This document shows, piece by piece, positions 1 to 49,732 of a DNA stretch of 49,732 bases. Each line of letters opens with the position of its first letter. The stretch's first letter is position 1. This stretch comes from an uncultured Oscillospiraceae bacterium (GTDB taxonomy: Bacteria; Bacillota; Clostridia; Oscillospirales; Oscillospiraceae): NCBI GenBank assembly GCA_947630785.1, contig CANRIW010000012.1, positions 1-49,732 of the forward strand, written 5' to 3'. The notes under the pieces were generated by a model. That model had not been told where the DNA came from. It was given only the letters and a program-made list of their open reading frames with translations, and did no database searches. Both the position numbers and the translations under genes were made by a program.

Positions 1-34
1 CTCTCACCTCATTCCCATTTTACCTCATCTATGC

Positions 35-65
35 AAAAAAGTCTGCCTCTAGGCAGACTTTTTCG
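35..65. terminator. Bidirectional intrinsic terminator
   Basis: A 7-bp stem (41-47 with 52-58, GTCTGCC/GGCAGAC) and tetraloop is flanked by an A-run (35-40) and a T-run (59-63). It can stop transcription in both directions and must serve genes at or beyond the left edge. Confidence 0.8.
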
Positions 66-74
66 ACAGACTGA

Positions 75-101
75 GAGGCGGCCTGCGGCCGCCTCTTTTT
101 T
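75..101 (+). terminator. Intrinsic terminator
   Basis: A GC-rich 8-bp stem (75-82 with 88-95) is followed by six T residues (96-101). It is a second rightward terminator just behind the first, insulating the EF-G paralogue from an upstream gene outside the window. Confidence 0.8.
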
Positions 102-140
102 GTCCGCCGAAAATTCCTCGTCAAAATCCTCAAATAACCG

Positions 141-169
141 TTGCCAAGCGGCGGATTTTATTGTATAAT
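141..169 (+). promoter_or_regulatory. Sigma-A promoter of the EF-G paralogue
   Basis: TTGCCA (141-146), a 17-nt spacer and a perfect TATAAT (164-169), about 75 nt upstream of the ATG. The ribosome binding site AAGGAG lies at 226-231. Confidence 0.8.
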
Positions 170-242
170 TGCGGGTAGCGGTGTTTCGCGCCGGGAGGGA
201 CGTCCTCTGGCGCTGACCAATTCGTAAGGAGTGGAATGAATT

Positions 243-2291
243 ATGAGCTATTCTGTCGACAAGATCCGCAACGTCGCTCTGCTGGGCCACAGCGGCAGCG
301 GCAAGACCACCCTGGCCGAGAGTCTTTTGTTCGTCACCGGGGCCATCGACCGCATGGGCAAGACCCCCGACGGCAATACCACCTGCGACTACGACCCTGA
401 GGAGGTCAAGCGCCAGATCTCCATCTCCCTGGCCGTGGCCCCCGTGGAATATAACGGCTGCAAGATCAATGTGCTGGACGCCCCCGGCGCCTTCGACTTC
501 GCCGGCGAGGTGGCCGAGGCCCTGTGCGCCGCCGACGCGGCCATCCTGGTCTGCTCCGCCAAGGACGGCGTGTCCGTGGGCCTGGAGAAGGCGTGGAAGT
601 ACTGCGAGGAGCGCAAGCTGCCCCGGCTGATCTACGTGTCCAAGACCGACGAGGACAACGCCGACTTCGCCGGCACCCTGGAGGCCCTCCGGGCCCGGTT
701 CGGCAACTCCATCGCCCCCGTGGCCGCCCCCGCCCCCGACGGCAAGACCGTGGTGGACCTGGTGGCCAATAAAGCCTATGAGATGGGCAAGGGCAAGCGG
801 GTGGAGAAGCCCGTCCCCGCCGATATGGCCGACGAGGTGGAGACCCTCCGGGCCGAGCTGATGGAGTCCGCCGCCGGCACCGACGAGGAGCTGATGGAGA
901 AGTTCTTCGACGCCATGGAGCTCTCCTCCGCCGACACCGCCAAGGGCGTGGCCATCGGCGTGCGGGACTGCAGCCTGACCCCCGTGCTGTGCGGCTCCGC
1001 CATCACGGGCCTGGGCAGCGCCATGCTGCTGGACAACGTCATCGCCCTGGCCCCCAACCCCGCCGAGGGCAAGCCCATGGAGACCGTGGACGGCGAGGCC
1101 GTCAAGGTGGACCCCGCCGGCGCTCCCGTGGCCTTCGTGTTCAAGACCGTGGCCGACCAGTACGGCAAGTACACCCTCATCAAGGCCGTGTCGGGCACCA
1201 TCACCTCCGATCTGACCCTGTATAATCCCCGGACCAACTCCAACGAGAAGCTGGGCCGTCTCTACACCATGCGGGGCAAGAAGACCGAGGAGATCAAGGA
1301 GATCCCCTGCGGCGACATCGGCGCCATCGGCAAGATGGACAAGGTCAAGACCAGCGATACCCTGTGCGCCGCCGGCAGCGGCGTGGAGCTGAAGGGTGTC
1401 CCCTTCGCCGAGCCCAACTACTCCGTGGCCATCTCCCCCAAGACCCGGGGCCAGGAGGACAAGGTGGCCCAGGGCCTCTACCGCCTCAACGACGAGGATC
1501 CCTCCTTCACCCTGGTCAACAACGCCGAGACCCACCAGATGGTCCTTACCGGCACCGGCGACATCCAGACCGACGTGCTGGTATCCAAGCTCAAGAGCCG
1601 GTTCAACGTGGAGGCCGAGCTGGGCGAGACCCGGGTGGCCTACCGGGAGAAGATCCGCAAGACCGTGTCCAAGCAGGGCCGTCACAAGAAGCAGACCGGC
1701 GGCAGCGGCCAGTTCGGCGACGTGTGGGTCCGCTTCGAGCCCAACCCTGAGGAGGAAGAGATGGTCTTCGCCGAGGAGGTCTTCGGCGGCTCCGTGCCCA
1801 AGAACTTCTTCCCCGCCGTGGAAAAGGGCCTGCGCGAGGCCTGCGTCCACGGGCCTCTGGCCGGCTACCCCGTGGTGAACCTGAAGACCGTGCTGTACGA
1901 CGGCTCCTATCACCCGGTGGACTCCTCCGAAATCGCCTTCAAGACCGCCGCCCAGCTGGCCTACAAGGCCGCCATGCCCGAGGCCAACCCCGTGCTGCTG
2001 GAGCCCATCGGCGAGCTGAAGGTCACCATCCCCGACAGCTACATGGGCGACGTCATGGGCGACATCACCAAGCGCCGGGGCCGCGTGATGGGCATGAACC
2101 CCACCGGCGACGGCGAGCAGGTGCTGGAGGCCGAGGTGCCCATGGCCGAGATGACCTCCTACGCCATCGACCTGCGGGCCATGACCCAGTCCCGCGGCTC
2201 CTTCACCTTCCACTTCGTGCGGTATGAGGACTGCCCCCCCGCCGCCCAGGAGAAGGCCATCGCCGCCGCGAAGGCCATGCAGGAGGAATAA
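243..2291 (+). CDS. EF-G-like translation GTPase (EF-G2 type paralogue)
   Basis: A 682-residue protein with the EF-G layout: an N-terminal G domain, domain II, and domains III-V. The P-loop is GHSGSGKTT near residue 15 rather than the usual AHVDAGKTT. The G3 motif reads DAPGAFDF where canonical EF-G has DTPGHVDF, so the histidine that positions the hydrolytic water is missing. G4 is SKTDEDN. These changes match the EF-G2/FusA paralogue group, whose exact role is not settled, rather than the main elongation factor. It has its own promoter, a good ribosome binding site (226-231) and its own terminator, so it is monocistronic. Family membership is secure; a role in translocation is only inferred. 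Confidence 0.9.
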   Translation: MSYSVDKIRNVALLGHSGSGKTTLAESLLFVTGAIDRMGKTPDGNTTCDYDPEEVKRQISISLAVAPVEYNGCKINVLDAPGAFDFAGEVAEALCAADAAILVCSAKDGVSVGLEKAWKYCEERKLPRLIYVSKTDEDNADFAGTLEALRARFGNSIAPVAAPAPDGKTVVDLVANKAYEMGKGKRVEKPVPADMADEVETLRAELMESAAGTDEELMEKFFDAMELSSADTAKGVAIGVRDCSLTPVLCGSAITGLGSAMLLDNVIALAPNPAEGKPMETVDGEAVKVDPAGAPVAFVFKTVADQYGKYTLIKAVSGTITSDLTLYNPRTNSNEKLGRLYTMRGKKTEEIKEIPCGDIGAIGKMDKVKTSDTLCAAGSGVELKGVPFAEPNYSVAISPKTRGQEDKVAQGLYRLNDEDPSFTLVNNAETHQMVLTGTGDIQTDVLVSKLKSRFNVEAELGETRVAYREKIRKTVSKQGRHKKQTGGSGQFGDVWVRFEPNPEEEEMVFAEEVFGGSVPKNFFPAVEKGLREACVHGPLAGYPVVNLKTVLYDGSYHPVDSSEIAFKTAAQLAYKAAMPEANPVLLEPIGELKVTIPDSYMGDVMGDITKRRGRVMGMNPTGDGEQVLEAEVPMAEMTSYAIDLRAMTQSRGSFTFHFVRYEDCPPAAQEKAIAAAKAMQEE

Positions 2292-2307
2292 ACCCAGAAA
2301 ATACGGC

Positions 2308-2338
2308 GATCCCCGTCCGAGAGGACGGGGATCGTTTT
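2308..2338. terminator. Terminator between the EF-G paralogue and mnmA
   Basis: An 11-bp stem (2308-2318 with 2323-2333, loop GAGA) is followed by GTTTTATTTTA. It lies between two convergent genes, so it may serve both. Confidence 0.85.
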
Positions 2339-2351
2339 ATTTTATGCTCTG

Positions 2352-3425
2352 TCACTCCAGCGTCTCCCGGATGGTGCCGCCCCCCAGGACCGTCCCGTCC
2401 CGGTAGAGGACCGCCGCCTGGCCGGGGGTCACCGCCCGCTGGGGCTCGTGGAAGCGGAGGATCACCCGCTCGCCGTCTGCGGTGACGGTCACCGGCTGCT
2501 CTTTCATCCGATATCGGGTCTTGGCCTCCGCCTCGAAGGGCTCCGACGGCGGCAGGGCCATCCAGTTCCAGTCGTCCGCCACGCAGCCGGAGCTGTACAG
2601 GGCGCTCTCCGGCCCCAGGGTCACGGTGTTGGCCGCCATGTCCTTGGCGCAGACGTACACCCGCTCCCCGGCGGGCACCCCCAGGCCCCGCCGCTGGCCG
2701 ATGGTGTACCCGGCGGCCCCCCGGTGGGTCCCCAGCACGTTGCCCTCCCGGTCGATGAGGTCCCCGGGGACGCTTTTTTCCCCCGTGTGCCGCTCGATGA
2801 AGGAGAGATAGTCCCCGTCGGGCACGAAGCAGATGTCCTGGCTATCGTGCTTGCGGGCGTTGACGAAGCCCTCCCGCTCCGCCAGGTCCCGGACCTCAGT
2901 CTTGGTCATCCCCCCCAGGGGGAACAGGGTGTGGGTCAGCTGATCCTGGGTCATGGCGTACAGCACATAGCTCTGGTCCCGGCTGAGGTCGGCGGCCTTT
3001 TGGAGCAGATACCTTCCGTTTTCCTGAATGATCCGGGCGTAGTGCCCCGTGGCGATGTAGGCGCACCCCAGCTCCTGCGCCCGGCGGTACAGCCGCTCGA
3101 ATTTCAGATACCGGTTGCAGTCGATGCAGGGGTTAGGGGTCTCCCCCGCCCGGTAGCTGCCGATGAATTTCCGGATGACCTTCTCCTCGAAGTCATCCAT
3201 GAAGTTGAAGGTGTAGTGGGGGATGCCCATCCGGTAGCACACCGCCTTGGCGTCCTCCACGTCGTCCAGGGTGCAGCAGGGGTGGCCCTTGTCCAGGCCG
3301 ATGTCCTCGTTGCCGAACAGCCGCATGGTGGCGCCGATGCACTGATACCCCTGCCGCGTCAGCAGCAGGGCCGCCGCGCTGGAGTCCACCCCGCCGCTCA
3401 TGGCCACCAGGACCTTCTCCGCCAT
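2352..3425 (-). CDS. mnmA: tRNA-specific 2-thiouridylase MnmA
   Basis: A 357-residue enzyme that puts sulfur on U34 of the Lys, Glu and Gln tRNAs, using ATP and a persulfide relay. The pyrophosphatase loop SGGVDSS is at residues 10-16. The catalytic cysteine pair is present: Cys100 in NPCIDCN and Cys199 in DICFVPDGDY. Length is normal for the family. The open frame extends further upstream, but ATG 3425 is chosen because GGGGGAGG sits just before it and family homology begins there. It has a consensus promoter (3459-3488) and stands alone. Confidence 0.95.
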   Translation of the reverse strand: MAEKVLVAMSGGVDSSAAALLLTRQGYQCIGATMRLFGNEDIGLDKGHPCCTLDDVEDAKAVCYRMGIPHYTFNFMDDFEEKVIRKFIGSYRAGETPNPCIDCNRYLKFERLYRRAQELGCAYIATGHYARIIQENGRYLLQKAADLSRDQSYVLYAMTQDQLTHTLFPLGGMTKTEVRDLAEREGFVNARKHDSQDICFVPDGDYLSFIERHTGEKSVPGDLIDREGNVLGTHRGAAGYTIGQRRGLGVPAGERVYVCAKDMAANTVTLGPESALYSSGCVADDWNWMALPPSEPFEAEAKTRYRMKEQPVTVTADGERVILRFHEPQRAVTPGQAAVLYRDGTVLGGGTIRETLE

Positions 3426-3458
3426 CTCGCCTCCCCCTCTCGTCAGTGTTTCGCCCAA

Positions 3459-3488
3459 ATTATAAGGCCCCGGCCCCTCCCCTGTCAA
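3459..3488 (-). promoter_or_regulatory. Consensus sigma-A promoter of mnmA
   Basis: On the reverse strand, TTGACA (3488-3483), an 18-nt spacer and TATAAT (3464-3459) match both hexamers perfectly. The spacer is also one arm of the hairpin at 3466-3504. Confidence 0.85.
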
Positions 3489-3504
3489 GGGAGAGGCCGG
3501 GGCC
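3466..3504 (-). terminator. GC-rich hairpin behind the 130-residue gene
   Basis: A 10-bp stem (3466-3475 with 3495-3504) continues as an inner 5-bp stem (3477-3481 with 3489-3493). It follows the leftward gene ending at 3521. No clean T-run follows, so its strength is uncertain. It overlaps the mnmA promoter. Confidence 0.5.
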
Positions 3505-3520
3505 TTCGCTGTGATGGAAC

Positions 3521-3913
3521 TCAGCCGGTGATCTTGAACCCGCCCCTGTGGCCCTCCGCCCGGACGGTGATCACGGTCTTGCCGGATACCTCCACGTTGA
3601 AGGACGACGTCTGGATATCGCTCTCGGAGAAGATCACGTTTCCCGCCCCGTCCTCCATCTCCATGGAGAGGTCGCCGGACCGGGTCTCCACCTCTACGTG
3701 GAGGGCGTCCCCCTTCGGGTGGAGGGTGTGCCGCCCCCTGCCGGTGAGCATGGCGTAGCTGGCCGACCAGCTCTGCCGGCCGGCATGGCCCACATAGCCT
3801 ATTCGGACGGAGGACCGCCCGGTGCCAAAGACCACCGACACGATGATTACCGCGGCCACCAGGACCCCCGCCAGGATGAAGGCCAGGGGGCCTTTTGCTC
3901 GATACCGTTTCAT
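3521..3913 (-). CDS. Membrane-anchored protein of unknown function
   Basis: 130 residues. A short basic N-terminus precedes one hydrophobic segment (about residues 9-29). The rest is a soluble, beta-rich region of alternating polar and hydrophobic residues, probably facing outside. I do not recognise a named family. It is last in a leftward run merR-88-residue protein-ybjQ-this gene, 22 nt after ybjQ, and probably shares their operator-controlled promoter. The ribosome binding site (GGGGAT) is weak. Confidence 0.7.
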   Translation of the reverse strand: MKRYRAKGPLAFILAGVLVAAVIIVSVVFGTGRSSVRIGYVGHAGRQSWSASYAMLTGRGRHTLHPKGDALHVEVETRSGDLSMEMEDGAGNVIFSESDIQTSSFNVEVSGKTVITVRAEGHRGGFKITG

Positions 3914-3935
3914 GTCCGGTCACATCCCCACCGGG

Positions 3936-4253
3936 TCACTTGTACTTGACGGCGGTGCCGTAGGCCACCACCTCGGCGGCCCCCTGCATCACCGACGACG
4001 AACCGTACCGGATGTTCAGAATGGCGTCGGCCCCCAGGGCCTCGGCCTCGTCCACCATGCGTTTGGTGGCGATCTGCCGGGCCTCGGTGAGCATCTCGGT
4101 GTAGCCCACGATCTCGCCGCCCACCAGGGTCTTCATGCCCGCCATAAAGTCCTTGCCGAAGTGCTTGCACTGGACGATGGTGCCCTTCACCACGCCAAGG
4201 GCCTCGAACTCCTTATCGGAGCCCGGGATATAGTCAATATTGAGCAGCAGCAT
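3936..4253 (-). CDS. YbjQ/UPF0145 family protein
   Basis: 105 residues. Family features include the conserved region around VGGEIVGYTEML and the segment EALGADAILNIRYGSSSVMQG near the C-terminus. YbjQ proteins form pentameric beta-rich rings; their function is not known, although some databases call them heavy-metal-binding. ATG 4253 is chosen because AGGAGGAG lies 7 nt before it and the homologous region begins at MLLLNIDYIPG. The start overlaps the end of the 88-residue membrane gene by 20 nt, so the two are probably translationally coupled. Confidence 0.85.
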   Translation of the reverse strand: MLLLNIDYIPGSDKEFEALGVVKGTIVQCKHFGKDFMAGMKTLVGGEIVGYTEMLTEARQIATKRMVDEAEALGADAILNIRYGSSSVMQGAAEVVAYGTAVKYK

Positions 4254-4500
4254 CTGATTCTCCTCCTTCGATTTCTTTGAAACGCGCCCGCAGCACCCAC
4301 AGGGCGGGCAGGAACATGAGGACAAACCCGGCGGCGCATATCCCCAGAACGATCTGGGCCGCCAGGGGCATATCCGGGATGAAGCACAGGCCCGCCATCA
4401 CCGCCGCCGAGCCCAGCATGATCAGCCCGTAGAAGGTCACCCCCAGGGCGGCGGCCCGCTTCTTCCGGCGGTGGGCCGCCTCAATACTTTCTTGCCTCAT
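4234..4500 (-). CDS. Small two-TM membrane protein
   Basis: 88 residues. A basic N-terminal stretch (RRKKR) is followed by two hydrophobic helices (about 19-39 and 46-68) and a short charged tail. It has no recognisable family. A strong GGGGGAGG site precedes ATG 4500. It overlaps the end of the membrane-anchored MerR gene by 20 nt and the start of ybjQ by 20 nt, so it is the middle gene of a tightly coupled set and likely works with one of them. Confidence 0.75.
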   Translation of the reverse strand: MRQESIEAAHRRKKRAAALGVTFYGLIMLGSAAVMAGLCFIPDMPLAAQIVLGICAAGFVLMFLPALWVLRARFKEIEGGESDAAAQY

Positions 4501-5131
4501 CTTCCTCCCCCTTTCCGATCTCCCGGATGCGCTGGATCAGGGCGTACAGCACCCCCAGGATCACCACCACCGGCACGGCCCCGATGAAGATGGGCACCCA
4601 GACGGGCGGCGCGCCCTCCGGGAAGGTGGTCCAGGCCCACACCAGCACCCCGATGGGCGCCGCCATCATCGCCATGATCGCCAGGGCGATGACGGTGGGC
4701 GCCACATAGCGCCTGATCTTGTCGGTCTTTTTCACGTTCACAAACTTGGTCCCCTCCTGTTCTTTTTGGGCCATGCGCGCCAGCACCCCGTCGGCGTCCA
4801 GGGTGTCCAGCCGGGCGTGGTCCTCTTTCAGGGAGGCGCACAGGGCCGCCATCTCGTCCAGACTGGCCTTCCGCCGCTCCAGCTGGATCACATGCCGGTC
4901 CATGGCGTCCTCCAGGGTGAGCTCCCCGGATCTCAGCCGCTTGATCTCCTCGATGGGCACGTCCAGCATCCGCAGCAGCCGGATCTTCTTCAGCCACTCC
5001 ACGTCGGCCTCGCCGTAGTCCCGGTAGCCGTTGTCGCTGTTGCGGCCGGGGGTGAGCAGCCCCTCCTTTTCATAAAAACGGATGTTGCCCTTGGTGATGC
5101 CCGCCAGCCGCTCCACCTCGTTGATCTTCAC
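4481..5131 (-). CDS. MerR-family regulator with C-terminal membrane anchor
   Basis: 216 residues from a GTG at 5131, which has GGAGG 8 nt before it; the longer upstream frame has no such site. Residues 1-70 are a MerR winged helix (NEVERLAGITKGNIRFYEKEGLL, then NGYRDYGEADVEWL), followed by the long dimerisation helix (about 75-125). Instead of an effector domain there are two membrane helices (about 143-167 and 178-200). It therefore appears tethered to the inner face of the membrane. Its promoter carries a palindromic operator (5163-5187) identical to the one before the adjacent yhfC-type gene, which implies autoregulation and control of both units. Confidence 0.85.
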   Translation of the reverse strand: MKINEVERLAGITKGNIRFYEKEGLLTPGRNSDNGYRDYGEADVEWLKKIRLLRMLDVPIEEIKRLRSGELTLEDAMDRHVIQLERRKASLDEMAALCASLKEDHARLDTLDADGVLARMAQKEQEGTKFVNVKKTDKIRRYVAPTVIALAIMAMMAAPIGVLVWAWTTFPEGAPPVWVPIFIGAVPVVVILGVLYALIQRIREIGKGEEDEARKY

Positions 5132-5162
5132 GGCCCGCGCCTCCCTTCTGAACCCACGGTAC

Positions 5163-5187
5163 ACCTTCCACCAAGTGGAAGGTCAAG
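5163..5187 (-). promoter_or_regulatory. MerR-type operator/promoter before merR
   Basis: On the reverse strand, TTGACC (5186-5181) runs into the palindrome CTTCCACTTGGTGGAAG, with -10-like TGTACC or TACCGT beyond. This resembles the operators of MerR/CueR promoters, where the dyad fills the stretch between -35 and -10. It overlaps the stop codon of the upstream yhfC-type gene. An identical 25-bp copy lies at 5990-6014. Confidence 0.75.
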
Positions 5188-5932
5188 AGGTTTTTTGCGC
5201 TTTTTTCAAATTTTGATAGACGATCCCCGCCAGGCAGGCCGCCAGCACCGCAACGGCCGCCGTGGCCGCCTCCGCCGCCGCGATGCCCGCTTTGGCGTTC
5301 AGCGTCACCGCCAGGAAGTTGGCCCCCGTGTGGAGCAGCACGGCGGCGAGATACAGCCAGCCCTTCCCCGGCCGCCGCGCGGCGGCGAACACCAGCACGG
5401 AGTTGCTGACGTGGAGGGCCACCGCCAGCACCCGCTCCAGCGCCGTCCAGAGGAACGTCCACACCGGGACAGCCGCCACGGTCTCCGCCGCGGACAGCAC
5501 CGCCGGGTCGGTGACGGCGCCGCTCCCCGCCAGCAGCAGCACAAGCAGGTTGTTCAGCATGGCGGCGCCCACGACCAGCACCGCCTCGGCGCCGCCGTGG
5601 CCCGCGCCATAGGCCAGGGCCGTGGCGGGCGCCGTGTGTTTTTTCAGCAGGGACCGGAAGGCAATGAGCCGCCCCGTCTCCTCAAAGAGCCCCGCCGCCA
5701 GGCCGCCGTAGAGGCCGTAAAGCCAGATATTCCCCTGGATCGCCCCGCCCAGGGGGCCGCCCAGCACCAGAGCGTGGAGTATCTGCTCCAGCACCAATAC
5801 GGAGACAGCGAAGGTCCCCGCGCCCACCCAGAAGGCGGACCACCTTCCTCCCTTCCTGTGGTACCACAGCATCAGGCCCAGGGGCAGGGCCGGCGTCAAA
5901 AGTCCGGTGAACACGATGGCCGCGATCTGCAT
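5183..5932 (-). CDS. YhfC-type intramembrane glutamic protease family protein
   Basis: 249 residues and about seven membrane helices. The conserved motifs of the YhfC branch of CAAX/CPBP-like proteases are visible: EETGR at 84-88, GHGGAEA at 111-117, Glu166-Arg, His174, and HTGANF at 201-206. These supply the glutamate and histidine residues of the catalytic centre. ATG 5932 is preferred over GTG 5941 because GGGAG is 8 nt before the former and abuts the latter. It has its own copy of the operator used by the MerR gene immediately downstream. Its substrate is unknown; the membrane-tethered MerR protein is an obvious candidate (inference). Confidence 0.8.
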   Translation of the reverse strand: MQIAAIVFTGLLTPALPLGLMLWYHRKGGRWSAFWVGAGTFAVSVLVLEQILHALVLGGPLGGAIQGNIWLYGLYGGLAAGLFEETGRLIAFRSLLKKHTAPATALAYGAGHGGAEAVLVVGAAMLNNLLVLLLAGSGAVTDPAVLSAAETVAAVPVWTFLWTALERVLAVALHVSNSVLVFAAARRPGKGWLYLAAVLLHTGANFLAVTLNAKAGIAAAEAATAAVAVLAACLAGIVYQNLKKAQKTS

Positions 5933-5984
5933 CGCTCTCACTCCCTCTCCGTTTTTTGGGGCCGGGGCCCCCGTTCAACGTCAG

Positions 5985-6014
5985 CGTATACCTTCCACCA
6001 AGTGGAAGGTCAAG
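5985..6014 (-). promoter_or_regulatory. MerR-type operator/promoter before the YhfC-type gene
   Basis: On the reverse strand, TTGACC (6013-6008), the palindrome CTTCCACTTGGTGGAAG, then TATACG/TACGCT. The 25 bp at 5990-6014 are identical to 5163-5187. Upstream lies an A/T-rich stretch (about 6019-6055). Confidence 0.8.
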
Positions 6015-6079
6015 GGGTTTTTGAAAATTTCTCAAAAAAATTTTACGGGGCCGGGAAAAACGTCCCGGCCCCGCAGTCA

Positions 6080-6961
6080 TCAAACATCGCGGGCCTCCGG
6101 CAGCAGGGGGCCGGACAGGTCGATCTCTCCGTAGCGGCTGACGCTCTCGCCCTCCACCAGGATCTGCACCTGCTCCACCGCGTCCAGGCTGCACAGGGTG
6201 TTCACCAGGGACTCGATGACCAGTTCTCTCTCCCCCGCCGTCTCCGGCATCTCATCCAGCAGGGCGGAGGAGACATTGACAGAGCACACCCCGCCGTCCA
6301 TCCAGGCGGCGTACACCGTCAGGTCGGCGGGCAGGAGCGCGGCCAGCGCGTTTTCGTTCTCCGGCCCGGCGACCAGGGCCTCCAGCACCGCCTTGGCGGG
6401 GGCCTCGTCCTCGGTGAGGCGGAAGGTGCGCACCTCATAGCCCAGGCCGCCGCTCACCATGCGGAAATAGAGGGTGGCGGGCACCTCCACCGGCTCCTCC
6501 TCCGCCCCGGAGAACACCACGTCCCCCGCGCGGAGCACCCGGCCCTGGGGCTGGCCCTCCACCGTGATGCGCACCCCGTCGATCCCGCTGATCTGAGTGA
6601 GGGTCAGGGCCACACAGTAGTCGGCCAGCGTCCGCTCCATTCCCTCCAGGGCGGCGTAAGGGGCGGACAGTTCCACCCTTGCCACCCGGTTCTCCACCGA
6701 CCAGTCCAGCAGGGCGGTGCCCGCGGGCGCGAAGGGGAGCAGCCCCGCGTCGGCGGGGGGACCGGCCAGCAGAGCGGCCATCAGGTCGGGGACGGTCTCC
6801 TCTCCCCCGCACTCCGTCTCGGCCAGCGCCGAGCTCAGATCGTTCCGGCCGGAGGGGAACCACAGGGACAGGCCCTCCTCCGTCTCAGTCTGTCCCTGTC
6901 CGCAGGCGGACAGCATCAGCAGCAGCGCCGCCAGCAGCAGGGCGGCAAACCTGTTTCTCAT
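6080..6961 (-). CDS. GerMN-domain lipoprotein
   Basis: 293 residues. A signal peptide with lipobox LSAC gives a lipid-modified Cys20. Two GerMN-type domains follow, roughly residues 55-160 and 175-285. GerM is a sporulation/germination protein of Bacillus; pairs of GerMN domains also occur in lipoproteins beside sensor kinases. It starts inside the kinase gene with a 4-nt overlap and so is co-translated with it. A role in sensing or modulating the kinase at the outer face of the membrane is inferred from position. Confidence 0.85.
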   Translation of the reverse strand: MRNRFAALLLAALLLMLSACGQGQTETEEGLSLWFPSGRNDLSSALAETECGGEETVPDLMAALLAGPPADAGLLPFAPAGTALLDWSVENRVARVELSAPYAALEGMERTLADYCVALTLTQISGIDGVRITVEGQPQGRVLRAGDVVFSGAEEEPVEVPATLYFRMVSGGLGYEVRTFRLTEDEAPAKAVLEALVAGPENENALAALLPADLTVYAAWMDGGVCSVNVSSALLDEMPETAGERELVIESLVNTLCSLDAVEQVQILVEGESVSRYGEIDLSGPLLPEARDV

Positions 6962-8439
6962 TTCCTGCCGCCCCCTTCCTCCGTGAGGGCGGGGAACTCC
7001 GCGTAAAAGACAGTGCCCCGTCCCGCCGGGTTGGGCTCCGCGGTGATGTCCCCGTTGTGGAGGCGGGCGGTGTCCCGGGCGATGGACAGCCCCAGGCCGG
7101 TGCCTCCCCGTTCCCGGGACCGGGCCTTGTCCACCCGGTAGAACCGGTCGAAGATCTTTGGCATGTCCTCGGGGGGAACGCCCACGCCGGTGTCGGCCAC
7201 CGCCAGGACCACTTTGTCCTCCTGCCGGAAGACGGACACGTCCACCCGCCCCCCCGGCACATTGTATTTGATGGCGTTCTCGATGAGGTTGAATGCCACC
7301 TGGTACAGGTCGTCCTCGTTGGCCAGAAGAGTACAGGCGGGCTCCAGCTCCCTGGTGAGGGTGATGCCGCTGGCCTCGGCCAGGGGCAGGAGCATATCGG
7401 CCACCCGGGCGGTCACCGCCCCCAGCTCCACCGGCTCCCGCTCACGCTCCACCGCCGCGTCCAGCCGGGTGAGGGTCAGCAGCCGCTCGCTGATACGGGT
7501 GAGCCGTTCGGACTCGTCCCCGATGTCGGACACGAACTCCCGCACGGTGCCCATGTCCACGCTGTCGTTCTGCAAAATGGAGTCGGTGAGCAGACGGATG
7601 GAGGCCAGGGGGGTCTTGAGCTCATGGGACGCATCGGACACGAAGCGGCGGCGGGCCTCCTCGGTGGTCTGGAGGCGTTCCGCCATCTGGTTGAACTCGT
7701 CAGCCAGCTGGGCCATCTCGTCCCCGCCCCGGATGACCGCCCGGTGACCGTACTCGCCCCCCTGCAGCCGGCGGATGGCCGCAAGCAGCCGGCCGGCGGA
7801 ACGGGTCAGCGCCTGGGAGAACAGCAGCGCCAGCACCGCCGCCACAAGGCAGATGACGACGGAGATGCTCCGCAGGTTGTTCTGGATAGAGAGAAGGATA
7901 TCGGCCTGTTCGCTGTCATACTCATAGAGGTACACGCAGCCCAGCACCTCGCCCCGGTAGACCACCGGCGCGGCCGCGCGGCCGCGGAAGGCGCCGTCCC
8001 GGTACTCCAGCCGCCACACATCCTGCCCGTCCAGGGCCGCCACCACCTCTCCCATCAGGGCGAAATCGCCGGCGCGGTCATCCAGCGTGGAGTTGTCGTA
8101 GAGGATGCGGCCCTCCCCGTCTGTGACCAGCACCCGGGTGGCCTGCACATCCTCCAGCAGGGCCATGGTCTGTCCCGCTCCCTCGGCGGTGAGCGTCTCG
8201 GACACGGACAGGGCCGAGCCGATGACCAGGGCCTGCCGGCGCAGGGCAGCGGCCTTGGAGGAAAAGACCATATCCTCCACCATGATAAGGGGATAGGTGT
8301 TCATCACGATGATGATGGCCGCCACCACCAGCAGATAGGTGAGGGCGTATTTGACCCGGATGGACCGCCAGAAGGGGACCCGGCTGGAACGCTCCCGCTT
8401 TGCCTGGGTCTCCAGCTGCCGCGCCGCTGTCTCCGCCAT
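6958..8439 (-). CDS. Sensor histidine kinase
   Basis: 493 residues. TM1 lies at about 31-53, an extracytoplasmic region at 54-188, and TM2 at about 192-210. A HAMP-like linker follows, then HisKA with phospho-accepting His272 in SHELKTPL. The ATPase domain shows the N box (NLIENAIKYN), G1 (ADTGVGVP) and G2 (GGTGLGLSI). It has the architecture of PhoR/WalK/ResE-type kinases and is paired with the OmpR-type regulator 60 nt upstream. A GGAGG site precedes ATG 8439. The stimulus cannot be read from the sequence, but the GerMN lipoprotein partner suggests an envelope signal. Confidence 0.93.
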   Translation of the reverse strand: MAETAARQLETQAKRERSSRVPFWRSIRVKYALTYLLVVAAIIIVMNTYPLIMVEDMVFSSKAAALRRQALVIGSALSVSETLTAEGAGQTMALLEDVQATRVLVTDGEGRILYDNSTLDDRAGDFALMGEVVAALDGQDVWRLEYRDGAFRGRAAAPVVYRGEVLGCVYLYEYDSEQADILLSIQNNLRSISVVICLVAAVLALLFSQALTRSAGRLLAAIRRLQGGEYGHRAVIRGGDEMAQLADEFNQMAERLQTTEEARRRFVSDASHELKTPLASIRLLTDSILQNDSVDMGTVREFVSDIGDESERLTRISERLLTLTRLDAAVEREREPVELGAVTARVADMLLPLAEASGITLTRELEPACTLLANEDDLYQVAFNLIENAIKYNVPGGRVDVSVFRQEDKVVLAVADTGVGVPPEDMPKIFDRFYRVDKARSRERGGTGLGLSIARDTARLHNGDITAEPNPAGRGTVFYAEFPALTEEGGGRK

Positions 8440-8499
8440 GGTCTCCCTCCTCTCCTGTCCGATCCCACGATCATTTCACATGAAACAGCCGGCCTCCAT

Positions 8500-9192
8500 T
8501 TATTGGCCGCTGGCAAAGTAGTAGCCCACGCCCCATCTGGTCATGATATACCCGGGGTTGGCGGGGTCGGGCTCCAGCTTCTCCCGCAGCCGCCGGATGT
8601 GGACGTCCACCGTGCGGAACTCGCCGATGTACTCGTACCCCCACACCAGATTCAGCAGGTTCTCCCGGCTGTACACCCGGCCCGGATTGCGCATGAGCAG
8701 GGCCATCAGGTCGAACTCCTTGGCGGTGAGCTCCACCCGCGCCCCGTCCCGGTAGGCGGACCGCTCCGCCAGATCCAGGGTGATGCTGCCCCGGGTGAGG
8801 CGGTCGGCGTCCTTTTTCTGCTGGGCGGCGGTGCCGGCCCGGCGCAGCAGCGCCCGGATGCGGGCCTTCAACTCCAGGATGTTGAAGGGCTTGGTGATAT
8901 AGTCGTCCGCCCCGCACTCGAATCCGATGATCTTATCGGCGTCCTCGCTCTTGGCGGTGAGCATGATGACAGGCACGTTGGAGAACTCCCTGATCTTCAT
9001 GCAGGCCTGGAGCCCGTCGATCCGGGGCATCATCAGGTCCAGGATGATCAGGTCGTACTCCCCGGCCCTGGCCTTTTCCACAGCCTCCTCGCCGTCGTAT
9101 CCCGTGTCCACCTGATAGCCCTCATTCTCCAGGTTGAATTTGATTCCTTTCACCAGGACGCGCTCGTCGTCCACCACTAATATTTTCGGCAT
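8500..9192 (-). CDS. OmpR/PhoB-family response regulator
   Basis: 230 residues. The receiver domain has acidic residues VVDDE (7-10), phospho-acceptor Asp52 in ILDLMMP, and Lys in ITKP. The C-terminal winged helix is of OmpR type (ELTAKEFDLMALLMRNPGRVYSRENLL, ending in RWGVGYYF). It resembles the WalR/PhoP group, but I cannot assign an orthologue. ATG 9192 is preceded by GGGAGG and lies 5 nt after the stop of the comEA-like gene. It is the partner of the histidine kinase that follows. Confidence 0.93.
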   Translation of the reverse strand: MPKILVVDDERVLVKGIKFNLENEGYQVDTGYDGEEAVEKARAGEYDLIILDLMMPRIDGLQACMKIREFSNVPVIMLTAKSEDADKIIGFECGADDYITKPFNILELKARIRALLRRAGTAAQQKKDADRLTRGSITLDLAERSAYRDGARVELTAKEFDLMALLMRNPGRVYSRENLLNLVWGYEYIGEFRTVDVHIRRLREKLEPDPANPGYIMTRWGVGYYFASGQ

Positions 9193-9196
9193 TTGC

Positions 9197-9553
9197 CTAT
9201 CCTCCCGTCGTCACATAGTCCAGCAGGCCCTCTAAGATGCCCTCGCCGATGCCCTTCACGTTCAGCAGCTCCTCCGGATACCGGAAGGGGCCGTTCTCCT
9301 CCCGGTAGGCGATGATGGCCGCCGCCTTGACCTCCCCGATGCCGGGGAGATCCATCAACGTCTCCGCGTCTGCGGTGTTGATGTCGATCAGGCCGCCCTC
9401 CGGGGCCGCCTCGGCGGGCGCGGAGGCGGCAGCCGGGGGAATGGCCGCCAGCGGCTCCGCCCGCAGGGAGCGCAGCCCGAAGACCCCCAGCATCACGGCC
9501 AGCGCCAGCAGGACGGCGGCCAGCGCGCTCTTTTCCCCTCCGCTCAGACCCAC
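9197..9553 (-). CDS. comEA: ComEA-like helix-hairpin-helix protein
   Basis: 118 residues from a GTG at 9553. One membrane helix (about 10-27) is followed by an Ala/Pro linker and a ComEA-type helix-hairpin-helix domain beginning at IDINTADAETLMDLPGIGEVKAAAI (about 56 on). It lacks the SLBB domain of longer ComEA proteins. ComEA binds incoming DNA during transformation; short membrane-anchored versions are common in Clostridia. It is first in the leftward operon with the two-component system, an unusual partner. The ribosome binding site is GAGGGG. Confidence 0.8.
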   Translation of the reverse strand: MGLSGGEKSALAAVLLALAVMLGVFGLRSLRAEPLAAIPPAAASAPAEAAPEGGLIDINTADAETLMDLPGIGEVKAAAIIAYREENGPFRYPEELLNVKGIGEGILEGLLDYVTTGG

Positions 9554-9588
9554 GGGACCGCCCCCCTCGTAAATATTCTGTAAACCTG

Positions 9589-9617
9589 TTGCGCGGCGGA
9601 AAAATCTCTGCTATAAT
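9589..9617 (+). promoter_or_regulatory. Promoter of the D,D-carboxypeptidase gene
   Basis: TTGCGC (9589-9594), a 17-nt spacer and TATAAT (9612-9617), about 60 nt before the ATG at 9680. Confidence 0.75.
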
Positions 9618-9679
9618 TCGAGCATACCCGCGCACGGCTATAGTTAAAAATAGTATATCACACTTTTTGGGAGATTGAT

Positions 9680-11068
9680 ATGAAAAAATATCGTTTTGCC
9701 GCGATTCTTCTCGCGCTGATCCTGCTGATCTCCGTCGTCCCGCCCGCCGCCGCCCTGGAACCGGAGGGCGAGCCCATCGCCACCGCCGCCCTGGTGGTGG
9801 ACGGGGACAACGATGTAGTGCTCTATGAGTACAACGCCCGGGAAAAGCGCTATCCCGCCTCGGTCACCAAGATCATGACCTCGCTGGTGGTGCTGGACGC
9901 CATCGAAAGCGGGGAGCTGTCCCTGGACACAGAGGTCACCGCCTCCGCCGCCGCGGTGGACGTGCCCTTTGGCAGCTCCACCGCCGATCCCCCCATCCAG
10001 GCCGGGGAGGTCATGACCATCGAGAACCTGCTGTGGTGCGACCTGCTGCCCTCCGCCTGCGAGGCCTGCAACATCCTGGCCGAGGCGGTCACCGGCCTTA
10101 CCGGGGACCAGGCCACCGTGGCCTTCGCCCAGCGGATGAACGAGAAGGCCGCCGCGCTGGGCATGAAGGACTCCCACTTCACCAACCCCCACGGCCTTCA
10201 TGACGACAACCACTATACCACCGCCTATGACATCTACCTGATGGCTAGGGAGGCCATGAAAAACGAGACCTTCCGCACCATCGTGGGCTCCGCGTCCCAC
10301 ACCATCCCGGCCACCAATATGACCGGAGAGCGCACCCTCTACACCACCAACGGTCTCATCGGCAGCTACTATGTGGCGGGCTACCGGTACTCCAAGGCCA
10401 TCGGCATCAAGACCGGCAATACCGACGAGGCCGGCCGCTGCCTGGCCTCCGCCGCCACCGACGAGGAGGGCCGCACCTACTACTGCGTCATCCTGGGCTC
10501 CAAGTATGTCCGGGAGGAGGACGGCTCTCTCAGCGCCTATTCCTTCTCTGAGACCATCCGCCTGCTGGACTGGGCCTTTGAAAACTTCCACATGACCACC
10601 CTGCTGGATGCCGAGAGCGCCGACACCATCCGCTCGGTGGAGGTGACCCTGTCCGACGAGGTGGACCACGTGCTGGTCCAGGCCACCGGCTCCATCCAGG
10701 CGGTGATGCCATCCGACTACGACCCGGCCAGGGCGGAGCTGCACTTCGACCTGCCCAAATCGGTGGAGGCGCCCGTCTCCGCCGGGGACAAGCTGGGCAC
10801 CGTCACCTTTACATACGACGGAAAGGAGTACGGCTCCCTGGACCTGGTGGCCGTGGACTCCGTGGAGCGCTCCGAGTTCCTCTACAACCTCCAGCGGCTG
10901 GAAAATCTGTGGGCCAAGACCTGGGTGAAGGTGCTGGTCATCGGCGGGGCCGTGGTCCTGCTGCTGCTGATCCTCTGGTTGATCTTCCTGCGGCCCAGGA
11001 GGCGCCGCCGGGCCTACGCCGGCGGGGGCGGGGGAAGACGCTCCTCCTACCGGGGCAGGCGGCGGTGA
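9680..11068 (+). CDS. D-alanyl-D-alanine carboxypeptidase (peptidase S11, DacF/PBP5 type)
   Basis: 462 residues. It carries a signal peptide (1-26), the S11 penicillin-binding fold, a C-terminal membrane helix (about 415-435) and a very basic, Gly-rich cytoplasmic tail. It trims the terminal D-Ala from peptidoglycan stem peptides. SxxK is Ser61-Val-Thr-Lys64 and KTG is 244-246. The second motif, normally SxN, reads Ser125-Ala-Cys127, so the conserved asparagine is replaced by cysteine. GGGAG precedes ATG 9680. It has its own promoter, and a shared terminator separates it from convergent murC. Confidence 0.92.
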   Translation: MKKYRFAAILLALILLISVVPPAAALEPEGEPIATAALVVDGDNDVVLYEYNAREKRYPASVTKIMTSLVVLDAIESGELSLDTEVTASAAAVDVPFGSSTADPPIQAGEVMTIENLLWCDLLPSACEACNILAEAVTGLTGDQATVAFAQRMNEKAAALGMKDSHFTNPHGLHDDNHYTTAYDIYLMAREAMKNETFRTIVGSASHTIPATNMTGERTLYTTNGLIGSYYVAGYRYSKAIGIKTGNTDEAGRCLASAATDEEGRTYYCVILGSKYVREEDGSLSAYSFSETIRLLDWAFENFHMTTLLDAESADTIRSVEVTLSDEVDHVLVQATGSIQAVMPSDYDPARAELHFDLPKSVEAPVSAGDKLGTVTFTYDGKEYGSLDLVAVDSVERSEFLYNLQRLENLWAKTWVKVLVIGGAVVLLLLILWLIFLRPRRRRRAYAGGGGGRRSSYRGRRR

Positions 11069-11074
11069 TACGCA

Positions 11075-11107
11075 AAAGGCCGTCCGGCTTTTCGCCGGAC
11101 GGCCTTT
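11075..11107. terminator. Bidirectional terminator between the carboxypeptidase gene and murC
   Basis: A 14-bp perfect stem (11075-11088 with 11094-11107, loop TTTTC) begins with AAA and ends with TTT, between convergent genes. Confidence 0.9.
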
Positions 11108-11113
11108 CCCTTT

Positions 11114-12496
11114 TCAGCTGTCCTCTTTGACCAGCGCCTCGCCGGCCAGATAGATATCTCCCGCGCCCACCGTCAGGATCAGGTCGCCGGGTTGGGCGAT
11201 CTCCCGCAGCTTCGCGGTCACGGCCTCCAGGGTGGGACAGTACACCGCGCCGGGGATCTCCCTTGCCAGGTCGGCGGAGGAGATGCCGATGTCATTGTCC
11301 TCCCGGGCGGCGTAGATCTCCGCCAAGACGGTCACGTCGGGCTTTTTCAGGGCCTTGACGAAGTCCCCGAACAGGGCGTGGGTCCGGGAGTAGGTGTGGG
11401 GCTGGAAGGCGCACACGATCCGCTTGTAGTCCAGGGTGGCCGCCATATCCAGCAGGGCGTTGAGCTCGTCGGGGTGGTGGGCGTAGTCATCACACACCTC
11501 GGCCCCATGGTAGTCCCCCTTGTACTCGAACCGCCGGCCGGGGAGACGGAAGGTCCGCATCCCGTCCTCCACCGCCTTCCCGGGCAGGCCCAGGGCGATG
11601 GCGGAGGCGGAGGCCGCCACGGCGTTCTTCACATTGTGGACGCCGGGAACGGACAGGTCCAGATGGGCGTAGACTTTGCCGCCGTGGACCACGTCGAAGG
11701 AGCCGAAGCCCTTGTGCATGTTCAGGTGGGCGGTGTGGACGTCTCCCCTCTCTATGCCGAAGGTGAGCACCCGTTTGGTCTCCCCCGCCAGGGCCTCCAT
11801 GGTGTTGGGGTCCTCGCAGTTGGCGACGATGACGCCGTCCTCGGGCACCTTGTCGGCGAAGGCCCGGAAGGAGCGCTTGATGGCGTCCAGATCCTTGAAG
11901 TAATCCAGGTGGTCGGCCTCCACGTTGAGGATCACCGCCACGGTGGGGTAAAAGGACAGGAAGGAGTCGCAGTACTCGCAGGACTCCAGGATGATGGTGT
12001 CCCCATGGCCCACCCGGTGGCCCGCCTCCAGCAGGGGCAGGGTGCCGCCGATCATCACGGTGGGGTCCTTCTCCGCCGCCATGAAGATGTGGGTGCACAT
12101 GGAGGTGGTGGTGGTCTTGCCGTGGGTGCCGGAGATGCACAGGGCGTTCCTGTAGTCCCGCATGATGGCCCCCCATGCCTGGGCCCGCTCGAACACGGGG
12201 ATGCCGGCGGCGCGGGCGGCGGCGATCTCGGGGTTGGAGTCGTGGACGGCGGCGGTGCGCACCACGCAGTCGGCCCCCTGAACGCTCTCGGGCAGGTGGC
12301 CGATGACCACGGGGATGCCGATGGCGCGCAGATGGCGCACGGTGTTGCTCTCCCGCTGGTCGGAGCCGGACACCTCTACCCCGGCGCCGTGGAGCACCTC
12401 GGCCAGGGAGGCCATGGACACCCCGCCGATGCCCACCAGGTGGGCCCGCCTGCCGGGGCGGAGATACTCGCGGATACTGCTTATTGAAGCTGACAT
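11114..12496 (-). CDS. murC: UDP-N-acetylmuramate--L-alanine ligase MurC
   Basis: 460 residues, normal length. MurC adds L-Ala to UDP-MurNAc, the first step of the peptidoglycan stem peptide. Visible features are the N-terminal Rossmann motif HLVGIGGVSMASLAEVL, the ATP loop GTHGKTTTT near residue 117, the central ligase region (LNVEADHLDY), and the C-terminal domain around DDYAHHPDEL and FQPHTYSRT. Of three possible ATGs, 12496 is best placed, with GAGGG 8-9 nt before it. It is monocistronic. Confidence 0.95.
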   Translation of the reverse strand: MSASISSIREYLRPGRRAHLVGIGGVSMASLAEVLHGAGVEVSGSDQRESNTVRHLRAIGIPVVIGHLPESVQGADCVVRTAAVHDSNPEIAAARAAGIPVFERAQAWGAIMRDYRNALCISGTHGKTTTTSMCTHIFMAAEKDPTVMIGGTLPLLEAGHRVGHGDTIILESCEYCDSFLSFYPTVAVILNVEADHLDYFKDLDAIKRSFRAFADKVPEDGVIVANCEDPNTMEALAGETKRVLTFGIERGDVHTAHLNMHKGFGSFDVVHGGKVYAHLDLSVPGVHNVKNAVAASASAIALGLPGKAVEDGMRTFRLPGRRFEYKGDYHGAEVCDDYAHHPDELNALLDMAATLDYKRIVCAFQPHTYSRTHALFGDFVKALKKPDVTVLAEIYAAREDNDIGISSADLAREIPGAVYCPTLEAVTAKLREIAQPGDLILTVGAGDIYLAGEALVKEDS

Positions 12497-12722
12497 ATTC
12501 ATTCCCTCTGTCATGGAACGCGCGGAAAACACTTGCGCCCGCGCCTGAGATGGTATATTCTATGCGGGTAGGCGGAATCCTGCCGCAAAACCCGCCTCAA
12601 CGACTCAAACGGTGGTATTATACTACATCACCGGGGAAATGGCAACAGGAAAATCCGGTTTTTATCCCTCGCCCCGTCATTCTGCCCCGGATACCCCATT
12701 TTACACGAAAGAAGGCCCCTTT

Positions 12723-13718
12723 ATGAGACGTTCCCTCCTGCCGCCCCACGCGTACCATGTCTGCAAGGTCCTCCGCCGGGAGGGCTTCCAGGCCTATCCG
12801 GTGGGGGGCTGCGTCCGGGACCTGATGCTGGGCCGGGACCCGGAGGACTGGGACGTGTGCACCTCCGCCCTGCCGGAGCAGACCGCCGAGCTGTTTCCAC
12901 GGGTGGTGCTGTCCGGGGTGAAGCACGGCACTGTCACCGTCCTCACCAAGGGCAGCGCGGTGGAGGTCACCACCTTCCGCACCGACGGGGAATATTCCGA
13001 CGGCCGCCACCCGGACGGCGTCACCTTCGTCAGCGACCTGGAGCAGGATCTGTTCCGGCGGGACTACACCGTCAACGCCATGGCCATGGACCTGGACTAC
13101 ACCATCATCGACCCCACCGGCGGCCAGGCCGACCTCCGCGCCAAACTTCTGCGGGTGGTGGGCGACCCGGAGACCCGGTTCACCGAGGACGCCCTGCGCA
13201 TCCTCCGGGGGCTGCGGCAGGCGGCCCAGCTGGGGTTCGCCATCGATCCGCCGGCCCTGGCCGCCATGGAGAAGTGCGCCCCCCTGGTGGAGCAGATCTC
13301 GGACGAGCGGCTGGTGATGGAGCTGAAAAAAGCCCTCCTCTCCCGCAATCCGGAGGGGGTGGGGGAGTTCGCCCGGCTGGGCCTGCTGGACCGGTTCGCC
13401 CCGGTGCCCCGGGACGCGGACTGGAAGTCCCTCCGCAAAGTCCCCGCCGAGCCTGTCCCCCGCTGGCGGGCGCTGGTGCGGCTCACCGGCCTGCCCATCC
13501 AGACCATGCCCGTGGGCCGGCAGGTGAAAAACGCCATCCTCTACCCCGAGCGGGAGGCCCTGAGAACGCTGGCCCTGTCCGGGAACGAGCTGTTCGAGCT
13601 GGGGTACACCCGGCGGTCCATCGGCCCCACCCGGCGGAAGCTGGCCCAGCACATCATCCGGCACCCGGAGGACAATACGAAGGAGAAGCTGCTGGCATTT
13701 CTAGGAAAAGCGAATTAA
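12723..13718 (+). CDS. cca: CCA-adding tRNA nucleotidyltransferase (class II)
   Basis: 331 residues. It builds or repairs the 3' CCA end of tRNAs. Class II motifs are visible: VGGCVRDLMLG, the metal site EDWDVCT, RRDYTVNAMA, DPTGGQADL and EDALRILRGLR. The frame is open for another 37 codons upstream, but that stretch does not look like the family and ATG 12723 has AAGAAGG before it. There is no HD domain. It may lack full CCA activity if a separate A-adding enzyme exists elsewhere, which cannot be judged here. Confidence 0.9.
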   Translation: MRRSLLPPHAYHVCKVLRREGFQAYPVGGCVRDLMLGRDPEDWDVCTSALPEQTAELFPRVVLSGVKHGTVTVLTKGSAVEVTTFRTDGEYSDGRHPDGVTFVSDLEQDLFRRDYTVNAMAMDLDYTIIDPTGGQADLRAKLLRVVGDPETRFTEDALRILRGLRQAAQLGFAIDPPALAAMEKCAPLVEQISDERLVMELKKALLSRNPEGVGEFARLGLLDRFAPVPRDADWKSLRKVPAEPVPRWRALVRLTGLPIQTMPVGRQVKNAILYPEREALRTLALSGNELFELGYTRRSIGPTRRKLAQHIIRHPEDNTKEKLLAFLGKAN

Positions 13719-13724
13719 GGGCAG

Positions 13725-13923
13725 AGAAAACCCTCAGTCACCGCCTTGCGGCGGCGACAGCTCCCTTTGCGAAGGGAGCCTTGGTACTTCTGCCGCAACA
13801 GGTGCGTACAACGCACCAAGCCCCCTTTCGCAAAAGGCCGACTCCCCCTGTCAGGGGGAGATGTTCCGAAGGGACAGAGGGGGTAGGGAGGTGCCGAGCG
13901 CAGCGAGGCGGGGGATTTTCCCC
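13725..13923 (+). repeat. Palindromic dispersed repeat, copy A1
   Basis: About 200 bp of hairpin-rich sequence between convergent genes. It begins GAGAAAACCCTCAGTCAC and ends GAGGCGGGGGATTTTCCCC. The same ends, hairpins and order occur in reverse at 32221-32361. This copy has an additional internal hairpin block (about 13840-13890). There is no ORF. Confidence 0.85.
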
Positions 13924-13934
13924 ATTCAAAAACG

Positions 13935-13962
13935 AGGCCCGTCCGGTCACCCGGACGGGCCT
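13935..13962 (-). terminator. Terminator of the DUF1700/DUF4097 gene
   Basis: A 12-bp perfect stem (13935-13946 with 13951-13962, loop TCAC). On the reverse strand it is followed by a T-run (complement of AAAAA at 13928-13932). Confidence 0.85.
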
Positions 13963-13970
13963 TGTCGCAT

Positions 13971-15092
13971 TCAGTCGGTCACGGTGACGGGCGGAGAAGT
14001 GGGAACGATGGTGTAGATCCCGCTGTTGTCCTCCCCCTGGATGACGTCCACCACGCCCTCCGGGTCGAAGGTCAGGGACACGTCCCCCACGTCGGTCCAG
14101 GCGTTGAAGTCCGAGGCGAAGTTGCTGACGCTGTAGGAGACGCTGGATCCGCATTCCACGCCGTTCACCGTCACCGTGCCCACGCCGGTGTCCAAGCTGT
14201 AGGGGACATCCCTGTCACCACAGTACAGGGTGGCGCTGATGTCTCCCGTCTCCACGCTCAGATAGCTGTATCCGCCGGAGGCCGGCAGGCCGTCAAAGGA
14301 TACGTCCCCCACGCTGGCGTGGAGGGAGAGATAGTCGCTGACGTCCATGATCCGCTTGGCGGTCACGTTCCCCACCTCGGTATCCACATACAGCTCATGA
14401 CAGGGCGGCAGATCGCTCACCGCCGCGTCCCCCGCGCCGTCCACATACACGCTGACGCTGTTCAGCTCCCAGGAAGCGGGGATGGCCACGGTGAGGGTGC
14501 CGGCTGCCTTCTGGTCGGACTCCCCGTTGCCGTACCAGTCCACATACAGATACTGGCCGTCGAAATCCCAGTCCAGGTTGTCGCCGTCGGTGCTCATGCC
14601 ATTGGTGCGCACCGAGGGGGAGCTGATGTCCTCCGGGTGGAGGTCCACATTGACCCCGTCCGCGCTGATGTAGATGTCGACGCCGCCCTCTTCCACGGTC
14701 ACCTGCTCGGAATACCACGGCGCCGGATCCTGCTCCACCGGCACGGAGGTCACAACCTCCACCGGGTCATGGGTCACCCGATGGAAGCCCATGAACTGTG
14801 CCAGGGGGCTCAGGGCCATCAGCGGGATGGCGATGATGACCACGACGACCACTCCCACCAAAATCTGCCACATCCGGGGGCCCCTGCGCTTCTCGCCGTA
14901 GCCCCGCTCCTCCGCCAGGCGGCGGGCCAGGGTGGCCGGGTCGCCCAGCTCCCGGATCACCGCCTGCTCGTTCTCCTCGCCGGCGTCTTTGAAGTATTCC
15001 TCATACCACCGCAGGATGTCCCACCGCTCCTGGTCGGGCACGTACCGCTCCAAGTTGTCGGACAGGCGGCTCAGATAGGCTCTCTTATCCAT
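13971..15092 (-). CDS. DUF1700/DUF4097 membrane protein
   Basis: 373 residues. The N-terminal 65 residues (LSRLSDNLERY, EYFKDAGEENE, LGDPATLARRL) are the HAAS/DUF1700 domain. One membrane helix follows (about 76-96), then a repetitive beta-helix-like DUF4097 domain outside the cell. Such proteins are regularly paired with PadR regulators, as here, and are thought to respond to envelope stress; their function is unproven. The start overlaps the padR gene by 8 nt, so the two are translationally coupled. The ribosome binding site is GGAGGAG. Confidence 0.88.
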   Translation of the reverse strand: MDKRAYLSRLSDNLERYVPDQERWDILRWYEEYFKDAGEENEQAVIRELGDPATLARRLAEERGYGEKRRGPRMWQILVGVVVVVIIAIPLMALSPLAQFMGFHRVTHDPVEVVTSVPVEQDPAPWYSEQVTVEEGGVDIYISADGVNVDLHPEDISSPSVRTNGMSTDGDNLDWDFDGQYLYVDWYGNGESDQKAAGTLTVAIPASWELNSVSVYVDGAGDAAVSDLPPCHELYVDTEVGNVTAKRIMDVSDYLSLHASVGDVSFDGLPASGGYSYLSVETGDISATLYCGDRDVPYSLDTGVGTVTVNGVECGSSVSYSVSNFASDFNAWTDVGDVSLTFDPEGVVDVIQGEDNSGIYTIVPTSPPVTVTD

Positions 15093-15405
15093 GTTCTTTC
15101 TCCTCCTTCAGCAGCTCGTCCACGCCGTCCCGGAAGCCGATCCACTCGCCCCGCCGCACGCCCAGGTAGGTCCTCCCCACCTGGGTGATGGCGTAGTACC
15201 GCCGGTTGCGGCCCTGGAAGGGCCGGTCATACACCCGGAGATATCCGTCCCGCTCCAGCCGGCGGAGCACCGGGTACAGGGTGGACTCGGAGATGTCCAG
15301 CCGCTCCTTCACCCGCTGGGTCAGCGAGTAGCCGTAGGCGTCCCCGCCGGACAGCACCGCCAGCACGCAGGCGTCCAGCAGAGGCGTCCCCATCGCGAAT
15401 GCCAT
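15085..15405 (-). CDS. PadR-family transcriptional regulator
   Basis: 106 residues, a typical PadR winged helix: the region GDAYGYSLTQRVKERLDISESTLYPVLRRLERDGYL and the wing GRNRRYYAIT. ATG 15405 is preferred over an ATG at 15441, which lies within the promoter; GGGAGGGG precedes 15405. It is cotranscribed with the DUF1700/DUF4097 gene, and a perfect palindrome over its promoter suggests autorepression. Confidence 0.92.
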   Translation of the reverse strand: MAFAMGTPLLDACVLAVLSGGDAYGYSLTQRVKERLDISESTLYPVLRRLERDGYLRVYDRPFQGRNRRYYAITQVGRTYLGVRRGEWIGFRDGVDELLKEEKEHG

Positions 15406-15430
15406 ATCAGCCCCTCCCTTCTCTTGTGCA

Positions 15431-15461
15431 ATATTATACATCGTATAATATGGGTTGTCAA
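15431..15461 (-). promoter_or_regulatory. Consensus promoter and palindromic PadR operator
   Basis: On the reverse strand, TTGACA (15461-15456), a 17-nt spacer and TATAAT (15438-15433), both perfect. Over the -10 and spacer lies a perfect inverted repeat, ATATTATAC-ATC-GTATAATAT (15431-15451). PadR proteins bind such AT-rich dyads before their own genes, so this is the likely operator. Confidence 0.85.
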
Positions 15462-15473
15462 TAGGGGGGCCGC

Positions 15474-15503
15474 AAAAAAGGGATTGCGGAGCAATCCCTT
15501 TTT
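15474..15503. terminator. Bidirectional terminator
   Basis: Stem 15475-15487 with 15491-15503 (AAAAAGGGATTGC/GCAATCCCTTTTT) and loop GGA. It lies behind the leftward malic enzyme gene and upstream of padR. Confidence 0.85.
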
Positions 15504-15543
15504 CTATGTTTGAGACTGACCGCTGATCCTTTGCTCCCTGCTC

Positions 15544-16716
<1,173 letters not shown>

Positions 16717-16744
16717 GGTATACGCTCCGTTCTGTTATTGTCTG

Positions 16745-17347
16745 TTATATCTCCCGCCGGCCCTCCATGGCCCGCATGAGAGTGGCGTCGTCGGCAAATT
16801 CCAGGTGGCTGCCCACCGGGATGCCATAGGCCAGCCGGGTAGTCTTGACCCCGAAGGGCTTCAGCAGCCGGGACAGGTACAGGGCGGTGGTCTCCCCCTC
16901 AGTGTCCGGGTTTGTGGCCATCACCACCTCCTCCACCCCGCCGGCGGACACCCGCTCGACCAGCTGATGGATCTTCAGGTCGTCCGGCCCCACGTGGTTC
17001 ATGGGGGAGATGACCCCGTGGAGCACGTGGTACACCCCCTGGTACTCCCTCGCCCGCTCCATGGCCACCACGTCCCTGGGGTCGGACACCACGCAGATGA
17101 CGGAGTGGTCCCGCTTGGCCGAGGCGCAGATGGGACACTCCCCCTCCCCCTCGGTGAGGTTCTGGCACACCGGGCAGCAGCCGATGGAGGTCTTGGCGTC
17201 CAGAATGGCTTCGGCAAAGGCTTTGGCCTCCTGCTCCGGCTGATCCAGCACGAAAAAAGCGAAGCGCTGAGCGCTCTTTCGGCCCACGCCGGGCAGCTTT
17301 GCGAAGTGCTCCACTAAGTTTTCCAGCGCCGCAGGAAAATAGTCCAT
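16745..17347 (-). CDS. recR: Recombination protein RecR
   Basis: 200 residues, standard length. The N-terminal helix-hairpin-helix is LPGVGRKSAQRFAF. The zinc site is CCPVCQNLTEGEGECPIC, and the Toprim domain follows (VVSDPRDVVAMER, ATNPDTEGETTALYL). RecR acts with RecF/RecO to load RecA at gaps. It lies 12 nt after rpe and 28 nt before the malic enzyme gene, an operon with no obvious functional link. Confidence 0.96.
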   Translation of the reverse strand: MDYFPAALENLVEHFAKLPGVGRKSAQRFAFFVLDQPEQEAKAFAEAILDAKTSIGCCPVCQNLTEGEGECPICASAKRDHSVICVVSDPRDVVAMERAREYQGVYHVLHGVISPMNHVGPDDLKIHQLVERVSAGGVEEVVMATNPDTEGETTALYLSRLLKPFGVKTTRLAYGIPVGSHLEFADDATLMRAMEGRREI

Positions 17348-17359
17348 AATCGTCCTCCG

Positions 17360-18013
17360 TTATCGGGCCGCCGCCCGCAGCGCCGCGATGGCCGCCGCCG
17401 GGCCGGGGGCTTTATATACCGCCGAGCCGGCCACCAGCACGTTGGCCCCGGCCGCCGTCACCCGCGGGGCGGTGACGGGATCCACCCCGCCGTCCACCTC
17501 CAGGTCGCAGGCGGGATTGTATTTCTCGATGTACTCCCGCACCCGCCGCACGGTGTCCAGTTGGCTGTCCATGAACTTCTGGCCGCCGAACCCCGGCTCC
17601 ACCGTCATCACCAGCACCATGTCCAGCCGCTCCAGATAGGGCAGCACCGCCCTGGGGTCGGTGATGGGCCGCAGGGCCACCGCCTTTTTGATCCCGTGGG
17701 CCTCCATGCGGTCCAGCGCGGCCTGGATGCCGGTGGGGTGGTCGGCCTCCAGATGGACGGACAGCAGGTCGGCCCCGGCCTCACAGAAGGCGTCGATGAA
17801 CCGGACCGGCTTGTCGACCATCAGGTGGACGTCCAGGAACATATCCGTACACTTGCGGATGGACTTCACCACCGGCACGCCCACGGTGATGTTGGGCACA
17901 AAGGCGCCGTCCATCACGTCCACGTGGAGCATGTCCGCGGAGGACACCCGACCGATGTCCCGCTCCAGATTGCAAAAATCCGCCGAAAGGATGGAAGGCG
18001 CGATCTTGACCAT
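17360..18013 (-). CDS. rpe: Ribulose-phosphate 3-epimerase
   Basis: 217 residues. It interconverts ribulose-5-phosphate and xylulose-5-phosphate in the pentose phosphate pathway. TIM-barrel motifs are visible: APSILSADFCNL, HVDVMDGAFVPNITVG, HLEAD, MTVEPGFGGQKF and EVDGG, supplying the metal-binding His/Asp residues. ATG 18013 is chosen because homology begins there and GAGGG precedes it. First gene of rpe-recR-malic enzyme. Confidence 0.95.
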   Translation of the reverse strand: MVKIAPSILSADFCNLERDIGRVSSADMLHVDVMDGAFVPNITVGVPVVKSIRKCTDMFLDVHLMVDKPVRFIDAFCEAGADLLSVHLEADHPTGIQAALDRMEAHGIKKAVALRPITDPRAVLPYLERLDMVLVMTVEPGFGGQKFMDSQLDTVRRVREYIEKYNPACDLEVDGGVDPVTAPRVTAAGANVLVAGSAVYKAPGPAAAIAALRAAAR

Positions 18014-18201
18014 GCCGTTTCCCTCATTTCTCTGAGATTTACAGGCGCTCACGGGCTGTCCGGCGGCTTTTTCCCCACACCGGGGGGCCCGTCCGGGCAT
18101 AGGATAAAGCACGCGGATGTTCGCCGGACGCCCCGGCGGGCGGCTCCCCAGCCCCCCGCTCGCGCCCGCCGCGCAAGGCCACGGCGCGCCGCACCTTTAT
18201 A

Positions 18202-18235
18202 GCCGTCCGGCGGGGCATAGGCCCCGCCGGGCGGC
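18202..18235. other. Long GC-rich hairpin
   Basis: A 15-bp stem (18202-18216 with 18221-18235, one G-T pair, loop ATAG) lies downstream of the threonine ammonia-lyase gene on the reverse strand. No T-run follows, so it may protect the mRNA 3' end or act as a weak terminator. I see nothing else convincing in 18014-18264. Confidence 0.6.
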
Positions 18236-18264
18236 AGTGGAATCCCTCCATCCGGGACAGGCCC

Positions 18265-19482
18265 TCAGTTGGCCCCGGAGAAGGCCACCTCCACCACCGC
18301 GTATCCGGCGTTCAGAAGGGCGTCCATGATCTCCTTCTTGTGGGCGTGGCCGAAGGCCTCCAGTGTCACTTTCAGCTCCACCCCCGCCTGGCGGTTGATG
18401 TTGACGAACTGGTTGTGCTCCAGCTTGATGATGTTGCCGCTGTGCCCGGCGATGAGCTCCGCGATGCGCAGCAGTTCGCCGGGGCGGTCGGGCAGCTGCA
18501 CCGAGAAGGTGAAGATGCGCCCCCGGTTGATGAGCCCGTGCTGTACAAGAGAGGAGATGGTGATCACATCCATGTTGCCGCCGGAGAGCACCGGCACCAC
18601 GTTCTCCCCTTTCGGCTCCAGGTGGTTCAGCGCCGCGATGGTCAGCAGGCCGGCGTTCTCCACGATCATCTTGTGCTTCTCCATCACGTCCAGGAAGGCG
18701 TCCACCAGCTCGTCGTCGTCGATGGTGATGATCTCGTCCACGTTTTTCTGGATATAGGGGAACACCTTCTCCCCCGGCGTCTTGACGGCCACGCCGTCGG
18801 CGATGGTGGAGATGGGGTCCACCGTCACCACATGGCCCGCCTCCAGGCTGGCCTTCATGGAGGCCGCCCCGGAGGGCTCCACGCCGATGACCCGCACCGA
18901 GGGGTTCAGCAGCTTGACCAGAGTGGACACCCCGGCGGCCAGACCGCCGCCCCCGATGGGCACCAGAACGGCGTCCACGTCGGGCAGGTCCTTGAAGATC
19001 TCGTAGGCGATGGTCCCCTGGCCGGTGGAGACGGTCAGGTCGTCGAAGGGATGGACGTAGGTGTAGCCCTTCTCCTGGCTGAGCCGGGCGGCCAGGGCGG
19101 CAGCGTCGTCAAAGGTCTCTCCCTGGAGGATGACCTCCGCGCCGTAGTCCTTGGTGTTGTTCACCTTCACCAGCGGGGTGGTGGTGGGCATGACGATGGT
19201 GGCGTGGATGCCGGCGGCCTGGGCGGCGTAGGCCACCCCCTGGGCGTGGTTGCCGGCGGAGGCGGTGACCAGCCCCCTGGCCTTCTCCTCCTCCGTGAGA
19301 GTGGAGCATTTATAGTACGCGCCTCTGATCTTGTAGGCCCCGGTCACCTGCATGTTCTCCGGCTTGATGTAGACCTGGTTTCCGGTAGCTTTGGAGAAAA
19401 AGGGGCTGTAGATCAGGTCGGTGCGGTGGAGCACGCCGTCCAGCACTCTCCGGGCGGCCTTGAAATCGTCTAAGGTCATCAT
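18265..19482 (-). CDS. Threonine ammonia-lyase (TdcB/IlvA type)
   Basis: 405 residues. A PLP enzyme that deaminates threonine to 2-oxobutanoate. The PLP lysine is Lys51 in GAYKIRGA. The substrate loop is SAGNHAQGVA, and the phosphate-binding loop is PIGGGGLAAG. A single C-terminal ACT-like domain (SVQLPDRPGELLRI onward) suggests allosteric control, as in single-ACT clostridial enzymes. ATG 19482 has GAAGGAG 11 nt before it and is followed at once by a second ATG. It has its own promoter back-to-back with the xpaC promoter. Catabolic versus biosynthetic use cannot be decided. Confidence 0.93.
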   Translation of the reverse strand: MMTLDDFKAARRVLDGVLHRTDLIYSPFFSKATGNQVYIKPENMQVTGAYKIRGAYYKCSTLTEEEKARGLVTASAGNHAQGVAYAAQAAGIHATIVMPTTTPLVKVNNTKDYGAEVILQGETFDDAAALAARLSQEKGYTYVHPFDDLTVSTGQGTIAYEIFKDLPDVDAVLVPIGGGGLAAGVSTLVKLLNPSVRVIGVEPSGAASMKASLEAGHVVTVDPISTIADGVAVKTPGEKVFPYIQKNVDEIITIDDDELVDAFLDVMEKHKMIVENAGLLTIAALNHLEPKGENVVPVLSGGNMDVITISSLVQHGLINRGRIFTFSVQLPDRPGELLRIAELIAGHSGNIIKLEHNQFVNINRQAGVELKVTLEAFGHAHKKEIMDALLNAGYAVVEVAFSGAN

Positions 19483-19549
19483 GGTAAAAGAGTCTCCTTC
19501 CCCGCCGCAGGCGCGCGGTCCCCTCCCGGCGGGCACAGTATCCGGAGAC

Positions 19550-19579
19550 ATTATACTGTACTCCGCGGGAGAAAGTCAA
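19550..19579 (-). promoter_or_regulatory. Promoter of threonine ammonia-lyase
   Basis: On the reverse strand, TTGACT (19579-19574), an 18-nt spacer and TATAAT (19555-19550). Confidence 0.8.
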
Positions 19580-19598
19580 TGGCAAGAGCGCCTTTCCC

Positions 19599-19627
19599 TT
19601 GACAGTTTGGGCGGCTGGGAGTAAAAT
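19599..19627 (+). promoter_or_regulatory. Promoter of the xpaC-telA operon
   Basis: TTGACA (19599-19604), a 17-nt spacer and TAAAAT (19622-19627). Its -35 lies only 19 bp from the -35 of the divergent promoter, so the two could be co-regulated. Confidence 0.8.
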
Positions 19628-19670
19628 ACAGACTGAGGTAGTTTTAATCTGTCCGAAAGGAGGGACGGCT

Positions 19671-20444
19671 GTGAACTATGTGAAGGTAAAGTCAGTCCTG
19701 CCCATCTATTTTGTGGGAGCGGTCTGGCTGATCTGGGCCCTGCTCTTCCCGCTGTACCGGCCCATCCACTTCGTGCTGGCGGCGCTGGTCTCCGCCGTGG
19801 CCTACTTCGCCGGCAAGATCATCTTCCCGGATCGGGGATACACGGTAAATCAGGTAAACCAGCCCCAGGACGCCCCTCAGGCCGCTCAGGCCCAGGCCAA
19901 GGCGCAGCCCAAAAAGGCCGAGCCCGCCAAAAAGTATCCCCCGGAGATCCAGGAGATCGTGGACGAGCGCGCCCGGGCCATCTCCGAGTTCAAACGGCTG
20001 AACGACTCCATCGCCGACGCGAAGGTGTCCTCCCAGATCGACCGGATGGAGGTCACCACCGGCAAGATCATCGACGCGGTGGTGGACACCCCCGCCAAGC
20101 TACCCCAGATCAAGAAGTTCATGAGCTACTATCTGCCCACCACCATGAAGCTGCTCAACGCCTATGACCGGATGGACGCCACCGGGGCCTCCGGCGTGAA
20201 CATCGACGGCACCAAAGGCAGGATCGAGGATATGCTGGAGACGGTGTGCACCGCTTTCGACAAGCAGCTGGACTCCCTCTACGGGGCGGAGGCGCTGGAC
20301 GTCTCCACCGATATCACCGTGATGGAAAACCTGCTGGCCCAGGAGGGCCTGGCCGGGCTGGACATCAACGATACGAAGGCCGCCCCCTCGTCCGGCGCGG
20401 CCTCCGCCGCCGCCCGGAGCGACGACATCCAGCTCCACTTTTGA
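19671..20444 (+). CDS. XpaC-like 5-bromo-4-chloroindolyl phosphate hydrolysis family protein
   Basis: 257 residues from a GTG at 19671, which has GAAAGGAGG before it. Two N-terminal membrane helices (about 7-27 and 29-48) lead to an Ala/Gln/Lys-rich linker and a helical cytoplasmic domain (about 90-235). The family is named after a Bacillus phenotype and has no proven activity. It is nearly always encoded beside telA, as here (41 nt apart), so a joint role in envelope stress or tellurite/antimicrobial resistance is inferred. Confidence 0.82.
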   Translation: MNYVKVKSVLPIYFVGAVWLIWALLFPLYRPIHFVLAALVSAVAYFAGKIIFPDRGYTVNQVNQPQDAPQAAQAQAKAQPKKAEPAKKYPPEIQEIVDERARAISEFKRLNDSIADAKVSSQIDRMEVTTGKIIDAVVDTPAKLPQIKKFMSYYLPTTMKLLNAYDRMDATGASGVNIDGTKGRIEDMLETVCTAFDKQLDSLYGAEALDVSTDITVMENLLAQEGLAGLDINDTKAAPSSGAASAAARSDDIQLHF

Positions 20445-20485
20445 CTGTCTGAACAAACTCAACATATTGAACGGAGGAAACTGAC

Positions 20486-21703
20486 ATGGACGATCTGAAC
20501 ATGACCCCTGAGCTGACCCTGGAGCCGGACAGCGCTCCCGCCGGCCCCGGCGCGGCTGCCGCCGCCCAGGCCCCGGCCGCCCCTGACATCTCCCTGACCC
20601 TGGACTCCCCCGCTGACAGCGCCGCCAACGACGCCGCGGCCGCCCAGGCCGCCCGGGACGCCAACGCCGTCCAGCTGGACGACTCCATGCTGTCCGAGCC
20701 GGAGAAGAAGATGGTCAACGACTTCGCCGAGAAGATCGACATCACCGACTCCACCGTGGTCCTCCAGTACGGCGCCGCCGCCCAGAAGAACGTGGCCTCC
20801 TTCTCCGAGAAGGCCCTAGGCAGCGTCCGCACCAAGGACCTGGGCGAGGTGGGCCAGGCCCTGTCCTCCCTGGTGGTGGAGCTGAAGACCTTCGACGAGC
20901 CGGAGAAGACCGGCATCTTCGGTTTCTTCCAGAAGAAGAAGCACGACGCCATCGCCCTCAAGGCCAGCTACGACAAGGCCAGCGTCAATGTGGACAAGAT
21001 CGCCTCCATGCTGGAGGATCATCAGGTCACACTGATGAAGGACATCGCCATGCTGGACCAGATGTATGAGCTGAACACCAAGTACTACAAGGAGCTGACC
21101 ATGTACATCCTGGCCGGCAAGAAGGCCCTGAACAAGGCCCGCGCCGAGACCCTGGAGCAGCTCCGGCAGAAGGCCCAGCAGACCGGCGCCCAGGAGGACG
21201 CTCAGGCGTATAACGACTACGCCAACCTCTGCAACCGCTTTGAGAAGAAGCTCCACGACCTGGAGCTGACCCGGATGATCTCCGTCCAGATGGGCCCCCA
21301 GACCCGGCTCATCCAGAACAACGACACCCTCATGCTGGAGAAGATCCAGTCCTCCCTGGTGAACACCATCCCCCTGTGGAAGAGCCAGATGGTGCTGGCC
21401 CTGGGCCTGGAGCACTCCCGGGAGGCCACCGCCGCCCAGACCGCCGTCACCAACATGACCAACGAGCTGCTCCAGAAGAACGCGGACATGCTCAAGATGG
21501 GCACCATCGAGACCGCCAAGGAGGCGGAGCGGTCCATCGTGGATATCGAGACCCTGCAGCACACCAACCAGCAGCTCATCTCCACCCTGGACGAGGTCAT
21601 GCAGATCCAGAAGGACGGCGCCCAGAAGCGGGCCGCCGCCGAACAGGAGCTGGGCCGCATCGAGGGCGAGTTGAAGCAGAAGCTGCTGGAGCTCCGGGGC
21701 TGA
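20486..21703 (+). CDS. TelA-family toxic anion resistance protein
   Basis: 405 residues. An acidic Ala/Pro-rich N-terminus (1-65) precedes the long helical TelA domain. Family signatures include GFFQKKKHD, the coiled-coil segments, VNTIPLWKSQMVLALGLEHS near 290 and the C-terminal helix containing NQQLISTLDEVMQIQ. TelA homologues are linked to resistance to tellurite and cell-envelope antimicrobials; the mechanism is unknown. It follows xpaC and is 6 nt before the TPM gene, in a four-gene operon. A GGAGG site precedes ATG 20486. Confidence 0.9.
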   Translation: MDDLNMTPELTLEPDSAPAGPGAAAAAQAPAAPDISLTLDSPADSAANDAAAAQAARDANAVQLDDSMLSEPEKKMVNDFAEKIDITDSTVVLQYGAAAQKNVASFSEKALGSVRTKDLGEVGQALSSLVVELKTFDEPEKTGIFGFFQKKKHDAIALKASYDKASVNVDKIASMLEDHQVTLMKDIAMLDQMYELNTKYYKELTMYILAGKKALNKARAETLEQLRQKAQQTGAQEDAQAYNDYANLCNRFEKKLHDLELTRMISVQMGPQTRLIQNNDTLMLEKIQSSLVNTIPLWKSQMVLALGLEHSREATAAQTAVTNMTNELLQKNADMLKMGTIETAKEAERSIVDIETLQHTNQQLISTLDEVMQIQKDGAQKRAAAEQELGRIEGELKQKLLELRG

Positions 21704-21709
21704 TCCGAC

Positions 21710-22228
21710 ATGAACACACTGAAAAAAACCGCGGTGGCGTGGTCCATCGTCATCGTGGTCATCATCATCGCCGTGGCCATCGGCCTGTTCAAGGGCAGGA
21801 CGGCGGACCCCGCGCCCGCGCCCGCGCCCGGCGGCAGCTCCTACACCCTGGTCTATGACGACGCCAACGTGCTGTCCAACTCCACCGAGCGGGAGCTGGG
21901 CCGGATCAACGACAAGCTGCTGGACAACTACAACTGCGCCGTGGCGGTGGTCACCTGCAACTATGGCGGGAGCGACCTGTACGACTACGCCATGGACTAC
22001 GCCGAGGACATCGACCTGGGCGGCACCGACTTCATCGTGGTACTGGACATCTCCGGCGAAAACTACTATCTGATCCAGGGCGCCGACCTGGTGGACTGGT
22101 TCTCCGACCAGGACTGCGTGGACTACGCCCGGGACTATATGGAGCGGGACTTCGCCCGGGGGGACTACGGCGACGCCGCCCTGAGCCTCTCCAAGGCGTT
22201 GGCGGACTGGATCGCCTACAACTACTAA
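21710..22228 (+). CDS. TPM-domain membrane protein
   Basis: 172 residues. One N-terminal membrane helix (about 8-27) and a short Pro/Ala linker lead to a TPM domain (YTLVYDDANVLSNSTERELGRINDKL onward, about 45-170). TPM proteins such as YgcG are poorly understood membrane-associated proteins. Most TPM proteins carry a C-terminal membrane helix and a Gly/Ser-rich tail. Here these are absent, but the next gene encodes just such a helix and tail. The gene starts 6 nt after telA. Confidence 0.82.
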   Translation: MNTLKKTAVAWSIVIVVIIIAVAIGLFKGRTADPAPAPAPGGSSYTLVYDDANVLSNSTERELGRINDKLLDNYNCAVAVVTCNYGGSDLYDYAMDYAEDIDLGGTDFIVVLDISGENYYLIQGADLVDWFSDQDCVDYARDYMERDFARGDYGDAALSLSKALADWIAYNY

Positions 22229-22242
22229 AAGGAGGCCGGATC

Positions 22243-22713
22243 ATGCAGGGTCTTATCATCGCCATTGGGATCATCGTCCTCATCCTTCTTCTGCTGGCCC
22301 TGAGCGAGGGCGCCCGCTACCGCCGCTACCGGGGCGGCTACTACGGGCCCAACTACTACTACCGGCCCTTCGGCTTCGGCCGGCCCAGGCCCCCTGTGGC
22401 TCCCCCGCCCCCCGGGCCCCGGCCGTCCGGCCGTCCTGTCCCTCCCCCGCCCCGGCCCAATAACAGCCGGCCCGGCGCCGCCAGGCCCAGGCAGCCCTCC
22501 GGCGGCTTCAACGGCGGTCGGGGCACCAGCGTGGGCGGCGGGCGGTACGGCAGCGGCCCCACCCGCCCCTCCGGCGGCGGGTTCGGCGGTGGACGCCCCT
22601 CCGGCGGGTTCGGCGGCGGGCGTTCCTCCGGTGGTTTTGGAGGCGGACGGTCCTCCGGCGGCTTCGGCGGCGGCAGGAGCGGAGGCGGGGGCTTCCGCGG
22701 CGGCCGGCACTGA
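22243..22713 (+). CDS. Membrane protein with Gly/Pro/Arg-rich repeat tail
   Basis: 156 residues. One N-terminal membrane helix (about 3-20) is followed by a Tyr/Arg-rich stretch, a proline-rich stretch, and a tail of repeated SGGFGGGR units (about 110-150). The composition resembles the disordered tails that end many TPM proteins. AAGGAGG precedes the ATG at 22243, so it is translated as a separate protein. It is the last gene before the terminator. Function unknown; it probably works with the TPM protein 14 nt upstream. Confidence 0.75.
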   Translation: MQGLIIAIGIIVLILLLLALSEGARYRRYRGGYYGPNYYYRPFGFGRPRPPVAPPPPGPRPSGRPVPPPPRPNNSRPGAARPRQPSGGFNGGRGTSVGGGRYGSGPTRPSGGGFGGGRPSGGFGGGRSSGGFGGGRSSGGFGGGRSGGGGFRGGRH

Positions 22714-22734
22714 TCCCCCTGATCGCATATCACA

Positions 22735-22766
22735 GGGAGGGCGAGGTGACCTCGCCCTCCCTTTTT
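22735..22766 (+). terminator. Terminator of the xpaC-telA-TPM operon
   Basis: A 12-bp stem (22735-22746 with 22750-22761, GGGAGGGCGAGG/CCTCGCCCTCCC) followed by five T residues. Confidence 0.9.
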
Positions 22767-22856
22767 GCCGTTTTTCCCAAAAACGGCCTCCGCGCCCCGA
22801 CGGAAACCGTCTGTTTCCGAGAAAATGAAAAAAGTCCGCAAAAGCGTGATGATCTG

Positions 22857-22865
22857 TGTTATAAT
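22857..22865 (+). promoter_or_regulatory. Extended -10 promoter of the Na/Pi cotransporter
   Basis: TGT-TATAAT: an extended -10 (22857-22865) with no convincing -35 upstream, about 77 nt before the start codon. Confidence 0.6.
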
Positions 22866-22941
22866 CGCCTCGAAAAGGATTTGGCGGAAACGGCCCGCCG
22901 GGCGGCGGGCACCACATCCAGAAAGGATGATACATTCTCAT

Positions 22942-24699
22942 ATGGGAATCGCGGACATTATCTCCCTGTTGGGCGGGCTGGCCTTCTTCCTGTTCGGCAT
23001 GTCCCTGCTGGGGGACGGGCTGAAGCGGGTGGCCGGCGGCCGGATGGAGACCATTCTGGGCAGGCTGACCTCCAACCCCATCAGCGGGGTGTTGCTGGGC
23101 GCCGTGGTGACGGCGGCCATCCAGTCCTCCTCCGCCACCACCGTCATGGTAGTGGGCTTTGTCAACTCGGGCATCATGCAGCTGTCCAACGCGGTGGGGA
23201 TCATCATGGGCGCCAACATCGGCACCACCGCCACCGGCTGGATCCTGACCCTGGCCGGCGTGGAGGGAGAGGGCGGCTTCTCCTCCGCAACCGTGTTCGC
23301 GCTGATCGCCTTTGTGGGCATCATCCTGTTCTTCTTCTGCAAAAAGCAGACGCAGAAAAACGTAGGGCTCATCCTGCTGGCCTTCGCCGTGCTCATGAGC
23401 GGGATGCAGGCCATGAGCGCCGCCATGGACCCGCTGAAGGAGAGCTCCGCCTTCCTGGACTTCATCGGCGCGGTCTCCAATCCGGCGCTGGCGCTGCTCT
23501 TCGGGGCGGTGTTCACCGCCGTCATCCAGAGCAACTCCGCCGCCGTCGGTATCCTGCAGGCCCTGGCCGTCACCGGAGCGGTGAGCTACGGCGCCGCCAT
23601 CCCCATGATCCTGGGCATGGGCATCGGCGCCTGCGCCCCTGTGCTCCTCTCCGCCATGGGAGCCAATAAAGACGGCAAGCGCACCGCTCTCATCTATCTT
23701 TATTTCAACATCTTCGGCTCGGTGATCATGCTGATCCCCTACGCCGTGGCCTGCGCCATAGGCGTCTCCGCCCTGTCCGCCCCCGCCACCGCCTTTGGCA
23801 TCGCCGTGGCCAACACGGTGTACAAGCTGGCCGCCACCGTCATCCAGCTGCCCTTTACAGGCGCTATGGTCCGGGTGGCCAAGGCCACCGTGCGGGATAC
23901 CCCCTCCGACGGGGAGGATGAGGAGTATGAGGAGAACCTGCTGGACGAGCGCTTTCTGGCCTATCCCCCCCTGGCCCTGGAGCAGAGCGGGAGGACCGTC
24001 CGGCTGATGGCCTCCGCCGCCGTGAAAAACCTGAATCGCTCCCTGGAGCTGTTCGGGACCTTCAACCAGGAGAAATTCGACAAGATCCAGAGCCGGGAGG
24101 GCGTAGTGGACCGGTACGAGGACCGGCTGGGCAACTACCTGGTGCGGCTGGGCAGCAGCGGCGCGCAGCTTTCAGAGCGGGAATCCGTGCTGTCCTCCGA
24201 GTATCTCCACTGCCTCACCAACCTGGAGCGCATCTCCGACCGGGCGGTGAACCTGTCCATGCTGGCCAAGGAGGCCCATGAGAAGGAGATCTCCTTCTCT
24301 CCCGAGGGCCATGAGGACATGTCCCGCTGCGCCGGCGCCGTGCGGGAGATCCTCTCCCTTGCCCAGACCGCCCTGGCCGACAACGACGCTGACACCGCCG
24401 TAAAGGTAGAGCCCCTGGAGGACGTGATCTCCACCCTGCTGGAGCAGGTGAAGCTGGGCCATATCCGGCGGCTCCAGAGCGGGGAGTGCACCCTGGAGGT
24501 GGGCTTCATCTTCAACGACTATATCAACAACCTGGAGCGTGTCTCCGCCCACTGTTCCAACATCGCCCTGGCGGTGCTGGAGGTCAGCAACAGCGCTGCC
24601 CTCCAGCCCCACAACTACACCAAGGGCATCCGCCGGGACGACCACCCGGAGTTCCGCCGGTGGCTGGCCTACTATCAGGACAAATATCTGAACGCATAA
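22942..24699 (+). CDS. Na/Pi cotransporter family protein with PhoU-like domain
   Basis: 585 residues. The first 350 form the NptA-like membrane domain, with the two inverted signature repeats QSSSATTVM (near 70) and QSNSAAVG (near 200). The rest (about 370-580) is a helical PhoU-like domain. It probably imports phosphate with sodium, with the PhoU part acting in regulation. ATG 22942 is preferred over 22927, where the only ribosome binding site would abut the codon. It is monocistronic. Confidence 0.9.
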   Translation: MGIADIISLLGGLAFFLFGMSLLGDGLKRVAGGRMETILGRLTSNPISGVLLGAVVTAAIQSSSATTVMVVGFVNSGIMQLSNAVGIIMGANIGTTATGWILTLAGVEGEGGFSSATVFALIAFVGIILFFFCKKQTQKNVGLILLAFAVLMSGMQAMSAAMDPLKESSAFLDFIGAVSNPALALLFGAVFTAVIQSNSAAVGILQALAVTGAVSYGAAIPMILGMGIGACAPVLLSAMGANKDGKRTALIYLYFNIFGSVIMLIPYAVACAIGVSALSAPATAFGIAVANTVYKLAATVIQLPFTGAMVRVAKATVRDTPSDGEDEEYEENLLDERFLAYPPLALEQSGRTVRLMASAAVKNLNRSLELFGTFNQEKFDKIQSREGVVDRYEDRLGNYLVRLGSSGAQLSERESVLSSEYLHCLTNLERISDRAVNLSMLAKEAHEKEISFSPEGHEDMSRCAGAVREILSLAQTALADNDADTAVKVEPLEDVISTLLEQVKLGHIRRLQSGECTLEVGFIFNDYINNLERVSAHCSNIALAVLEVSNSAALQPHNYTKGIRRDDHPEFRRWLAYYQDKYLNA

Positions 24700-24702
24700 A
24701 AA

Positions 24703-24731
24703 CGGCGGAGGCCCCTATGGGACCTCCGCCG
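24703..24731 (-). terminator. Terminator between the Na/Pi cotransporter and SPFH genes
   Basis: Stem 24703-24711 with 24723-24731 (CGGCGGAGG/CCTCCGCCG), with inner pairing CCC/GGG. On the reverse strand it is followed by TTTTTATG, so it mainly serves the leftward SPFH gene. Confidence 0.75.
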
Positions 24732-24747
24732 CGGATTATCCGGCCGT

Positions 24748-25737
24748 CTATTTTTTGCCGGCGGGCGGGTCGGGCTCCACCGTGTCGAACACGGCCTTGG
24801 CGCCGGCGGCCAGGCCCGCCAGCCCCTGGAGCTCGCTGGGGATGATGATCTTGGTGGCGCGGCCGTCGGCCACCTTCTGCATGGCCTCCAGCGCCTTGAT
24901 CTTGATGACTCCGTCGCCGGGGTCGGCCTCGTTGATGAGCTTGATGGCGTCCGCCGTGGCCTGCTGCACTTTGAGGATGGCCTCGGCCTCCGCCTCCGCC
25001 TCCAAAATGCGGGCCTGCTTGGCGCCCTCCGCCCGGAGGACGGCGGCCTGTTTCTCGGCGTCGGCCCGCAGGATGGCGGACTGCTTCTCGCCCTCGGCCA
25101 CCAGGATCTGGGACTGCTTCTGGCCCTCGGCCTGGAGGATGGCCTCACGGCGCTCCCGCTCGGCCCGCATCTGCTTCTCCATGGAGTCCTGGATGTCCCT
25201 GGGCGGCATGATGTTCTTCAGCTCCACCCGGTTCACCTTGATGCCCCAGGGGTCGGTGGCCTCGTCCAGGATGGAGCGCATCTGGGTGTTGATGTGGTCC
25301 CGGCTGGTGAGGGACTGGTCCAGCTCCAGATCGCCGATGATGTTCCGGAGCGTGGTGGCGGTCAGGTTCTCGATGGCGGACATGGGGTGCTCCACCCCGT
25401 AGGTATAGAGCTTGGGGTCGGTGATCTGGAAGTAGACCACCGTGTCGATCTGCATGGTCACGTTGTCCTTGGTGATGACGGGCTGGGGGGCGAAGTCCAC
25501 CACCTGCTCCTTCAACGACACCGTCTTGGCGATGCGCTCGATGATGGGCACCTTGAAGTGGAGGCCCACCCCCCACACGGCGTGGAAGGCGCCCAGCCGC
25601 TCCACCACCACCGCCTTGGACTGCTGGACCACCTTGATGTTGGCGGCCAGGATGACCAGGACCAGCACGATGATGACCAGGGGGATGGCAAAGGTCAAAA
25701 TTTGACCCGCCCCAAGATACAGCGCCAGATTCAGCAT
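24748..25737 (-). CDS. SPFH/Band 7 protein (stomatin/QmcA type)
   Basis: 329 residues. An N-terminal membrane helix (about 13-34) is followed by the SPFH domain (VVVERLGAFHAVWGVGLHF, then NVTMQIDTVVYFQITDP). A long helical coiled coil built of repeated AEGEKQSAIL-like units follows (about 200-250). These proteins form large membrane microdomain assemblies and chaperone membrane proteases or other proteins. Its start overlaps the NfeD-like gene by 7 nt, the usual SPFH/NfeD pairing. Confidence 0.92.
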   Translation of the reverse strand: MLNLALYLGAGQILTFAIPLVIIVLVLVILAANIKVVQQSKAVVVERLGAFHAVWGVGLHFKVPIIERIAKTVSLKEQVVDFAPQPVITKDNVTMQIDTVVYFQITDPKLYTYGVEHPMSAIENLTATTLRNIIGDLELDQSLTSRDHINTQMRSILDEATDPWGIKVNRVELKNIMPPRDIQDSMEKQMRAERERREAILQAEGQKQSQILVAEGEKQSAILRADAEKQAAVLRAEGAKQARILEAEAEAEAILKVQQATADAIKLINEADPGDGVIKIKALEAMQKVADGRATKIIIPSELQGLAGLAAGAKAVFDTVEPDPPAGKK

Positions 25738-26201
25738 TTCGCAGCCTCCTTTGCCTCTTCCACGTAGACCTTGACGCCCTCGATCCGCTGGACCTTGACC
25801 ATGGACCCCTTGGGGATGACCACGTCCCCGCTGCTGCGGGCGGTCCAGGCGATGCCGCCGATGATAACAGCGCCGATCCCCTTCACGTTGTCGATGGTCT
25901 CGGTGACCAGGGCCTCCGATCCGATGACCCGGTCGGCGTTGGTGGGTTCGGTCTTATTGTTCAGATATCTGGCCGCCAGCGGCCGCACCGCCAGCAGGCA
26001 CAGGATGCTCACCGCCAGAAACAGCACGATCTGGAGGATCAGCCCCCCGCCCAGCATGGCGGCGATCAGCGCGGCCAGCGCGCCGGCGGCGAACCAGATG
26101 GAGGTCAGCCCCACGGACACCGCCTCCCCCGCGGCGAACAGCAGCAGCAGGACCAGCCAGACGATCCTCTGGACCAATACAGCGTCCAAACCGGGCAGCA
26201 T
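25731..26201 (-). CDS. NfeD-like membrane protein
   Basis: 156 residues, the short NfeD form without a protease domain. It has three to four membrane helices (about 10-85) and a C-terminal OB-fold domain (about 95-150: GSEALVTETIDNVKGIGAVIIGGIAWTA). NfeD proteins partner with SPFH proteins at the membrane, and that gene follows directly. ATG 26201, with GGAG 9 nt before it, is chosen over the longer frame from 26243. Confidence 0.88.
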   Translation of the reverse strand: MLPGLDAVLVQRIVWLVLLLLFAAGEAVSVGLTSIWFAAGALAALIAAMLGGGLILQIVLFLAVSILCLLAVRPLAARYLNNKTEPTNADRVIGSEALVTETIDNVKGIGAVIIGGIAWTARSSGDVVIPKGSMVKVQRIEGVKVYVEEAKEAAKC

Positions 26202-26231
26202 ACGATCACGCTCCTTTCTATGACTATGTGC

Positions 26232-26240
26232 ATTATAGCA
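26232..26240 (-). promoter_or_regulatory. Extended -10 promoter of the nfeD-SPFH pair
   Basis: On the reverse strand, TGC-TATAAT (26240-26232), 30 nt before the nfeD start. The -35 is poor. Confidence 0.6.
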
Positions 26241-26281
26241 CAAAGGCCCGCAAATTGGAATACTTTTTTTGTAAAATTTTA

Positions 26282-26339
26282 TTGCAAATCCTGCCAGCTT
26301 CCATTATACTGTTGACAGGCAAAATATCTCCACTATTTT
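26282..26339 (+). promoter_or_regulatory. Tandem promoters of the RNA methyltransferase-lipid kinase operon
   Basis: First TTGCAA (26282-26287), N17, TATACT (26305-26310). Then TTGACA (26312-26317), N16, TATTTT (26334-26339). The second would leave almost no leader, so the first is more likely to be the main one. Confidence 0.6.
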
Positions 26340-26358
26340 TCCCCGGACGGTGCAGTTT

Positions 26359-27480
26359 ATGAACCAAACCCTTGATTTTGTGATCCCCGCCCTCATGGGC
26401 ACCGAGAGCTGCGTGGCCTATGAGCTGAAAAAGCTGGGCCTTGCCGATGTAAAAGCCGAGAATGGCCGGGTGCTGTGCGCCGGCTCCCTGGCCGACGTGC
26501 CCCGGATCGATCTGAACCTGCGCACCGGGGCCCGGCTGCTCATCGCTCTGGGCTCCTTCCCCGCCCGCTCCTTCGAGGAGCTGTTTGAGGGGGCCGCCGC
26601 CCTGCCCTGGGAGGACTACATCCCACGGGAGGGCCGCTTCCCGGTGAAGGGGTATTCCATCACCTCTCAGCTCCACTCGGTTCCCGCCTGCCAGTCCATC
26701 TTAAAAAAGGCGCTGGCCAGGCGGCTGGGTGAGGCCTACGGCCTGAACACCCTGCCGGAGACAGGGGCGCTGTACCAGGTGCAGTTCTCCATCCTGAAGG
26801 ACCAGGCCACCCTGATGCTGGACACCTCCGGGGACAGCCTCTACAAGCGGGGCTACCGGGCCCAGGGGGTGCTGGCCCCACTCCGGGAGACCCTGGCAGC
26901 GGCCCTGGTGTCCCTGTCCCGCTATAAGGGCAAGGACCCCTTCTGCGACCCTTTCTGCGGCTCGGGCACCATCCCCATCGAGGCGGCGCTGATCGCAAAG
27001 AACCGGGCCCCCGGCCTCAACCGGACCTTCGCCGCCCAGAAGTGGCGGCTCATCCCCGGGAAACTGTGGCAGGAGGCCGCCGATGAGGCCCGTGACAAGG
27101 AGTTCCACGGGACCTACGACATCTGGGGCGGGGACATCGACTCGGCGGCGGTGGAGCTGTCCCGGCACAACGCCAGGCTGGCCGGGGTGGAGGACACCGT
27201 CCGCTTTGAAGTCGCCGACGCCGCAAAGTTCCACCGGGACGAGCCCAAGGGCCGGGTGGTGACCAATCCCCCCTATGGAGAGCGGCTCATGGAGAAGAAA
27301 GAGGCGGAGGCGCTGTACCGCGCCTTCGGCAAAGCGGTGAAAAAGCTGCCGGCGGGCTGGCAGGTGGGGGTACTGTCCTCCCACACCGAGTTTGAGCGGA
27401 CCTTCGGCAGGCAGGCGGACAAAAAGCGGAAGCTCTACAACGGCATGCTCAAGTGCGACTACTTCATGTACGGAGTGTGA
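26359..27480 (+). CDS. THUMP-domain class I RNA methyltransferase (RlmL/YpsC type)
   Basis: 373 residues. An N-terminal ferredoxin-like and THUMP region (1-160) is followed by a SAM-dependent methyltransferase domain with FCDPFCGSGTIPIEAAL (about 195-212) and the catalytic NPPYGER near 310. The family makes N2-methylguanosine in 23S rRNA (G2445 in E. coli). ATG 26359 is chosen over GTG 26350 because the only purine-rich site, GGACGG, sits about 8 nt before it. It is followed 6 nt later by the lipid kinase gene. Confidence 0.9.
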   Translation: MNQTLDFVIPALMGTESCVAYELKKLGLADVKAENGRVLCAGSLADVPRIDLNLRTGARLLIALGSFPARSFEELFEGAAALPWEDYIPREGRFPVKGYSITSQLHSVPACQSILKKALARRLGEAYGLNTLPETGALYQVQFSILKDQATLMLDTSGDSLYKRGYRAQGVLAPLRETLAAALVSLSRYKGKDPFCDPFCGSGTIPIEAALIAKNRAPGLNRTFAAQKWRLIPGKLWQEAADEARDKEFHGTYDIWGGDIDSAAVELSRHNARLAGVEDTVRFEVADAAKFHRDEPKGRVVTNPPYGERLMEKKEAEALYRAFGKAVKKLPAGWQVGVLSSHTEFERTFGRQADKKRKLYNGMLKCDYFMYGV

Positions 27481-27486
27481 GAACAC

Positions 27487-28383
27487 ATGAGACATCTATT
27501 CATCATCAACCCCACCGCCGGCAAGGGCAGCCGGCAGGTAGATCTTGTGGCCGCCGTCAAGGCCCTCCCCTTTCCGGCGGAGATGGTCTACACCCAGAGG
27601 GCCGGGGACTGCGAGCGGCTGACCCAGGAAGCGGCGGGGACCGGGGAGCCGGTCCGTGTCTACGCCTGCGGCGGGGACGGCACCCTCAACGAGGCGGTGA
27701 ACGGCGCGGCGGGATACCCCAACGCCGCCGTCACCAACGTGCCCCTGGGCACCGGCAACGACTTTTTGAAGATCTTCGGGAAGGAAAACATCGCCCGGTT
27801 CAACGACCTGGCCGCTCTGGCCGCCGGCCCCCAGACCGCCATGGATCTCATCGACTGCAACGGCCGGCTGGGGGTGGACATCGTCTGTGTGGGGCTGGAC
27901 GCCCGGGTGGCCGCCGGGGTCCACAAGTACAAGTCCCTGCCCATGGTGGGGGGCATCGGGGCCTACATCCTGTCTTTGGGGGCCAACGTGTTCCAGGGAC
28001 TCAGCCAGCCCATGACGGTAGAGGCGGGAGACCTGCGCCATGAGGGGAAGACCGTCCTGGTGTGCGTGTGCAGCGGCCGGTACTACGGCGGCGGCTTCAT
28101 GCCCGTGGGGGACAATATGCCCGACGACGGCCTGCTGGAGACGCTTGTCATCCCCAAAGTCAGCTTCGCCACCTTTGCCCGGCTGGTGGGCAAATACGCC
28201 AAGGGCCGCTACCGGGACTACCCGGACAAGATCCTCTACCGGCAGGGGGCGGATGTGACCATCCGCTCGGAACAGGAGCTCACCGCCGTGGTAGACGGGG
28301 AGACCATGCGCGGCAAAGAGTTCTCCATCCGCCTGTCGGAAAAAAAGGTGAATTTCTTCTATCCGGCGAACGTACACTATTGA
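27487..28383 (+). CDS. Diacylglycerol/lipid kinase (YegS/DgkB family)
   Basis: 298 residues, full length for the family. It phosphorylates a lipid substrate such as diacylglycerol with ATP, recycling it for phospholipid synthesis. The nucleotide-binding motifs are INPTAGKGS near the N-terminus, CGGDGTLNEAVNG near 60, and PLGTGNDF. The C-terminal lobe is the usual beta-sandwich ending in VNFFYP. It is cotranscribed with the RNA methyltransferase. Confidence 0.92.
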   Translation: MRHLFIINPTAGKGSRQVDLVAAVKALPFPAEMVYTQRAGDCERLTQEAAGTGEPVRVYACGGDGTLNEAVNGAAGYPNAAVTNVPLGTGNDFLKIFGKENIARFNDLAALAAGPQTAMDLIDCNGRLGVDIVCVGLDARVAAGVHKYKSLPMVGGIGAYILSLGANVFQGLSQPMTVEAGDLRHEGKTVLVCVCSGRYYGGGFMPVGDNMPDDGLLETLVIPKVSFATFARLVGKYAKGRYRDYPDKILYRQGADVTIRSEQELTAVVDGETMRGKEFSIRLSEKKVNFFYPANVHY

Positions 28384-28491
28384 GACCTCCTTCCGTCCTG
28401 TGAGGAATGACGAATTTTAGCACTCCCCCGACCTGATTGTGAACGGAAAATGAATTTTTTGAGATCGGCCCCTGTTTTTTAAAAATAGGGG

Positions 28492-28520
28492 TTGATTTTT
28501 TCCTGCGATGGGGGTATTAT
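28492..28520 (+). promoter_or_regulatory. Promoter of groESL
   Basis: TTGATT (28492-28497), a 17-nt spacer and TATTAT (28515-28520). The CIRCE operator lies just downstream of the expected start site. Confidence 0.8.
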
Positions 28521-28531
28521 CTAAATCGTGG

Positions 28532-28558
28532 TTAGCACTCAGAGAAAAAGAGTGCTAA
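28532..28558 (+). promoter_or_regulatory. CIRCE element (HrcA operator)
   Basis: Perfect TTAGCACTC-N9-GAGTGCTAA. HrcA bound here represses groESL until heat or misfolding stress. hrcA itself is not in the window. Confidence 0.98.
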
Positions 28559-28606
28559 CCCACAAGTCTGTTTACAAACTATATTCTATATAAGGAGGAA
28601 CCCGTT

Positions 28607-28891
28607 ATGAATCTCAAGCCCCTGTCTGACCGCGTCATCCTCAAGGCCGTGGAGCCGGAGGAGACCACCAAGGGCGGCATCATCCTCACCTCCGCTTCCA
28701 AGGAGAAGCCCGAGATGGCCGAGGTCATCGCCGTGGGCCCCGGCGGCCTGGTGGACGGCAAGGAGGTCGTGATGACCGTGAAGGTGGGCGACAAGGTGCT
28801 CACCAGCAAGTATTCCGGCACCGAGGTCAAGCTGGACGGCCAGGAGTACACCATCGTGCGCCAGGGCGACATCTTGGCCATCGTCGAGTAA
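28607..28891 (+). CDS. groES: Co-chaperonin GroES
   Basis: 94 residues, the 10-kDa cap of the GroEL cage. It opens with LKPLSDRVILKAVEPEETTKGGIILT, which includes the mobile loop, and ends with the conserved REGDILAIVE-like sequence (RQGDILAIVE). AAGGAGG at 28592-28598 precedes the ATG. It is first in the heat-shock operon with groEL, 21 nt apart, under HrcA/CIRCE control. Confidence 0.98.
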   Translation: MNLKPLSDRVILKAVEPEETTKGGIILTSASKEKPEMAEVIAVGPGGLVDGKEVVMTVKVGDKVLTSKYSGTEVKLDGQEYTIVRQGDILAIVE

Positions 28892-28906
28892 TTGAATTGG
28901 AGGTAA

Positions 28907-30541
<1,635 letters not shown>

Positions 30542-30558
30542 TCCGCTGAGATATGTTC

Positions 30559-30588
30559 AAAGCCCCACGGCTCTCGCCGTGGGGCTTT
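30559..30588. terminator. Terminator of groESL
   Basis: A 13-bp perfect stem (30559-30571 with 30576-30588, loop TCTC) starts with AAA and ends with TTT, so it may also serve the convergent XRE gene ending at 30592. Confidence 0.9.
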
Positions 30589-30591
30589 GCT

Positions 30592-30813
30592 TTACTTCTT
30601 CGGATAGGGCTTCCGCACGTTGGTTCGGCCCAGCAGATAGTCGGTGCTGGTGCCGTAATATTCCGCCAGCTTGAGCAATGCCCAGACGGGGATCTCCCGG
30701 TCTCCCCTCTCATACCTCCCGTAGACGTTCCTGTTCATGTTCAGAAACTCGGCAATCTGGGCCTGGGACTTGTCTGCGTCCACCCGTAGGTCTTCCAAAC
30801 GCTGAAACTTCAT
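30592..30813 (-). CDS. Small XRE-family HTH regulator
   Basis: 73 residues, little more than one Cro/C1-type helix-turn-helix (DKSQAQIAEFLNMNRNVYGRYERGDREIPVWALLKLAEYYGTSTDYLLGR). This form is common as a repressor in plasmids, phages and small islands. It is divergent from a 57-residue ORF, with a 12-bp palindrome between them. AAGG lies upstream of ATG 30813. Target unknown, probably the divergent promoter. Confidence 0.88.
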   Translation of the reverse strand: MKFQRLEDLRVDADKSQAQIAEFLNMNRNVYGRYERGDREIPVWALLKLAEYYGTSTDYLLGRTNVRKPYPKK

Positions 30814-30848
30814 AGTGCATCACCTTCTGATATGATGCTACTATTTGG

Positions 30849-30883
30849 TTGCATTTCAGCGCGAATTGTGGTACCATATGGTA
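30849..30883 (+). promoter_or_regulatory. Possible promoter and palindromic operator before the 57-residue ORF
   Basis: TTGCAT (30849-30854), N17 and TACCAT (30872-30877). The -10 lies within a perfect palindrome, TACCATATGGTA (30872-30883), which could be the binding site of the divergent XRE protein. Confidence 0.5.
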
Positions 30884-30907
30884 TCCGATTTTTTGGAGGA
30901 AACTATC

Positions 30908-31081
30908 ATGCCCGACTACAAAGAGATATACCTGAAAATGATGCGGGCCTCGGAAAAGGCCCTTCGGCAGATGGAGGCGGCCTCCTCGGAGCTGATCGCC
31001 GCCCAGCGGGCGTGCGAGGAGCTGTACCTCTCCGCGCCGGAGCCGGAGCTGCGCGTACTGCCCACAGACCACGAGCCGTAG
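30908..31081 (+). CDS. Short helical protein of unknown function
   Basis: 57 residues with a good GGAGGA site before ATG 30908. The sequence is amphipathic and helical (KEIYLKMMRASEKALRQMEAA) and then acidic/Pro-rich. I do not recognise it. It ends 4 nt before the stop codon of the convergent mini-sigma gene. The longer frame from 30845 would start upstream of the likely promoter and is not used. Confidence 0.6.
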   Translation: MPDYKEIYLKMMRASEKALRQMEAASSELIAAQRACEELYLSAPEPELRVLPTDHEP

Positions 31082-31085
31082 GGCC

Positions 31086-31403
31086 TCAGCTGTTGGCCTG
31101 CTCCAGCAGGTTGGCGGCCCCGTAGCGCAGACAGCGGTACAGCCGCTTCCGCCCCCGCTTCAGCGTCCTGGACACGGTGGACTTGTTCACACCCTTTTCG
31201 TTGGCGATGGCCTCCATGGTCATCTGCTTGCCATAGTAGAGCATCATGTACTCCCGCTGCTTTTCGGTGATGTCGTGGCGCAGGGCGTGGGTCAGGTTGC
31301 GCTTCAGCCGGTTGATGGTGTCCCGATTGTCGTCGGCCATCAGCTGGGTGTAGACGGCCAGGTCCACCATGCCGAAGGTGTTGTCATAGGATATGGTGCG
31401 CAT
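31086..31403 (-). CDS. Sigma-70 region 4-like HTH protein (mini-sigma)
   Basis: 105 residues. After a variable N-terminus (1-45) comes one sigma region-4-type helix-turn-helix (LTHALRHDITEKQREYMMLYYGKQMTMEAIANEKGVNKSTVSRTLKRGRKRL). It lacks region 2, so it cannot act as a normal sigma factor by itself. Similar short proteins occur in clostridial mobile elements and late-gene activators. AGGAGG precedes ATG 31403. It is the last gene of a three-gene cassette, 3 nt after the 92-residue gene. Confidence 0.8.
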   Translation of the reverse strand: MRTISYDNTFGMVDLAVYTQLMADDNRDTINRLKRNLTHALRHDITEKQREYMMLYYGKQMTMEAIANEKGVNKSTVSRTLKRGRKRLYRCLRYGAANLLEQANS

Positions 31404-31406
31404 CGG

Positions 31407-31685
31407 TCATTTCCTCCTTCTGTGATCCATGGGGTACAGAGATCTGATCCCCGGCACCGGGGCCCTGTCCCGGCGGGGGGTAAATTTCACATAGTAGCGC
31501 TCCAGATGCCGGGCCACCGCCCGGGTCTCCCGGTACATGGCCCGCAGAGGGCGGATGCGGCCCTCCAGCAGATTCCGGCGGCCCTCGTCGGGCTCCTCCC
31601 TCTTCTCCCGCTCCAGGGCGGAGATGCGGCCCCACAGCAGATCCGCTGACCGGGCGTATTCGATGGACAGTTCATACAATGTCAT
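31407..31685 (-). CDS. Helical protein of unknown function
   Basis: 92 residues, mostly charged helices (YELSIEYARSADLLWGRISALEREKREE) and a basic C-terminus. No family recognised. Its ATG overlaps the stop of the zinc-ribbon gene (ATGA), and it ends 3 nt before the mini-sigma start, so the three are co-translated. A role as a partner of the sigma-like protein is only inferred. Confidence 0.7.
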   Translation of the reverse strand: MTLYELSIEYARSADLLWGRISALEREKREEPDEGRRNLLEGRIRPLRAMYRETRAVARHLERYYVKFTPRRDRAPVPGIRSLYPMDHRRRK

Positions 31686-31906
31686 GGTTCCTCGTTTCCG
31701 CCTCCCGGCCTCCGCTTCACCCGGCGGCGCCGGCAGGCAAAATAGATCCGGGCATAGCGGCCCAGACAGTCCTCGCAGACCGTCCTGCCGTCCAGCTCAA
31801 AGTAGGAGTCCCCCGGATAGAGCTCCCCCCGGCACATAGCGCAGGTCAGCCCCCGCGCCTGTCTGATGTTCCAATGTTTCGCCGTTTTTCTCCCTCCATT
31901 TTTCAT
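31682..31906 (-). CDS. Zinc-ribbon protein of unknown function
   Basis: 74 residues. Two CxxC pairs, CAMC and CEDC, are separated by about 20 residues, a likely structural zinc site, and the C-terminus is very basic (CRRRRVKRRPGGG). The start is uncertain: ATG 31906 has only a weak purine stretch, and the frame runs on upstream through the tRNA genes, which is certainly not coding. It is first of the cassette with the 92-residue and mini-sigma genes. Confidence 0.6.
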   Translation of the reverse strand: MKNGGRKTAKHWNIRQARGLTCAMCRGELYPGDSYFELDGRTVCEDCLGRYARIYFACRRRRVKRRPGGGNEEP

Positions 31907-31927
31907 TCCATCCCAAGAAAAAAACTG

Positions 31928-31956
31928 TTGACAAGCCCCACCTCCGTTGGTATAAT
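31928..31956 (+). promoter_or_regulatory. Consensus promoter of the tRNA-Thr/tRNA-Tyr operon
   Basis: TTGACA (31928-31933), a 17-nt spacer and TATAAT (31951-31956), both perfect. The -10 sits in the small palindrome GGTATAATACC, so a weaker reverse promoter (TTCACG-N18-TATTAT) may overlap it and serve the zinc-ribbon cassette. Confidence 0.9.
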
Positions 31957-31989
31957 ACCTGATGTTGTGAGCAAGCGTGAAGGCACCAT

Positions 31990-32065
31990 GCTGGTGTAGC
32001 TCAGCCGGTAGAGCAGCTGATTTGTAATCAGCAGGTCGGGGGTTCGAATCCGTCCACCAGCTCCA
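31990..32065 (+). tRNA. tRNA-Thr (anticodon TGT)
   Basis: 76 nt including an encoded CCA. The acceptor stem is GCTGGTG/CACCAGC. The anticodon arm GCTGA-TTTGTAA-TCAGC carries TGT. The T arm contains GGTTCGAATCC. First gene of a two-tRNA transcript. Confidence 0.97.
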
Positions 32066-32087
32066 CCTCTTCACCCCAACTGAATAC

Positions 32088-32172
32088 GGAGGAGTACCCA
32101 AGTGGCCAAAGGGGGCAGACTGTAAATCTGTTAGCTTCGCTTTCGGTGGTTCGAATCCACCCTCCTCCACCA
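32088..32172 (+). tRNA. tRNA-Tyr (anticodon GTA)
   Basis: 85 nt with encoded CCA. The acceptor stem is GGAGGAG/CTCCTCC, the anticodon arm is CAGA-CTGTAAA-TCTG with GTA, and it has the long variable arm of bacterial tRNA-Tyr and the T arm GGTGG-TTCGAAT-CCACC. It is 22 nt after tRNA-Thr. Confidence 0.97.
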
Positions 32173-32213
32173 CGTCGTCGCGGACTGCTTATCGTTCGCG
32201 ACGGCGTTTTTTT
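32173..32213 (+). terminator. Terminator of the tRNA operon
   Basis: A 13-bp stem with two G-T pairs (32173-32185 with 32194-32206) followed by seven T residues, directly after the CCA of tRNA-Tyr. Confidence 0.92.
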
Positions 32214-32220
32214 AGGACGG

Positions 32221-32361
32221 AGAAAATCCCCCGCCTCGCTACGCTCGGCACCCCCTTTTGTGAAAGGGGGCTGGTACGGAATTCGCACCCGTCGCAGGGT
32301 ACGTACCAAGCTCCCTTCGCAAAGGGAGCTGGCACGGCGAAGCCGTGACTGAGGGTTTTCC
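32221..32361 (-). repeat. Palindromic dispersed repeat, copy A2
   Basis: About 140 bp, the reverse-orientation partner of the repeat at 13725-13923: it begins GAGAAAATCCCCCGCCTCGCT-like sequence and ends GTGACTGAGGGTTTTCC. It lacks the internal block of copy A1. One hairpin has different bases from A1 but keeps its pairing. No ORF. Confidence 0.85.
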
Positions 32362-32368
32362 TTACTTT

Positions 32369-32377
32369 CCCCTCCGC
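32369..32377 (-). promoter_or_regulatory. Orphan ribosome binding site
   Basis: GCGGAGGGG on the reverse strand, downstream of the SOS-type promoter at 32409-32437. No ATG, GTG or TTG follows at a usable distance; the repeat A2 begins 8 nt later. Confidence 0.5.
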
Positions 32378-32383
32378 AAACTA

Positions 32384-32395
32384 GAACGCTTGTTC
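32384..32395. promoter_or_regulatory. LexA-box-like dyad
   Basis: GAAC-GCTT-GTTC, close to the Firmicute LexA consensus GAACRNRYGTTY with one mismatch. It lies just downstream of the expected start of the leftward promoter. Confidence 0.65.
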
Positions 32396-32408
32396 TGTTT
32401 ACTCCCAT

Positions 32409-32437
32409 ACCATACCACTCGAACAAACGTTCGTCAA
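32409..32437 (-). promoter_or_regulatory. SOS-type promoter with LexA box and no gene behind it
   Basis: On the reverse strand, TTGACG (32437-32432), N17 and TATGGT (32414-32409). A perfect LexA box, CGAAC-AAAC-GTTCG (32420-32433), occupies the -35 and spacer. In the stretch 32438-32563 I see no other feature. Confidence 0.75.
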
Positions 32438-32563
32438 CCCTTTCTCCCCGATTTTTCCACTCAAACTTTTGGAAACCGCCCCAAAAACCGGACAGCCCCT
32501 CCCCTCCTGTTGCACGCCGCCCCACCCGGGCCCGCTGTTTACAAATGATTTACAGTCTCGGGG

Positions 32564-32593
32564 TTGACCTGTCCCTCCGCCGGGGGGTAAAAT
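32564..32593 (+). promoter_or_regulatory. Promoter of the alpha/beta hydrolase gene
   Basis: TTGACC (32564-32569), an 18-nt spacer and TAAAAT (32588-32593), 50 nt before the start codon. Confidence 0.75.
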
Positions 32594-32642
32594 GGAGGCA
32601 GAAAAAAAGCGCCGCCCGCGGGCGGCGCCGAGGAGGATCGCC

Positions 32643-33605
32643 ATGAAAAAGAGCGCCATGTACGGGCTGGTGGGCCTGGCCGCGGCTGTGGCGGGAGCCG
32701 TTGGCGGCAATCACGCCCTGGGCAATTATCTCTACGAACAGGTCAACCATCCGCCTCTCCGCGCGCCCGAGACAGAGGACGTCAACCCCATCCAGCAGGA
32801 GGGCCGGCTGTGGGCCCGCGGCATGGATGGCTTTGAGGAGGCCACGCTTACCGCCACCGATCAGGTAAGGCTGTGGGCGGCGGTCCGCCGCGCCGGCGAT
32901 CCCGGCGAGCACCGCTGGGCCGTCTGCGTCCACGGCTATTCCGACACCTATGAGGCCATGGGCGCCCAGGGCCTCTGGTACCACAGCCACGGCTGGAATG
33001 TGCTCATGCCCGATCAACGGGCCCATGGCCGCAGCGGCGGCAAGTGCATCGGCTGGGGCTACCTGGAACGGCTGGATATGCTGGGCTGGATCAACTGGAT
33101 CCTCCGGCGTGACACCGAGGCGGAGATCGTCCTCCACGGGGCGTCCATGGGCGGGGCCACCGTGCTGATGGTCACCGGAGGGCCGGTCCCCCGGCAACTG
33201 AGAGCGGTGATCTCCGACTGCTCCTACACCTCCTTCGAGGAGGAGGCCAAACACGTCATCAAGAACCACGCGGAGACCCTGGCCCCCGATATGTCCCTCC
33301 CCGTTCCGGCGGGCCTGCTGTTCTCCGCCCTTCGAAGGGCCACGCTCCGGCGCGCTGACGGCTTCGACCTGCGGGACGCCGCCCCCGTCGAGGCGGTGCG
33401 TCAGTCCAAGACCCCCACCCTGTTCATCCACGGCGTAGAGGACGACTTCGTCCCCGCCCCCATGATGGGCAGGCTTTATCAGGCGGCCGCCTGCCCCAAA
33501 CGCTTCCTGTGGGTGCCGGGGGCCGGCCATGTGGCCTCGGCGGGCACCGACCCGGAGCTGTACTGGTCCGCGGTAGACGAGTTTTTACAGGAATACATAC
33601 ATTAA
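32643..33605 (+). CDS. Membrane-anchored alpha/beta hydrolase
   Basis: 320 residues. A single N-terminal hydrophobic segment (about 6-24) precedes an alpha/beta hydrolase fold. The oxyanion region is CVHGYSDT, the nucleophile elbow is HGASMGG, the acid is in HGVEDDFVP and the histidine in GAGHVAS. It resembles the YqkD/DUF1749-like hydrolases of Firmicutes with unknown substrates. ATG 32643 has GAGGAGG before it; an upstream ATG at 32592 lies inside the promoter. Monocistronic with its own terminator. Confidence 0.9.
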   Translation: MKKSAMYGLVGLAAAVAGAVGGNHALGNYLYEQVNHPPLRAPETEDVNPIQQEGRLWARGMDGFEEATLTATDQVRLWAAVRRAGDPGEHRWAVCVHGYSDTYEAMGAQGLWYHSHGWNVLMPDQRAHGRSGGKCIGWGYLERLDMLGWINWILRRDTEAEIVLHGASMGGATVLMVTGGPVPRQLRAVISDCSYTSFEEEAKHVIKNHAETLAPDMSLPVPAGLLFSALRRATLRRADGFDLRDAAPVEAVRQSKTPTLFIHGVEDDFVPAPMMGRLYQAAACPKRFLWVPGAGHVASAGTDPELYWSAVDEFLQEYIH

Positions 33606-33612
33606 GGGCAAA

Positions 33613-33659
33613 GAAAATCCCCCGTCATTTGTTTTGCAGATGACGGGGGTTTTCTTTTT
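33613..33659. terminator. Bidirectional terminator
   Basis: A long stem (33613-33631 with 33637-33654, one bulge and one G-T pair) is bracketed by A-rich and T-rich runs, between the convergent hydrolase and ThyX-like genes. Confidence 0.9.
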
Positions 33660-33662
33660 ACT

Positions 33663-34292
33663 CTATTCGCCCTTCCCGCAGGCGCCGATGAGCTCTCTGG
33701 CGTAGGGCAGCTCCATAATGGCATCGCAGAGGGTGTGCCACTCGTCCAGCTTGTGGTTCCGCCGGGCGTAGTAGATGTTGGCCAGTACCTCGTAGTTCAG
33801 GGTGACGGTGCGCATCTGGTCATAGCTGGAGGGCAGCAGCTGGATGAGATCGTACCAGTCCGCCTTGTCCTTCCCCTCCACATAACGAAGGCGGACCGTC
33901 TCCAGATAGGCCACGTACTTCCCGAACTCCGCCAGGGAGGCGGCCGTCAGGTGGTCGGTGGAGAAGTCGGCCAGCTCGAAGGGCTTGGCGTGGATCTTGT
34001 GCATGGTGGAGGTGGAGTTGGCCACGGTGCCCACCTTATAGGTGTCGAACTCCTTCCACCAGTACATGGGGGCGGTGATGTCCATGGACACCAGGATCTG
34101 CCGGAGGAACTTCCGGTGATCCGTCCCGGCGGAGCACAGCCGCAGGGCCAGGGACAGGTCGTTTTCCCCCAGCACGAACCGGCCCTCCCCGTCGTAATAG
34201 CTGTCCATCCTGGCCCAGCTGTTCATGGGGTTTCTGGCCCCCCGGATGGCGTTCTCAAAATTCATCACGCAGATATGCTCCACCTTCAGCAT
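33663..34292 (-). CDS. ThyX-like protein lacking the RHRxxS motif
   Basis: 209 residues. Segments such as LSLALRLCSAGTDHRKFLRQILVSMDITAPMYWWKEFDTYK and VANSTSTMHKI resemble the arrangement in flavin-dependent thymidylate synthase (ThyX). However, the diagnostic RHRxxSxNExSxR signature is absent; WWKEFDTYKVGTVANSTS stands in its place. Such divergent proteins are found in Clostridia and phages, usually as hypothetical proteins. It may bind nucleotide without being a thymidylate synthase. The family link is from memory of the pattern and is tentative. GCGAGG precedes ATG 34292. Confidence 0.6.
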   Translation of the reverse strand: MLKVEHICVMNFENAIRGARNPMNSWARMDSYYDGEGRFVLGENDLSLALRLCSAGTDHRKFLRQILVSMDITAPMYWWKEFDTYKVGTVANSTSTMHKIHAKPFELADFSTDHLTAASLAEFGKYVAYLETVRLRYVEGKDKADWYDLIQLLPSSYDQMRTVTLNYEVLANIYYARRNHKLDEWHTLCDAIMELPYARELIGACGKGE

Positions 34293-34399
34293 AGTCCTCG
34301 CCCCTTCCCTCATTTTCTCCATCATAACAGAAAATCTTCCCATCTTCAAGGGAAAAGTGTCCGCAAAGCAACGGCCCGGGAAACCTGTCCCGCGCTGAC

Positions 34400-35011
34400 T
34401 CAGAGCCAGAACCGCCAGGGCAGCTTCGCGTCCTCCCCGGCGTAGTCCACCCCGATCCGGGGGCCGGAGTGGATGTCCAGCGAGCCCCCGTCCCCGGCCG
34501 GGTCGGTCAGGCCGATCTCCGCCAGGGAGGCGCAGGCCTCCAGCTCCGGGGACCCCCAGGGCAGGCCGTTCAGCCGCCGGTCGATGTTGAGCCCCGCGCA
34601 CACCTTGCCGGGGCCGTCCAGGAAGTGCTTTTTCTGCCGGGCGGTCATCTCCGCCGCCTTGCAATGGAAGCGGTTTTCTGCTATGATGTCAAAGCCGTGC
34701 CGGGGCTCCGCCCCCCGGATGAGCACCGCCGCCGGCTCCCCCTCGGGCTCGGCCACCAGGTTGAGGCAGTGATACATGCCGTAGATGAGATAGACGTAGG
34801 CCGTCCCCGGCGGGGCAAAGAGGGTCTCAGTGCGGGCGGTGCGGCGATAGTTCCAGGCGTGGCAGGCCCGGTCCATCCGGCCGATATACGCCTCCGTCTC
34901 GGTGATCCGGGCGGCCAAAACGAATCCGCCGTACCGCCGTACCAGGTATTTGCCCAGCAGGTCCCGGGCCACGGTCACGGTGTCCCGGTCGAAAAAGGAC
35001 TGCGGCAGCAC
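34400..35011 (-). CDS. DNA-3-methyladenine glycosylase (AAG/MPG type)
   Basis: 203 residues from a GTG at 35011. It removes alkylated purines from DNA, the first step of base excision repair. Family features: FFDRDTVTVARDLLGKYLVR, the catalytic-site region ITETEAYIGRMDRACHA, TLFAPPGTAYVYLIYGMYHCLNLV, and DGPGKVCAGL. Monofunctional and normal length. It is 107 nt upstream of the ThyX-like gene and divergent from the EamA transporter. Confidence 0.94.
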   Translation of the reverse strand: MLPQSFFDRDTVTVARDLLGKYLVRRYGGFVLAARITETEAYIGRMDRACHAWNYRRTARTETLFAPPGTAYVYLIYGMYHCLNLVAEPEGEPAAVLIRGAEPRHGFDIIAENRFHCKAAEMTARQKKHFLDGPGKVCAGLNIDRRLNGLPWGSPELEACASLAEIGLTDPAGDGGSLDIHSGPRIGVDYAGEDAKLPWRFWL

Positions 35012-35053
35012 GGTCCCACCCCTCTCTGAAACTCGTTTGGAGCTGATCTTCTG

Positions 35054-35944
35054 ATGAACGACGCCCTGTTGAAAAAGCTGTCCAAACCCATGATCGTGGC
35101 GGCCACGCTGATCTGGGGCTCCACCTTCTTTTTATTGAAGGACACCCTGGACGACGTGGACCCCCTGTTCCTGCTGGCGTTCCGGTTCACCTTCGCCGCC
35201 GTCCTGCTGGCGCTGGTGTTCTTGAATCGCTGGAAGGGCATCGACGCCGGCTACTGGCTCCGGGGCGGGCTGATGGGCCTGTTCCTGTTCGCGGCCTATA
35301 CGGTGCAGACCTATGGGTTGATCGGCACCACGCCGGGGAAAAACGCCTTTTTCACATCGATCTACTGCGTCATCGTGCCCTTTTTGTACTGGGCGGTGGA
35401 CGGCTCAAGGCCCACCAGATACAATGTGCTGGCCGCCCTGCTGTGCGTGGCCGGGGTGGGGCTGGTGTCCTGGGACGGGGGCTTCGCCCTCACCTGGGGG
35501 GACGGGCTCACCCTGCTGTCTGGGCTGCTGTACGCCTTCCACATCGTGACGGCCACTGTATTCGCCCAAAAGCGGGACGTGTTCCTGCTCACCGTCATCC
35601 AGTTCGGGACGGCGGCGCTCTGCTGCTGGACCGGCACGCTGTGCCTCACCCACGGCGTCCCGGTGGAGGGCCTGCCGCCCAGGGCCTGGGGGGTGCTGCT
35701 CTATCTGGCGGTGTTCGCCACCAGCCTGGCCCTGCTGTTCCAGAACATCGGGCAGAAATACACCGAGCCCGCGGCGGCAGCCCTGCTGCTGGCCCTGGAG
35801 GCCCCCTTCGGGGTGGCCTTCTCCGTCATCTTCACCGACGAGGCCCCCACCCCGCTGATGTATCTGGGGTTCGCCGTCATCTTCCTGGCGGTGGTCTGCT
35901 CGGAGACGCAGTTCAAATTTCTGCGGGCAAAGAACCGGACGTAG
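35054..35944 (+). CDS. EamA/DMT-family transporter
   Basis: 296 residues with about ten hydrophobic segments in two EamA repeats (about 14-140 and 150-288), starting with PMIVAATLIWGSTFFLLKDTL. The family exports or exchanges metabolites such as amino acids. The substrate cannot be told from sequence. GGAG lies 11 nt before ATG 35054. Monocistronic; a palindromic repeat follows. Confidence 0.9.
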   Translation: MNDALLKKLSKPMIVAATLIWGSTFFLLKDTLDDVDPLFLLAFRFTFAAVLLALVFLNRWKGIDAGYWLRGGLMGLFLFAAYTVQTYGLIGTTPGKNAFFTSIYCVIVPFLYWAVDGSRPTRYNVLAALLCVAGVGLVSWDGGFALTWGDGLTLLSGLLYAFHIVTATVFAQKRDVFLLTVIQFGTAALCCWTGTLCLTHGVPVEGLPPRAWGVLLYLAVFATSLALLFQNIGQKYTEPAAAALLLALEAPFGVAFSVIFTDEAPTPLMYLGFAVIFLAVVCSETQFKFLRAKNRT

Positions 35945-35984
35945 AAACACCTTAAAAAGCCTTCCCCAAATTAAATCAATATTC

Positions 35985-36141
35985 CTCTAAGAGCCTTCCC
36001 CATTTATGGGGAAGGTGGCAGCCCAAAGGGCTGACGGATGAGGTTTGGGGAAGGCGGCGACGATGGGTCGGCTGACAGCTGACCTCGCCGCCCCCTCATC
36101 CGCCCCCTTCGGGGGCACCTTCCCCCCTGCGGGTGGAAGGC
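35985..36141. repeat. Palindromic dispersed repeat B
   Basis: About 157 bp of nested inverted repeats. GCCTTCCCC/GGGGAAGG hairpins lie at both ends, with an outer GACGGATGAGG matched by CCTCATCCG further on. It ends at the stop codon of the leftward hydrolase gene. A partial end copy (AGCCTTCCCC) lies just before it, near 35956. A second repeat family, distinct from A1/A2. No ORF. Confidence 0.8.
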
Positions 36142-37068
36142 TTAAATGTGCCTCTCCAGCCAGGCCAGCACGTCGGCGTAAACCTCGTCCCTGTTCAGCT
36201 CGTTGAGCATCTCGTGCCGCCCGCCGGGGTAGAGCTTCATGGTCAGGTCCCTGGTGCCGGCGGCCTTGAAGTAGCCGTACACCTTCTCCACGCCCCTGCC
36301 GTTGGAGCCCACCGGGTCGTTGTCCCCGGAGAACAGGTAGACGGGGGTGTTGGGGTCCATTTTGGCCAGGTTCTTCTTGTCGGAGATGAACTGGAGGCCC
36401 TCCATCATGTCCCGGAACAGGCCCGCCGTGGGCTTGAAGGTGCAAAAGGGGTCGGCCAGGTAGGAGTCCACCACCTTCTCGTCCCGGCTGATCCAGTCCG
36501 CCGTGGTGCGGTTGGGCCTGAACTGCTTGTTGTAGCCCCCCAGGGCCAGATCGTACACCAGGTCGCTGACCGTGTCGGGGCCCTTGAGGGCGCACACCGC
36601 CGAGGCCAGCGCCCGCCCCGCCGCCACCAGCGGGGCCTTCTCCTGCCCCGTGCCGGAGAGGATGGCTCCGGTCACCGTGCCGGGATAGACGCACAGATAG
36701 GTCCGGACCAAAAACGACCCCATGGAGTGGCCAAACAGGAAATAGGGGATATTGGGGTGGTCCACCCCTGTCCGCTCCCGGAGGGTGTGGACGTCCGCCG
36801 TGGTCAACATCCAGCCGTCCTTGTGGGCCAGATGGCCGTATTTGCCGTCGGTGACCGTCTTGCCATGGCCCAGATGGTCGCCGCCCACCACCAGATAGCC
36901 GTGGTCCGCCAGGAAGCGGGCGAAGGCTCCGTACCGGCCCATGTGCTCCACCACGCCGTGGACGATCTGCACCACCGCCCTGGGGACCCCCTCCGGGGCC
37001 CACTGGTAGCAGGCGATCTGATGGATCCCGTCGTTGGAGGGGAAGGTATGCTCCGAAAATACCGCCAT
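36142..37068 (-). CDS. Alpha/beta hydrolase, monoacylglycerol lipase type
   Basis: 308 residues. Typical Hydrolase_4 layout: VVQIVHGVVEHMGRY with the oxyanion HG, GGDHLGHGKT, the nucleophile in FGHSMGSFL, the acid near SGDNDPVG, and the histidine in PGGRHEMLNE. The family cleaves monoacylglycerols or lysophospholipids; the true substrate is open. ATG 37068 is chosen because homology begins at MAVFSEHTF and AAGGTG precedes it. The stop codon directly abuts repeat B. Monocistronic. Confidence 0.92.
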   Translation of the reverse strand: MAVFSEHTFPSNDGIHQIACYQWAPEGVPRAVVQIVHGVVEHMGRYGAFARFLADHGYLVVGGDHLGHGKTVTDGKYGHLAHKDGWMLTTADVHTLRERTGVDHPNIPYFLFGHSMGSFLVRTYLCVYPGTVTGAILSGTGQEKAPLVAAGRALASAVCALKGPDTVSDLVYDLALGGYNKQFRPNRTTADWISRDEKVVDSYLADPFCTFKPTAGLFRDMMEGLQFISDKKNLAKMDPNTPVYLFSGDNDPVGSNGRGVEKVYGYFKAAGTRDLTMKLYPGGRHEMLNELNRDEVYADVLAWLERHI

Positions 37069-37104
37069 TGCGCTCACCTTTTCCTTTCTATCCGCGTTCA
37101 GTTG

Positions 37105-37113
37105 TGTTATGAT
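37105..37113 (+). promoter_or_regulatory. Extended -10 promoter of queH
   Basis: TGT-TATGAT (37105-37113), about 53 nt before the GTG start of queH; no clear -35. I see no preQ1 riboswitch in the short leader. Confidence 0.5.
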
Positions 37114-37165
37114 AGCTTTAGTGTACTCAAAACGGCGCCAAATGTCAATGTAGGAGGCGGTCCAA

Positions 37166-37741
37166 GTGTCCCTGCTGCTCCACATCTGCTGCGCCCCCTG
37201 CTCGGTGGCCTGCATCAAACAGCTCCGGGAGGAGGGGACGGAGCCCACCGGCTTCTGGTACAATCCCAATATCCACCCCTTCCAGGAGTATAAGGCCCGG
37301 CGAGACACCCTCCGGCAGTACGCAGGGAACATCGGCCTGAAACTGGTGGAGGAGGACTTCTACGGCCTGCGGCCCTTCACCGCCGCCGTGGCCGCCGACC
37401 CGGACCACCGGTGCGGGTACTGCTACCTCTGCCGGATGGAGAGGACCGCCCAATACGCGGCGGAGCACGGCTTTGACCGCTTCTCCACCACCCTGCTCAT
37501 CTCCCCCTATCAAAACCGGGAGCTGATCTGCGCCACCGGCGCGAAGATGGGGGAACGATACGGCGTGGAGTTCGTGCCCTACGACTTCCGCCCCCGATTC
37601 AAAGAAGGCCAGGAGGAGGCCAGGGCCCTGGGGCTCTATATGCAGAAGTACTGCGGCTGTGTGTACAGCGAGGAGGACCGCTTCTCTAACCGCCGCAAAA
37701 AGGAGCTGCACAAGCTCCACAAGCAGCAGGGGCAGGGATAA
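37166..37741 (+). CDS. queH: Epoxyqueuosine reductase QueH
   Basis: 191 residues from a GTG with TAGGAGG 8 nt before it. QueH reduces epoxyqueuosine to queuosine in tRNA, replacing cobalamin-dependent QueG. The metal and iron-sulfur cysteines are visible: HICCAPC at 6-12, RCGYCYLCR in the middle, and the C-terminal CGCVYSEEDR. No other queuosine gene is nearby, so salvage or a distant pathway must supply the substrate. Confidence 0.94.
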   Translation: MSLLLHICCAPCSVACIKQLREEGTEPTGFWYNPNIHPFQEYKARRDTLRQYAGNIGLKLVEEDFYGLRPFTAAVAADPDHRCGYCYLCRMERTAQYAAEHGFDRFSTTLLISPYQNRELICATGAKMGERYGVEFVPYDFRPRFKEGQEEARALGLYMQKYCGCVYSEEDRFSNRRKKELHKLHKQQGQG

Positions 37742-37767
37742 AAAAAGAGCCGGCCCGCGGCCGGCTC
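37742..37767 (-). terminator. Terminator of the CBS-domain gene
   Basis: A 9-bp stem (37747-37755 with 37759-37767, GAGCCGGCC/GGCCGGCTC, loop CGC). On the reverse strand it is followed by six T residues, the last of which touch the queH stop codon. Confidence 0.85.
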
Positions 37768-37780
37768 TCAAAAAGCGGAT

Positions 37781-38212
37781 TCAGTCCAGGACGGCGGCGG
37801 CCTCCACACAGGCGTGGCTGGGCACGGTGAGCTTCCGCAGGATGGTCCGCCGGGTGACGATGCCCATAAAGGCCCCCCGGTCATCCACCACCGGCACGAA
37901 GTTCTGCCCCATGGCCCGCTCCAGCAGAGCCTCCATCCCCACCCGGACGCTGACCGGGGGATTGAAGTTGGGCCGCAGCACCTCCTTCAGCAGCCCGCGC
38001 TCCTGGATCCGCAGGGAGTCGTCCTCCCGGTCCAGGAAGTGCCAGAGGAAATCCCCTTCACTGACGGTGCCCACATACTGCCCGTCCCGGCTCAGCACCG
38101 GCACGGCGGTATACCCGTGCTCCCGCAAAATCTTCAGACTCTTCTGGATGGTGTAATCCTCGTACAAATAGACCACCTGTATTTTCGGGGTCAACAGGGA
38201 TACGACGTTCAC
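37781..38212 (-). CDS. CBS-domain pair protein
   Basis: 143 residues, essentially two CBS domains (about 2-60 and 75-135). CBS pairs bind adenine nucleotides and usually regulate enzymes or channels; stand-alone forms sense energy state. The GTG at 38212 (VNVVSLLTP) is chosen because GGAGG lies 8 nt before it. The upstream ATGs at 38254 and 38260 have no ribosome binding site and add only a low-complexity KPRRKQGGGG stretch. Confidence 0.88.
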   Translation of the reverse strand: MNVVSLLTPKIQVVYLYEDYTIQKSLKILREHGYTAVPVLSRDGQYVGTVSEGDFLWHFLDREDDSLRIQERGLLKEVLRPNFNPPVSVRVGMEALLERAMGQNFVPVVDDRGAFMGIVTRRTILRKLTVPSHACVEAAAVLD

Positions 38213-38334
38213 GCCCCCACCTCCTTGTTTTCGGCGCGGTTTCCCTTTCGACATCTCCATTTTACCAAAAGACAGCTGCGCTGTCTATCAATAAAGTGTT
38301 AAATCTTCCGATCATTTTCGAGGGAGGGACGCCC

Positions 38335-39699
38335 ATGGCGGTCAAAGAGGGACAGCTCCACCGGGTCCGCATCGACAACTGCACCGTTGACGGCGACGGC
38401 ATGGCCCGCATCGACGGTATGGCCGTCTTTGTCCACGGCGCCCTCCGGGGGGAGCTGGCCGACGTGATCATCGAGCACGTGGGCCACAGCGCCGCCTGGG
38501 CGGGGGTGAAGCGCATCGTGGAGCCCTCCCCTGAACGACGGGAGCCGGACTGCCCCCATTACGTGGACTGCGGCGGCTGCCGCTTCCGCCACGCCTCCTA
38601 CGCCGAGGAGCTGGAGGTCAAGCGCCGGCGGGTGGAGGACGCCCTCAAGCGCATCGGTGGAGTTGACATAACTGTCGATACCATCCACGGGGCCGCGTCG
38701 CCGGACCGGTACCGAAACAAGGCCCAGTTCCCCGTCGCCCAGGGGCCCAGGGTGGGCTTCTACCGCCCCAGGACCCATCAGGTAGTTGACATAAAAGATT
38801 GCCTCCTCCAGCCGGTCCAGTGCACCGCCCTGGCGGGGGCCCTGCGGGGGTGGATGGCCGGCCGCGGCATCCCCGCCTACGATGAAAAGGGCCACACTGG
38901 GCTGATACGGCACCTGTACGTCCGCACCGACCGGGCGGGCGAAGCCCTGTGCTGCCTGGTGGTCAACGCCTCTGCTGGACAGGCCCTCCCCTTCGAGGGG
39001 GAACTGGTGAGCGCACTCCGCTCCGGCCTCCCCTCCCTCACCGGGGTAGTGCTCAACTACAACCCCGCCCGGACCAACGTTGTACTGGGCCGGGACTTCC
39101 GCACTCTCTGGGGCCGGGACTGGCTGGAGGACGAGCTGTGCGGGCTCACCTTCCGCATCTCCCCCCGCTCGTTCTATCAGGTGAACCGGGCGCAATGCGA
39201 AGTCCTTTACGGCCTGGCGACGGAGTTCGCCGGCCTCGCCGGGAAAGAGACGGTGCTGGACCTGTACTGCGGCATCGGGACCATCTCCCTGGTGATGGCC
39301 CGCCGCGCCGGACGGGTGATCGGTGTGGAGGTGGTGCCCGAGGCCGTAGAGGACGCCAGGGAGAACGCCCGCCGCAACGGCGTCGGCAACGCGGAGTTCT
39401 GGTGCGGGGACGCCTCCGACGCCGCGAAGCGCCTGCTGGACCAGGGCCTGCGGCCCCGCGTGGTGGTGGTGGACCCGCCCCGGAAGGGGCTGGCGGAGGA
39501 CGTGGTCGACACTATTGCCGCCATGGGACCGGACCGGGTGGTGTACGTGTCCTGCGACCCGGCCACCCTGGCAAGGGATGTGAAGCGCTTCGGGGCGCTG
39601 GGGTACGCCGTCCGGCGGGCCGAGGCCGTGGATATGTTCCCCAGGACGGGACATGTGGAGACGGTGGTATTGATGTCATGCAATGATTCCGTCCCTTAG
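38335..39699 (+). CDS. 23S rRNA (uracil-5-)-methyltransferase, RlmD/RumA type
   Basis: 454 residues. The N-terminal TRAM domain (about 5-60) is followed by an iron-sulfur cysteine set (Cys73, Cys79, Cys82 in CPHYVDCGGC, plus Cys near 152). The SAM-binding domain shows VLDLYCGIGTISLVMA. The catalytic site has DPPRKG and the nucleophilic cysteine in YVSCDPATLARD. It makes 5-methyluridine in RNA; whether in 23S rRNA or elsewhere is not decided by sequence alone. GGGAGG precedes ATG 38335. Confidence 0.93.
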   Translation: MAVKEGQLHRVRIDNCTVDGDGMARIDGMAVFVHGALRGELADVIIEHVGHSAAWAGVKRIVEPSPERREPDCPHYVDCGGCRFRHASYAEELEVKRRRVEDALKRIGGVDITVDTIHGAASPDRYRNKAQFPVAQGPRVGFYRPRTHQVVDIKDCLLQPVQCTALAGALRGWMAGRGIPAYDEKGHTGLIRHLYVRTDRAGEALCCLVVNASAGQALPFEGELVSALRSGLPSLTGVVLNYNPARTNVVLGRDFRTLWGRDWLEDELCGLTFRISPRSFYQVNRAQCEVLYGLATEFAGLAGKETVLDLYCGIGTISLVMARRAGRVIGVEVVPEAVEDARENARRNGVGNAEFWCGDASDAAKRLLDQGLRPRVVVVDPPRKGLAEDVVDTIAAMGPDRVVYVSCDPATLARDVKRFGALGYAVRRAEAVDMFPRTGHVETVVLMSCNDSVP

Positions 39700-39745
39700 A
39701 ACCCATGAATTAGTATACTGAGGTTATGGAAGAAAGCGATACGAT

Positions 39746-40624
39746 ATGAGCGGGAAAAGAATAAGGCACACATCGGAGTGGAAACCGTTTTCAGAATTAA
39801 GATCAGTGCAACGCAATATCTCCGGTCTTGGATACAATAAGGACTATATCGAAGAACATGGCCTTAATGAAACGAAGATATTTCATTGGGACAACATGGT
39901 CACGGGAGTAGCGTGCTACTTTGAACCTCTTGAAGTTAGGGCAGATGGAAATGAAATTCTCTGGCGGTATAACGAGAACCATACGCATATGGAGGCGCCG
40001 GAGGAGTTTGAGACACAATTTGGAACCTTCAACAATCATAATAACGGGGAGTTTGTAAGTTGGCTTGGGAAAGATAATCATGATAGCCCGCCCAAGAAAG
40101 AAAAAGAAACAAAAAGCTATTTTGGACGTGATGATTATTTTATTGAAGGTAATTATTGCGACATGTTTGACTGCGGAGAGTACTCGTATGCTATTTCTAA
40201 CTTGATGCATATGGGCCTTGGAATCTTCAAAATTATAAGGATCGATAAAAATCTCGAAACTGCAACTATGTATGATAATCATCGTGATGATGATCATCCC
40301 CGGCTTGAATATTTAGGACGTTTTCAGAGTACCGAAGGATATGTTGTTATAACCAGTGGTTCCCAAGAATTGAAGAACACGGGGGAGAGGCAGGGATTTC
40401 AAGACATTACGATCCTTTTTCAAATCGACAGAAGCGGGACATGCATAAAGAGCAGTGAGTGGAACTTCTCGATTTCGTCTGCAAACAGCATAGTCGCAGT
40501 AGGCGATTACGTATACTTTGGACAGAATAAAATGATTACCCGTTTAAATATGCACTCAGGAGAGACTATGTTTTTTACGAATAAAACAGATGCTGAAATT
40601 GCTGCACTTGTAGATATATGGTGA
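39746..40624 (+). CDS. AT-rich unknown protein, probably cut short by a TGA
   Basis: 292 codons to a TGA. No family recognised: a soluble, Asn/Asp/Tyr/Phe-rich protein without signal or membrane helix. Base and codon use differ sharply from all neighbours (AT-rich, many AAT, GAT, ATA and TAT codons), a sign of recent transfer. The reading frame continues open after the TGA for 61 more codons with the same composition, ending at TAA 40808-40810, so the gene was probably 354 codons long. The ribosome binding site is weak. It lies directly upstream of a barnase-like gene. It could be an immunity-type protein (speculative). Confidence 0.65.
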   Translation: MSGKRIRHTSEWKPFSELRSVQRNISGLGYNKDYIEEHGLNETKIFHWDNMVTGVACYFEPLEVRADGNEILWRYNENHTHMEAPEEFETQFGTFNNHNNGEFVSWLGKDNHDSPPKKEKETKSYFGRDDYFIEGNYCDMFDCGEYSYAISNLMHMGLGIFKIIRIDKNLETATMYDNHRDDDHPRLEYLGRFQSTEGYVVITSGSQELKNTGERQGFQDITILFQIDRSGTCIKSSEWNFSISSANSIVAVGDYVYFGQNKMITRLNMHSGETMFFTNKTDAEIAALVDIW

Positions 40625-40810
40625 TTCCTTAGCGAAGACGAAAATTATTCTTTGAAACATGAAAAGCGCGATCATGTGGACCCTCTGCCGTATCTAATGT
40701 GCTATGGCAGGGTGACAGACCCTGGCGAATGGCTTGGAGACATCATCGGTGTAGCAGAGGAAATCCCGGATGGGTATAAATTGCTCGATGAAATATGTGT
40801 TGACTGGTAA
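40625..40810 (+). pseudogene. In-frame continuation of the AT-rich gene beyond its TGA
   Basis: 61 sense codons in the same frame (beginning FLSEDENYSLKHEKRD and ending LLDEICVDW) followed by TAA. It has no start of its own with a ribosome binding site. The protein-like composition and shared frame indicate it is the C-terminal part of the upstream gene, separated by one nonsense codon. Confidence 0.65.
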
Positions 40811-40870
40811 ATTCCATGCGGAATTGTTCTTGCCACTGCTCAAGACACAACGATATTTGGAGGACTGACC

Positions 40871-41506
40871 ATGAAAAAGAGACTTCTCGCCCTGCTGCTG
40901 GCCCTGCTGACGCTGCTGGCCTGTCTCACCGCCTGCACGGCGGACGACGTCAACCAGTTCCTGGACGACTACGGCGACGAGATCATCGGCGACGTGATCG
41001 ACGGCCTGGAGGACGATTCCACCGCCCAACCGGCCACAGAGGCCCCCGTTGAAACGGAGACCCCCGAACAGACGGAGGAGCCTGCCGCCCAGGAGACGGA
41101 CGCCCCCGCCGCCCCCACAGAGAAGCCGGAGGACGAAGACCTGCCCGTCTACGGGGAATATTACTACGACGTGGTCAACGTGGTGCTGTACCTGGAGACC
41201 TACGGCGAGCTGCCCCCCAACTACATCACCAAGGACGAGGCCCGGGACCTGGGCTGGTCCGGCGGCTCTGTGGAGAAGTACATGGAGGGCGCGGCCATCG
41301 GCGGCGACCGGTTCGGCAACCACGAGGGCCTGCTGCCCACCGCCAAGGGCCGCAGCTACACCGAGTGCGACATCGACACCGACGGCTACGGCTCCAGAGG
41401 GGCCCGGCGGCTCATCTTCTCCAACGACGGGCTGTATTTCTACACCGTGGACCACTACGAATCCTTCAAAGAGGTGACGGTGGAGGGGGGGAAGGTCACA
41501 TGGTGA
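40871..41506 (+). CDS. Barnase-like ribonuclease with lipoprotein signal
   Basis: 211 residues. The signal peptide ends in the lipobox LTAC (Cys22). A Glu/Pro/Thr-rich linker (about 50-92) leads to a barnase domain (about 95-211: YGELPPNYITKDEARDLGW, IGGDRFGNHEGLLP). The catalytic residues match barnase: Glu165 in YTECDID (Glu73), Arg179/180 in GARRLIFSND (Arg87) and His195 in VDHYESF (His102). It should be an active extracellular or membrane-tethered RNase. GGAGG precedes the ATG. The barstar gene overlaps its end by 7 nt. Confidence 0.9.
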   Translation: MKKRLLALLLALLTLLACLTACTADDVNQFLDDYGDEIIGDVIDGLEDDSTAQPATEAPVETETPEQTEEPAAQETDAPAAPTEKPEDEDLPVYGEYYYDVVNVVLYLETYGELPPNYITKDEARDLGWSGGSVEKYMEGAAIGGDRFGNHEGLLPTAKGRSYTECDIDTDGYGSRGARRLIFSNDGLYFYTVDHYESFKEVTVEGGKVTW

Positions 41507-41790
41507 ACCGCGTCACACTGGACTGCGCCCGGCTGCTGGAGCGGCAGGGGGCCCATACCTATCTGGCGGAGGCGCTGGGCCTCCCGGACTACTACGGCCG
41601 GAACCTGGACGCCCTCTACGACTGTCTCACCGATTTAGGGCCCACCGAGCTCACCCTGGAGCGCCCCGAGCTGCTCCGGGAGGCGGGGGGCTATGCCGAG
41701 ATGATCCTGAACGTCATCCTGGAGGCAGCGGAAGGCAATCCCTATCTGACCGCGGACCTCTCCCCCGCCCCGGAGGGCGAGCTCCCATGA
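41500..41790 (+). CDS. Barstar-family ribonuclease inhibitor
   Basis: 96 residues. The barstar signature YYGRNLDALYDCLTDL is at about 30-46; the acidic face that plugs barnase is present. ATG 41500 has GGAGGGGGG upstream and overlaps the barnase stop by 7 nt; a GTG follows at once and could also serve. It protects the cytoplasm from mislocalised ribonuclease. It overlaps the asparaginase gene by 4 nt (ATGA), so all three are coupled. Confidence 0.93.
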   Translation: MVNRVTLDCARLLERQGAHTYLAEALGLPDYYGRNLDALYDCLTDLGPTELTLERPELLREAGGYAEMILNVILEAAEGNPYLTADLSPAPEGELP

Positions 41791-42782
41791 AAAAGATCCT
41801 GCTCATCGGCACCGGCGGCACCATCGCCTCCGCCCCCACCGGGGAGGGGCTGGCCCCCGGCCTCACCACCGAGGAGCTGCTGCGCCGCATCCCCGACGTG
41901 AAAAAGGCCTGCGCCGTGGACTGCGTCCAGCTCCTGGCCCTGGACAGCACCGACATAGGGCCCAGACACTGGCGGATGCTGGTGGAGTGCATCCGGGAGA
42001 ACTACGGCGGGTATGACGGGTTCGTCATCACCCACGGCACCGACACCATGGCCTACACCGCCGCCGCCCTCAGCTACATGATCCAGAACTCCCCAAAGCC
42101 CATCGTGCTCACCGGGGCCCAAAAGCCCATCGGGTTCGACACCACCGACTCCCGGGCCAACCTGACCGACGCGTTCCTGTGCGCCTCCGCCGACCTGCCG
42201 GGGGTGTCCATCGTGTTCGACCACAAGGTCATCCTGGGCACCCGGGCCAAAAAGACCCGCTCCCACAGCTTCAGCGCCTTCGAGAGTATCAACTACCCGG
42301 AGCTGGCGGTGGTGCGGGACGGGGTGCTGTTACGGTACATCCGGCAGGAGTGCGCCGCCGCGCCCATCTTTTATCCGGAGCTGAACCATAACGTGGCCCT
42401 GATGAAGCTGACGCCGGGGGCGGACCGGGAGGCGCTGGACTTTCTGTTCACCCGGAACGACGCGGTGATCATCGAGAGCTACGGGGTGGGCGGCGTCCCC
42501 CAGGAGGGTGGCTTTTATGACTGCATCAAGACCTGGAAGGGGCGTGGCCGGTTCGCCGTCCTCACCACCCAGGTGGAGAACGAGGGCAGCGACCTGAGCG
42601 TGTATCACGTGGGCCACCGGCTGAAAAACGAGCTGGGCGTCCTGGAGGCCTACGACATGACCACCGAGGCGGTGCTGGCCAAGCTCATGTGGCTGCTGGC
42701 CCGCACCAGAGACCAGGCGGAGGTCACGAAGCTGTTCTACACCCCCGTAGCGGGAGACATCCTGTGGACGGCGGGTCGCTGA
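41787..42782 (+). CDS. ansA: Type I L-asparaginase
   Basis: 331 residues, no signal peptide. It hydrolyses asparagine to aspartate and ammonia in the cytoplasm. The two catalytic threonine motifs are GTGGTIAS (about 8-15) and THGTDTMAYTA (near 80). The family region VLTGAQKPI and a C-terminal domain follow. It is translationally coupled to barstar, and the secreted glucanase gene follows 25 nt later. The link with the RNase pair is by operon only. Confidence 0.94.
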   Translation: MKKILLIGTGGTIASAPTGEGLAPGLTTEELLRRIPDVKKACAVDCVQLLALDSTDIGPRHWRMLVECIRENYGGYDGFVITHGTDTMAYTAAALSYMIQNSPKPIVLTGAQKPIGFDTTDSRANLTDAFLCASADLPGVSIVFDHKVILGTRAKKTRSHSFSAFESINYPELAVVRDGVLLRYIRQECAAAPIFYPELNHNVALMKLTPGADREALDFLFTRNDAVIIESYGVGGVPQEGGFYDCIKTWKGRGRFAVLTTQVENEGSDLSVYHVGHRLKNELGVLEAYDMTTEAVLAKLMWLLARTRDQAEVTKLFYTPVAGDILWTAGR

Positions 42783-42807
42783 ATCCCACAGAGAGGAAGT
42801 ATGTGCC

Positions 42808-44814
42808 ATGATCATCAGGAACATCCGGCTGACAGCGCTGCTGCTGGCCCTGCTGCTGGCGGTGGGCTGCGCGGGCCCCGCCGCCGCCACCTCCACCGGG
42901 CCCCGGCCCGCAGAGACATCCCGGCCCTCTGAGGCCGCTCAGACCCCCGCGGCGGCCCCGGAAACGCCCGCGGCCGTTTCCCCGACTCCCGCGCCGGCGC
43001 CGGAGGCACCCTCCGCCGCGCCCAAGGCCGCCGGAGGCGCTCTCCGGGTGTCGGGCACGAGGCTGGTAGACGCCGCCGGCAATGCCGTCCAGCTCCGGGG
43101 GGTCAGCACCCACGGGCTGGCCTGGTTCCCCCAGTACGTGAACCAGGAGTGCTTCAATGACCTGCGGAGCTGGGGAGCCAATGTGGTGCGGCTGGCCATG
43201 TACACCGCCGAGTATGGCGGCTACTGTACCGGCGGGAATCAGAAAGAGCTGAAGGAGCTCATCCGCAAAGGAGTGCAGTACGCCTCCAACGCGGGGATGT
43301 ACGCCATCGTGGACTGGCACATCCTGTCCGACAGCGACCCCAACACCTATATCAGCCAGGCCAAAGCGTTTTTCCAGGAGATGTCCGCCGAGTTCGCCAA
43401 GCGGGACAACGTGCTCTATGAGATCTGCAACGAGCCCAACGGCGGCACCACCTGGGCCCAGATCAAATCTTACGCCCAGCAGATCATCCCGGTGATCCGG
43501 GCCAACGACCCCGACGCGGTAATCATCGTGGGCACCCCCAACTGGTCCCAGCGGGTGAACGAGGCCGCCGCCGACCCCATCACCGGGTACGACAACATCA
43601 TGTACACCCTCCACTTCTACGCCGCCACCCACGGCGCCAACATCCGGCAGCTGATGATCAACGCCCTGAAGGCCGGCCTGCCCGTGTTCGTGACCGAGTA
43701 CGGCATCTGCTCCGCTGACGGGAACGGGGGCATCGACGAGGCCCAGGCCAACCAGTGGATCAGCGCCCTGGACCAGTACGGGGTCAGCTACGTGGCCTGG
43801 AACCTGTCCAACAAGGATGAGACCTCCGCCATCCTCAAGACCTCCTGTTCCAAGACCGGCGGCTTCACCGCAAATGACCTCAGCCCCTCCGGCCAGTGGC
43901 TCTACAGGATGCTTACCAGCAAGGCCGGCCCCTATGAGGAGCCCGGCGTGGCCGGGTTCAGGGACGTGAAGGCCAAAGACTGGTTCGCCCCCGCCGTGGA
44001 ATACGTGACGGAGCGAGGCCTGATGAATGGCAGGAGCAGCACCGTCTTTGCCCCGAATGCCGATATCACCCGGGCAGAATTCGCCCAGCTGCTCTACAAC
44101 ATGGAGGGCAGGCCTTCCGGCGGGAGCGCCGCCTTTGCCGACGTTCCCAAAAGTGAATGGTACTATGACGCGGTAGCCTGGGCGTCGTCACACGATATCG
44201 TGACCGGCCGGAGCAGCGCCGCGTTCGATCCCGATACCAGCATCGCCCGGCAGGAGATGGCGCTGATGCTGTACCGCTATGCCAAATATAAGGAGCTCGA
44301 CGTCGGTGCCGGCGGCAGCCTGTCCGCTTTCAAGGACGCGGGCATGGTGGCAGACTGGGCCTTGGACGCGGTCAGCTGGGCCGTCGGCTCCAAGGTGATC
44401 AACGGCGTGTCCTCCGATACGCTGAGCCCAACGGGCACCGCTACCCGGGCCCAGGCCGCCACCATGCTCCAAAACTTCTGTACCAGGATCGGCGCCGGCG
44501 GCGCCCCCTCCGGCGGCGGGATCACAGTGTCTGTCTCCGAGGTGAACAGTTGGGATCAAAACGGCGCTGTCTTCCGGCAGTACAACGTGACGGTGACCAA
44601 CAACTCCGACTCCCCCTGTGACAGCTGGGCGGTGGACCTGAAGTTCGACGGACCCATCACCCTTTCCAACGGCTGGAACGGGACCTGCACTGTGAATGGC
44701 TCCGCCCTGCACATCGCCTCCGTGGACTACAACGGGGCGCTGGAGCCGGGAGCCTCCACCGATGTGGGGTTCATCGTCTCCGGCGGCGCGTATATCCAAT
44801 CGTTCGCAGCGTGA
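42808..44814 (+). CDS. GH5 endoglucanase with SLH domains and C-terminal binding module
   Basis: 668 residues. The signal peptide has a lipobox (AVGC, Cys21). A Pro/Ala/Thr linker (25-75) leads to a GH5 catalytic domain (about 78-370), with acid/base Glu209 in EICNEP and nucleophile Glu297 in VTEYGI. Three SLH repeats follow (about 383-432, 443-492, 506-556). The C-terminal module (572-668) has VTVTNNSDSPCDSWAVDLKF and resembles CBM2/cellulose-binding folds. It probably acts on beta-glucans at the cell surface. GAGGA precedes ATG 42808. Confidence 0.92.
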   Translation: MIIRNIRLTALLLALLLAVGCAGPAAATSTGPRPAETSRPSEAAQTPAAAPETPAAVSPTPAPAPEAPSAAPKAAGGALRVSGTRLVDAAGNAVQLRGVSTHGLAWFPQYVNQECFNDLRSWGANVVRLAMYTAEYGGYCTGGNQKELKELIRKGVQYASNAGMYAIVDWHILSDSDPNTYISQAKAFFQEMSAEFAKRDNVLYEICNEPNGGTTWAQIKSYAQQIIPVIRANDPDAVIIVGTPNWSQRVNEAAADPITGYDNIMYTLHFYAATHGANIRQLMINALKAGLPVFVTEYGICSADGNGGIDEAQANQWISALDQYGVSYVAWNLSNKDETSAILKTSCSKTGGFTANDLSPSGQWLYRMLTSKAGPYEEPGVAGFRDVKAKDWFAPAVEYVTERGLMNGRSSTVFAPNADITRAEFAQLLYNMEGRPSGGSAAFADVPKSEWYYDAVAWASSHDIVTGRSSAAFDPDTSIARQEMALMLYRYAKYKELDVGAGGSLSAFKDAGMVADWALDAVSWAVGSKVINGVSSDTLSPTGTATRAQAATMLQNFCTRIGAGGAPSGGGITVSVSEVNSWDQNGAVFRQYNVTVTNNSDSPCDSWAVDLKFDGPITLSNGWNGTCTVNGSALHIASVDYNGALEPGASTDVGFIVSGGAYIQSFAA

Positions 44815-44816
44815 AA

Positions 44817-44844
44817 AGTCCCCCGGCCGTCTGGCCGGGGGACT
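44817..44844. terminator. Hairpin between the convergent GH5 and M15 genes
   Basis: A perfect 12-bp stem (44817-44828 with 44833-44844, loop GTCT). No T-run to the right; on the reverse strand it is followed by TTTTC. Very stable, so likely a terminator for both. Confidence 0.75.
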
Positions 44845-44866
44845 CGCTGTTTCGCGGGCAGGCCGC

Positions 44867-46435
44867 TCAGCCCGGGGCGGTGCTGAAGCACTCCTGGATC
44901 AGGTAGCGCCCGTCGCTGGGGCGGCTCTGGGTGGCCCGGTTGGCGGCGTTGTGGTTGAAGTGCCACCACTCCGACGGCAGGGGGCTCAGGCCCGAATCGG
45001 TGAAGTATTTCCGCAGGGCAATGGCCGGGGCATTCATCGTGGGGCTGAGCTGGGAACTGCTGGGGGACAGGGTGGAGGCGGACGCCATACTCAGCTCATG
45101 TATAGGAGTGGGCATCTCATAGTCCTGGCACTCCAGCACCCGGATGTGGGGATAACCACAGGTGGACGTCTTCTCCGCCCGGAGGGCCTTCACCATGCTC
45201 ACGTCCAGGGCATAGCCCCGCTGATGGTTGGATACCCCGACGGCGATGAACCAGTCCATGCTCCAGGGCGGGGTGGAGATGCCCGCCTTCACCTCCGGAT
45301 CGGTCTTCGCCAGGGCGGTCAGGGCCTTCACCACCGCCGTCTGCGCGGTCATGGGACGGAAGGTCTGGTAGATCACCAGGCAGTTCCCCTGCGCCAGGGC
45401 CCGGTGCTGGGCGGCGCAGATGTCCCTCGCCGCCCGGTACAGGATGGGCATGACGAACTCCTCCCGGCCCAGCCGGGGATTGTACGCCCTGCTCTGGTAG
45501 AGGGCCTGCCCGGTGATGCCGGGGATATCCTTCCCGCAGCTGACGAACAGAGAGCTGTACGCGTTGGCGTCGTCATAGATCATGGAGGGGATCACGTCGG
45601 GCAGATTGATCATGCAGTACCGGTGCTCCACCCATCCGGTGAGGACCCGGCCTCCCTTGGGATAGCGCACGTACCACCAATCCCCCTTCTCCCGGAGGAT
45701 GGTGAAGCCCTCCCCCGGAGCGATGACCGCGCTGGCCCCGGCGAAGGGGTCCGGCGCAGACGTGGCGGCGGGAACTGTCGGGGAGGCGGCAGAGAGGGCG
45801 GCGGCGTGTGGAATGGCGGCCGCCTCAGTTTCTCCCTCGGAGGGCCCCGCCGGGGCCTCGCTGACCGGCGGCGCCTCAGTGGGCTCGGAGGTGGGCTCCG
45901 CCGTCTCCTCGGCAGGCTCCGTTGTGGGCTCTGCCGTGGGCCCCGTCGGCCCTTCAGTCGGCTCCGATGTCGGCTCTGCTGTGGGTTCCGATGTGGGCTC
46001 GGCGGTCGGCTCGGCGGTCGGCTCAGGAGTCGGTTCGGGGGTGGGTTCCGGGGTGGGCTGGGGCATATCCGGCGGATACTGGGAAAACAGCCCCAGCTGT
46101 ACCGACGCGTACCCGGACGCCCCGGCGATGGGCAGCTCCAGCCCGTTTATCAGGGCGGGGATCTCCACATCGAGGGCATAGGCGGAATCATATTCCGCCG
46201 GACCGGCGGGCTCCGGAGAGGGCGAGGGTGACTCGCTCGTCTCCGGGGTGGGGGACGGAGTGGGCTCGGGAGTGGGTCCAGCAGTGGCCGAAGGCGTCGG
46301 AGCGGGAGTGGCCGTCCCGCCGGGCGCAGGGGCCGGGGACGGGCTCTCCGCGGTCTCCGCCGGACCGCAGCCCCCCAGCAGGGCAAGGATCAGGGCGGCG
46401 GCCAGCAGGGCCCCCGCAGCGCGCTTTCTTCTCAT
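44867..46435 (-). CDS. M15 D,D-carboxypeptidase/dipeptidase lipoprotein with SH3b domain
   Basis: 522 residues. Lipobox LGGC (Cys23). Two Pro/Thr/Glu/Ser-rich linkers, the second made of PEPT/AEPT/SEPT tetrapeptides (about 127-190). An SH3b domain (about 232-278) and an M15 peptidase domain (about 330-500) follow. Zinc ligands His404 and Asp411 are in SNHQRGYALD, and catalytic Glu489 and ligand His492 in EWWHFNH, with Arg360 in TFRP as in VanX/VanY. It should cleave D-Ala-containing peptides of the wall. Last gene of the nadE operon, 19 nt after the second transporter gene. Confidence 0.9.
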   Translation of the reverse strand: MRRKRAAGALLAAALILALLGGCGPAETAESPSPAPAPGGTATPAPTPSATAGPTPEPTPSPTPETSESPSPSPEPAGPAEYDSAYALDVEIPALINGLELPIAGASGYASVQLGLFSQYPPDMPQPTPEPTPEPTPEPTAEPTAEPTSEPTAEPTSEPTEGPTGPTAEPTTEPAEETAEPTSEPTEAPPVSEAPAGPSEGETEAAAIPHAAALSAASPTVPAATSAPDPFAGASAVIAPGEGFTILREKGDWWYVRYPKGGRVLTGWVEHRYCMINLPDVIPSMIYDDANAYSSLFVSCGKDIPGITGQALYQSRAYNPRLGREEFVMPILYRAARDICAAQHRALAQGNCLVIYQTFRPMTAQTAVVKALTALAKTDPEVKAGISTPPWSMDWFIAVGVSNHQRGYALDVSMVKALRAEKTSTCGYPHIRVLECQDYEMPTPIHELSMASASTLSPSSSQLSPTMNAPAIALRKYFTDSGLSPLPSEWWHFNHNAANRATQSRPSDGRYLIQECFSTAPG

Positions 46436-46454
46436 GGCGCTCTCTCCTCTCGAC

Positions 46455-47042
46455 TCACATCTGGAACACGACGCCCGCCAGGGCCGCCAGCCCGATAAAG
46501 CAGATCGGGTGCAGCTTTTTCAGGGGCGTGAATTTCACCAGCACGAAAATGGCCGCCGCCAGGAGGATGGCGGGCCAGTAGAACGTCTCCACCACCGGCA
46601 CGGCCTGTCCCGGCGCGATCTCATGGGCGGTCTCGTGGAACAGGAGGGCGATCTTCGCCACCTGGAGCAGGGACGCGGTGATCAGCGCCACCGACGCCGC
46701 CCGCAGGCCGTAGAACACGGCGTCCACCGCTCTGGATTGGCGGAACTTCTGCAAAAAACCGGCGATGATGAGGATGATGACGATGGAGGGGAGGATCAGC
46801 CCCAGGGTGGCCACGATGCCGCCCGGCACCCCGGCGGAGGTGAAGCCCACGTAGGTGGCCATGTTCACCCCCATGGGGCCGGGGGTGGACTCGGAGATGG
46901 CGATCATGTCGGCCAGCTGGCCCGAGGTGAACCAGCCGGTGCGCTCCCCCAGGTCGGTGAGGAAGGGGATGGTGGCCAGGCCGCCCCCCACCGAGAACAG
47001 GCCCACCTTGCAGAACTCGAAAAACAGGCGCAGGTAGATCAC
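46455..47042 (-). CDS. Chromate transporter family protein, half 2
   Basis: 195 residues from a GTG at 47042. A single CHR domain with about six membrane helices, opening with FCKVGLFSVGGGLATIPFL and the conserved STPGPMGVNMATYVG. Short CHR proteins come as adjacent pairs that form one transporter. The start overlaps the partner gene by 4 nt (GTGA). True substrate in this organism (chromate, sulfate or other anion) is not established. Confidence 0.9.
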   Translation of the reverse strand: MIYLRLFFEFCKVGLFSVGGGLATIPFLTDLGERTGWFTSGQLADMIAISESTPGPMGVNMATYVGFTSAGVPGGIVATLGLILPSIVIILIIAGFLQKFRQSRAVDAVFYGLRAASVALITASLLQVAKIALLFHETAHEIAPGQAVPVVETFYWPAILLAAAIFVLVKFTPLKKLHPICFIGLAALAGVVFQM

Positions 47043-47617
47043 TTTTTCCCGCCCCCTTTCACCGTGCGGACCACAAGGCCCGCCACGCCGGCGCAGATCA
47101 CCAGAAACACCGGGGAGGTCAGCCACTTCAGCGCCGCCGGCGGGGCGAGGAAGGTCCCCCAGGCCGCCAGGGCCAGCACCAGGATGTAGATGATTCGGGT
47201 GGGCCAGTCGATGACGGCGTTTTTGATCAGCTTGATGACGCTGGTCAAAATCAGGGCCACCACCCCGGCCCGGACGCCGTTGAAGGCGTGGATGACCCAG
47301 GGGATGTCCATGAAGTTGCTGAGGAAGGCGGCGATGACGAGGATGATGGCGATGGACGGGGACACCACCCCCAGGGTGGCGCAGACCCCGCCGGGGATGC
47401 CCGCTTTGCTCCGGCCCACGAAGGTGGCGGTGTTCACCGCGATGATGCCGGGGGTGCACTGGCCCACGGCGTAGTAGTCGGCCAGCTGCTCCTCGGTGGC
47501 CCACCCCTTGTTCTCCACCAGTTCCCGCTGGAGGATGGGCAGCATGGCGTAGCCGCCGCCGAAGGTACACACCCCCACCTTGGCAAAGGTGAGATACAGG
47601 TCCGCCAGGATATTCAC
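47039..47617 (-). CDS. Chromate transporter family protein, half 1
   Basis: 192 residues from a GTG at 47617. CHR domain with FAKVGVCTFGGGYAMLPILQREL and QCTPGIIAVNTATFVG, the signature repeated in its partner. It pairs with the downstream half in opposite or complementary membrane topology. GTG with GGAT nearby; it overlaps the nadE stop by 4 nt, so translation is coupled to NAD synthetase. Confidence 0.9.
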   Translation of the reverse strand: MNILADLYLTFAKVGVCTFGGGYAMLPILQRELVENKGWATEEQLADYYAVGQCTPGIIAVNTATFVGRSKAGIPGGVCATLGVVSPSIAIILVIAAFLSNFMDIPWVIHAFNGVRAGVVALILTSVIKLIKNAVIDWPTRIIYILVLALAAWGTFLAPPAALKWLTSPVFLVICAGVAGLVVRTVKGGGKK

Positions 47618-49530
47618 GTCAGATCCTCCAGTTCGTTGAGCCACAGGGCGGAGACGGCGTCTGACGGCATCCGCCAGTCGCCCCGGGGGGACAGGGTGAC
47701 GGTGCCCACCTTGGGGCCGTCGGGCAGGCAGGAGCGCTTGAACTGCTGGCTGAAGAACCGGCGGTAGAAGTTTTTCAGCCACTTCAAAATGGTCTCCCGG
47801 TCATACTGCCCGCCCAAAGCGTATTGGGCCAGCCGGAACACCTTCCGGGGCGGGAAGCCCCAGCGGACGGCGTAGTACAGGAAGAAGTCGTGGAGCTCGT
47901 AGGGGCCCACCAGGTCCTCGGTCTTCTGGGCGATCTCCCCGTTCTCAGGGGGCAGCAGCTCCGGGGACACGGGGGTGTCCAGGATGTCCCGCAGCACGGC
48001 GGCCAGCCGGGGGGAGCGCGCCTCCGCTTCGTCGGCGGCGTAGGCCACCAGATGGCGCACCAGTGTTTTCGGAATGGAGGCGTTGACGGCGTACATGGAC
48101 ATATGGTCGCCGTTGTAGGTAGCCCAACCCAGGGCCAGCTCGGACAGGTCGCCGGTGCCCACCACCAGACCATTGGTCTTGTTGGCGATGTCCATGAGGA
48201 CCTGGGTGCGCTCCCTGGCCTGGCCGTTCTCAAAGGTCACGCTGTGGTCGTCCATGGACTGGCCGATGTCCCGGAAGTGGACGGTGACGGCCTCGCCGAT
48301 GTCCACCACCCTCAGGGTCGCCCCCAGCTCCTCCGCCAGCGCCTCGGCGTTGGATCTGGTGCGGCCGGTGGTGCCGAAGCAGGGCATGGTGACCGCCAGG
48401 AAGCCCTTCCGGTCCAGGCCCAGGGCATCGAAGGCCGCGGCGGTGATGAGGATGGCCAGGGTGGAGTCCAGCCCGCCGGACAGGCCGATGACGGCGGTGG
48501 AGGCGTTGACGTGCTTCAGCCGCTTTTTCAGCCCCGCCGCCGCGATGTTGAAGATCTCCCGGCAGCGCTCCGCCCGGTCGCCGTGGTCGGCGGGGACGAA
48601 GGGGTTGGGGGCCACGGGCCGGGTGAGGACGGTCTCCGCCGCCTCCAGGGAGAACTCATTTCGGCTGTACCCGTCCCATGACCCTCCGGTGAAGGTAGTG
48701 TTGCGCCGCCGCTCAAAGAGAAGGCGCCCCACGTCGATCTCGGTGGAGGTGAAGCCCGTCCCGAAACGGTCCTCCGCCAGGATGGTCCCGTTCTCCGCGA
48801 TGAGGTCGTGCCCCGCGAACACCATGTCGGTGGAGGACTCCCCGTCCCCGGCATCGGCATAGACATAGGCGCACAGCAGCCGGGCCGACTGGCCGGACAC
48901 CAGCTGCCGGCGGTACTCCGCCTTGCCCACCACCTCGTCGGAGGCGGAAAGGTTCAGGATCAGCGTCGCCCCCGCCTTGGCCAGGGCGGTGGAGGGGGGC
49001 TCGGGGGCCCACAGGTCCTCGCAGATCTCCACCCCCACGGTCAGCCCCGGAAGGGAGGCGCAGTCAAAGAGGCTCCGGCTGTCGATCACCGTGGACTGGC
49101 CCGCCAGCTCCACATAGACGTTCGCGCCCGCGCCGGAGGTGAACCACCGCTGCTCGTAGAACTCGCTGTAATTGGGCAGCCAGGTCTTGGGCACCAGGCC
49201 CAGCAGCTTCCCTCTGTGGATGACGGCAGCGCAGTTGTAGAGCTCTCCGCCGGCCCGGGCCGGCAGGCCCAGGGCCACCAGGATGTCCACGTCCGCGGTG
49301 CGCTCCAGAACGGTCTTCAGCGCCCGCTCCGCCCCGTCCAGCAGAGTGTCCTGCAAGAACAGGTCGCCGCAGGTGTAGCCCGTCAGGCACAGTTCGGGCA
49401 GGCACAGCACCTTGACGCCGTAAAACTCCGCCTTGCGGATGAGCATGACGCAGCTCGCCGCGTTGAAGTCGCAGTCGGCCACTTTGATCTCCGGCGTGCC
49501 GGCGGCCACCTTGATAAATCCGTCTCTCAT
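47614..49530 (-). CDS. nadE: Glutamine-dependent NAD+ synthetase
   Basis: 638 residues, the long form. The N-terminal nitrilase-type glutaminase domain (about 1-290) has the catalytic triad region: Glu in LCLPELCLTGY, Lys in PKTWLPNY, Cys in GVEICEDLW. The C-terminal ammonia-dependent synthetase (about 315-638) has the ATP loop GLSGGLDSTLA. It amidates deamido-NAD using glutamine. ATG 49530 has GGAGG 9 nt upstream. First gene of the operon nadE-CHR-CHR-M15. Confidence 0.95.
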   Translation of the reverse strand: MRDGFIKVAAGTPEIKVADCDFNAASCVMLIRKAEFYGVKVLCLPELCLTGYTCGDLFLQDTLLDGAERALKTVLERTADVDILVALGLPARAGGELYNCAAVIHRGKLLGLVPKTWLPNYSEFYEQRWFTSGAGANVYVELAGQSTVIDSRSLFDCASLPGLTVGVEICEDLWAPEPPSTALAKAGATLILNLSASDEVVGKAEYRRQLVSGQSARLLCAYVYADAGDGESSTDMVFAGHDLIAENGTILAEDRFGTGFTSTEIDVGRLLFERRRNTTFTGGSWDGYSRNEFSLEAAETVLTRPVAPNPFVPADHGDRAERCREIFNIAAAGLKKRLKHVNASTAVIGLSGGLDSTLAILITAAAFDALGLDRKGFLAVTMPCFGTTGRTRSNAEALAEELGATLRVVDIGEAVTVHFRDIGQSMDDHSVTFENGQARERTQVLMDIANKTNGLVVGTGDLSELALGWATYNGDHMSMYAVNASIPKTLVRHLVAYAADEAEARSPRLAAVLRDILDTPVSPELLPPENGEIAQKTEDLVGPYELHDFFLYYAVRWGFPPRKVFRLAQYALGGQYDRETILKWLKNFYRRFFSQQFKRSCLPDGPKVGTVTLSPRGDWRMPSDAVSALWLNELEDLT

Positions 49531-49568
49531 TTCAGCAAACCTCCTCATCGGGGGACATATTTCATTTT

Positions 49569-49597
49569 ATCTTACCCCAATTTTCTTCAGATTGCAA
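49569..49597 (-). promoter_or_regulatory. Promoter of the nadE operon
   Basis: On the reverse strand, TTGCAA (49597-49592), a 17-nt spacer and TAAGAT (49574-49569), about 40 nt before the start codon. Confidence 0.7.
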
Positions 49598-49650
49598 CCG
49601 CGCATTCCACGATCGAAAAACTCCCTCTTTCCTTTTGCGGCAAAATGGGG

Positions 49651-49656
49651 TATAAT
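49651..49656 (+). promoter_or_regulatory. Possible rightward -10 box
   Basis: TATAAT on the forward strand with no convincing -35. It would start a transcript running off the right edge, or into the hairpin at 49715. Confidence 0.35.
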
Positions 49657-49707
49657 GGACCTGTTGACAAACTCCTTTCCCATTTACCCCCTCGTCCGAA
49701 CTTACAG

Positions 49708-49730
49708 AAAAAAAGACGCCCTGCGGCGTC
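49708..49730 (-). terminator. Terminator at the right edge
   Basis: A 6-bp stem (49715-49720 with 49725-49730, GACGCC/GGCGTC). On the reverse strand it is followed by seven T residues (complement of 49708-49714). It serves a leftward gene lying beyond the window. Confidence 0.7.
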
Positions 49731-49732
49731 GT

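Follow-up and report, generated by a model that had tools for sequence, protein, structure and literature searches.

The window, a stretch of 49,732 nucleotides from an uncultured Oscillospiraceae bacterium, encodes a MerR-family regulator, here called MerR-2TM, in which two predicted membrane helices replace the C-terminal effector domain. Judged from its sequence, this protein is probably a one-component activator of the MerR type that senses within the membrane and switches on a regulon for envelope defence. By this reading, gut Clostridia (Oscillospiraceae, Faecalibacterium and some Lachnospiraceae, as labelled) would possess an envelope-stress sensor made of a single protein, whose operator can be read from the sequence and whose predicted regulon comprises exporters and membrane genes. 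The features of the locus are the following.

5990..6014, minus strand: operator/promoter 1, of yhfC, TTGACC-19 bp dyad-TACGCT (exact 25-mer)
5183..5932, minus strand: yhfC, predicted YhfC-family glutamic-type intramembrane protease, 249 aa (PF10086, E 2e-40)
5163..5187, minus strand: operator/promoter 2, of merR, overlapping the last yhfC codons (exact 25-mer)
4481..5131, minus strand: merR-2TM, MerR regulator, predicted to be membrane-embedded, 216 aa (PF13411)
4640..4696, minus strand: predicted transmembrane helix 1 of MerR, residues 146-164 (hydropathy)
4535..4591, minus strand: predicted transmembrane helix 2 of MerR, residues 181-199 (hydropathy)
4484..4531, minus strand: conserved C-terminal tail of MerR, RIREIGKGEEDEARKY (C-terminal Tyr conserved)
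4234..4500, minus strand: small 2TM companion, 88 aa, homologue of the MerR membrane anchor (profile match)
3936..4253, minus strand: YbjQ/UPF0145 protein, 105 aa (PF01906, E 4.1e-34)
3521..3913, minus strand: optional last gene, 130-aa protein with one predicted helix (tblastn in relatives)
6044..6075, minus strand: intrinsic-terminator-like stem, after the GerMN gene and before operator 1 (terminator scan)

The terminator-like stem just ahead of operator 1 (6075-6044) is strong, and the genes following merR-2TM (anchor homologues, YbjQ) overlap. A separate TTGACA-18-TATAAT promoter was found past the end of the unit, at 3488-3459. The two operators are missing from this promoter scan because it considers spacers of 16-18 only, and theirs are of 19 bp. 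Compared with Pfam and NCBIfam, the five proteins encoded by the unit give no match above cut-off to a sigma or anti-sigma factor. An anti-phage role was rejected, as PADLOC gave just a short HTH match to mad1.

The regulator and its operator

The earlier note on this DNA described a MerR protein ending in two membrane helices instead of an effector domain, and the domain searches agree. The N-terminal part of MerR-2TM contains the winged HTH and the dimerisation helix of the MerR family. Residues 1-68 match PF13411 (Pfam, E 7.9e-21), and the CueR structures cover residues 1-101 of the MerR-2TM profile. Solved structures at E <= 1e-8 reach residues 1-129 at most, and most of them cover 1 to about 105. 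No effector domain was observed above the cut-off in Pfam or NCBIfam, and a histidine kinase domain is absent (Pfam). Two hydrophobic segments, 146-164 and 181-199, separated by about 16 residues, were instead predicted in the C-terminal part by hydropathy alone. Since the HTH defines the family, the protein is assigned by its sequence to the MerR family, as a variant architecture. MerR-2TM proteins form a narrow family: of 391 genomes sampled across the class, only two besides that of the window had the full-length protein.

The identical operators before yhfC and merR, also pointed out in the note, are the only two occurrences of the 25-mer within 3 mismatches in the window; both are exact, and shuffled sequences give an expectation of 0.00. 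At the level of the 24-mer with <=3 mismatches, only these two local sites were found in the 2.17-Mb genome. The promoter is of the MerR type, as had been proposed: its -35 element TTGACC and a TAnnnT -10 box are set 19 bp apart, and the dyad sits in this spacer, the arrangement of MerR-family operators. The final T of the -10 box, which was outside the search pattern, is present in 54 of the 55 distinct sites from MerR-2TM loci (mostly merR promoters, with a few ahead of yhfC or ybjQ) and in 41 of the 49 distinct ones elsewhere, a count that excludes L160-L162. The operator was observed upstream of merR in all 60 regions considered (best match within 5 mismatches), in 53 of them within 2 mismatches; L008, L059 and L063, which lack the merR start, were set aside. 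The yhfC gene has its own operator in L004-L006 as well, and in L035 and L039 at 3 mismatches.

The conserved unit and its tail

In 63 related loci (62 distinct, as L012 and L032 are one record counted in both locus sets, of 27 and 36) the conserved unit consists of MerR-2TM, zero to three small anchor homologues, and YbjQ. In the first set 26 of the 27 loci, and in the second 35 of the 36, have YbjQ after MerR-2TM; the remaining two run off the contig. The idea of a membrane switch driving its own operon is supported by the conservation of regulator, operator and downstream YbjQ, which a small membrane protein usually accompanies, and by the other operator targets in relatives, mostly envelope or export genes. 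The third proposed downstream target, the 130-residue protein, is confined to some near relatives (L004, L007, L008); neither L005 and L006 nor the distant loci gave a tblastn match at 1e-3.

The small companions are homologues of the MerR anchor: 44 of 220 small proteins match the anchor profile at 6.6e-21 to 5.9e-8, the best reversed control being 0.011. Where the anchor is encoded as a standalone gene elsewhere, YbjQ is the next gene in all 14 fetched cases. The MerR-2TM anchor and the companions share the tail RxxEIxxGEEDxxxxY; all 44 companions end in its Tyr, as do 55 of the 56 MerR-2TM rows. The 3' end of merR-2TM overlaps the next gene by 20 nt, and part of the tail conservation may be due to this overlap. 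It was rejected as the sole cause, since the tail is kept in 5 non-overlapping pairs (5/63 counted). The YbjQ protein of the window matches PF01906 (E 4.1e-34), which places it in the YbjQ/UPF0145 family, with PDB relatives 1y2i, 1vr4 and 2gtc; an excerpt of PMC4092069 reports pentamers for such relatives. The YbjQ family hereby gains a concrete partner in the form of a 2TM protein whose C-terminal tail is strongly conserved.

Candidate regulon

Outside the MerR-2TM locus, 42 operator sites were found across 200 genomes of the family. Such sites occur in 24 of 35 genomes with MerR-2TM (23 without the window's own yhfC site) vs 8 of 165 others (Fisher 4e-16, a value overstating independence as the genomes are related). 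Two genomes without the regulator, G471 and G576, also contain operator sites. The 36 fetched sites precede 12 MacAB-like operons, 6 ABC exporters, 5 SPFH genes (4 with NfeD), 3 beta-lactamase-like genes, 1 cardiolipin-synthase-like gene and 9 other genes, which either do not belong to the envelope/export classes or are MATE-like with another dyad core in front. At 17 further sites from named genomes we observed 7 beta-lactamase-like genes, 5 of the RND/OEP type, 3 ABC genes (Faecalibacterium) and 2 MacAB-like ones. One example of each target type was checked against Pfam. The partner of the ABC ATPase, of about 530 residues, has no match in Pfam or NCBIfam, and its label "permease" therefore rests on the hydropathy of homologues.

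A putative envelope-defence regulon under one promoter type is thus observed in the relatives and not in the window's own genome, and since the latter has just the two local operators, the wider regulon is inferred from the relatives. The description of the switch as self-contained is accordingly apt for the window's genome, but in relatives the operator stands before other genes too.

YhfC and the proposed mode of activation

The gene directly upstream of merR, called a YhfC-type protease in the earlier note, matches PF10086 (E 2e-40). Its product contains EETGR, GAGHGGAE and HTGAN, which correspond to the family motifs EExxR, GHGGxE and HxxxN/D, also seen in relatives. It is thus a member of the PF10086 family and a predicted intramembrane protease. 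In three lineages yhfC lies 24-54 bp upstream of merR, in constant place and strand, each gene with one operator, and the encoded proteins have 40-52% identity to the window YhfC. In the tree, from which proteins not called or outside 200-330 residues (including L190 and L199) were excluded, the merR-adjacent YhfCs form one clade (98/92). Because YhfC with its own operator recurs before merR in three lineages, the pairing is real, and its origin by chance was rejected. However, YhfC adjoins merR in only 3 of the 35 MerR-2TM genomes of the family sample, and none was found in 28 of them (assemblies 64-100% complete). It looks like an optional member of the gene set; a role as essential trigger was rejected, and the note's suggestion that the protease may cut or release the regulator is not supported as a general mechanism.

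We propose the following mode of action. A MerR-2TM dimer would be bound to the operator and anchored in the membrane at the same time. The helical hairpin, by itself or in mixture with the companion 2TM proteins, would sense a disturbed bilayer (through antimicrobial peptides, lipophilic drugs or loss of order). YbjQ might, to guess from co-occurrence, dock on the shared GEEDxxxxY tail and tune the signal. The DNA-bound dimer would then untwist the 19-bp spacer and start transcription, with no cut needed. YhfC itself most likely belongs to the regulon and would contribute to envelope defence or exert feedback on membrane proteins.

This is analogous to MerR activators such as CueR, CadR, BmrR/Mta and TipA, which share the HTH, the dimerisation helix, the 19-bp spacer operator and the apparent autoregulation, but MerR-2TM has a predicted two-helix hairpin and tail for the C-terminal ligand domain. 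BmrR and Mta control efflux genes, a further likeness to the MerR-2TM target set. Like the intramembrane-sensing kinases SaeS and GraS, a class that also includes LiaS and BceS, MerR-2TM has two TM helices and a linker of about 16 residues by hydropathy. This agrees with the two helices, linker under 25 residues and lack of a sensor domain given for these kinases in an excerpt of PMC4388633. Unlike the kinases, MerR-2TM carries its output, a MerR DNA-binding domain, on the same polypeptide and involves neither a kinase nor a response regulator; it may thus work like an intramembrane-sensing histidine kinase, but is not one. CadC, ToxR and TcpP also combine a DNA-binding domain with membrane helices in one protein. 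However, CadC and ToxR have an extracytoplasmic sensor domain and one membrane helix, whereas MerR-2TM has a MerR domain, two predicted helices and no extracytoplasmic sensor domain. The sigma-W/RsiW/PrsW system of Bacillus subtilis has overlapping kinds of targets (NfeD, YthPQ-like ABC and PbpE-like proteins) and a protease family related to the neighbour of MerR-2TM. Flotillins and the YknWXYZ transporter are named as sigma-W targets in a portion of PMC8144471. In contrast to that system, the regulator is MerR and not an ECF sigma factor with an anti-sigma, and most genomes with MerR-2TM yielded no YhfC.

Regulated intramembrane proteolysis, in which the PrsW-like YhfC would cut the hairpin and either release an active regulator or shut the membrane-bound one off, with feedback through the operator, seems rather unlikely to us. 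The recurrent pairing described above and the single YhfC clade argue for it, as does a CPBP protease gene overlapping ybjQ in all 7 Faecalibacterium loci. DUF2324, presumably the old name of PF10086, fits too. It is called PrsW-like in a passage of PMC3482391, and part of PMC10202637 describes the PrsW/RsiW precedent and the inactivation of TcpP by proteolysis. Besides the 28 genomes in which none was found, however, the near relatives L007 and L027 keep merR while the yhfC segment is absent exactly between the two operators, and the MerR proteins of L006 (with YhfC) and L007 (without) remain similar, with 92.6% identity overall and 85.7% over residues 140-216. If a single lineage merely carried yhfC along, and the operator had been duplicated only as a side effect when the gene inserted, the scarcity of yhfC beside merR and its absence from near relatives would be expected; we consider this highly improbable given the constant arrangement in three lineages, a retention that stands although any YhfC occurs in only 48 of the 200 family genomes. 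A cytosolic metal or thiol sensor, using Cys98 and the "heavy-metal-binding" YbjQ with the hairpin as a mere tether, is quite doubtful. Cys98 is nearly invariant (52 of 56 rows), the best NCBIfam matches are CadR/PbrR and CueR (all far under the cut-offs and within residues 1-118), and the operator presumably resembles the copA/CueR type. On the other hand, Cys98 is missing in 4 of 56 rows, and the anchor also occurs as separate proteins with a conserved tail. By eye, no metal ATPase or chaperone gene was seen among up to four downstream genes at each of the 36 and 17 sites, and a metal regulon was rejected on these grounds.

The cleavage idea stays alive through a second 2TM-MerR family coupled to YhfC, whose BLASTP similarity to MerR-2TM is limited to the HTH region. 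In 6 of the 37 family loci with a called YhfC, its gene and yhfC share 4 nt (helices scored by hydropathy in 4 of these 6); at class level the two are adjacent in 3 of 30 loci, the three coming from a single genus. The YhfCs partnered with this family form one group in 0% of bootstrap trees, but the starred branches do not compel more than one origin. One could speculate that two unrelated membrane-embedded MerR lineages use YhfC as a dedicated anchor-cutting partner, a MerR counterpart of PrsW/RsiW/sigma-W, and that the anchor of the first derives from an older 2TM-plus-YbjQ membrane-stress module, with YbjQ reading the GEEDxxxxY tail; we regard this combination as unlikely. In the open-licence papers searched, nothing was found on MerR with YhfC and intramembrane or on membrane-bound or transmembrane MerR, and nothing relevant on YbjQ with MerR. 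The YhfC proteases gain candidate substrates. Beside both MerR families, ABC exporter genes are found where YhfC does not adjoin, as for an interchangeable effector, which speaks against cleavage.

The gene unit and its operator

The window carries the following unit, with the Pfam match given for each gene.

Genes and predicted operators of the unit
5990-6014: operator 1, before yhfC
5932-5183, minus strand: yhfC, PF10086 at 2e-40
5163-5187: operator 2, before merR
5131-4481, minus strand: merR, HTH PF13411 at 7.9e-21
4500-4234, minus strand: small membrane protein gene, no match above cut-off
4253-3936, minus strand: ybjQ, YbjQ family at 4.1e-34
3913-3521, minus strand: anchored-protein gene, no match above cut-off

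The Pfam matches agree with the earlier note, which had described a YhfC upstream of a MerR regulator ending in two membrane helices (here MerR-2TM); the helices are predicted at residues 146-164 and 181-199, by hydropathy only. The five-gene unit appears to stand alone, as a terminator-like stem lies immediately ahead of operator 1 and the downstream mnmA gene is preceded by a consensus promoter. The duplication of the 25-bp operator also holds: there are two exact occurrences in the window, where none is expected, and a genome-wide search found no further site within 3 mismatches elsewhere in this genome. The -10 hexamer sits 19 bp past the -35.

The operator is conserved in relatives. The best match upstream of merR has at most 5 mismatches in all 60 regions considered (L008, L059 and L063, without a usable merR start, were omitted) and at most 2 in 53, against a single match within 5 mismatches, at 4, in 1200 shuffled regions. 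The 200 genomes of the window's family contain 72 sites, versus one for the reversed pattern; 30 precede merR-2TM and 42 lie elsewhere. Sites of the latter kind occur in 24 of the 35 genomes with MerR-2TM (23 once the window's own yhfC site is removed) versus 8 of the 165 without it (Fisher 4e-16, kinship of genomes ignored). Two of these eight (G517 and G537, 85% and 66% complete) are congeneric with MerR-2TM genomes, in three (G035, G500, G533) the site precedes another MerR gene, and in G564 the sites have another core; G471 and G576, unlike these six, have no such noted circumstance. In two species of the window's genus lacking MerR-2TM, the same operator (1-2 mismatches) lies ahead of a different, 294-residue MerR with hydrophobic stretches toward the C-terminus (L074, 4524-5408, minus strand, and L162).

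Conserved neighbours of MerR-2TM

MerR-2TM is narrow in distribution, with full-length matches in 35 of the 200 family genomes (two split or contig-cut) and in 2 others of the 391 genomes of a class sample. A species-genome scan, which detects close relatives only, yielded 27 loci, 25 of them matched over residues 1-216. A further 36 came from the family (34) and class (2) samples; one record is common to both sets (L012 = L032). Genes of fetched loci were predicted with our own gene caller, and the relatives' genomes are partly incomplete. The conserved core of these loci is not the protease. The pairing of regulator and YhfC looked for after the earlier note was found only in L004-L006, all near relatives, in the first set and in L035 and L039 in the second, but YbjQ follows in 26 of 27 and 35 of 36 loci, the exceptions running off the contig or lying at its end. 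In 9 of the 36 the next gene after ybjQ encodes an ABC exporter (once across a gap of ~480 bp), and in 7/7 Faecalibacterium loci a CPBP protease gene overlaps ybjQ (Pfam PF02517 for one).

Judging by profile matches, MerR-2TM's own anchor exists in a second, free-standing copy, the small membrane protein: the anchor profile matches 44 of 220 small proteins of MerR-2TM loci, as well as L095 and L105, at 6.6e-21 to 5.9e-8 (reversed control, 0.011). Conversely, a profile built from these companions detects the anchor of MerR (2.1e-15 for that of the window), as well as standalone copies, which occur in 18 genomes lacking MerR-2TM. Of these copies, 14 were fetched and two, L095 and L105, were already included; the pair with the poorest scores (4.0e-5, 8.3e-5) was omitted. 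The anchor is followed by YbjQ in all 14 (identified by eye in several), as it is in L095 and L105. All three kinds of protein share a C-terminal tail with Arg at -16 and GE at -9/-8, and the final residue is Tyr in 55 of 56 MerR-2TM proteins and 44/44 companions. The 16/16 standalone proteins with this ending are not an independent count, because the selection pattern demanded final Y or F; ten standalone anchors found by the gene caller all end in Y. Of 63 pairs counted, the genes overlap by 20 nt in 54 and by 14 nt in four; five have no overlap and still keep the tail. In our reading, the 2TM-plus-YbjQ module came first, and MerR-2TM would have arisen by fusion of a MerR HTH to the module's membrane subunit. 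PMC4092069 places YbjQ in one fold group with the DUF1471 proteins and RcsF, an envelope sensor.

In locus L009 an additional perfect operator (7499-7525) directly precedes ybjQ, and there are three tandem companions. An SPFH/Band 7 type gene lies near the 2TM-tail and ybjQ genes, without MerR-2TM, in L095 (Pfam), L105, L230 and L233 (by eye); in the first two, yhfC sits between them. An ArsR-type regulator and an SdpI-like membrane protein (by eye) precede the 2TM-tail and ybjQ genes in L235 and, directly, yhfC in L092.

YhfC and the question of cleavage

The window's arrangement, with one operator ahead of yhfC and a second, for merR, at the end of yhfC, recurs in L035 and L039, where the yhfC operator has 3 mismatches. 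In a 59-row tree the YhfCs so arranged group in a single clade (98/92), while the MerRs of the same loci are scattered over three positions among relatives that lack yhfC (3 changes, of which starred branches force at least 2), so losses or gains of yhfC have recurred at this fixed position. At L007 and L027, sequence ahead of the lone operator resembles that upstream of yhfC in the window (0.83 and 0.79 vs 0.53), and sequence past it the merR leader (0.85 vs 0.63 and 0.60), as would be expected if the two operators had recombined. Grouping of L007 with the yhfC-bearing L006 within the window's clade of the MerR tree, computed without L027, favours loss in L007.

Among the 200 family genomes, 48 have a YhfC (47 over the cut-off); they include 7 of the 35 with MerR-2TM, and in three of these seven YhfC is adjacent to the regulator. 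YhfC also adjoins YbjQ without MerR-2TM in L095, L105 and L199. In 6 of the 37 loci where YhfC was called, among 40 further family YhfC loci, a different MerR of ~241 residues overlaps yhfC by 4 nt. It has one or two segments over the hydropathy threshold in the four scored, with a Cys-rich tail behind; its meaningful BLASTP likeness to MerR-2TM is confined to the HTH region (32% over 95 residues). Another dyad, TTGCGTAAGG...TTACGCA-like, was read by eye in 7/7 of its promoter regions and is conserved where this MerR precedes yhfC. This second MerR adjoins YhfC in 3 of 30 class-level YhfC loci (the window included), all from one genus; the coupled or adjacent cases are L096, L098, L099, L100, L102, L104, L184, L186 and L190. 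Among 382 class genomes 12 have it, three beside YhfC, three beside an ABC exporter and six near neither, two of which (G165, G282) carry YhfC elsewhere. This recurrent company with membrane MerRs and YbjQ favours a functional link of YhfC, not specific cleavage.

Cutting or release of MerR-2TM by YhfC, as proposed in the earlier note, is a possible step: as described in PMC10202637, PrsW cleaves RsiW, and proteolysis inactivates TcpP, which is active at the membrane. Such cleavage cannot be general for MerR-2TM unless another protease does the cutting. We prefer to see YhfC as an optional regulon member. Intramembrane-sensing kinases, as outlined in PMC4388633, have two helices joined by a linker of fewer than 25 residues, and MerR-2TM has the same anatomy in its predicted helices. 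We conclude that MerR-2TM probably acts like such a sensor, with membrane sensing and DNA-binding output in a single chain, on a CueR-type promoter.

The window's genome encodes another MerR with a predicted membrane part (L078, G000:C8, 3891-5360, minus strand, 489 aa), an HTH fused to an RDD domain and then a large C-terminal part (Pfam); several other long MerRs resemble it by eye.

Predicted operator targets in relatives

Targets were taken as the genes after a site on the same strand, most assigned by eye from sequence. We fetched 36 of the 42 family sites lying elsewhere (omitting the window's yhfC site, those of G035 and G500, and three of G564). MacAB-like adaptor and ATPase genes follow 12, with an FtsX permease in 11 (the twelfth, L139, reaches the contig end) and a TetR-like gene leading in five. 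An ABC ATPase follows six, with a ~530-residue partner in five and the contig end in the sixth; SPFH/Band 7 genes follow five, four preceded by NfeD; beta-lactamase-like genes follow three and a cardiolipin-synthase-like gene one. The other nine are two 93-residue proteins, two 235-residue membrane proteins, two MATE-like proteins (at sites with a different dyad core), one hydrolase-like protein, one 832-residue protein and one MerR. For 25 named genomes, 17 of 23 such sites were fetched (omitting three yhfC sites, the L009 ybjQ site and two G595 sites with coordinates identical to G459 sites already included as L130 and L131). They precede beta-lactamase-like genes (7), RND/outer-membrane-type efflux genes (5, one with only the first gene visible), ABC exporters (3, all Faecalibacterium) and MacAB-like genes (2).

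Pfam matches for one example of each target type
L142: HlyD, ABC_tran, MacB/FtsX
L131: two PLD domains
L141: NfeD and Band_7
L145: beta-lactamase
L147: ABC_tran
L171: OEP, HlyD, ACR_tran

The 527-residue ABC partner of L147 has no match in Pfam or NCBIfam. Targets of sigma-W resemble this list in further respects, beyond flotillins and YknWXYZ. These two are among the B. subtilis sigma-W targets named in PMC8144471, and both resemble entries of the list.
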